From Syntrophobacterales bacterium (lineage in GTDB: Bacteria; Desulfobacterota; Syntrophorhabdia; Syntrophorhabdales; Syntrophorhabdaceae), in assembly GCA_031274925.1 (NCBI GenBank), contig JAISPL010000007.1:1-37689 (forward strand): a stretch of DNA of 37,689 nucleotides, read 5' to 3'. Position 1 is the first letter of the stretch; each line of letters opens with the position of its first letter. A program made the translations under genes and the position numbers. The notes below the pieces were generated by a model that saw nothing but the letters and a program-made list of their open reading frames with translations, was not told the origin of the DNA and ran no database searches. Of this stretch, positions 1-37,689 are shown one piece after another.

Positions 1-126
1 CAATCTGGCCGTTTGAAAAGCTTATAAGGAAAATCTCCTTATGATTTCATCAGAGATATATGGACGCTTGAGCCTGAAAGATTTAAAAGTGACCCAAACC
101 ATTTCAATGTGGGGGTAAATAATTAG
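1..126 (+). pseudogene. IS481-type transposase C-terminal remnant (copy 1)
   Basis: The left edge of the window carries the last ~40 codons of an IS481-type transposase. Across an in-frame TAA (25-27) the translation reads on as GKSPYDFI, then an acidic/aromatic tail resembling the family ending 'PYEFI...W..EPERF...P'. It is closely similar to 4497-4626, and both copies carry the TAA at the same codon. Compared with that copy it has lost 4 bases near positions 9-12, so it is also frameshifted. No intact transposase or terminal inverted repeat can be seen, because the 5' part lies outside the window or is lost. Confidence 0.7.
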
Positions 127-700
127 AGCTGTGACTGCGTTCCATCATCTCTATACATAATACATAGGGAAAAACGGTGGAGGGATTGTTGAGGGGTTTA
201 GGGAACGCCATGGGAAGGCACCCGATACGAGTTAACCAGCTATTGTCTCTCAAGATTTTGGATAAGCATCTTTTTCTCCACAAGACAGGCTCCGGAGAGG
301 ATCTGAAAAGAGTAATATGCCCTCATCTGTGTGTCCATAAAGATCGGCAGCAAAGCGATAGAGACGCTTTCAGTGGACCGTCTCTTTAACAAGAAGATAT
401 CTTTCATAAGGAACTGTCGGACTTCTCACAATTATTGCGTCAAGCATTTCGTCTGCAGTTCGATTGCGTCAATCAAGAGGCAGTGTCTCCAGACGAACTG
501 AGGACTAAGCAGACCCAAAACCACGTGTGGAATCATAAGCCCTTATCTTTTCCTTGACTGTCAGCTTTTAAGGTATCGCCAGGATTATGATAAAATTCAA
601 TACTGTAGTTATCCCAGACGTGAACACCATACAGGAGAGGTTGTGCGGATCATGTCGGAGATGGAAGCGGATGCGATGAATTATATCTTTTTATCACGTC
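127..700. other. Gene-poor stretch between two IS remnants
   Basis: No convincing coding signal was found. A 70-codon open frame at 177-389 has no recognisable family and no clear ribosome-binding site. An 11-base sequence, TCGCCAGGATT, occurs twice (573-583 and 699-709). The stretch is probably decayed mobile-element DNA. Confidence 0.5.
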
Positions 701-776
701 GCCAGGATTGTTTTCGGCTAATGCCACGGGGATGATCGTACAGCCTCAAAGCGCCAAAATTATTGACTTCATGGTA

Positions 777-941
777 AAGCATCACAATCATGCCATTTCA
801 AGCGAGCGTGTACTAAGCGAGCACATCATCGGTCTGATTAAACGCTTCAAAATCATGGCGGATAAATATCGCAACCGCAGAAAATGTTTCGGCTTACGCT
901 TCAATCTGATTGCCGGTATCTGTAATTATGAAAGGCTATAA
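777..941 (+). pseudogene. IS5-type (DDE) transposase C-terminal remnant
   Basis: The end of the open frame 708-941 reads ISSERVLSEHIIGLIKRF, then a KYRNRRKCFGLRFNLIAGI-type ending. This matches the C-terminal signature of IS5-group DDE transposases, in which a conserved E of the catalytic triad sits in the (S/R)ERV..EH.I motif. Upstream of about 777 the similarity stops and the other frames contain stops, so only the tail survives. It ends in NYERL just before TAA. It lies between another IS tail and the slyD promoter, so the region seems to have collected insertions that later decayed. No terminal repeats were identified. Confidence 0.6.
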
Positions 942-1060
942 TTTTGGAAGGGGTCTATTGTATAATCGACAGCCCTCGCCCTGTCACGTTCATGAGCCCG
1001 GTCTACCCTCAAATGTGCCCATGGCTGTCTCCCGGGCACACCAGGGCCGGACCCATGAGC

Positions 1061-1089
1061 TTGATATTGTCCAGAATTTAGGTTAAAAT
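1061..1089 (+). promoter_or_regulatory. Sigma-70-type promoter of slyD
   Basis: TTGATA (1061-1066), a 17-base spacer, then TAAAAT (1084-1089); each hexamer matches consensus at 5 of 6 positions. The implied start near 1096 gives a leader of about 57 bases before the ATG at 1153. Confidence 0.6.
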
Positions 1090-1152
1090 ATAGGCTGATC
1101 AAGAAAACCTTATCTTTCTTTGTCAAATCACGTTGCAAAAGGACCAATTACC

Positions 1153-1662
1153 ATGAAAATATCGCATCATAAAGCCGTTACGGTTGAGTACACTCTGTTA
1201 GATGACGACGGGACCGTTCTGGACACTTCTAAAGGACGTGAGCCTTTAAACTATATCCACGGGGCCAGAGAAGTCCTACCTGGATTCGAATCTGCTCTTG
1301 AAGGCAAGTGTCCGGCAGACCGCGTTTCGTTTGTACTCACCCCGTCTGAGGGTTACGGAGAACGAGACGAAGAACTAGTCTTTTCACTTCCCCGAGAACG
1401 GTTCAATGAAATAGATAACCTTCGCGAAGGTATGCAGTTCGCCGTGAACGGACCGGAGGGCGGGATGGTCATGACGGTAGTGAACATGGGAGGCAATGAA
1501 GTAACCCTTGACGGAAATCACCCGCTCGCGGGCAACAACCTTCATTTCGAGGTAGAGGTACTGGAAGTCCGTGATGCATCCGAAGGAGAGATACGGGAAT
1601 CGCTTAAAGAAACCGGGTGTGGTTGCATGGTGGGTAGCCCTCCGGAAGGCGGCTGCCATTGA
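1153..1662 (+). CDS. slyD: SlyD-type FKBP peptidyl-prolyl cis-trans isomerase
   Basis: This encodes a cytoplasmic FKBP-fold prolyl isomerase and chaperone of the SlyD family. The order is typical: an N-terminal FKBP strand (VEYTLLDDDGTVLDTS), the flap (YIHGAREVLPGFESALEG), an insert-in-flap chaperone domain (about residues 65-125: SEGYGERDEE..., MVMTVVNMGGNEVTLDGNHP), return to the FKBP fold (LAGNNLHFEVEVLEVR), and a short Cys/His tail (GCGCM...GGCH) that in relatives binds nickel or other metals. I chose ATG 1153 (169 aa) because AAAAGGA sits 9 bases upstream. A TTG at 1120 would add 11 residues without family support. The gene is monocistronic, between a good promoter and a terminator-like hairpin. 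Confidence 0.93.
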   Translation: MKISHHKAVTVEYTLLDDDGTVLDTSKGREPLNYIHGAREVLPGFESALEGKCPADRVSFVLTPSEGYGERDEELVFSLPRERFNEIDNLREGMQFAVNGPEGGMVMTVVNMGGNEVTLDGNHPLAGNNLHFEVEVLEVRDASEGEIRESLKETGCGCMVGSPPEGGCH

Positions 1663-1677
1663 TGTTCGGACGGTTAG

Positions 1678-1710
1678 TGTCCTTTGAAACATATTGAGGG
1701 ACATTGTTTT
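1678..1710 (+). terminator. Rho-independent terminator after slyD
   Basis: TGTCCTT (1678-1684) pairs with AGGGACA (1697-1703), a 7-bp stem with one G-T wobble and a 12-base loop. It is followed by TTGTTTT (1704-1710), 16 bases past the slyD stop. Confidence 0.6.
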
Positions 1711-1820
1711 GCACCAGATATCAGGATAGTAGCCCGGACATTGATAAATACAGCCCGGCTGTGGCCTCATGTGGATCACAATAAAATCACGCATGAAACA
1801 GCTTCGTAAAAGGGGGAAAT

Positions 1821-2030
1821 ATGGTAATAGGAAAAATAAACAGAGGTTCAAAAGAACGACTAATGGTAACCGTTGAAGATTTCAAGGGCTCACAGGTCGT
1901 CAATCTGGGCATATACAAAATCATTAACGATGGGGAGTTGTCGCCTACCGGCGAGAATATCAGCTTCACACCAGACAAGATTGAGATGATTATCAACTTA
2001 CTGAGAGAGGCCCAGAAAAAAACCGTCTAA
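1821..2030 (+). CDS. PC4/YdbC-like ssDNA-binding protein
   Basis: A 69-aa protein whose pattern matches the transcriptional coactivator p15 (PC4) family: a basic N-terminus, 'ERLMVTVEDFKGSQVVNLGIYKI' as curved beta strands, a 'GELSPTGENISF' turn, and a C-terminal helix 'PDKIEMIINLLREAQKK'. Bacterial members bind single-stranded nucleic acid as dimers. The role here (repair, transcription or replication) is inferred only from the fold. AAAGGGGGAAAT just before the ATG is a good ribosome-binding site. The gene sits alone between slyD and the YchF-like gene, about 90 bases from the latter. The overlapping leftward open frame (1787-1996) is a shadow. Confidence 0.75.
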   Translation: MVIGKINRGSKERLMVTVEDFKGSQVVNLGIYKIINDGELSPTGENISFTPDKIEMIINLLREAQKKTV

Positions 2031-2055
2031 GTGTTGGGCGGGCGTTGCCGCATGG

Positions 2056-2084
2056 TTGAATTAGTCCCGGAATTAGGGTATTCT
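2056..2084 (+). promoter_or_regulatory. Promoter of the YchF-like GTPase gene
   Basis: TTGAAT (2056-2061), a 17-base spacer, TATTCT (2079-2084). The implied start is near 2091, with the ATG at 2122 preceded by GAGGAGCGAG. Confidence 0.5.
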
Positions 2085-2121
2085 TTCTTGGTCTAGCTGA
2101 ATCTATTTATGAGGAGCGAGA

Positions 2122-3177
2122 ATGCATATCTCCATAATCGGAACCGCAGGCTCAGGTAAATCGACCCTTTTCTTGGCCCTGAGCGGAATTTCCGACGACA
2201 ATCAGGTTCATACGCCCACACTTGCAACCATAGACGTTCCCGACGAACGCCTTGATAACCTCACGCAAATCTTCAAACCGAAGAAGACTGTTTATGCTCG
2301 GATTGAGCTGTCAGACACGTTACCTATCGGAAAAAACGATTTGCGCAACGAGACCATCCAGTTAAAAGCGCTTCAGCAGATGCGCTTAAGCGACGCCTTC
2401 CTCTTGGTACTGCCAGCCTACAGGCCGGAAATTGATACCGACCCGTACTCTCATTTCGCATTAATATACAGCGAGTTCATACTCTCAGACATGTCCCAGA
2501 TAGAAACACGCCTTGAACGAATCAGCAAGCAGATGGGGAAAAAAGATAACGCCCTTCTGCATCAGGAGAAAGAAATGCTGGAGAGGTGCCTTGAGCATCT
2601 TAATAAGGAGCAGCCACTTTCGACTCTTGATCTTCTCGACAAGGAAGGAAAAACGTTTCGGGGGTTTCAATTCTTATCTCAAAAACCAATGCTGGCCGTC
2701 ATGAACTGCGCGGAGGAAATGCTCGGCGAGGCGGATAAAGCGGAGGAGGAATTAAACCAGAGGTTCCCGGGGCACCTCCCGCTCGTCACGGCATGCGCAA
2801 AACTGGAGTCGGAATTGGCGCTCATGTCTTCCACCGAGAGAGACGAGTACATGCAGGCTTATGACATCAAAGAGGCGCTCCGGCCGAAGATTATCCGCCT
2901 TGCGTATGATACACTGGGACTTTTGACGTTTTTCACGGTGGGAGAAGACGAGTGCCGTTCATGGCCGATCAAAAGAGGAATGACAGCACAGGAGGCCGCA
3001 GGGACCATCCATACGGATTTTTACAACAAATTTATTCGTGCGGAAACGGTCGCATACGATGATTTCCTGCAACACGGAGGATTTGCGGGATGCAAAAAAG
3101 CCGGTCTATGGCGCCTTGAAGGTAAAACATACGTGGTACAGGATGGGGACATTCTGACGATCAGGGCCGGAAACTGA
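2122..3177 (+). CDS. Degenerate YchF/OLA1-like P-loop protein with TGS domain
   Basis: A 351-aa relative of the YchF GTPases, which bind ribosomes. Seen: P-loop GTAGSGKST at 7-15 (YchF usually has NVGKST); a YchF-like run 'VPDERLDNLTQIFKPKKTV' at 39-57; and NCAE at 195-198, equivalent to the NxxE nucleotide-specificity motif. A C-terminal TGS domain spans about 267-349 (LTFFTVGEDECRSWPIKRG ... AETVAYDDF ... EGKTYVVQDGDILTIRAG). Odd: the G3 switch (DxAGL in YchF) is replaced by SDTLPIG at 64-70, and the expected Gly is gone. The central helical insert (about 120-180) is also shortened. It is probably a paralogue with altered nucleotide hydrolysis. GAGGAG lies 7-12 bases before the ATG. Confidence 0.8.
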   Translation: MHISIIGTAGSGKSTLFLALSGISDDNQVHTPTLATIDVPDERLDNLTQIFKPKKTVYARIELSDTLPIGKNDLRNETIQLKALQQMRLSDAFLLVLPAYRPEIDTDPYSHFALIYSEFILSDMSQIETRLERISKQMGKKDNALLHQEKEMLERCLEHLNKEQPLSTLDLLDKEGKTFRGFQFLSQKPMLAVMNCAEEMLGEADKAEEELNQRFPGHLPLVTACAKLESELALMSSTERDEYMQAYDIKEALRPKIIRLAYDTLGLLTFFTVGEDECRSWPIKRGMTAQEAAGTIHTDFYNKFIRAETVAYDDFLQHGGFAGCKKAGLWRLEGKTYVVQDGDILTIRAGN

Positions 3178-3199
3178 TTCCGGCATAAATCCTAGGTGT

Positions 3200-4159
3200 T
3201 TAGACCCCTCCTGGGGTTTTTGGTTCTATCTTTCCGGTTTTAAGAAAAAAGATGCTCTCGCCGAAATAATAGCTTTTTATGATGCCGTTCCGTTCAAGTC
3301 CGCTGAGGCGGCTTTTCACCTTCAGATAAGGTACCCCCGTTATCTTCACGATATCCTCAAGGTTCATTGATCTTCTTTCTAATATTCCCAGAACTATCTC
3401 TTCCCAGTCCGCATCATCGTCACCGTCCTCCACCGCCTGTTCAAATGTCGACACAACTTCGCATTTATCGCCGAAAAACCGGCACACTTCCTCAAGAGCG
3501 GATGTTTCCATGGCTCCTGTTGCTTCCTCACAGGGAGGTCGGGTGACGGTATTGAGATGAACCTTGTCCACATCAAGGTAATCTATGATCCTCTTGAACT
3601 CCTTTAATTCTTCAGGGTCGTCATTAATGTCTCTGATCATCATGATTTCAAGCCATATCTCTCCATCGTATGCGTTCCGGAACCTCTCCAGTCCCTCCGT
3701 GACCATTTCAAGCCCGATGAGAGGGTGAGGTCTGTTAATGTAATGAAAGATATCATCACTCGCGGCATCAAGAGAAGGGAGCACAACATCAGCCTCCAAG
3801 AGATCATTACGAACTTCTTCCAGATGCAGGAGCGATCCGTTGGTGATAATGGCTATGGGTACACGCGTCTTTTTCTTTATCTCCCTGATCATGTACCTCA
3901 GGTCACTGTTCAGCGTAGGTTCTCCCGAACCGGAAAAAGTAACAAAATCTACCCGGTTCTCCTTTGAAACATTTCTACTCACTTCTTCAACTACTTCGTC
4001 AGGATCGAAAAACCGGCGCCGCTCAACCTCAAGGTAGGTGGTCTTGCCTATCTGACAATATATACAATCATAGCTACAGTATTTCGACCGGATAGTATCT
4101 ACGCCCAGCGAAAACCCAAGCCTCCTTGAAGGTACTGGTCCAAAAACATATTTACTCAT
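3200..4159 (-). CDS. Radical SAM protein with C-terminal winged helix
   Basis: A 319-aa radical SAM enzyme of the COG0731-like group. The [4Fe-4S] motif is CSYDCIYC, with C28, C32 and C35, followed by the 'FSGSGEPTL' Gly-rich SAM-binding strand (about 95-103) and 'ITNGSLL'. The opening 'YVFGPVPSRRLGFSLGVD' is typical of this group. Residues about 250-310 (ILERRSMNLEDIVKITGVPYLKVKSRLSGLERNGII) look like a helix-turn-helix/winged-helix, so the protein may touch nucleic acid. The substrate is unknown. The gene is convergent with the YchF-like gene and has its own promoter. The -10 lies 8 bases before the ATG and no ribosome-binding site is visible, so the transcript may be leaderless. Confidence 0.85.
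   Translation of the reverse strand: MSKYVFGPVPSRRLGFSLGVDTIRSKYCSYDCIYCQIGKTTYLEVERRRFFDPDEVVEEVSRNVSKENRVDFVTFSGSGEPTLNSDLRYMIREIKKKTRVPIAIITNGSLLHLEEVRNDLLEADVVLPSLDAASDDIFHYINRPHPLIGLEMVTEGLERFRNAYDGEIWLEIMMIRDINDDPEELKEFKRIIDYLDVDKVHLNTVTRPPCEEATGAMETSALEEVCRFFGDKCEVVSTFEQAVEDGDDDADWEEIVLGILERRSMNLEDIVKITGVPYLKVKSRLSGLERNGIIKSYYFGESIFFLKTGKIEPKTPGGV
3204..3221 (+). terminator. Weak terminator after YchF-like gene
   Basis: ACCCC (3204-3208) and GGGGT (3213-3217) form a 5-bp stem with a 4-base loop and run into TTTTT (3217-3221). It overlaps the last codons of the convergent radical SAM gene, so the base composition may instead be set by coding. Confidence 0.35.
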
Positions 4160-4167
4160 AAAAAAAT

Positions 4168-4195
4168 AATATACAATAGTTACAGAAAAAGCAAA
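4168..4195 (-). promoter_or_regulatory. Promoter of the radical SAM gene, leaderless geometry
   Basis: On the minus strand TTTGCT (4195-4190), a 16-base spacer and TATATT (4173-4168). Only 8 bases separate the -10 from the ATG at 4159, so transcription should start at or next to the A of the start codon. The -35 is weak. Confidence 0.45.
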
Positions 4196-4366
4196 CCGGC
4201 ATAGATCCTCCTTCCTGTCCTTCCTCTCGACTGGCCGTCCAGGCCGTCATAGTTTTCGTGGGAGTTCTTCTTAGCTGGCTTATAAGGACGCCTTCGAACG
4301 CAAACTGGAGCTCTGCGCCATCCTCTTTAAGAGGATTATCGGCTGATATTTTTCGTCGTCACCTCG

Positions 4367-4626
4367 CCCAGTCTGCCATCGCCACGGGATTGGACAACAC
4401 CCCTGGACTAACGAACCGGACTATCAAGGAAGCGACTGTTGGCCGTTACCATTATGGCAGTCATAAAGAACACTTCCATATATTTCTCATGGCGTACAAT
4501 CTGGCAGATCATTTGAAAAGCTTATAAGGAAAATCTCCTTATGATTTCATCAGAAATATATGGACGCTTTAGCCTGGAAGATTTACATGTGATCCAAACA
4601 ATTTTAATGTGGGGGTAGACAGTTAA
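4367..4626 (+). pseudogene. IS481-type transposase C-terminal remnant (copy 2)
   Basis: The translation shows the end of an IS481 integrase-core transposase: GQHPWTN in one frame near 4390, then NRTIKEATVGRYHY and IFLMAYNLADHLKSL in the next. Members read 'HPWTNGQVERMNRTIKEATVKRYHY', so a small deletion and frameshift removed GQVERM. The frame hits TAA at 4525-4527, the codon that is also a stop in copy 1, and a second in-frame TAG at 4570-4572. It then runs in the usual tail to TAA 4624-4626. Nothing clearly transposase-like was seen 5' of about 4367. It is non-functional. Confidence 0.8.
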
Positions 4627-4780
4627 TTGCTGGTATCCTTAAAATCTTCGCCAAAATTCTTTTCGAAGCTCTCTGACGATTCACTTCGGGCCGTCCTCTT
4701 GGGGACTTTTACAGTCACAAGGGTGGACTGCGGCGAGACAATCTCCGATAATCAAGATACATTTCTTACATAAAGATCTG

Positions 4781-4810
4781 TTTTTGGTGATATGCCCTAT
4801 CACCTAAAAA
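4781..4810. repeat. Inverted repeat downstream of small exported protein gene
   Basis: GGTGATA (4786-4792) and TATCACC (4798-4804) form a perfect 7-bp stem with loop TGCCC, extended by TTTTT before and AAAAA after. It lies 8 bases past the stop of the leftward gene. On that strand the U-rich run precedes the stem, so it is not a classical terminator; it could protect an RNA end. Confidence 0.45.
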
Positions 4811-4817
4811 TACTCCA

Positions 4818-5006
4818 TCAAGCTCTTTTTTTCGCCGGTTTCTTGTTTGGAGCCGGATTCGTCTGGTGGGCCCAAGATTTTTTATCCTTGGCGCAATTTT
4901 TTGTAGGAGTTTTGTTCGAGACGGGGCTTGCTGCCTGAACACTCCAAGGAGATAGCGACGCTGCGAACAAGAAGATTGTGAGCACGGCAATACGTCTTTT
5001 TAGCAT
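4818..5006 (-). CDS. Small exported basic protein
   Basis: A 62-aa protein of no recognised family. Residues 1-25 form a signal peptide: MLKRR, a hydrophobic core (IAVLTIFLFAASLS), and VQA/AS as a likely cleavage site. The mature part is about 37 residues, very rich in Lys, Asn, Pro and Thr, with one Cys, and ends KKPAKKRA. The start is secure because GGAGGA lies 5-10 bases upstream of the ATG, with a perfect TATAAT further up. It may bind nucleic acid, LPS or peptidoglycan by charge, but that is a guess. It stands alone, divergent from repeat copy A and uvrA. Confidence 0.65.
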   Translation of the reverse strand: MLKRRIAVLTIFLFAASLSPWSVQAASPVSNKTPTKNCAKDKKSWAHQTNPAPNKKPAKKRA

Positions 5007-5034
5007 GGTATTCCTCCGAATCTGTTAATGTTAA

Positions 5035-5040
5035 ATTATA
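5035..5040 (-). promoter_or_regulatory. -10 element of the small exported protein gene
   Basis: A perfect TATAAT on the minus strand (5040-5035), about 28 bases before the ATG at 5006. No good -35 is present at 16-18 bases, so the promoter may depend on an activator or be weak. Confidence 0.45.
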
Positions 5041-5344
5041 ATAGAAATTGTTTCACCATTTATTCACGTGATCGTCTGCTATAAATACACCGTCAGGAAG
5101 ACTTTGTCTACGGTAATCTGCCAACATGTATGTTTCGGTATTTTAGAAGGATGTTTTTCTGTATTTCCCAATAATATCTAAGGGTGTACGGATTGTAATG
5201 TATTGCATGGTATCTTGTTGGCACGGCTTAAACAGGTTTTTCCAATTCCGTGAAAGTATAGAAAAACAGGTAGCGGAAAATACGATATTCGGTGGAGGCT
5301 TTAGACTCCCAACCCCTATAAACAATCCCCTCATTGGTTTCTGC
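5041..5344. other. AT-rich intergenic stretch
   Basis: No coding signal was found. Apart from the upstream part of the leftward promoter at its left end, I see nothing assignable before repeat copy A starts. Confidence 0.4.
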
Positions 5345-5725
5345 GATAGGGATGAGAGCATTGGAGCAGCACCAGATTCCATCACCAGTGATATGGTAAG
5401 TTAATTATACTCACCAAAGGACTTCCTTCCCTGAAACAGGTATCAGGAAGATAATCCTAGATGACCTCTCCCTCTTTTTATGTCTTACCATATGAAAGCA
5501 TTGAATTGAGTCTCGCCAAAGATGCGTATTCTATGAAAAGTCTCATCATAAAAAGAACATATCTTCTTGCTTGTCCATAACGTCATAGAACTTACACATT
5601 ATGAGGATGAGACTTTTCATCCTTCAGAGAAGTGTATGACATGTCGCATAGACGAAACGGAAGAGAGGATCTTCCGATGTAAGAGAGATGCAGGATAGAT
5701 GATCAGCAGGGGAGGAACAGTGGGA
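5345..5725 (+). repeat. Dispersed structured intergenic repeat, copy A (upstream of uvrA)
   Basis: This shares blocks in the same order with copies B and C. GATAGGGATGAGAGC (5345-5359) and CCAGATTCCATCACCAG (5372-5388) are identical in B. GACCTCTCC, TTTTTATGTCTT and GTCTCGCC are shared with B, and ATGACATG...ATAGACGAAAC (5636-5658) is shared with B and C. It is strongly self-complementary: ATGAAAAGTCTCATC (5533-5547) is a perfect 15-bp inverted repeat of 5606-5620, and GGAAGAT (5446-5452) pairs with ATCTTCC (5669-5675). No open frame is conserved among the copies. It may be a non-coding RNA gene or a MITE-like element. Confidence 0.75.
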
Positions 5726-5740
5726 AAAGAGGCGAGTCGG

Positions 5741-5769
5741 TTGCCCCGATCCCTCAAAGATGGTATATT
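5741..5769 (+). promoter_or_regulatory. Promoter of uvrA, leaderless geometry
   Basis: TTGCCC (5741-5746), a 17-base spacer, TATATT (5764-5769). Transcription would be expected near 5776, which is the G of the GTG start codon. No Shine-Dalgarno sequence precedes the gene, which fits a leaderless mRNA. Confidence 0.6.
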
Positions 5770-5775
5770 ATCGCA

Positions 5776-8577
5776 GTGAACAGAATTTTCGTTAAAGGTG
5801 CACGTCAGCATAACCTCAAGAACATTGATGTCGAGCTTCCCAGGAACAAAATGGTGGTGATCACGGGACCGAGCGGGTCAGGCAAATCTACCCTTGCCTT
5901 CGATACGATCTACGCGGAGGGGCAAAGACGTTACGTCGAATCTCTCTCGTCTTATGCGAGACAGTTTCTAGAGCTTATGGACAAGCCAGATATGGACTAC
6001 ATTGAAGGGTTGTCCCCAGCCATCAGCATTGAACAGAAAACTATCAGCAAAAACCCTCGCAGTACGGTGGGGACGGTCACTGAAATTTACGATTACCTGA
6101 GACTCCTATTTGCCAGGATCGGGCATGTCTTCTGTTATGGCTGCGGGAAGGAGATAAAAAGCCAACACACTCCGCAGATCGTAGACCACATCTTATCTAT
6201 GCCACAAGGGACCATGCTTGCCATTCTGGCCCCCATCGTAAGAGGACGAAAAGGAGAGTACCGCAAGGAAATTGATGAACTGAGGAAGCAGGGTTTTTCA
6301 CGGATCAAATTGAACGGTGCCATAGTCGATCTATCAGAAAACATCACACTTGACAAGTACAAGAAGCACGACATTGACGTCATCATAGACAGGATCACTC
6401 TGAGGGAAGGAGTTGAACGAAGGCTTTTCGAAGCAGTGGAGCTTGCCTTGCAGAAGGCGGAAGGAATCATAAAAGTCGAAACTCCGAAAAATGTTATGGT
6501 CTTCAGCGAGAAATTTTCCTGCCCCGATTGTGGCATAAGCTATCCTGAGATTGCTCCCCGCATGTTCTCCTTCAATAATCCTTACGGAGCATGCCCCACC
6601 TGTCTCGGCCTCGGGGTCAAGGAGTTTTTCGATCCTGCGCTCATTATCCCGAACCATGACCTCTCCCTGAGGGAGGGGGCTGTGCTCCCTTGGGGCGAGA
6701 AGAGCTCTGTTCACTTTATGCCCTTTCTTGAAGCCCTCGTCAACCGCTATAGCATAGACATCGAGGAGCCTTACAGGGATCTCCCGGAAGAAGTCCGCAA
6801 CGTAATCCTTTACGGCACCAAAGAAGATCTTGAATTTTTCACCAACAAAGGAGGAAAAAGACACCTCGTCAGAAGACGCTTTGAGGGGGTAATAAAAGAG
6901 CTTCAAAGAGATTGGGAGAACGCCGACTTTTTCGAGAAAGCCCGGCTTGAACGGTTTATCAATCTTATACCGTGTCCATCATGCAACGGGGCGAGGTTGA
7001 AAAAGGAGATGCTTTGGGTAAAGATTAATGATCTCAACATTGATGAAATTACCCGTATGACCATCGCCCTTGGTCTCGACTTCTTCTCGGCCCTGAAGCT
7101 TACCGAAAAAGAGATGGAAATCGCAAAATCGATCCTCAAAGAGATTATCTCCCGCCTCAGATTCCTCATGGATGTCGGGCTCGACTATATTACCATAAAC
7201 CGAAATTCTGGGACGCTCTCTTCAGGAGAGTCACAAAGAATTCGCCTCGCCACCCAGATCGGCTCTGGCCTGACAGGCGTTCTCTATATTCTTGACGAGC
7301 CAAGCATAGGACTCCATCAGAGAGATAACGAAAGGCTCCTTACCACCCTTTTTAGGCTGAGAGACCTTGATAACACGGTCATAGTCGTAGAACACGATCA
7401 TGATGCCATCGTCTCTTCGGACTACGTTATAGACCTGGGGCCCGGCGCAGGGGAAAACGGAGGTCACCTCGTCTTTCAGGGTACGCCAAATGACTTGGCG
7501 GCCCATGAGACTTCCGTCACCGGGATGTTTATCTCAAAAAGACGGGAAATCAAGCAACCCGACAAAAGAAGGACTCCAAAGGGAGTCATCAGGATTAAGG
7601 GAGCTCACTCCCACAACCTCAAACATATCAACGTCACCATTCCCATTGGGATCTTCACGTGCGTCACGGGGGTTTCCGGCTCGGGAAAGAGCACTTTGAT
7701 TGTCGATACCCTCTACCCTCTCCTTAAACAAAAAATTTACAAGTCGAAAGAACGGGCAGGAGAAACGGAAGGCATTGAGGGGTTCGAGGCAATAGACAGG
7801 GTTATCGATATAGATCAGTCACCCATTGGAAGGACTCCAAGGTCGAATCCAGCCACCTATACGGGCATCTTTACCCCCATAAGAGAACTTTTCACGAAAC
7901 TCCCGGAGTCACGGATGAGAGGGTACAAAGAGGGGAGGTTCTCCTTCAACGTGAAAGGAGGCCGGTGCGAGACCTGTGCAGGCGAAGGCTACGTTACCAT
8001 CGAAATGCAGTTCCTTCCCGATGTGTATATCGTCTGCGACACCTGCAAAGGGAAGAGATACAACAGGGATACCTTGGAGGTTAAATACAAAGGAAAGAGT
8101 ATTGCCGATGTCCTGGAGATGACCGTGACTCAGGCCTTGGATTTTTTCTCTTCTATTCCCACGATAAAGGCAAAACTGAAAATCCTGAATGAGGTAGGAC
8201 TTGGCTACATCAAACTTGGCCAGGCGGCGACCACCCTCTCAGGGGGAGAAGCTCAGAGGATCAAGCTCTCTCGTGAGCTATCAAAACGGGATACGGGCGC
8301 GACCCTATATATCCTCGACGAGCCCACCACAGGGCTTCACTTCTCCGACATAGAGAAGCTCCTACACGTACTTATGGAGCTTGTCGACAGAGGCAATACC
8401 GTCGTAGTGATTGAGCATAACCTTGATGTGATAAAATGCGCTGACCATGTTATTGATCTCGGCCCGGAGGGGGGAGACAAAGGCGGGACCGTCATCGTCG
8501 AGGGGACTCCCGAAAAGGCCATGGCTACACCCGACAGTTACACAGGGATATTCCTCAAGAGATACTTGGACAGTTAA
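5776..8577 (+). CDS. uvrA: UvrA, excinuclease ABC subunit A
   Basis: The damage-recognition ATPase of nucleotide excision repair: it dimerises, loads UvrB on lesions and leaves. It has 933 aa, normal length. The tandem ABC modules are visible. First Walker A GPSGSGKST (31-39), with signature LSSGESQRIRL (about 480) and Walker B ILDEPSIGLHQRD. Second Walker A GVSGSGKST (about 632), with signature LSGGEAQRIKL (about 820) and ILDEPTTGLHFSD. Zinc-binding pairs are CPDC (about 249) with CPTC (about 274), and CETC (about 731) with CDTC (about 754). The start is GTG 5776 (MNRIFVKGARQHNLKNI aligns with the family). It is followed after 8 bases by kdsB and preceded by repeat copy A. Confidence 0.98.
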   Translation: MNRIFVKGARQHNLKNIDVELPRNKMVVITGPSGSGKSTLAFDTIYAEGQRRYVESLSSYARQFLELMDKPDMDYIEGLSPAISIEQKTISKNPRSTVGTVTEIYDYLRLLFARIGHVFCYGCGKEIKSQHTPQIVDHILSMPQGTMLAILAPIVRGRKGEYRKEIDELRKQGFSRIKLNGAIVDLSENITLDKYKKHDIDVIIDRITLREGVERRLFEAVELALQKAEGIIKVETPKNVMVFSEKFSCPDCGISYPEIAPRMFSFNNPYGACPTCLGLGVKEFFDPALIIPNHDLSLREGAVLPWGEKSSVHFMPFLEALVNRYSIDIEEPYRDLPEEVRNVILYGTKEDLEFFTNKGGKRHLVRRRFEGVIKELQRDWENADFFEKARLERFINLIPCPSCNGARLKKEMLWVKINDLNIDEITRMTIALGLDFFSALKLTEKEMEIAKSILKEIISRLRFLMDVGLDYITINRNSGTLSSGESQRIRLATQIGSGLTGVLYILDEPSIGLHQRDNERLLTTLFRLRDLDNTVIVVEHDHDAIVSSDYVIDLGPGAGENGGHLVFQGTPNDLAAHETSVTGMFISKRREIKQPDKRRTPKGVIRIKGAHSHNLKHINVTIPIGIFTCVTGVSGSGKSTLIVDTLYPLLKQKIYKSKERAGETEGIEGFEAIDRVIDIDQSPIGRTPRSNPATYTGIFTPIRELFTKLPESRMRGYKEGRFSFNVKGGRCETCAGEGYVTIEMQFLPDVYIVCDTCKGKRYNRDTLEVKYKGKSIADVLEMTVTQALDFFSSIPTIKAKLKILNEVGLGYIKLGQAATTLSGGEAQRIKLSRELSKRDTGATLYILDEPTTGLHFSDIEKLLHVLMELVDRGNTVVVIEHNLDVIKCADHVIDLGPEGGDKGGTVIVEGTPEKAMATPDSYTGIFLKRYLDS

Positions 8578-8585
8578 GGAGGCCC

Positions 8586-9299
8586 ATGAAAAAACTTGTT
8601 GTAATACCTGCCCGTTACGCATCTGCAAGGCTCCCAGGAAAACCGCTACGCACCATCGCGGGAAAACCTCTTATCCAATGGGTGTATGAAAAAGCAATAT
8701 CTTCCTCAGCCGACAATATCCTTGTGGCAACGGATGACGAAAGGATACAGGAAACGTGCGCCTCTTTCGGCGCGGAAGCCGTCATGACAGATCCCTCACT
8801 TAGATCTGGCACCGACAGAGTCTATGAAGCTATATCGGGAAAGAAGGGAGATCTTATCGTAAACCTTCAGGGTGACGAGCCCTTTATAGAACCGTCCATG
8901 ATTGATACCCTTTTTCGAATCATGGAAGAGGATGTTCCCATGGCGACGCTGTGCACCCCGATTTCCCGGGAAGAGTACGAGAACCCGAATACGGTAAAGG
9001 TTGTACTTGACAAAAGCCACTATGCCCTCTATTTCTCTCGCTCGCCCATTCCGTACATCAGAGAAGCACTGGAGGTCCCTCTTTACGGCCATATCGGCAT
9101 CTACGGCTTCTCCAGATCTTTCCTGTCTCTGTTCGTGGCTATGGAAAAAGGGCTCCTTGAAGAGGCTGAATCCCTGGAGCAGCTCAGAGTGCTGGAAAAC
9201 GGGGTAAGGATTAAAGTAGCCCCCGTACATTATACCGGCTTCGGGATAGACACCGAGGAAGATCTAAAAAAAGCGGAGGAAAGGATGGCGAAAGATTGA
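8586..9299 (+). CDS. kdsB: 3-deoxy-manno-octulosonate (KDO) cytidylyltransferase
   Basis: This makes CMP-KDO from CTP and KDO, the activated sugar used to begin the LPS inner core, in the cytoplasm. It has 237 aa. Nucleotidyltransferase motifs: IPARYASARLPGKPL (7-21), VATDDERI, LIVNLQGDEPFIEP (the metal- and sugar-binding region), YFSRSPIPY and HIGIYGF, all typical of KdsB. AAGGAGG overlaps the uvrA stop and lies just before the ATG, so the two genes are co-transcribed, with coupling likely. Its presence is direct evidence for an LPS-bearing outer membrane. Confidence 0.96.
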   Translation: MKKLVVIPARYASARLPGKPLRTIAGKPLIQWVYEKAISSSADNILVATDDERIQETCASFGAEAVMTDPSLRSGTDRVYEAISGKKGDLIVNLQGDEPFIEPSMIDTLFRIMEEDVPMATLCTPISREEYENPNTVKVVLDKSHYALYFSRSPIPYIREALEVPLYGHIGIYGFSRSFLSLFVAMEKGLLEEAESLEQLRVLENGVRIKVAPVHYTGFGIDTEEDLKKAEERMAKD

Positions 9300-9455
9300 C
9301 AGTCGTTCGTCGTCAGTTATTGGTTAAAAAAAGTGAATGGTAATTAGCCCAAGTCAAAATCACTGGATTTACCGCGCCTCACTGAACATTCTGATGCAAA
9401 CAGCGGCCAAGCGCACTTAGCAGTTGGAAGTTACCTCGGGTTTTCGGTGAAACTG

Positions 9456-9486
9456 TTGACAAAAACGTTACAATATAGTCTATTAT
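9456..9486 (+). promoter_or_regulatory. Promoter of the PxxKW protein gene
   Basis: A perfect TTGACA (9456-9461) is followed after 19 bases by TATTAT (9481-9486); an alternative TATAGT is too close. The gene begins at 9523 with AGGAGGTG upstream. Confidence 0.5.
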
Positions 9487-9522
9487 TAGCCTTTTAATAC
9501 ACATTTCAGGAGGTGATGCCGC

Positions 9523-9807
9523 ATGATATGCACAACGTTAAAATCGGGAACAGAATGTTTGTTTATGAAGAAAACAGGATGCTCCTATAGTGGTGGAAAG
9601 TGTTTCACAATCGTGGAAAGTTGCGAAGGTTGCACGAGAATCATGGAATTCGAAACAGGCAAGTACTGCACAAGTTTCCCTGATCCGTCTCAAAAATGGC
9701 TGAAGGGCGTCTGTTCCATGTCATCGCACGTAAAGAAAACAAAAGCGGTGGAAGGGCAGAAGATAAACCCACTCAAAGCCTCGAAAAGAGCCGCTGGGAA
9801 GAAGTAA
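9523..9807 (+). CDS. PxxKW family cysteine-rich protein
   Basis: A 94-aa protein with eight cysteines (C3, C12, C20, C27, C34, C37, C48, C63) and the motif PDPSQKW at 53-59, which defines the PxxKW cysteine-rich family found mainly in Desulfobacterota. The ordered Cys suggest zinc or Fe-S binding; the function is unknown. Residues 70-94 are a basic Lys/Arg tail. AGGAGGTG 7-14 bases upstream fixes the ATG. It stands alone with its own promoter, before rpsT. Family assignment rests on my recognition of the motif. Confidence 0.8.
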   Translation: MICTTLKSGTECLFMKKTGCSYSGGKCFTIVESCEGCTRIMEFETGKYCTSFPDPSQKWLKGVCSMSSHVKKTKAVEGQKINPLKASKRAAGKK

Positions 9808-9836
9808 TTTTCTCACAGGAAAATACTCGACTCTGA

Positions 9837-9935
9837 AAGGGCCTATCGTTTAACAATATCTATCGTGACATTGAACAGGAATTGGGGCGTATCTTATGCC
9901 GTTTCCTTTTTCACACGTCCAACGTTTAGGCCCTT
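9837..9935. repeat. Long-range inverted repeat between PxxKW gene and rpsT
   Basis: AAGGGCCTA (9837-9845) is exactly complementary to TAGGCCCTT (9927-9935), with partial extension (TCGTTT against AACGTT). The 81-base loop is AT-rich. It could be the end of the PxxKW transcript or part of an rpsT leader. Confidence 0.4.
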
Positions 9936-10014
9936 CATGCTTGATATCACTTTATGGTTGACTTTTGGTTGTAATTAATGGTAAATAAAGGCTAAATTAT
10001 CTGGAGGGTTGACG

Positions 10015-10287
10015 TTGAGGAAAAATAAATCGGCAGTGAAGAAAGCGCGGCAGTCAGAACAGAAAAGATTGAGAAATTTCCATGTGAAATCCACCATGAA
10101 AACATATATAAAGAAAATCTACGCCGTCATGGAAAACAAAGACACGGAACATGTGGACGAAGCTTTCAAAAAAGCCGTTTCATTTATCAATAGAGCGGCC
10201 TCTAAGGGTGTGATCCACTCTAACAACGCGTCCAGGAAAGTATCCAGGCTTTCAAAGAAGGTTCATACGTTTCTAAACAAGGCATAA
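10015..10287 (+). CDS. rpsT: 30S ribosomal protein S20
   Basis: A primary 16S rRNA-binding protein of the small subunit. At 90 aa it has the usual Lys/Arg-rich three-helix composition: RKNKSAVKKARQSEQKRLRN, VKSTMKTYIKKI, and AFKKAVSFINRAASKGVIHSNNASRKVSRLSKKV. I start it at the TTG at 10015, because GGAGGG (10003-10008) is 6-7 bases upstream and this gives the family-like opening M-R-K-N-K-S-A. The TTG at 10009 overlaps that ribosome-binding site. A rare TTG start fits the known autoregulation of S20 through poor initiation, but that link is inferred. It is monocistronic. Confidence 0.95.
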   Translation: MRKNKSAVKKARQSEQKRLRNFHVKSTMKTYIKKIYAVMENKDTEHVDEAFKKAVSFINRAASKGVIHSNNASRKVSRLSKKVHTFLNKA

Positions 10288-10321
10288 TCATTTTCCATTC
10301 AAGATTATTCATTTATATTTG

Positions 10322-10355
10322 GTGACCGTCCCGGGTGTCTTTCTCTGTGGGTCAC
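10322..10355 (+). terminator. Possible terminator of rpsT
   Basis: GTGACC (10322-10327) pairs with GGTCAC (10350-10355); a T-rich run (AATTTATTATCTTTC) follows. The loop is large (22 bases), so this is only a candidate. Confidence 0.3.
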
Positions 10356-10466
10356 AATTTATTATCTTTCTTTCAAGGGCCTCTTCTTGAAATAGGGGAT
10401 GAAATTTGGACTTGGCTTGTTCCCTTAGTAGGTAAAAGCGTATCCTTGAGAATATATACGATTATA

Positions 10467-10991
10467 TCAGTAATCTACAAGTAGAGCTGCGATAAACTTC
10501 CTCGCCATCCTTGCCGAGATAGTCTGAAACGCATTTCTCTTATTGAAGTCTTCAGCCTGAATATCATTCGTATTATATGGCTCGGAATCTGAGAAGAACC
10601 ATCTTTTTATGAACGTACCATCCCTCTTGGAAAGAACAAGTTCCACGTCAATGGTCGCTGTTTTCTGAATAACAATACCTTGGGCGCTCATGGAAGAAGG
10701 CCGGATGAGTATTTGTTTTATAATCCCCTGAAGGTGACTGTCCGCATCAGGTCTGTTTAAATCGAAAAGTCCCGCACTAAGGACTTCCTGCGAAAAGGTA
10801 TCGGTAACATAAAGTGAAGCGTGGGGTTCATAGGTAATGTTCTTGAAAGGCCCCATAGAAAGCGAGGTGATATCTCCGCCATAAATACCCCTCCCTCCAA
10901 GTCCTACCATCTGGTATCCGCACGAGCAGACCGACAGCAACACAACCGCCATCAAAAAAATCCAGCCTAACCTTCTGTTTAATTCTTTCAT
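10467..10991 (-). CDS. lptE: LPS-assembly lipoprotein LptE
   Basis: The outer-membrane lipoprotein that plugs the LptD barrel and helps place LPS on the cell surface. At 174 aa it has a lipoprotein signal peptide (hydrophobic 10-21, then SVCSCGY). Cys24 in the CGY context is the likely lipidated residue, although Cys22 is also possible. The mature part follows LptE pattern: 'SLSMGPFKNITYEPHASLYVTDTFSQEV', central strands, and a helix 'FQTISARMARKFIAALL'. It lies 15 bases after leuS, a common pairing, as the last gene of the leftward operon. Confidence 0.85.
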   Translation of the reverse strand: MKELNRRLGWIFLMAVVLLSVCSCGYQMVGLGGRGIYGGDITSLSMGPFKNITYEPHASLYVTDTFSQEVLSAGLFDLNRPDADSHLQGIIKQILIRPSSMSAQGIVIQKTATIDVELVLSKRDGTFIKRWFFSDSEPYNTNDIQAEDFNKRNAFQTISARMARKFIAALLVDY

Positions 10992-11006
10992 GAATCAATA
11001 CTCCAT

Positions 11007-13487
11007 CTAACCGGAAACTACTATATTGACCAGTTTATTGGGTACTATTATGGTCTTTCTTATTTCCTTGCCTTCAAGATGCCGCTTCACCTTTTCGAGA
11101 TTCAATACAATCTCTTTCAGGCGTGATTCTTCAATATCTCTCTCAACTTCGCACCCGTCTCTCAATTTCCCGTTGATCTGGACCACGATGGTAACCTTGC
11201 CCTCTGTTATATAATTCTCGTCGTACTTTGGCCACCAAGTCCCAAGAGTACGATCCTTTCCACCGATCATGTCCCAAAGCTCCTCTGTAATATGGGGAAC
11301 AAACGGAAAAAGGAGAGCAATAATGGTTTCAACGGCTCCTTTCACAAGGGCCCGGGCTTCTGATCCGGTCCTTTCGGTCTCAAGGAATTTGTATGTTGTG
11401 TTGACAAGCTCCATAACGCTTGCTATGGCCGTATTCAGATGAAACCTGTCGACATCTTCCGTCACTTTTTTTATAGTCTGATGGACTTTATAGGTCAACT
11501 GGATGAAGTCGCCGTCTTTGCTTCCAGGCACAAAAACAGCCTCGACATCTCGAAATTCTTCGCTTCGTTCCGCTACAAGCCTCCAGACTCTCTGAAGGAA
11601 CCTGAAACTCCCCTCCACGCCTTTGTCACTCCAATCCAGGTCTTTCTCCGGAGGAGAAGCGAAAAGACAGAAGAGCCTCGCCGTATCAGCGCCGTATTTT
11701 TCTATGAGGTAGTCCGGATCAACAATATTACCTTTCGATTTGCTCATTTTCGAGCCGTCCTTGATCACCATCCCTTGGGTAAGAAGGTTCTTGAAGGGTT
11801 CTCGCTCCCCAACCAACCCCAGTTCTCTCACAACCCGGTTAAAAAATCTCGAGTAGAGAAGATGGAGCACTGCATGTTCGACGCCTCCGATATACTGGTC
11901 CACAGGCGCCCAATAATCAACACACTCCCTGTTGAGAGGGGCCAGAGTATAATCAGGGCATGCATATCGGAGAAAATACCATGACGACTCAACAAAGGTG
12001 TCCATTGTGTCCGTTTCTCTTCGCGCGGGCTTTCCGCATTTAGGGCATACCGTCTCATAGAATAGATCGTAGTCCTGAAGCGGTGACTTGCCCACTGCCT
12101 TTACTTCGAGATCAAGGGGCAACGCCACCGGAAGTTCTTCATAGGGAACGGGCACCGTCCCGCAATCTTCGCAGTAGATGATCGGGATAGGGGTACCCCA
12201 GTATCTCTGTCTCGATATACCCCAGTCTCTCAAGCGAAAGTTCACTTTCCCCCTGCCAAACCCCTTCTCTTCAAGGTAAGCTATAATCTTCGGGATGGCA
12301 TCTCTGTTCTCAAGACCGTCAAAGGGTCCGGAGTTCATCAGCACTCCGTCATCCACATACGCTTCCTTCATTGTCTTCGAATCAAGACTTTTCCCTTTGG
12401 GTACGATAGTTGTTACGACAGGCAGATTATACTCTTTGGCGAATTCGAAGTCTCTCTGGTCATGGGCAGGAACGGCCATGATAGCGCCTGTTCCGTATTC
12501 CATGAGGACAAAGTTTCCGATATATATGGGGATTCTTGCCCCGGTGAGAGGATTTGTCACACATTTACCCGTAAAGACACCTTCTTTCTTGAGTTCCACT
12601 TCCGCCCTGAAACTTCTATCTTGGGCTTTGACTCTCTCCACAAAGGCACGGACGCCCTGTTCCTGTGGGGTGCCTATAGCCATGGAAACGGCAAGAGGAT
12701 GCTCTGGCGCAAGGACCATGAACGTCACGCCATAGAGGGTATCGGGCCTCGTGGTAAAAATTGTAAGAACCCCTCCTTCCTCCATGGGAAAGTCCACTTC
12801 CACTCCGTGGCTTTTTCCAATCCAGTTCTTCTGCATGCTGAGAACTTTTTCCGGCCAGCCAGGTAGTTTGCCGCAATACTCATACAGTTCATCGGCATAC
12901 TTCGTGATGGCGAAAAACCACTGGGTAAGCTCTTTCTGGATTACCTGCTCGCCACACCTCCAGCATGCCCCGCTCTCCACCTGTTCGTTGGCAAGCACGG
13001 TCTGGCACTTGGGACAGTAATTGACCGGCGAGCTTTTCCTGTATACAAGCCCCAACTCAAACATTTTCAGAAATATCCACTGTTCCCACCTGTAGTATTC
13101 CACATCACAGGTGGCAAACTCCCGAGACCAATCGTAGCTGAACCCCAGTCTCTTCAACTGTTTCCTCATATAGTCGATGTTTTCGCGGGTCCATGTGGCG
13201 GGAGCAATACCGCGCTCAATTGCCGCATTTTCCGCCGGCATTCCAAAGGCATCCCATCCCATAGGGTGCAGGACGTTGTAGCCTCTCATCCTTTTATACC
13301 GGGCTATTACGTCTCCTATTGAGTAGTTCCTCACGTGACCCATATGTATCCTGCCCGAAGGATAAGGGAACATTTCGAGGAGGTAATATTTCTCTTTTGT
13401 AGTATCCTCCGTGACAAAAAAAGACCTGTTCTTCTCCCACACGGACTGTCTCTGCTCTTCTATTGCATGCGGCTCATAAGGCTTCAT
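11007..13487 (-). CDS. leuS: Leucyl-tRNA synthetase
   Basis: A class I synthetase charging tRNA-Leu; 826 aa, full length. Seen: the HIGH signature as HMGH (48-51, in [15 protein letters not shown]), a zinc-ribbon (CPKC ... CWRCG, about 155-180), the CP1 editing domain with the T-rich stretch [12 protein letters not shown] and the conserved Asp site [17 protein letters not shown] as KMSKSKGN (about 580), an anticodon-binding helix bundle and the C-terminal domain. It is 28 bases after argG and 15 before lptE, both on the same strand. Linkage to the arginine genes probably reflects operon growth. Confidence 0.98.
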
Positions 13488-13515
13488 TTCTTAAGCACCT
13501 CGTACCAACCCTTCA

Positions 13516-14715
13516 TCATTTATTTATCATCGCCCTTACGCGCAATCTCAGGGCATTCAGTTTAATAAAACCTCCCGCGTCTTTCTGATCGTACACGGCA
13601 TCCTCGTCAAAGGTTGCAAAATCCTGTCTGTAGAATGATTTGTCGGACTTCCTGCCCACCACGGTACAGTTGCCTTTATACAACTTCACCTTTACTGTGC
13701 CCGTTACACCCTTTTGAGACTCATTGACGAAAGCCTTCAGGGCTTCCATCTCGGGAGAGTACCAGAAACCGTAATAGATAAGATCCGATATCTTTGGTAT
13801 GAGGCTGTCCCTGAGATGCATGACTTCACGGTCCATGGTGATCGTTTCCATGCCTCTGTGGGCTACATGCAAAATCGTACACCCTGGGGTCTCATAGACG
13901 CCTCTCGATTTCATCCCAACAAATCTGTTTTCCACTATATCCACTCTACCGATTCCGTTCGCACCTGCGAGTTTGTTGAGGTGAATCACCAACCTGGCGG
14001 GGGACATCTCTTTGCCGTCCACTTTCACCGGTACGCCGTCCACAAACTCAATCTCCATGTAGGTGGGCTTATCTGGCGCCCTTTCCGGCGAGACAGTGGT
14101 GAGGAACATGCGCTCATCGGGTTCATTCCAAGGATCTTCCAGTATGCCGCCTTCGTAGCTTATATGCATGAGGTTTCTGTCCATACTGTACGGTTTAGCT
14201 TTAGTAACAGGCACCTCAATACCATGTTTCTCTGCATAATCAATAAGCTGTTCCCTTGCGGTAAAGTCCCATTCCCTCCACGGGGCGATAATCTTTACAT
14301 TAGGTTCTAAGGCATAAAATGTCAGCTCGAATCTGACCTGATCGTTTCCTTTACCTGTGGAACCATGGCAGACCGCATCAGCATTTTCCTGTCTCAGAAT
14401 CTCAATGTGCCGTTTTGCGATGAGAGGTCTGGCCAGGGAAGTGCCCATTAAATAGGTCCCCTCATAGACCGCATTCGCCTTGATGGCGAAAAAGACAAAG
14501 TCCCTCGCGAATTCCTCTTTAAGATCCTCTATGTAGACCTTGGATGCGCCGGTCTTGAGAGCTTTTTCTTCAAGGCCAACCAATTCTTCCTCCTGCCCCA
14601 CATCGGCGGCATAAGCAATAACTTCACAATTATAAACTTCTTTCAGCCACTTGACGAGTATCGACGTATCAAGACCGCCCGAGTAAGCCAATACCACCTT
14701 CTTAATTTCTCTCAT
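13516..14715 (-). CDS. argG: Argininosuccinate synthase
   Basis: This joins citrulline and aspartate with ATP to argininosuccinate, the seventh step of arginine synthesis; cytoplasmic. It has 399 aa. The N-type ATP pyrophosphatase loop AYSGGLDTS is at 10-18, followed by family signatures including [26 protein letters not shown] and [14 protein letters not shown] 6-11 bases before the ATG fixes the start. It follows argF after a 154-base gap, the largest inside the operon, so an internal promoter is possible. argH, which would complete the pathway, is not in the window. Confidence 0.98.
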
Positions 14716-14869
14716 GTTGGACCTCCATTCTTCAAATTAACGAAGAATCATGAATGGGCCACGAAGATATGTCTTGCGGAGTCTGTTAACCCACTCTTTT
14801 GTTCTCCATTATGCATGTATTTATGAATATGCGGTGTTCAGGGAATCCCGGAGACTATTGATGCTTCCA

Positions 14870-15790
14870 TTATTTATCTCCCGACATGAGCCATTCCAAG
14901 AGAGCCTTCTGCGCGTGGAGCCTGTTCTCCGCCTGTCTAAAGATAATCTCCTGGTTCGCTTCGAATATCCGGTCTGACACCTCTTTATTTCTGTGAGCGG
15001 GCAGACAGTGCATGACTACTGCGCTCTCGTTCGCTTCCTTCATGATTTCTCCGTCAATCCTGAACGGAGCAAAAGTCGCCATTCGCTCCTCATGCTCTCC
15101 CTCCTGCCCCATACTGACCCATACGTCCGTATAGACAATATCGGCTCCATCGGCCGCCTCACGAGGGTCGTGCGTGTAAACGAATTTTTCATTCCTCTCG
15201 GCTTCCTCAAGCAAGGTCTCGTTCGGACCATAAAACTCCGGTGTGGCCACTGACAGCCTGAGACCAAGGAGGATTGATGCCTCCAGCCACGAATTTGCGA
15301 CATTGTTACCGTCACCGATATAGGCGATCTTTACGTTATCAAGTCTTCCTTTTAATTCTTGGATGGTGAGCAGGTCAGAAAGTATCTGACACGGGTGATA
15401 AAGGTCTGAAAGGCCGTTAATAAGGGGTACCGTCGCCCATCGGGCAAGCTCATCTACAAGTGCCTGGCCGTAGGTCCTTATCATCACAGCATCCACATAT
15501 CTACTAAGTACCCTCGCCGTATCCCTTACAGGCTCTCCTCTCCCTATCTGGGTCTCCTGGGAGGTCAGAAATACCGCATATCCTCCCAACTCCCACATAC
15601 CGATTTCAAAAGAAATCCTAGTCCTAGTGGAGGCCTTCTCAAAGATCATGGCAAGACTCTTGCCCTTAAGTGGCTTAAACTCCTTACCTTGCCTTCTCTG
15701 CTCCTTCAAAAACGCCGAGCGCTCCAGCAAATAACGGCATTCTTCCTTATTGATATCAAGTAGTTTTGTAAAATCACGCTTTGGTCGCAT
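14870..15790 (-). CDS. argF: Ornithine carbamoyltransferase
   Basis: This transfers the carbamoyl group from carbamoyl phosphate to ornithine, giving citrulline. It has 306 aa. The carbamoyl-phosphate motif STRTR is at 54-58; HPCQ in DLYHPCQILSDLLTI, the ornithine-loop DVWVSMGQE and the catalytic MHCLPAHR near the C-terminus are all intact. The Cys and His needed for catalysis are present. It begins 3 bases after the argD stop, so translation is probably coupled. Confidence 0.97.
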   Translation of the reverse strand: MRPKRDFTKLLDINKEECRYLLERSAFLKEQRRQGKEFKPLKGKSLAMIFEKASTRTRISFEIGMWELGGYAVFLTSQETQIGRGEPVRDTARVLSRYVDAVMIRTYGQALVDELARWATVPLINGLSDLYHPCQILSDLLTIQELKGRLDNVKIAYIGDGNNVANSWLEASILLGLRLSVATPEFYGPNETLLEEAERNEKFVYTHDPREAADGADIVYTDVWVSMGQEGEHEERMATFAPFRIDGEIMKEANESAVVMHCLPAHRNKEVSDRIFEANQEIIFRQAENRLHAQKALLEWLMSGDK

Positions 15791-15793
15791 ACT

Positions 15794-17005
15794 CTATTCT
15801 CTATCCTTATCGACTCTTAGCTGTTTGGAAAAGATGCGATCAGCCGTCTCAAGAAAAAGATCAATGTCCTCTTTCTTTACTATTAGTGGGGGTACTAAAC
15901 GCAGGATTTTTCCTTTCGTACAATTGAGGATAATACCTTCTTTCATAAACTCTTTCTGGACCGCATCTCCATTGATGTCGAGTTCCACCCCCAAAATGAG
16001 CCCCATGCCGCGTATTTCCTTTATAAACTGGAACTTTGTCTTGAGGGAAATGAGCCCCTCACAGAGATATCTACCCATCTCCTCACAATTCCTGATCACG
16101 CCCTCATCAATCAACGTATTAATGGTAGCTGTGACAGCTGCACATGCCAGAGGGTTCCCACCAAAGGTCGACGCATGAGTCCCAGGTTCAAATGCATTCA
16201 TTACCTCATTTTTTGCCGTGATGGCGCCCACGGGAAACCCGTTGCCCAGCGCCTTGGCGAGGCTCATAATATCAGGCTCAATACCGTAATGTTCATAGCC
16301 GAAGAATTTGCCCGTTCTTCCCATACCAGTCTGGACTTCGTCGAGAATCATGAGTATGTCTTTTTCCTTGGTCAACTGCCTTAACGCAGATATGTATTCT
16401 TTGTTCGCCGAATAGACGCCTCCTTCGGCCTGTATGGGCTCAAGCATCACAGCACACGTTTTGTCCCCTAATGCCTGCTCCACGGCTTCTATGCTGTTAA
16501 AGGGCACATGGATGAACCCGGGCAACATAGGAGAAAACCCTTCGTGGAATTTAGTCTGTCCTGTAGCCGAAAGACTGCACATGGTCCTCCCGTGGAACGA
16601 GTTCTCCATGACGATAATCTCGTATCTGCCTTCGCCATACTTCTTCCACGAGTATCTTCTTGCGAGTTTTATAGCGGCCTCGTTGGCTTCCGCGCCGCTG
16701 TTGCAGAAAAATACCTTGTCCCCGAACGAATTCTCCACAAGGAGCTTTGCCGCCTTTATCTGTGGTTCAGTATAAAAAAGGTTTGAAGTATGAAAAAGCT
16801 TCATTGCCTGAATTGCCAAGCCCTCAACCACCTCCTTCCTGGCGTGGCCAAGGTTACATACTGCAATGCCTGCTAAAAAATCGAGGTACCTTCTGCCATC
16901 TATATCCCAGAGCCAGCAACCCTCTCCTTTTGTCGCCACTATGGGGTACCGACTATACGTATTCGCAATGTACTCTGAAGCCTTAACCATTAATTCCTTG
17001 TGCAT
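15794..17005 (-). CDS. argD: Acetylornithine aminotransferase
   Basis: A PLP enzyme of fold type I, class III, that aminates N-acetylglutamate semialdehyde, and in many species also serves lysine synthesis. It has 403 aa. Visible: 'CNSGAEANEAAIKLAR' (101-116) for phosphate binding, 'FHGRTM', 'LDEVQTGMGRTG' (221-232) with the PLP-ring Asp222, and the Schiff-base Lys251 in SLAKALGNGFP. The start ATG overlaps the argB stop as TGATG. A GGAGG-like sequence sits inside the end of argB. Confidence 0.95.
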   Translation of the reverse strand: MHKELMVKASEYIANTYSRYPIVATKGEGCWLWDIDGRRYLDFLAGIAVCNLGHARKEVVEGLAIQAMKLFHTSNLFYTEPQIKAAKLLVENSFGDKVFFCNSGAEANEAAIKLARRYSWKKYGEGRYEIIVMENSFHGRTMCSLSATGQTKFHEGFSPMLPGFIHVPFNSIEAVEQALGDKTCAVMLEPIQAEGGVYSANKEYISALRQLTKEKDILMILDEVQTGMGRTGKFFGYEHYGIEPDIMSLAKALGNGFPVGAITAKNEVMNAFEPGTHASTFGGNPLACAAVTATINTLIDEGVIRNCEEMGRYLCEGLISLKTKFQFIKEIRGMGLILGVELDINGDAVQKEFMKEGIILNCTKGKILRLVPPLIVKKEDIDLFLETADRIFSKQLRVDKDRE

Positions 17006-17847
17006 CAGGCTCCTCCTATGATCTCGGTGCCGACACCGGAATCAGTAAATATCTCAAGTAGAATGGCATGGGCAACTCTGCCGTCCACCACATGGGTCTC
17101 CCGTACTCCTCCCCGAATTGCATCAACACAACACATCACCTTGGGGATCATGCCTCCTGTGACAGTCTTGTTCTCAATTAGTCTGTCCACTTCTTTCTCT
17201 TTCAGGGTCGAAAAAAGCCTCCCTTCTCCGTCGAGCACACCCTCCACATCGGTAAGCAGTATAAACTTATCCGCCGACATTGCCTTCGCGATGCTTCCTG
17301 CCGCAGAGTCGGCGTTCACATTGTATGAATGGCCGTCCACTCCGTCCGCGATAGGCGCCACGACCGGGATGTATCCGTGCCTACTAATATTCTTCAGGAT
17401 ATCGACGCCCACATCTACTATCTCGCCAACAAAACCGATCTCCTTGTTTTCCACTTGCTTTGCGACAAGAAGCCGTCCGTCTTTACCGGAAAGCCCTATC
17501 GCTTTCCCTCCCATATCATTGATATTTTTAACAATCTCTTTATTGACATGACCCGATAGGACCATTTCCGCAATTTCCAGGGTCTTGTCGTCCGTCACGC
17601 GAAGGCCGTCGATAAAACTAGAAGGGATTTTAAGATCCTTGAGTAGCCTGCCTATCTCCGGTCCGCCTCCGTGGACGATAATCGGGTTGATCCCAACGTA
17701 TTTGAGAAGGACCACATCTTTGGCAAACTCTTTCTTTAGACTCTCTTCTTCCATTGCGGCCCCACCGTACTTGATCACGAACGTGGTACCCGAAAACTTT
17801 TTAATATATGGCAACGCTTCGAGAATGGTCTCAACTTTTTCTCTCAT
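17005..17847 (-). CDS. argB: Acetylglutamate kinase
   Basis: This phosphorylates N-acetylglutamate, often the arginine-sensitive control step. It has 280 aa of the amino-acid-kinase fold: KYGGAAM near residue 25, VHGGGPEI near 60 (substrate and ATP loops), GLSGKDG and LLTDVEGV. An N-terminal helix is present ahead of the kinase core ([17 protein letters not shown]), as found in the arginine-inhibited hexameric enzymes, so feedback control is likely. It overlaps hslU by ATGA and argD by TGATG, tying heat-shock protease and arginine synthesis into one transcript. Confidence 0.97.
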
Positions 17848-19175
17848 AGTATGTACCTGCTCAGATCGTCTTTTTCAAGGAATTCTCCAAGTTTTTCCCT
17901 CACATAGGCCTTTGTTATGACAATTTTCTCTTCTTTCGTATCGGGAGCAGAAAACGATATATCTTCAAGCAGCTTCTCCATGACAGTGTAGAGCCTTCGG
18001 GCGCCTATATTTTCCGTCATTTCATTAATCTTCTGTGCAATGTCGGTAATTTCCTCTATAGCCTTCTTCTCAAACTCCAGTTTTATGTTCTCCGTCGCAA
18101 GGAGTGCCTTGTACTGCTTAAGAAGGGCATTGTCCGGCTCGGTAATAATCCTGAAGAAATCGTCCTTGTTTAAGGGGTCAAGCTCAACCCGGATCGGGAA
18201 TCGACCCTGCAGCTCTGGGATAAGATCCGAAGGCTTTGACATATGGAACGCCCCCGCGGCGATGAAGAGCACATGGTCCGTCTTCACCATGCCGTACTTG
18301 GTGGTAACCGTTGTCCCTTCCACGATGGGAAGAATATCGCGCTGCACCCCTTCCCTTGAAACATCAGGGCCGTGCGTATGGTCTCTGCTGGCGATCTTGT
18401 CAAGCTCGTCAAGAAAAATAATACCAGACTGTTCCACCCTTTCAATAGCGTCTTGGACGACTTTGTCCATATCAATGAGCTTCTTCGACTCTTCCTGGAT
18501 CAGCAAGTCATAAGCCTCTTTCACTTTGATCTTTCGTTTCTTCGTCTTCTTCGGAAGGATATTGCCGAACATATCTCTGATCTGCATATCCATCTCTTCA
18601 AGACCCTGGGCTGAAAAAATCTCGATTATCGGAAGCGCTTTGTCCGGTACTTCAAGTTCTACAAATTTATCATCAAACTTACCGGCCCTGAACTGGTTCC
18701 TTATTTTCAGTCTCGACTGATCCGCCGGTTCCTCCTCCTTTGACGCACGGCTCGCTCTTTTCTGAGGCAGGAGAAGATCAAGCACCCTGTCCTCCGCCAT
18801 CACCTTGGCTTTTTCCAGGACCTGTTCGTGTTCCTCTTTTTTTACCATATTTATCGAGAGCTCCGTAAGGTCCCTTATCATAGATTCCACGTCACGCCCC
18901 ACATATCCTACTTCCGTGAATTTAGTGGCCTCAATTTTGAGGAATGGCGCGTTTGCGAGTTTCGCGAGCCGCCTAGCGATCTCTGTCTTTCCCACCCCTG
19001 TGGGGCCTATCATAATGATGTTCTTCGGGGCTACCTCGTCTCTCAGTTCCTTTGGTATCATCTGCCGTCTCCATCTGTTCCTTAAGGCTATGGACACGGC
19101 TTTTTTTGCTTTATTCTGCCCTATAATAAACCTGTTTAGCTGCTCCATGATCTCTTTAGGGGTCAGTATCTTCAT
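17844..19175 (-). CDS. hslU: HslU, ATPase of the HslVU protease
   Basis: An AAA+ unfoldase that feeds substrates to HslV in a double-ring, proteasome-like protease. It has 443 aa. Walker [10 protein letters not shown] (57-65), the pore loop region [15 protein letters not shown] (GYVG), a charged I-domain (about 110-230), Walker [12 protein letters not shown] (about 252-262), sensor-2 [10 protein letters not shown], and a C-terminal tail DLSRYIL that inserts in HslV. The ATG follows the hslV stop directly, without a spacer base. Confidence 0.98.
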
Positions 19176-19700
19176 CTACAGCTCCTCTACTACAGCTTTG
19201 TCATTGGTGTAAATGCAAATCCCGGAGGCAATTCGCATTGATTCTTCCACGATCTCCCTGGCCGAAAGATCGGTATGCTTTACAAGCGCCCTTGCGGCGG
19301 AAATAGCGTAAGCTCCGCCTGAGCCTATGGCTGCCACACCATCATCAGGCTCAATTACATCCCCTGTCCCCGACAGCACGAACGTATGCTTGTCGTCCGC
19401 CACTATAAGGAGCGCCTCAAGCCTCCTTAGCATCCGGTCCATTCTCCAGTCCTTTGCATGTTCTACAGATGCTCTGGTGATATTTCCGTTGTACTGCTCA
19501 AGTTTCTTTTCAAATCTCTCAAACAGGGTGAATGCATCGGCAGTGGCTCCCGCGAATCCGGCCAGACATTTTTCATGATAAATCTTTCGCACCTTCTTGG
19601 CCGTGTGTTTCATGACAACATCACCCATGGTGACCTGACCGTCGCCACCGATGGCAACTTTCCCCTTGTGTCGCACGCATATAACCGTCGTTGCTTCCAT
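19176..19700 (-). CDS. hslV: HslV, peptidase of the HslVU protease
   Basis: An N-terminal-nucleophile threonine peptidase. It has 174 aa. After removal of MEA, the catalytic Thr4 of the TTVICVRH motif would be exposed, the same layout as ATTI-starting homologues. [15 protein letters not shown] (Lys active-site region), [17 protein letters not shown] and [15 protein letters not shown] are family signatures. It sits 1 base after xerC and directly before hslU, the usual order. Confidence 0.97.
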
Positions 19701-19701
19701 T

Positions 19702-20589
19702 TTACCTTCTTGGATGAGATTTGTCGTAAATCTCCATTAGCTTTTCCATGGAGATGTGAGTGTACTTCTGGGTCGTCGAAAGTTTCGAGTGACCGAGCAA
19801 CTCCTGTATGGCCCGGAGGTCTGCCCCATTGTCGAGCATATGAGTTGCAAAAGAATGACGCACCCCGTGAAGTGCAAGGTTTTTGAAAAGATGGGCATGC
19901 AACTGGTGTTTCTTCATAATTTTCAAAAGTCCCCTATAAGAAAGCCGATATCCTCTCACGTTTACAAAAAAGGGGCCCTTTGTAAGATCCTTCCGTACCC
20001 TTCTCATTTCCGCCACATATTCGTTAACGGCATCTCGGGCCTTTTCCCCGAAGGGAATTATTCGCTCCTTACCGCCCTTTCCCTTGGCCTTTACCCACAT
20101 TCCATCCATATGCAAATCTTCAACATTCGTGTTAAGCGCTTCCTGAGCCCTCATGCCTGTCGAATACATAAGTTCAAATATAGCCCTGTTCCTTAAGTTT
20201 ATCCACCCGTCTCTGGGCAAATAGTCAAGGAAGTGAAACATTTCGTCAATAGTATAGAACTTCGGAAGATGTTTCTCTATCCTAGGATTTTTGATTACCA
20301 GCGCCGTATTCTCCTCGATGTATCCCTTTTTCTTCAGAAACCTGAAGAATACTTTTATTGATGACACCTTTCTCGAAAGAGAGGATTTCTTTAGTCCCTT
20401 GTATATGCTTACGATATAGGCCCGTATCACATGGTGGTCCACCACTCCAAAGGAGCCTTTCTCCACAAAAGAAACAAAGTCGTCTATGTCTCCTCTGTAC
20501 GCCCTTTCAGTATTGAACGCCACGCCCTTTTCAACGTTCAGATATCTGTAAAACTCCTTGGACAACACCCTTACCGTATGTTTATCCAT
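19702..20589 (-). CDS. xerC: Tyrosine recombinase XerC
   Basis: A site-specific recombinase that resolves chromosome dimers at dif, typically with XerD. It has 295 aa: a SAM-like N-terminal core-binding domain (about 5-95) and a catalytic domain with the complete set R147 (TGMRAQEAL), K171, H241 and R244 ([12 protein letters not shown]), H267 ([10 protein letters not shown]) and nucleophile Y276. Linkage to hslVU argues for the housekeeping Xer rather than an integron or phage enzyme. No dif-like site was found in the window. Confidence 0.9.
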
Positions 20590-20705
20590 AAGACTATTAT
20601 TCTATTATATTTTCCCAAATAATCAAGCAAATTGGTAGCGGATCCGGTAAAACCGGTCTGCGGTAAGGCATATTCCCATAAGCGACCCCGCAAAATTATG
20701 CTGGT

Positions 20706-20852
20706 CTAGGGAAGGTTTCTCTCGTGAGCGTTCATGAGATATTTCTGTAGGGATTTGATCAGAATTGCAACGTTAAATCTCTCCTGTAAATATCTGATAA
20801 ACAGAGCAAACACAGTCATGTATACTACTGCCAAGCTGCAAGAACTCACCAT
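20706..20852 (-). CDS. Small 48-aa ORF ahead of the xerC operon
   Basis: This short frame has a textbook ribosome-binding site: AAAAAGGAGG ends 4 bases before the ATG at 20852. A GTG as second codon would be at 7 bases. The product has a hydrophobic N-terminal half (SLAVVYMTVFALFIRYL, about residues 6-22), which could be one membrane segment, and a basic, amphipathic second half ending HERNLP. It resembles nothing I recognise. It is on the operon strand, 116 bases before xerC, with a perfect TTGACA about 46 bases upstream. It may be a leader peptide or a true small membrane protein. Confidence 0.5.
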   Translation of the reverse strand: MVSSCSLAVVYMTVFALFIRYLQERFNVAILIKSLQKYLMNAHERNLP

Positions 20853-20871
20853 TGCGCCTCCTTTTTATAGA

Positions 20872-20903
20872 TTAATAGTGGCGGTGGAATAAGGACTTGT
20901 CAA
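20872..20903 (-). promoter_or_regulatory. Probable promoter of the xerC-hslVU-arg operon
   Basis: Minus-strand TTGACA (20903-20898) is perfect. The best -10 choices are TATTAA (20877-20872, spacer 20) or CACTAT at 17 bases. It abuts repeat copy B. Confidence 0.4.
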
Positions 20904-20942
20904 ACTGATGCCCCAACAATCAATCCCCCGTTGGCCCCTCCG

Positions 20943-21330
20943 GATAGGGATGAGAGCGCTTGGCGGTAGCGCCAGATTCCATCACCAGCGATGGTAAGTA
21001 AATTATACCAATCACTTATAAGGACCTCTTTCTATGGGACAGGTATCGGGAAGAGAATCTTGGACGACCTCTCCTGCTCTTTTTTATGTCTTGCCAATTC
21101 TTAAGCGCGTAAAGAGCATTGGGTCTCGCCAAGGATGGGTATTCGTAGTATGAGAAACCTCTCCATAAATGGTACATGCCCATAATGTCATGGAGTTTGC
21201 GCCTTTAGAGGATAAGACCCTATCCCTTAAAAAGAGGCATATGACATGCCGTAATAGACGAAACGGGAGAGAAAGGTCCGCCGACGTATAAAGGATACCG
21301 GTATAGAAGGCCAGGGGAGAGGAGGGGGTG
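20943..21330 (+). repeat. Dispersed structured intergenic repeat, copy B (upstream of tatD)
   Basis: The blocks shared with copy A appear in the same order: GATAGGGATGAGAGC (20943-20957), CCAGATTCCATCACCAG (20972-20988), GACCTCTCC (21065-21073), TTTTTTATGTCTTGCC, and GGGTCTCGCC (21121-21130). GCCGTAATAGACGAAAC (21248-21264) is identical in copy C. Local hairpins include GCGCT/AGCGC (from 20956) and CCATC/GATGG (from 20979). Long pairings include GGTATC (21042-21047) with GATACC (21294-21299), and GGGTCT with AGACCC (near 21215). The element ends in a purine-rich G run, 21311-21336. Confidence 0.75.
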
Positions 21331-21344
21331 GGGGGGATACTGCA

Positions 21345-21373
21345 TTGAATAGAAATCTGTAATATGTTATAAA
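21345..21373 (+). promoter_or_regulatory. Promoter of tatD, leaderless geometry
   Basis: TTGAAT (21345-21350), 17 bases, TATAAA (21368-21373). Seven bases past the -10 is the A of the tatD ATG (21380). No Shine-Dalgarno sequence is present. Confidence 0.6.
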
Positions 21374-21379
21374 TCAGCG

Positions 21380-22168
21380 ATGTATATTGATTCGCATTGC
21401 CATCTGGAGATTGAAAAGTTTGACAAAGACAGAGATCAGGTAATTTCAAAAAGCCTGGCAGAGGGCCTCATCTATATACTTACAGTCGGCACTGAAGAAC
21501 AGTACTTCGGGAAAGTAGTTGAGCTGGTGGATATGTATCCCGAAATATACGGGGCTGTCGGAATTCATCCTCACAATGCCAAAGATTATACAGATCAAAT
21601 GGCCGAAAAACTGCGCGTCACCCTAACGCATCCGAAAATTGTTGCCTTAGGTGAGATCGGTCTTGATTTCTTCAAAAATCACTCTCCAAGGTCCGCGCAA
21701 TTGAAAACCTTTGAAGGGCAAATGGAACTGGCATGCAGGGAAAAAATTCCTGTAATCATACATTCGCGAAGCGCTCAGCAAGAGACACTCACGGTTTTGA
21801 AAAAATTTGTGGAAGGTTTGCCTGCAGGCGGAGTTATCCACTGTTTTTCATACGATCTCCATGCGGCAAAGGAATTCTTGGACTTGGGGTTCTTCCTTTC
21901 TATTCCGGGAACGATAACATATACAAAAAATACTTCCCTGATTGATGCGGCGAAATATATCCCCTTGGATAGAATACTCATAGAGACGGATGCACCATTT
22001 CTTGCTCCGGTACCTCACAGAGGCAAGAGAAATCTCCCGCACTTAGTGAAAATCATCGCTGAATCAGTAGCGCAAATTAAAAACATGACTGTGGAGGATT
22101 TATCATTCAATGTCCGGCGCAATTTTGAAACACTTTTTCTACCTGGCTCAAAGGAGGCGCCACATTGA
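21380..22168 (+). CDS. tatD: TatD family metal-dependent hydrolase (DNase)
   Basis: A TIM-barrel amidohydrolase-superfamily nuclease; relatives are 3'-5' exonucleases involved in repair and quality control. It has 262 aa. The metal ligands are intact: H6 and H8 (DSHCHLE), E92 (GEIGLDF), H128 (IIHSR), H154 (IHCFSY) and D204 (ETDAPFL). The end 'VAQIKNMTVEDLSFNVRRNFETLF' is typical. The gene overlaps the next one by 4 bases (TTGA). Confidence 0.93.
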   Translation: MYIDSHCHLEIEKFDKDRDQVISKSLAEGLIYILTVGTEEQYFGKVVELVDMYPEIYGAVGIHPHNAKDYTDQMAEKLRVTLTHPKIVALGEIGLDFFKNHSPRSAQLKTFEGQMELACREKIPVIIHSRSAQQETLTVLKKFVEGLPAGGVIHCFSYDLHAAKEFLDLGFFLSIPGTITYTKNTSLIDAAKYIPLDRILIETDAPFLAPVPHRGKRNLPHLVKIIAESVAQIKNMTVEDLSFNVRRNFETLFLPGSKEAPH

Positions 22169-22731
22169 AACCTGCGGTGATCATTGTTGATATGCTGGAA
22201 GGCAACTACAGGAAAGATCGGACGGGAGATCGTGAGGAAGAAAAGATCATAATTCCGGTAAGGGATTTCCTTAAAGACTGCCGAAAAGCTTTGATCCCGG
22301 TCATTTTTTCCTGTGACAGTTTTCTTGAGGGTGATTTCATATTCCGCGGGAGAATGAAGCCTCACAGTCTGAGAGGAACGGACGGAACCAAACCTCTTTC
22401 CGATCTTGAGCCGCAAGAAAACGACATTATCCTCGAAAAGAGAAGGTTCAGCGCATTTTTTAAAACGGACCTAGACCAGACGTTGAGGACGATGAATATT
22501 GACACAGTGGCAGTTGCAGGAGTAAATACTCATTTCTGTGTTCTTGCGACTGCTTTCGATGCTATTTGCAATGATTTTTATACCATTATTCTAGATGATC
22601 TGAGTGCGGCGCACAAAAAGAAGATTCACGAAAATTTCATGGATGCCTATAGAAACTCTGCAATCTATCCGATCTTCAAAGTCATGCGTTCCGCCGAGTT
22701 TCTGGAAACTGCCATGGCCGGGCGGGTCTAA
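22165..22731 (+). CDS. Isochorismatase-like cysteine hydrolase
   Basis: A 188-aa protein of the isochorismatase/nicotinamidase superfamily. The catalytic triad is visible: D9 (IIVDMLEGNY), K92 (LEKRRFSAFF) and C125 (VAVAGVNTHFCVLATAFDA), with the usual cis-peptide context GVNTHFC. The substrate cannot be told; nicotinamidase would need an Asp/His zinc site that is not obvious here. It starts at TTG 22165, overlapping the tatD stop, so it is translated by coupling and shares the tatD transcript. Confidence 0.85.
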   Translation: MKPAVIIVDMLEGNYRKDRTGDREEEKIIIPVRDFLKDCRKALIPVIFSCDSFLEGDFIFRGRMKPHSLRGTDGTKPLSDLEPQENDIILEKRRFSAFFKTDLDQTLRTMNIDTVAVAGVNTHFCVLATAFDAICNDFYTIILDDLSAAHKKKIHENFMDAYRNSAIYPIFKVMRSAEFLETAMAGRV

Positions 22732-22783
22732 GACTGTTCCGGCATAGACCGGCCAATTGTTTTGGGGTTAAACCTTTATCGTT

Positions 22784-23317
22784 ATGCGAAAACCGATATC
22801 TAAAAAGAGACTTATTGTTACGGCGTGTATTCTTATTGCCCTTTTTGGAGGCAGTCTCCTAGCGTTTCACATGTTTACAAAGAAGATCGACTTGGAAAAA
22901 CAACCGGTCTCTGTTCAAAAGGAGGTTTTGGTCCTGTTCTGTCCGAACGTCGAGGGGATGCTCAAGAAAAAAAGTTTGGAAATAGACAATGACCTGTCGG
23001 AAAGAGCTAAGGCCGAAATGATCATTGCAGAGCTTAAAAAGGCGAACGCGGTACCAGATGCACTGTCGGTTCGCGATGTGGCCACAGGCTCGGAAGGGGT
23101 CGTCTATCTCAACCTGTCCCATAATATCAAAAACGAGGAAATGAGCACAGCGCAGGGGATCACTGCACTTTATTCTATTATAAATTCACTCCTCTCGAAT
23201 TTCAAAAACTCGAAACAAGTCCAGCTCCTTGTGGAGGGGCAGGTGTTCCATACAGTAAACGGCGTGCTCTACACTTACGACCCGATCGAATTCAACAACA
23301 ACATAGTGGAGGAATAA
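22784..23317 (+). CDS. Membrane-anchored GerMN-domain protein
   Basis: A 177-aa protein with a basic start (MRKPISKKR), one membrane segment or uncleaved signal (about 11-30), and a GerMN domain (about 45-165). The domain reads: VLVLFCPNVEGMLKKKSLEID, ERAKAEMIIAELKKA, VRDVATGSEGVVYLNLSHNI, TAQGITALYSIINSLLSNF, QVQLLVEGQ. GerMN occurs in spore-germination proteins but also in many non-sporulating bacteria, so it is no evidence for spores. It directly abuts serS, with no spacer. The role is unknown, probably in the periplasm or cell wall. Confidence 0.8.
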   Translation: MRKPISKKRLIVTACILIALFGGSLLAFHMFTKKIDLEKQPVSVQKEVLVLFCPNVEGMLKKKSLEIDNDLSERAKAEMIIAELKKANAVPDALSVRDVATGSEGVVYLNLSHNIKNEEMSTAQGITALYSIINSLLSNFKNSKQVQLLVEGQVFHTVNGVLYTYDPIEFNNNIVEE

Positions 23318-24589
23318 ATGATCGATCCAAAGATAATCCGAGAGAAAACCGATATGGTCAACCAGGCCCTAAAGGACCGAGGTGCGACTTTCGATATGGA
23401 CAATCTGCTTTTGATCGACGGTAAACGCAGATCCCTCATACAGGAAAGTGAAAAATTGAAAAATTCGAAAAATGCGCTCTCCGGCGAGATAGCGAGATTG
23501 AGAAAAACGGGAGACGCTGCGACGGAAAAGATTGAACATCTGAGAACCATTGGGAAAAACATAGAAGATCTGGAAAAAGAATTAAAAACAGTGGAAGAAC
23601 AGTGGGATAACATGGTCCTTCTGCTGCCTAATATTCCTCACGAAAGCGTTCCCATGGGAACGAGCGATGATAACAATCCGGTTGTCAAGACCTGGGGTCA
23701 TAAGCCTACTTTTGACTTTACACCCCTCGCCCATTGGGATCTTGGCAAAAAACTTGATATTCTGGATTTCAAAAGAGCGGCTAAGATCACGGGTTCAAGG
23801 TTTACCCTGTATAAATCTTTCGGTGCACTCCTTGAGAGAGCATTAATCAACTTCATGCTGGATATTCACACAATAGAACATTCCTACACCGAAATTCTTC
23901 CGCCTTTTATAGTGAATCGTGAGGCAATGACAGGTACCGGCCAGCTCCCAAAATTTGAGGAAGAGCTTTTCAAGCTTGAAGGGGTGGACTATTTTCTTGT
24001 TCCTACAGCTGAGGTACCCGTCACGAATATTCATAACAATGAGATACTTAGAGAGGAAGATTTGCCCATAAAGTATGTGGCTTACACTCCTTGCTTCAGA
24101 AAAGAAGCGGGAGCTCACGGGAAAGATACAAGGGGGCTTACGAGACAGCACCAGTTCAACAAGGTGGAGTTGGTAAAATTTTCTCTTCCCGACAACTCCT
24201 ATGATGAACTAGAGAAGCTTCTTCTTGACGCAGAGGATATCCTTAAGCGTCTCAATATACATTACAGGGTTTCGGCGCTCTGCACCGGTGATCTGGGATT
24301 TTCTTCGTCAAAGACTTATGATATTGAAGTGTGGCTGCCAGGACAGGACATTTACCGGGAGATATCCTCATGCAGCAATTTCGATAACTTCCAGTCCAGA
24401 AGAGCGAAAATCAGATACAGAAAAGGGTCCGGTAAGATTGACCTCGTTCATACTTTAAATGGTTCGGGTCTTGCCATTGGCAGGACCGTAATGGCCGTAA
24501 TGGAAAATTATCAGTGTCCCGACGGCTCAATTACGGTGCCAGAAGTCTTGAGGCCTTATATGCACGGGATAACTAAGTTTCCTGTGTAG
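23318..24589 (+). CDS. serS: Seryl-tRNA synthetase
   Basis: A class II synthetase charging tRNA-Ser (and tRNA-Sec). It has 423 aa. The N-terminal long antiparallel coiled coil (about 30-105) reaches the tRNA variable arm. The catalytic domain shows motif 2 ([18 protein letters not shown], then HQFNKVE) and motif 3 ([20 protein letters not shown]). The ATG follows the GerMN stop with no gap. The last 17 bases overlap the end of the convergent ATPase gene. Confidence 0.97.
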
Positions 24590-26885
24590 AAAGAAGTTTC
24601 TCCAGTTCTTCGAGAATAACTGGATCATTTTCCATCTCGATTATGTCGGCCAGCAGATTCTTCGGATTTTTGCGAAGAAGGGAACGGAAAAACCCAATGG
24701 CCCTGAACCTTAACTCCCTATCCCCATTCTCCTTCAATGTCCGCATGAGGGCGATGATTCTTCTCCTTTTTCCGGTGCTCCCAATACCTATGACAATAAG
24801 ATCTTTGAGCTCCTGGACACTTTCTTTCTTAAGATGCATGAGCAACGGATTAACCATTTTCTTATCGTGCAGATCCAGAAGAAGTCTGATGGCATCTGCT
24901 CTTTTCCTTACATCGTTAGAATCCATCAGTTTGAGAATGGGCTGAATATTGATCCCGCTGCTGTCACGCCTCGCCTTTTCGACAAAAAGCTGGTAATTCT
25001 CTCCCGCAGAAATCAGGCTGGCTAAAATGCGCCCCATGTCTTCTTTTGAGAAAGCCATCCCCTCTGAACACGCCCGGATAAGGTCCAACTGGGTCCCATT
25101 GAGTAAAGAATCGTCCATGGATGACCACTTTAGGATTTCCCGAACCTTTTTCTTCCCTTCGAATTGTTTGAGCTCAAGGATATTGAAAAGTGGTTCCATC
25201 AGAAAACGGCTTCTCAGGGAAAAATAGGCGGACCCGGATGATTCATCCCGCAGCACCAGTCCTTTTTGCGTCAAGAGATCAAGGTGCTGAAGAACCTGCG
25301 CGGAAGGGAGGTATGACTCAAAACAGATATCATCGGCCGTATAGCGCTTCAGATGCCTCTCATTTACGTCTATGAGGGTATTCAATACAGCCCTCAACTC
25401 ATTGATATCGTCCAGACCGACAAAAATATCTTTGAGCGCGGCTTCAATGGTGATTCCTCTGACAAACAGTTCACATTCCGCCGGTGTGTAATGCGCTCTT
25501 TTGTCCCACTCAGTATTTGCCTCCTGTCCGTACATGCGGAGCGCCACTTCGCTGTCCAGAGGTTTCAACTCATAAAGAGCTGACATGGCCGTCCTGCTAA
25601 AAAAAGCAGACCATTCGAAAAACGTTCCTTTGTCACCTGATACGATAACGTAGCAATGTTCCCGAGCGAAGCAAAAATCCAAAAATCTCGCGAGTTTTTC
25701 TCTCTCTTTCTGGTCCAAGCCGGCTGTTCTCTCGAATCCGTCAAGTATGAACAGGATAGTTCCCTCGTCAAGAAGTCTGCTACAGAGCGAGATGATATCG
25801 AGGTCAGAATAGTCGTAATTCATCCGCGCACTGCAAACTCTGTCCCTGAGTTCACTAACCGGGTTTGCCCACACCTCGCAGTAAAATGCATTGGTAAATA
25901 TAGTGGCGGCCTGCGAGAGAACAAAGGATTTCAGCATTGTACTCTTGCCGACAAACTCATCACCCACAACAATGGCGCAACCGTGGTCAAACACCCTGTC
26001 GAGCATCGAAGATGCCTCGGTCCACCTTTCTATAAGAGCTATTTCACGACCTGCATATGGAGAGAAGGCAGATCTTCCACAAAATAGCCTGGTATCGTCA
26101 AATTTGCAATTTATATCCCACTCAATTCTTCTATATTGAAACCCTAGTCTCCCGTTTACATTGTTTTTAAAGAACTCAAAGGTTTTTTCGACATAAACCT
26201 TCACCTTTTCAATTTGATGTGTCTCATAAGGCGATTCCGCAGTATAGCCAACCCTTACGACCCCTTCTCTGCTGCTGATTTCTAATGAAATTTTTTCCTT
26301 TCCAAGAATCAGTCTTGGACGTTGATACCTCCTGAGCCTTGCGCTGTCGAGGTCAGCGAAAAACACGTCAAGGAGGAAATGAGAGAAATTAAACAGATGC
26401 TCAATGACTTTAGTATTCCTGATAAGGGCCTTATTGCCTCCCTCAGTGATTACCCATTCCATGGGCATCTTCTTTAGAATATCGGAAAAACTCAGATAAT
26501 TGATGATCTCGATAGCTTTCTCCGGTATTCCAAGCTCTCTTGCGATTCCATTGTTGACAAGTATCCTTTTCTGCGTGCTGTCAAGCGCATTGAATATATC
26601 ACCGTTTCTGAACCATCTGCAACTACCGGTAAGTCCCGTATCATGAAGGTATAATGCACCCAGCAGCGCAAAGATCTCACCCGAAAACAGTTCCTCTTTG
26701 CGATCCCTAGGGTCCGGTATTATTCTTTCAACCAAGGATTTCAGATTTTCCACATGTTCTTTTAATGGAAGATTGATGGAAGGAAAAACATCCTGCTCAC
26801 ACAGGTCCTTAAGATCAAGGAATCTTTGATAAAGCTTTAATCCCCTCTCTTTTTCCTCAAGAACATCTTCGAGTCGAGCCTGCAC
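24573..26885 (-). CDS. Large HD / STAND-like P-loop ATPase with HEAT-like repeats
   Basis: A 770-aa multidomain protein, not a housekeeping family I know. Residues about 20-200 look like an HD-type domain: H44 (LKEHVENL), then H81-D82 in [13 protein letters not shown], similar to the HD domains fused to Hsp90 or NTPases in bacterial conflict proteins. About 295-450 is a P-loop NTPase: Walker [10 protein letters not shown] (308-316), Walker [11 protein letters not shown] (377-386), and a sensor-like VIVSGDKGT. About 515-565 may be a winged helix. From about 640 to 760 there are HEAT/armadillo-like helical pairs ([35 protein letters not shown]). The order, sensor or effector plus STAND ATPase plus repeats, suggests ligand-triggered assembly. 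It begins with GTG 80 bases after secF. Confidence 0.6.
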
Positions 26886-26965
26886 GCCATCCCACTTAAA
26901 TGCCAGATATCGTCAAAAAGGAGAGCAGGTCGGCTCTAAAGACAACAAGTAAATGACAGATGAAC

Positions 26966-27874
26966 TCAACGGACCTTATTTCTCAATAGAAAAACGAGGG
27001 GACTAGCCACAAAAATTGACGAGTATGTACCTATAATGACACCAATGACGAGCGCCAATGAAAATTCAAAAAGCACCTTTCCACCAAGGACAAGGAGGGC
27101 GGCCAAAACAAGCAACACGGTTAGGGAGGTTACAATAGTCCTGCTCAAGACCTCATTTATACTCACATTTATCACTGCTCCCAGATCGGACTTAGATTTC
27201 ATTTTCGCCATATTCTCTCTGATCCTGTCGAAAACCACAACCGTGTCGGTAAGCGAATAACCGGCAATTGTCAGGAGCGCGGTAATAAAAAGGATATTCA
27301 TCTCCTCACCCAGAGCCCAAAAAATACCGAGCATGACAATCACGTCGTGGAATGTGGCGATAGCCGCCGCCAACCCGAACACATAGGTGAATCTCCATGC
27401 AATATAGATAATTATGCCTATCAGAGAGATTACTACTGCGATAATGGCATTCTTTTTCAGCGTCTTCCCAACTGACGAACCAACCATGTTGCTTCCGAGG
27501 ATCTCATATTTCTTTCCCGTCAGTTTGGTGGAAATAACCTGTCCGACAATGTCCTGTACTTTTTCTTTTTCCGTGTCGGTCATTTTTGTTTTTACAAGAA
27601 ATTCTCCAGTCCCGCTCACTTCCTGTATTTGCACGTCACGCAAACCTCCGTCGGTCAGGGCATCCCTCAGATCGCCTATACTTACGACATCAGCAAATTT
27701 TATCTGCAGACTGGTTCCCCCTGTGAAATCAATACTCATATTAGCCTTACCGAAGGATATCATCACAAAAGCTACAAGACCGAGACATAACAAAACCGCT
27801 GAAATGGCGAAGGTTTTATTTCTGATGCCGATAAAATCTAAATTTGTATTCTTTAGGATCTCCCTGAACTCCAT
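26966..27874 (-). CDS. secF: Protein translocase subunit SecF
   Basis: With SecD this uses the proton-motive force to help pull proteins through SecYEG. It has 302 aa: one membrane segment (about 22-42), a periplasmic P1-like domain with IDFTGGTSLQIKF (48-60), then five membrane segments with family signatures including YVFGLAAAIATFHDVIVMLG, AGYSLTDTVVVFDRIREN and a late GVIIGTYSSIFVASPLVF. The start overlaps the secD stop as TGATG, so the genes are coupled. Confidence 0.96.
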   Translation of the reverse strand: MEFREILKNTNLDFIGIRNKTFAISAVLLCLGLVAFVMISFGKANMSIDFTGGTSLQIKFADVVSIGDLRDALTDGGLRDVQIQEVSGTGEFLVKTKMTDTEKEKVQDIVGQVISTKLTGKKYEILGSNMVGSSVGKTLKKNAIIAVVISLIGIIIYIAWRFTYVFGLAAAIATFHDVIVMLGIFWALGEEMNILFITALLTIAGYSLTDTVVVFDRIRENMAKMKSKSDLGAVINVSINEVLSRTIVTSLTVLLVLAALLVLGGKVLFEFSLALVIGVIIGTYSSIFVASPLVFLLRNKVR

Positions 27875-29466
27875 CAGATGCTAAGGCTCCTTGGTTTGTA
27901 TTTGACCACTATCCAATCAAAGATGACCTTCGATCCGAAGACCGCAGTAAAGAGGTTAATAATAATACCCACGCTTAGCGTTACTGCAAAGCCTTTGATC
28001 GGTCCCGTGCCGAAAATAAACATGATGAAAGTCGTAATGAGGGTGGTAATGTGGGCATCAAAGATTGTCAACCATGCCTTGGAGTACCCTCCGTCAATGG
28101 CAGCCCGAACCGTTTTGCCGAGCCTCAACTCCTCTCTGATTCTTTCAAAAATGAGAACATTGGTGTCCACGCCTATCCCCATAGTAAGGATAATTCCTGC
28201 AATGCCAGGAAGGGTCATGGTTGCCTTGAGAGCCGCGAAAGCACCAAGTAGATAGATAAGGTTGAGGAAAAGAGCGATATCAGCTACAACCCCCGAATAT
28301 CTGTAGTAGAATACCATGAAAATTATCACAAGAATAGCCCCGAGGGCCGCTGCCTGCATTCCCTTGCGAATGGAATCTTGGCCCAAGGTAGGCCCAATGG
28401 TAATATTCTGAATCACCTTAACTGGAGCGGGAAGTGCTCCAGCCCGCAAAACAATTGCCAGATCCTTCGCCTCATCCATTGTAAAACTGCCACTTATCTG
28501 CGCCCTACCTCCTGAAATTCTCTCCCTCACGACAGGAGCTGAATAGACAGTATTGTCAAGAACAATAGCAACTCTTTTACCGGTATTCTCACCCGTAATT
28601 TTGTCAAAGAGCCGTGCGCCTTCACTGTTGAATTCTAAGTCAACCCTGATCTCGGCTCCCATTCCGGATCCTATTCCAACTTTCGCATTGGTAAGGAGAT
28701 CCCCCGTAAGCAACGCCTGCTTCTTCACAAGGATCGGTGTAGTAGTGACGATGCCTGTTTCCCGGTTTCTTTTCTTCTCCGTTAGAAGTTCATCCCCTTC
28801 AGGAACGGCGCCCGATGTAGCATTTGCTGCATTTTCCTCATCTACGAGCTTAAATTCCAGTTGTGCTGTTTTTCCAATAAGTTCAAGGGCACGATCATGA
28901 TCCTCTACTCCAGGCAACTGCACGAGTATCTCATTCTGGCCCTGTTGCACGATAACAGGTTCAGTCACTCCAAATTGGTCAATCCTGTTTCTGATAGTCT
29001 CAAGAGCCTGACGGACAGCATTTTCTTTGATGTTGGAAATCTCCTTGTCAAGCCACACAAATTCAGCGGTAAAATTGTCACCATCAACCCGGGTTGTCTC
29101 CGCCTTCAAATCAGGAAATTCCTTTCCTACCAAATTATACAGTTTTTCCTTCTGGTCGGCCTTCACGGTAACAACGACGGCGTTCCCTTTTTTGTCAAGG
29201 GCAAGAAACCTTATACTGTCTCGTATCATTCCGTCCTTAAAGCCGTTGAACTTTCTTTCCAAAAGGTTCTGCATCATTTTGACCGTGTCAAGCTCAAGAA
29301 GCAGATGCATACCTCCCTTGAGGTCAAGCCCTAGATGTATTTTTTCCGAAGGCAGATATTGCTTCAATGCGCCTTGCGGCTCATATACATTGGGGAGACA
29401 ATATATCACCGACACCACAAGGAATACCACGATAAGAACTGCTCTAATCTTCAATGACTTTAGCAC
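27874..29466 (-). CDS. secD: Protein translocase subunit SecD
   Basis: The larger partner of SecF. It has 530 aa: a first membrane segment (about 8-27), the periplasmic region starting at HLGLDLKGGMHLLLELD with head and base subdomains (about 40-360), then five membrane segments (about 368-520) with GIGVDTNVLIFERIREE, the membrane motif shared with RND-type exporters. It starts at GTG 29466; GAGGT lies about 7 bases upstream. yajC, often the neighbour, is not found here. Confidence 0.97.
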   Translation of the reverse strand: MLKSLKIRAVLIVVFLVVSVIYCLPNVYEPQGALKQYLPSEKIHLGLDLKGGMHLLLELDTVKMMQNLLERKFNGFKDGMIRDSIRFLALDKKGNAVVVTVKADQKEKLYNLVGKEFPDLKAETTRVDGDNFTAEFVWLDKEISNIKENAVRQALETIRNRIDQFGVTEPVIVQQGQNEILVQLPGVEDHDRALELIGKTAQLEFKLVDEENAANATSGAVPEGDELLTEKKRNRETGIVTTTPILVKKQALLTGDLLTNAKVGIGSGMGAEIRVDLEFNSEGARLFDKITGENTGKRVAIVLDNTVYSAPVVRERISGGRAQISGSFTMDEAKDLAIVLRAGALPAPVKVIQNITIGPTLGQDSIRKGMQAAALGAILVIIFMVFYYRYSGVVADIALFLNLIYLLGAFAALKATMTLPGIAGIILTMGIGVDTNVLIFERIREELRLGKTVRAAIDGGYSKAWLTIFDAHITTLITTFIMFIFGTGPIKGFAVTLSVGIIINLFTAVFGSKVIFDWIVVKYKPRSLSI

Positions 29467-29506
29467 TTAGGACCTCATAAATTCTTTGCCATGAAAAAGT
29501 ATATCA

Positions 29507-29535
29507 AAATTATCTTTATCCGGTTCTTTTGTCAA
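29507..29535 (-). promoter_or_regulatory. Promoter of secDF
   Basis: On the minus strand a perfect TTGACA (29535-29530), then 17 bases and a poor TAATTT (29512-29507). A nearby TGATATACT (an extended -10) is an alternative. Confidence 0.45.
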
Positions 29536-30181
29536 GAAAATTTTCTGGTAAAAGGCCGATAATCGGCACTTCCCGGCAAGACACTGCAGTTATTTTGTGA
29601 AATGGAGCGAACGGAGAAAGTACGCATTACCTTCAGTACAGCTGTGAAGAGTTTGCATGAAATCAATAATTTTGATGACACAAACAATAATCTGCCTCTC
29701 CACCTGAGAAATTGCCTTTTTATCTTCCAAGGGCGTGTACCCGTCCATCATGGCAAGGCTGCTTATTTTCTTGAACTCTCCGGTCAGTTGGTATTAGGCG
29801 TCTCTTTATTTGTCCCATATTACAAATAAAGATGCGACAGTTCATTTGAATAGTTTGCAAGGATGATCGGACGAGACCACGAACTTACCGCGATACGGAC
29901 TCTTCCAAAATAGACTAAAATATCTGCGAAAGCAACATGAGGCAAGCTTTTTCATCGGCGGCTGCAATGAAGCACGTTCAAACTTCCTCGCGCTCCACAA
30001 TTTTTTCATTGTTAAAAGCAATATCTCCAAGGTTAGATAAACGGCTGCAACGCTCAACATTTCTTCCGGCAACACCGGACGATTTCACATGGAGTAAATT
30101 TCTAGCAAGCTTGTGGTGATGTGTTGGCATGAAAACGGATATATGGAACGGCCACTCTTCAATGATATGCTCGAACAAAAC
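29536..30181. other. Intergenic stretch without supported gene
   Basis: Several open frames of 60-77 codons exist on both strands (for example 29602-29829 +, 29842-30075 - and 29978-30196 -). None shows a recognisable family or a good ribosome-binding site. It may be decayed sequence. Nothing else was assignable before the terminator stem at 30182. Confidence 0.45.
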
Positions 30182-30225
30182 GACCTCCTTCATCATCTCC
30201 CCATACAGCGATGATGAAGGAGGTC
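30182..30225 (-). terminator. Strong hairpin terminator of the FKBP gene
   Basis: GACCTCCTTCATCATC (30182-30197) and its exact reverse complement (30210-30225) form a 16-bp stem with a 12-base loop. Read leftward, the stem is followed by GTTTTGTT, giving a usable U tract. It is 47 bases past the stop of the leftward FKBP gene. Confidence 0.75.
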
Positions 30226-30272
30226 TGAAATTATCACTGGTTACTATCCCTTAAAAAATCGCACCCGGCAGT

Positions 30273-30971
30273 CTATTTCTGCTCTTTAATTGAGATCAAT
30301 TCAACATCAAAAATGAGAGTGGCATTCGGGCCTATCATATTCCCTGCCCCTCTCTCGCCATAGGCGAGGTTAGAAGGGATAAACAACTGCCATTTTGCCT
30401 CTGTTTTCATCTTCTGTAACGCCTCGGTCCAGCCTGCAATTACACCATTTACCTGAAAACTGGCAGGCTCTCCGCGCTTAAAAGAACTATCAAATTCAGT
30501 ACCATCTATAAGAGTGCCTCGATAGTTCACGGTAACCTTATCCGTCGCTTTCGGCATCTTACCCGTTCCTTCTTTAATTACTTTATACTGAAGCCCGCTC
30601 GGTAAAGTGATGATGTCTGGTTTCTTCTTATTCTCGGCAAGAAATGTTTCTCCTTTCGTTTTATTTTCTTCCGAAAGTTTTTTCATTCTCTCTGTCTGTT
30701 TGGTCACCATCTCTTTCTGAAAATTCTGCATCGTATCGCGAATTTCCTGTTCCGTGAGCAATAACTTGCCACCGGACATTGCATCTTTTATGCCTTGCCC
30801 CAAAACCGCGGGATCAACGTCAATCGGCTGCCTCTTGAGGGTATTTCCGATATCGACACCGATAGAATAGCTGACTTTCTCTTTTGGGCTCTTCAAGCCC
30901 CCCTGGCCTTGCGCACCCGCTTGACTTGCTAATAACAGAATCGCTAAAATCGCTACCAGCTTTAGTTTCAT
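30273..30971 (-). CDS. Periplasmic FKBP-type peptidyl-prolyl isomerase (Mip/FkpA-like)
   Basis: A 232-aa secreted prolyl isomerase. The signal peptide is MKLKLVAILAILLLASQAGAQ, with AGA/Q as likely cleavage. An N-terminal helical dimerisation domain follows (about 25-115: KVSYSIGVDIGNTLKRQPIDVD, LTEQEIRDTMQNFQKEMVTK), then the FKBP domain (about 122-230) with VTVNYRGTLIDGTEFDSSF, GWTEALQKM, FIPSNLAYGERGAG and ATLIFDVELISI; the active-site Tyr, Asp and Trp positions are kept. It assists folding of envelope proteins. It has its own promoter and a strong terminator, so is monocistronic. Confidence 0.93.
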   Translation of the reverse strand: MKLKLVAILAILLLASQAGAQGQGGLKSPKEKVSYSIGVDIGNTLKRQPIDVDPAVLGQGIKDAMSGGKLLLTEQEIRDTMQNFQKEMVTKQTERMKKLSEENKTKGETFLAENKKKPDIITLPSGLQYKVIKEGTGKMPKATDKVTVNYRGTLIDGTEFDSSFKRGEPASFQVNGVIAGWTEALQKMKTEAKWQLFIPSNLAYGERGAGNMIGPNATLIFDVELISIKEQK

Positions 30972-31058
30972 AAACGCTCCTTTTCAAACATGTGGTTTGT
31001 TGGCACTTTTCCGGACACGTATCACATGGCTGAACCCCCGGAAATCCATGTAAATTTT

Positions 31059-31087
31059 AATATAAGCTCTTGCCTCCTTGTTGTCAA
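31059..31087 (-). promoter_or_regulatory. Strong sigma-70-type promoter of the FKBP gene
   Basis: On the minus strand TTGACA (31087-31082, perfect), 17 bases, TATATT (31064-31059, 5 of 6). This gives a leader of about 80 bases, with AAAAGGAGCG just before the ATG at 30971. Confidence 0.7.
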
Positions 31088-31151
31088 ATAATGCAGATGA
31101 CATTAAGATGCACATTCAGTCTCTTGTGCCTGATTTTCCGCGAATACTTGA

Positions 31152-31365
31152 ATGACCTCCCCTCTCCTTATCAGATCTTATCTAGATTCAAAGTGTGTAA
31201 AGAGTATGGGGTCCCGCCGGAGATAGAAGCGGCAAAGAGACTTCATCCTCTATGGGAGGCTCATGACACGCCGTAATAGACGAAACAGGAGAGGACCTCC
31301 CTATCCTGATATATAAGGTAATACTGGGATAGGCACAGTTAGAGAGAGGGGGGAGAGAAGGTAAA
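31152..31365 (+). repeat. Dispersed structured intergenic repeat, copy C (short form)
   Basis: This is the core of the element in A and B without the upstream block and with the left half of the variable arm deleted. Shared with B: GTGTAAAGAG.ATGGGGTC.CGCC (31194-31218; B has CGCGTAAAGAG...GGGTCTCGCC) and GCCGTAATAGACGAAAC (31270-31286, identical). A run comparable to A is GACTTCATCCT...TCATGAC (31240-31267). Its outer arms still pair: CTCTCC (31160-31165) with GGAGAG (31288-31293), and TATCAG with CTGATA (about 31311). It ends in a G/A-rich run like copy B. Confidence 0.65.
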
Positions 31366-31396
31366 AAAAGAGAGAGGAGACCTTGGTCCGGAAAAA

Positions 31397-31424
31397 TTGA
31401 CAGAGACCGGAGAAAAAGTATAGA
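31397..31424 (+). promoter_or_regulatory. Promoter of the zinc-finger protein gene
   Basis: TTGACA (31397-31402, perfect), a 16-base spacer, TATAGA (31419-31424). The start would be near 31431, downstream of repeat copy C, so the repeat would not be in this transcript. Confidence 0.55.
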
Positions 31425-31440
31425 TTACATTAATATACAA

Positions 31441-31476
31441 ATGTCCGGTACGGGCAATCTACCAAAGAAGATATGA
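31441..31476 (+). CDS. Possible 11-codon leader ORF
   Basis: ATG at 31441 opens a frame of 11 codons whose TGA stop (31474-31476) overlaps the ATG of the next gene at 31473 as ATGA. The main gene has only a weak AAGAAG ribosome-binding site, so coupling through this leader could matter. It is near the predicted transcript start. Confidence 0.3.
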   Translation: MSGTGNLPKKI

Positions 31477-31883
31477 GCATACTAGCTGACATAAAAAGAC
31501 TGGGCTTCAAACTCGAAGATGCCGACAAGGACGAGATCGACAAGATATTGCAGCGGATAGGAAAGCAGATAAAAGATAAAGACGTGCGAAACGCTATAAT
31601 TGAAGGTGAAATTGGCGATTTCCTGAACGCTTGGCGGCCAGACATCATGGACGAGCTCGTCAAAGACCGCCAGCGACAGGTCAATGAGTGGGTAAAGACG
31701 ACCCAGAGAAAGTACGACGAAAAGGGCAACAGGGTCTGTGAAGAGCAATTTTGTCCCTCTACCAACGGGGTCACCCAATGCATATACTGCGGCAAGTTTA
31801 TCTGCAAGGAACACAATTACAAAAAAGATTCCATTGTCTGCTACGACTGCTTTGCAGAGAAATACGGAAAAGAAAATGCCTGA
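31473..31883 (+). CDS. Small protein with C-terminal B-box/RING-like zinc finger
   Basis: A 136-aa protein of no family I can name. The first 85 residues are helical and charged (IKRLGFKLEDADKDEIDKIL, RNAIIEGEIGDFLNAWRPD). Then come eight metal-ligand candidates: C89-x4-C94, C103-x2-C106, C111-x2-H114, C123-x2-C126. The spacing, with CxxC...CxxH...CxxC, suits two zinc ions held in a cross-brace, as in B-box, RING or AN1-type fingers. This suggests a protein- or nucleic-acid-binding adaptor. It is separated from the next genes by about 0.7 kb. Confidence 0.6.
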   Translation: MSILADIKRLGFKLEDADKDEIDKILQRIGKQIKDKDVRNAIIEGEIGDFLNAWRPDIMDELVKDRQRQVNEWVKTTQRKYDEKGNRVCEEQFCPSTNGVTQCIYCGKFICKEHNYKKDSIVCYDCFAEKYGKENA

Positions 31884-32572
31884 CTCACGCCCTCTCACAA
31901 ACCATGGATGGCTTTAAGCAGGTTCCACTGCTGCACCCGCCATGTACGTATGCTTGGGCGTGCACGACGGGGTGGGACGGGGTGATTCGTTTGACCCTCC
32001 TGTGAGGACAAGCTCTTTTGTGGAGGCCTATCTTCGTGCATAAAAATTACGAGCGGCTTTTCCTCATCCTCCATACTCATGGTCTTTCTTAATTACCACA
32101 TGCTCGTCCAATTTCCGTTCTCCGGCGGATACCCCACCCAGCGCCGCCCTCGTCCTTATAATTTTTAAGAGTGTTCTGTGAATTCTGCCCCGGCTTCGCT
32201 CATGGCTCTGACTGGTAGGCATGACAAAGCTTTTGTCTTTGGACGTCTCCCGTCTTCTTCTCTGACAGGGACTACCGGAAATATTGTAGACTATGAACTC
32301 AATTGAGCTGAAAGCCATGACAAAAGAAAGTAAACAGCGAATAGCCAAAAAAACAGTGCAGAGTGCGGAGCGAATGGTAACGCGAGGGATGACCTACAGT
32401 CTAAAAATAGTCTTGGTAGCTTAACGACAAGGTATCAAAAAGTCAGGAGAGTAAGGAGTAACCGACACTGCATGTCGGCTCAACCACGTTTTAACCGTGA
32501 TCACACCCGGCCAGGCGACGGCAAGCTGTGGCAAGCTCATCGTACCGCCAAAAGAACTCGTAATTTTCTCCT
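31884..32572. other. Intergenic stretch, no supported gene
   Basis: Open frames up to 94 codons (32064-32348 -) show no family likeness. Small hairpins are present: CCGACA/TGTCGG (32462-32478) and CACG/CGTG (32493-32507). These lie downstream of the leftward dodecin gene but lack U tracts. Nothing else was recognised. Confidence 0.45.
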
Positions 32573-32788
32573 TCAATTTTCCAACACAAAGATGACGTCC
32601 AGCGTAACTCTGAATTCGGTAATTTTCCCATCCTCCACGCTACAGCGTTGTTCTTTCACCCTTAAGCCAGTGATACCCCTCAGCGTCTTGGACGCTCTCT
32701 TGCAACCGACCATAACGGCATCGTCAAAACTCTTGGTCGATCCAGCAATTATTTCCGTTACCCTTGCCACCCTGCCATCAGATCTCAC
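32573..32788 (-). CDS. Dodecin (flavin-binding)
   Basis: A 71-aa dodecin: 12 copies form a hollow shell that stores flavin, or in some species CoA. The family pattern is clear: VTEIIAGSTKSFDDAVMVGCKRASKTLRGITGL, then a second part VEDGKITEFRVTLDVIFVLE. The usual Trp of the flavin-stacking site (R..W..V in archaeal forms) is replaced here by the region LRVKEQRCSVEDG, so the ligand is uncertain. GTG 32788 is the likely start, since GGGAGGT lies 7 bases upstream. It is divergent from the aminopeptidase gene. Confidence 0.88.
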   Translation of the reverse strand: MRSDGRVARVTEIIAGSTKSFDDAVMVGCKRASKTLRGITGLRVKEQRCSVEDGKITEFRVTLDVIFVLEN

Positions 32789-33093
32789 GTGTAAACCTCC
32801 CGTAGTTAATGTTGACGCTTTGTTGATAATTTTCTACAGCTTAGCAAAGAAATGCAAAAAGGGTCAACTATTTTTCTGAACCTGTTCCAACACAATTCAG
32901 AGAAGGGGGTGATCCAGCAAGACCAGGCAAGGACAAGCGCCGGATCGTGAAACCGATAAGGAGTTGCCAAGAAACCCTCTATTGCTTATACTACAAACAC
33001 AACCGCCCATCCCCTGACTGGTTCTTTACCAAGAAGGACTGGATGTGGACCTCTTCTCCTGATTTGTCGGAGGAAAAAAATAAGGAGGTTGCA
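32789..33093. other. Divergent intergenic region dodecin / aminopeptidase
   Basis: TTGAC motifs occur on both strands: GTTGACG at 32809 reading right and GTTGACC at 32862 reading left. Paired -10 elements are poor. An open frame from 32947 continues into the aminopeptidase, but the first 49 codons do not look like that family. Confidence 0.4.
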
Positions 33094-34299
33094 GTGCTTA
33101 CCGAACTGGAGCTTGAAAAATACGCCGATATAATTATATGGGGACTTAAGACGGCACGAACCGGAAAATTTGCTAAGAACGACGTGGTGCTTCTTCAATA
33201 CGATCCTCTCGCAATTACCCTTGCTGAGATCGTCTACGGGAAGCTTCTTGATCTCGGACTCAATCCGGTGCAAAGGATGGGGATGACTTATGGCATGGAA
33301 CAGACGTTTTACAGAAAGGCAAAGAAGAATCAGCTCATTTTTACAACCCCAGGAGAAAAAGACTTCTATGAAAACCTTCACGGGAGAATATATCTCAGAG
33401 CCCCCGAATCCCTTACACACCTTAAGGATATAGATCCCATCAAGATAGGTAAATTTCTCATTTCGAGAAAACCATTCAGGGATATATTAGAGAAGAGAGA
33501 GGCGAAAGGGCTTCACGGATGGACGCTGTGCACCGTCCCTACCTCGGAACTGGCGACGCAAGCCAGGGCTACCATGGAGGAATATACCGCGCAAATCATA
33601 AAGGCATGCTATCTTGACAAAAATGACCCTGTCAAAGAATGGGAATTGATTCACAAGGATGTGAGAGATATCAAAAAATGGCTAAACAGCCTGAAAATCG
33701 AACACCTTCACGTTGAATCAAAAAATGTGGACCTAAAGATTACCCCAGGGGAACATAGAAAATGGGCCGGCGTGTCCGGCCATAACCTGCCAAGTTTCGA
33801 GATCTTTCTTTCACCAGATTGGAGAGGGACCGAGGGGACCTATTATGCAAACCTCCCTTCTTTTAGAAGCGGCAATTACGTGGAAAGTGTCCGTATCGTG
33901 TTCAGGAAAGGTAAGGCGGTAAAAATCGCGGCTGAATCGGGAGGAGATTTCGCGGAAAAGCAAATGTCCATAGATAAAGGGGCATCGCGATTGGGTGAGT
34001 TTTCTCTCACGGACAAACGTTTTTCCAGGATTGATCGTTTTATGGCCGACACGCTCTTTGACGAAAATTTTGGCGGCGATAACGGTAACGTCCATGTTGC
34101 CATGGGCTCTTCCTACTCGGATACTTATGCGGGCAACCAGGAAGACATGACGAAGGAACTGAAGCAGAAGTTGGGTTTCAACGACTCCGCTTTGCATTGG
34201 GACCTTGTCAATACTGAAGATAAGACAGTCACCGCTCATCTCACCACAGGACAAAAAAAGGTGATCTATGAGAACGGCATGTTCAGGAACGGGTACTGA
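33094..34299 (+). CDS. M29 family aminopeptidase (AmpS/PepS type)
   Basis: A zinc/cobalt-dependent cytoplasmic aminopeptidase. I start it at GTG 33094 (401 aa), because AAGGAGG lies 6-12 bases upstream and LTELELEKYADIIIWG matches the family opening. In that numbering the M29 metal and catalytic residues are all seen: E236 (SFEIFLSP), E302 (GEFSLTD), H334 and Y341 (NVHVAMGSSY), H368 and D370 (HWDL). The 66-residue gap between the two Glu fits the family. It may clear peptides for amino-acid use. The pentapeptide-repeat gene follows 27 bases later. Confidence 0.9.
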   Translation: MLTELELEKYADIIIWGLKTARTGKFAKNDVVLLQYDPLAITLAEIVYGKLLDLGLNPVQRMGMTYGMEQTFYRKAKKNQLIFTTPGEKDFYENLHGRIYLRAPESLTHLKDIDPIKIGKFLISRKPFRDILEKREAKGLHGWTLCTVPTSELATQARATMEEYTAQIIKACYLDKNDPVKEWELIHKDVRDIKKWLNSLKIEHLHVESKNVDLKITPGEHRKWAGVSGHNLPSFEIFLSPDWRGTEGTYYANLPSFRSGNYVESVRIVFRKGKAVKIAAESGGDFAEKQMSIDKGASRLGEFSLTDKRFSRIDRFMADTLFDENFGGDNGNVHVAMGSSYSDTYAGNQEDMTKELKQKLGFNDSALHWDLVNTEDKTVTAHLTTGQKKVIYENGMFRNGY

Positions 34300-34326
34300 A
34301 CAACAAAATACCATTCGAGGTATACG

Positions 34327-34770
34327 ATGAAAAAAAAGATAGTGTCAATACTCACCATTGTAGCCGTCTTTCCGGCGCTGTTATTCATCGGCAGTTTTTC
34401 CTATGCGTTCAAGCAGGGCGACCTGGATAAACTCCGCTCGACAAGGGAGTGTCAATGGTGCGACCTGCACGGCGTGGACCTCTCCGGCGCAGATCTCGTT
34501 GGGGTAAACCTTTCTTCCGCCAATCTCACCGGGGCCCGGCTTTCAAAGGCCAATCTCACCGGGGCCAATCTCGCCGGCACATACCTGCGTAACTCAAATC
34601 TCGCCGGCGCGGACCTTACCAATGCATTCCTTAACAAAGCGAATCTCTCGGGCGCCGATGTGACGGATGTGAACCTTACGGGCACCGACATGTCTGAGGC
34701 GGTGTGGGCGGACGAGAAGAAGTGCATAAAGGGGTCTATCGGTGAGTGCAAATCCGCACGGTTATTTTAA
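34327..34770 (+). CDS. Exported pentapeptide-repeat protein
   Basis: A 147-aa protein with a signal peptide (about 1-27, KKKIVSILTIVAVFPALLFIGSFSYA) and about 15 A(D/N)LxX pentapeptides from residue 46 to 122 (DLSGADLVGVNLSSANLTG...). The repeats should form a right-handed quadrilateral beta-helix. The flanks hold two Cys pairs (C43 and C46; C133 and C140). The secretion signal makes a gyrase-protecting role, known for some cytoplasmic members, unlikely; the function is unknown. GAGGT 6-10 bases before the ATG. It may share the aminopeptidase transcript. Confidence 0.82.
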   Translation: MKKKIVSILTIVAVFPALLFIGSFSYAFKQGDLDKLRSTRECQWCDLHGVDLSGADLVGVNLSSANLTGARLSKANLTGANLAGTYLRNSNLAGADLTNAFLNKANLSGADVTDVNLTGTDMSEAVWADEKKCIKGSIGECKSARLF

Positions 34771-35599
34771 GGACAGCCGACAAACCAATCTGTCATCATC
34801 CCATTGCCGCGCTTGTGGGCCTGAAGAGAGCCGTTCCGACAAAAGCGCCGCCCATTGAACGGGTCCTGGACGAAAAGAAAGGGAATAGCGACTACCGGCC
34901 TCCAGTGGATAGAAATTGAAATGACGGGGTTCCCCGGAAATCAGAGAGAGGTCATAAAGGATGAGGGCACCCAATACAGTATCTTCGTTTTGTTGCAATA
35001 CTATGCTCCGGAAGATTCATTGTTTCGAAGAGATGGGGCATCATCAGACAGTTGACGACACAAACAAGTACGCCAATCTTGGCCTTGATTGATTCCTTGC
35101 CCAGTTTCTTTGCAAGTTTATGAGGTCTGGTCTGGGCCATGGCGTTGTCATCATAGGCAAACAAACCTCTCACAATCCCTGCAAGTCTCATGGGCGGAAC
35201 GTGGTTAAGGAAACGCACACATCAATGACTTTCTCCGGTCTCCTCGTTTAGTAGTTGCCGCTATTTTCGTAATCGGCAAAGGCTAGTGGACGGCAAAGTC
35301 CACATCTTTCAGGTCATCTTAACCAGTATAGTCCCGCAAATCTTGATCTTTCTCGGCACAAAACGAGCACGGCACAATACAATTAAGAAGCGTACGATTT
35401 GGGCGGCCCATCAAAAAGTTGTCCAACAATTTTAAATAAAAACAGACAAACCTGAAAGAAGCCATTCTTTGCAGGCGCTTATGGACAGGCTTAAAAAAGC
35501 CAAAAGAAACCCCAAGGTTAAGCCTTTTGATAATACCTATAAGTTGGGAACGAAAGCAGATTAACAGTTAAAATATCGGAAGATTTATAGATCCAGGGG
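34771..35599. other. Long stretch without supported gene
   Basis: The longest open frame is leftward, 34952-35218 (88 codons), with no family likeness and no clear ribosome-binding site. A Lys-rich 27-codon frame at 35481-35564 (+), MDRLKKAKRNPKVKP, looks like the end of a lost gene. One hairpin, GTGGAC/GTCCAC (35286-35303), is present. The stretch is probably decayed or regulatory DNA. Confidence 0.4.
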
Positions 35600-35628
35600 T
35601 TGACTGACTATACGGGAGTACTTACATT
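35600..35628 (+). promoter_or_regulatory. Candidate distal promoter of the RCC1-repeat gene, with repeated motif
   Basis: TTGACT (35600-35605), 17 bases, TACATT (35623-35628). The spacer holds GACTATACGGGA (35606-35617), which is found again at 35817-35828 nearer the gene. The pair could be a binding site for a regulator. Confidence 0.35.
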
Positions 35629-35854
35629 AAAGGTATAGAATAAGAGTGCTCATGCACGATATTCAAGACATTGCAGTGGGCTGCCATGAACACGTATGAG
35701 ATAGGAAGGTAAGCCCTCGTTATCTGCAGATAATCAGGTCAGATGTCTTTCGCCGTATATCTTTGCACACTTTCCCATAGTGCGTTGATACGATTGGCTT
35801 ATTTATTGCATGACAGGACTATACGGGACAAAGTAACACCCGAAACACACAATA

Positions 35855-35884
35855 TCAGGGACTTTACTTCCCTGAAAAGGAGGG
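35855..35884 (+). promoter_or_regulatory. 5'-UTR hairpin next to the ribosome-binding site
   Basis: TCAGGGA (35855-35861) and TCCCTGA (35869-35875) form a 7-bp stem with a 7-base loop. It ends one base before AAGGAGGG (35877-35884), the ribosome-binding site of the RCC1-repeat gene, so it may affect initiation or mRNA stability. Confidence 0.5.
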
Positions 35885-35891
35885 TTTCAAG

Positions 35892-37689
35892 ATGAAAATC
35901 ATAAGAAACATACCTTTATCCATATTCATTTTAGTAGCGCTAATGCTTACCATGACGCCATTCATGGAGTCTCCCGCATCTGCGGCAAAGGCGACACCCA
36001 TGGTGGCCGCAGGAGGCGGCCATTCTATCGCACTGAAAGAAGACGGCACGGTGTGGGGCTGGGGATATAATGGCCACGGTCAACTCGGGGACGGCACCAC
36101 TATCGATAAAACATACCCCGTGCAGGCTAAGGTCAAAGATAACGATGGCAAGTTAGTTCCGTTATCAGGTGTGACGGCTATCGCTGCGGGGGCCTCCAGC
36201 TCTTCCGCGCTTCAAAGTGACGGCACGGTGTGGACCTGGGGATATAATAATTTCGGTCAGTTGGGCGACGGCACCACTACTACGCGCACTACTCCGGTGC
36301 AGTTGAAGAATTTATCCGATGTGACGGCTATCGCTGCGCAATACTATAATTTTTTCGCGCTTAAAAAAGACGGCACGGTGTGGTCCTGGGGATGGAATCA
36401 ATACGGTCAGCTGGGCAACGGGACAGTTGATAAGCCTAATGCCCTCTTTGCTCACCCTACCCCCGTGCAGGTGAAAAATTTATCCGATGTGAAGGCTATC
36501 GCTGCGGGATACACTCATTGCCTCGCGCTTAAAAAAGACGGCACGGTGTGGGGATGGGGCGGCAATGGGTTGGGTGAACTCGGCGACGGAACCAAAATTG
36601 ATCAATATACCCCCGTACAGGTGCTGGTCAAAGATGACGATGACAAGTTAGTTCCGTTATTAGGTGTGACGGCTATAACCACGGAAAACCATCATTCCCT
36701 CGCGCTTGCAGAAGACAATACAGTGTGGGCCTGGGGATATAATTCTTTCGGTCAAATAGGCGACGGGACCAGCGGGACCTCTAATAATCGTTCTACCCCC
36801 GTGTTGGTATTGGGCGGTGAAAGCGGCAAGCAATATTTATCCGGTGTGACGGCTATGGTCACAGGAGAAGAACATTCTCTTACTCTGGACAAAGATGGAA
36901 CAATGTGGGTCTGGGGATATAATAGTTACGGTCAATTGGGCGACGGGACCACTGCTAATAAACATACCCCCGTGAGAGGGTTATCCGATGTGGCGGCCCT
37001 GGGTGCAGGATTCTGGCATTCCCTTGCGCTGAAAAGCGACTGTACAGTATGGACTTGGGGAAGGAATGAATACGGTCAATTAGGCAATGGGACAGCTGAT
37101 GGTCTTGCCCGTGTTGTCGCTCACCCCACCCCCATTAAGGTATTAGGCGGCGACACCGAAGACGATTATTTAAATCTTTGCACCCCTGACCCCGTCGACC
37201 CCAGAGATCTTACTGATGTTATTATAGATCTCACCGCGGGAGGCGATCATTCTTTAGCTCTTAAAGATGGTACAGTGCTTGCCTGGGGAAGAAATAATAA
37301 TGGTCAGTTAGGGGATGGTACAAAGACTAATCGACGCACCTCCGTTCCGGTTCTGGTCAAAGGAGACGATGATACTTTAATCCCCTTATCCGGGGTTACT
37401 CACCTTACCGCGGGAGGCGATCATTCTTTAGCTCTTAAAGATGGTACAGTACTCTCTTGGGGATGGAACAGCTTCGGTCAGTTAGGTGATGGTACAAAGA
37501 CCAGCCGACGCATGCCGGTTACGGTTAAAGTCAAAGGTCTGCCCTTATCCGATATTAAGGCTCTTGCCGGGGGAAGCTATCATTCTTTAGCTCTTAAAGA
37601 AGATGGTACGGTATGGTCCTGGGGAAGAAATAATAATGGTCAGTTAGGTGATGGTACAAAGACCAATCGGTTAACACCGGTTCAGGTTA
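35892..37689 (+). CDS. Exported RCC1-repeat protein (3' end outside window)
   Basis: An open frame of 599 codons that runs off the right edge without a stop. Residues 1-31 are a signal peptide (hydrophobic IFILVALMLTMTPF, then ASA). Then at least ten RCC1-type repeats of about 50-65 residues follow, each with the core H-S-L-A-L-K-x-D-G-T-V-W-x-W-G-x-N-x-x-G-Q-L-G-D-G-T. The predicted fold is one or more seven-bladed propellers, outside the cytoplasm, probably for binding or adhesion. Repeats 3 and 7 carry a similar insert (AHPTP), and repeats 1, 4 and 8 share V-K-x-D-D, which suggests block duplication. Repeats 8-10 are nearly identical at DNA level and use more AT-rich codons than 1-7. AAGGAGGG fixes the ATG. 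Confidence 0.9.
   Translation, partial: MKIIRNIPLSIFILVALMLTMTPFMESPASAAKATPMVAAGGGHSIALKEDGTVWGWGYNGHGQLGDGTTIDKTYPVQAKVKDNDGKLVPLSGVTAIAAGASSSSALQSDGTVWTWGYNNFGQLGDGTTTTRTTPVQLKNLSDVTAIAAQYYNFFALKKDGTVWSWGWNQYGQLGNGTVDKPNALFAHPTPVQVKNLSDVKAIAAGYTHCLALKKDGTVWGWGGNGLGELGDGTKIDQYTPVQVLVKDDDDKLVPLLGVTAITTENHHSLALAEDNTVWAWGYNSFGQIGDGTSGTSNNRSTPVLVLGGESGKQYLSGVTAMVTGEEHSLTLDKDGTMWVWGYNSYGQLGDGTTANKHTPVRGLSDVAALGAGFWHSLALKSDCTVWTWGRNEYGQLGNGTADGLARVVAHPTPIKVLGGDTEDDYLNLCTPDPVDPRDLTDVIIDLTAGGDHSLALKDGTVLAWGRNNNGQLGDGTKTNRRTSVPVLVKGDDDTLIPLSGVTHLTAGGDHSLALKDGTVLSWGWNSFGQLGDGTKTSRRMPVTVKVKGLPLSDIKALAGGSYHSLALKEDGTVWSWGRNNNGQLGDGTKTNRLTPVQV

Follow-up and report, generated by a model that had tools for sequence, protein, structure and literature searches.

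Most bacterial insertion sequences (IS) choose their targets with only weak specificity. The retroelements Ty1 and Ty3 of budding yeast and Tf1 of fission yeast, by comparison, integrate in a preferred window upstream of promoters and spare the host gene. In Tn5/IS50 and IS10, a fold in the mRNA hides the transposase ribosome-binding site, and we know of no promoter targeting by these elements of the sort described below. Bacterial MITEs are short, occur in many copies without a transposase gene and carry the ends of a full-length IS. Closest to the elements described here is the IS1380 family, including ISEcp1, IS1247 and ISPme1, whose members have a single gene for an NF033539-type DDE transposase, terminal repeats starting with CC and a 4–5-bp target duplication, 5 bp in the case of IS1247 (PMC3281130). 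ISEcp1 and ISPme1 are noted for the outward promoters that they bring with them (PMC9330008) and not for seeking those of the host, and in one survey the spaces between co-directional genes held more than their share of IS1380 elements (PMC9208149).

Our analysis concerns a 37,689-nucleotide stretch of DNA from a Syntrophobacterales bacterium (the window), in which three related elements lie on the forward strand. Element A (positions 5308–5727) comprises a 5' leader, the start of a transposase gene (tnp), a middle of unknown origin and a 3' end; element B (20911–21331) is the most complete copy; and element C (31146–31383) is without the 5' half, all outer limits being approximate. A first-pass annotation had described them as foldable intergenic elements, possibly a new structured RNA or a MITE. 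Its placement of the three copies was right and its shared blocks are present, although the limits that it gave were slightly narrow for each. Block CCAGATTCCATCACCAG is common to A and B, GCCGTAATAGACGAAAC to B and C, and GTCTCGCC, found in A and B, has the counterpart GTCCCGCC in C. A fourth copy, on the reverse strand at 124–189, is partial (5' end only; E = 1.4e-4) and directed at the contig start.

The annotation had proposed a search of the rest of the genome (2.06 Mb in 57 contigs), and this revealed a sizeable family. With element B as query, the 24 matching stretches include A (E = 4e-38) and the C block (E = 2e-7), and the best of them (E = 4e-97) is a partial copy that is 83% identical; element A as query gave 16 stretches. 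Profile searches place the family at about 20 distinct copies, plus the partial one at 189–124. These E-values and the roughly 20 further places put the likeness of A, B and C far beyond chance. The outer arms that had been noticed because they pair with one another are terminal inverted repeats, one C-rich and one G-rich, which in A–C are present but decayed. Inspection of A, B and C revealed no clear target duplication, so their exact ends are taken from homology. At one further copy (L005, about 1800–2000), the downstream frame reads as a different transposase-like ORF, possibly belonging to an unrelated IS.

The origin of the family emerges from a single relative. Among 40 related genomes, one of the same genus (G001) has a DNA match to the element, and there the 5' part continues directly into a 510-aa open frame that matches the IS1380 transposase model NF033539 at E = 9e-65 (218.9 bits against a curated cut-off of 180) and PF13701 (95.7 against a cut-off of 34.7). 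This parent IS is complete (AAGC / CCTCAATCTCCCATC ... GGTGGTGGATTGTGG / AAGC), with AAGC adjoining it at both ends; the terminal repeats of the clade to which it belongs are CCCAAATCCACC / GGTGGATTTGGG. Copies in the home genome match both ends of the parent; the match at the 5' side takes in roughly the first 40 bp of coding sequence, and in some copies it is also found for the last codons and the 3' untranslated end. Against the parent, copies L006 and L014 score E = 4e-16 and 1e-13, and element A scores 3e-12 for its 5' part and 1.6e-7 for its 3' part. Because both ends match an intact IS, from the leader to the first codons and again beyond the stop, A–C read as MITE-like internal deletions. 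Protein and family-model searches detected no IS1380 transposase in the home genome, although the same family model does find matches among control genomes.

With multiple copies, no transposase gene and ends homologous to a full-length IS, the MITE half of the annotation's reading stands; it had recognised no insertion sequence, however, whereas an IS1380-family parent is present in a genome of the same genus. Two features set these copies apart from other bacterial MITEs: the parent is gone from the genome, and the copies lie upstream of promoters in one orientation. The clade is also divergent within IS1380, its best plasmid relatives being only 25–27% identical. Very probably, then, A–C are old MITE-like elements, non-autonomous and derived by deletion from a divergent IS1380-family clade that inserts at a fixed site upstream of promoters. 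A phage or plasmid origin was considered and rejected, as only two relatives occur in viral contigs and five weak ones in plasmids. The middle of the copies, about 230 bp, has no match to any part of the known IS; it corresponds to the GTCTCGCC region, at 5480–5620 and 21080–21200 of the window, and in a second subfamily (L006, L011 and L014) it is different and longer.

The other half of the annotation's reading was a new structured non-coding or cis-regulatory RNA family, maintained by selection on the RNA. The conserved blocks do keep their order and folding is mildly favourable, with z-scores of −1.9, −1.7 and −1.5 against shuffles for the three copies. The covariation proposed as a check is nevertheless not above background among the copies, the RNAalifold covariation term contributing next to nothing (−0.14 of −8.15 kcal/mol and −0.49 of −23.4 kcal/mol). 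The annotation had recognised no Rfam-type motif, and the copies have no Rfam match at gathering or E-value thresholds. Moreover, the nearest promoter does not transcribe the copies, since they sit upstream of its −35. The annotation had regarded extension into a transposase gene or IS ends as telling against an RNA, and this is what the parent IS reveals; that the ends and part of the interior are common to a transposase-bearing IS largely refutes the RNA reading, which we consider very unlikely.

A genuine covarying RNA does exist in the parental leader, which speaks for an RNA reading. This leader of about 70 nt folds into stem P1 (CCTCGTTG / CAACGAGG), whose 3' arm includes the GAGG of the ribosome-binding site, hairpin P2 and stem P3. 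Across an alignment of 42 sequences (A3; L042 at 1085–1155 and 41 further loci), 87% of cells pair. In 67 cells both sides have changed, whereas shuffles give 24 and none of 500 reaches that number, and all six P2 pairs have compensatory changes. The transposase leader has no Rfam match. It is a real, conserved RNA with covariation, in which the ribosome-binding site is paired, and most likely it restrains translation of the transposase, much as the mRNA folds of Tn5/IS50 and IS10 cover theirs. In A and B, the 5' block descends from this leader in decayed form, and the fixed blocks and pairing arms that had suggested an RNA are terminal repeats plus leader-RNA remains. The structural hunch thus holds for the parent IS, which has a covarying leader, and fails for the copies, among which covariation is negligible.

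What the first-pass annotation overlooked is the fixed placement of the elements just upstream of host promoters. On the forward strand past element A lies a sigma70-like promoter at 5741–5769 (−35 TTGCCC at 5741–5746, a 17-bp spacer and −10 TATATT at 5764–5769), followed by the gene that it drives, uvrA, at 5776–8577, which encodes UvrA domains. Element B is similarly followed by a sigma70-like promoter at 21345–21373 (−35 TTGAAT at 21345–21350, a 17-bp spacer and −10 TATAAA at 21368–21373) and a tatD-family DNase gene at 21380–22168 (PF01026, E = 6e-79). Beside element C is one at 31397–31426 (TTGACA at 31397–31402, an 18-bp spacer and TAGATT), with a 136-aa ORF downstream at 31473–31883 that has no Pfam match, all again on the forward strand. 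Across the home genome, a promoter scoring at least 9 lies within 100 bp past 14 of the 17 right ends, a score that 5.9% of random host segments attain, and nearly all of these promoters drive a co-directional ORF; L009, L021 and L019 have no adjacent promoter. Genes past the elements include uvrA, tatD, rplU, the trigger-factor gene tig, ruvX and a deacetylase gene, the names other than uvrA and tatD being read from translated N-termini and not from a family search.

A systematic view came from 80 loci of the clade gathered from public genomes, with ends set by the inverted-repeat consensus and an E. coli-type matrix used to predict promoters. When up to one mismatch is allowed, TTGACA is found in 37 right flanks ten times at offset 13 and five times at offset 14, against zero to two times at any other; TATAAT, with up to two mismatches allowed, has its peak at 36–37, one 17-bp spacer beyond the hexamer. 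The best sigma70-like promoter starts 12–15 bp past the right end in 24 of the 37 insertions, where 3.0 are expected (the mean of 300 shuffles, with a maximum of 9); the remaining 13 flanks fall outside this strict rule, and among left flanks the figure is 5 of 34. Loci that had played no part in forming the idea follow the same rule in five of eight cases. A logo of flanks has its strongest signal at the −35 hexamer; since promoter score had served to choose those flanks, evidence for promoters is taken from the unselected counts alone. Two copies of canonical Rhodococcus IS1380 elements have no clear −35 at 13–14 bp, a number too small to decide anything. Outside the Dehalococcoidia, the ends rest on the repeat consensus and not on duplications, except for AAGC in G001.

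One Dehalococcoidia genome supplies the exact ends. It contains at least 20 near-identical IS copies (L098–L117 without L110, plus L137; CATOSD01 contigs), of which 17 of 20 have an exact 5-bp target duplication and 18 of 20 have a promoter at 12–15 bp beside one end. The −35 starts 13–14 bp from the element end, which is 8–9 bp outside the duplication, and the promoter lies beside the right end in 7 copies and the left in 11, always directed outward. Eleven of the 20 targets form one homologous group with a common promoter sequence (...CATCCGTGCTA..); when homologous targets are counted once, ten groups remain, and the hexamer, judged by eye, is present in nine. Elements of this clade thus insert with 4–5-bp duplications and end 13–14 bp upstream of a predicted host −35 hexamer, in a promoter that is directed away from the element and is faced by the right end in most lineages and by either end in this Dehalococcoidia genome. 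This placement, together with the structured leader RNA, distinguishes the clade from IS1380 elements such as ISEcp1, IS1247 and ISPme1.

These exact ends bear on whether the element itself could be the source of the promoter, its right end supplying a −35 or a whole outward promoter. Outward promoters do occur in the IS1380 family, as in ISEcp1 and ISPme1 (PMC9330008), and the −35 usually lies beside an element end. Yet the Dehalococcoidia promoters stand outside exact 5-bp duplications and beside either end, and the 13 bp between element end and −35 have an information content close to zero, with almost no conserved sequence. The rplU promoter (TTGACTTTT ... TAATATAAGTAG) is the same in seven relatives without the element and therefore belongs to the host; likewise, the region around the uvrA −10 is common to the sequence upstream of uvrA in G001, where the element is absent. 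Target duplications and empty sites led us to reject a promoter inside the element, and a mobile promoter seems extremely improbable. Alternatively, insertion might be random, with selection keeping only copies upstream of promoters. Insertions into genes are costly and many IS do pile up between genes, but such a process would be expected to leave a broad range of distances, whereas the observed peak at 13–14 bp is 1–2 bp wide and recurs in several phyla; of the explanations weighed here, we give this one the least credence.

What the transposase reads is a finer question. A variant of the targeting explanation holds that it recognises a TTGACA-like hexamer as plain DNA, the link to promoters being a by-product. 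The −35 hexamer is indeed the strongest signal, and a good −10 is missing at some sites. Among hexamer sites, however, 19 of 28 have a −10 at a spacer of 16–18 bp, against a background of 23% (p = 5e-7), which indicates that the target is a promoter and not a bare hexamer, and most TTGACA words in a genome lie outside promoters. We regard the plain-hexamer variant as possible but on the doubtful side and, although the data do not decide, we favour recognition of promoter-bound polymerase or of promoter DNA geometry.

A mechanism along these lines can be sketched. The transposase is modelled as a Tn5-like DDE enzyme across residues 33 to 480 (VIA Z 19 to 3ecp, 330 aligned residues, rmsd 4.4 Å); no added polymerase-binding domain is apparent in the model, though one could be present without a match. 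DNA near −47 is touched by the alpha-CTD of RNA polymerase, next to sigma region 4. With the −35 in its usual position, the duplication would be centred near −47, adjoining the expected contacts of sigma region 4 and the alpha-CTD, and the transposase may be steered there by the RNA polymerase holoenzyme or by promoter DNA under it. Insertion near −47 would spare both promoter and gene. We tentatively propose, as a reading that falls somewhat short of probable, that the transposase uses promoter-bound sigma70 RNA polymerase as its docking site and inserts the element at about −47, with the coupled leader RNA silencing transposase translation. Deletion derivatives would have been mobilised in trans by the now-lost parent, and some 20 of them would remain as relics in front of genes that include uvrA, tatD, rplU, tig and ruvX.

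The MITE aspect of these elements is already known as a kind. For promoter targeting by a bacterial IS we found no report in the openly accessible literature, and we make no claim to priority; the excess of IS1380 elements between co-directional genes (PMC9208149) fits the rule. With Ty1, Ty3 and Tf1 the clade shares a preferred window upstream of promoters and the sparing of the gene. Those, however, are retroelements guided by eukaryotic transcription factors, whereas this is a bacterial DDE IS at sigma70 promoters, for which we infer tethering. Its likeness to Tn5/IS50 lies in the predicted transposase fold.

The rule described here has several implications. First, it accounts for the relics that stand before housekeeping genes in this genome, and these could rewire regulation through the upstream sequence that they have replaced. 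Second, a clade whose insertions track promoters to the base pair across several phyla would offer a clean system in which to study the coupling of transposition to transcription initiation. Third, because each insertion marks a promoter, the copies would amount to natural promoter maps of uncultured bacteria, and the clade might serve to place DNA in front of active promoters. Finally, if docking on the polymerase is true, these elements would be a bacterial counterpart of the promoter-tethered retrotransposons of yeast.
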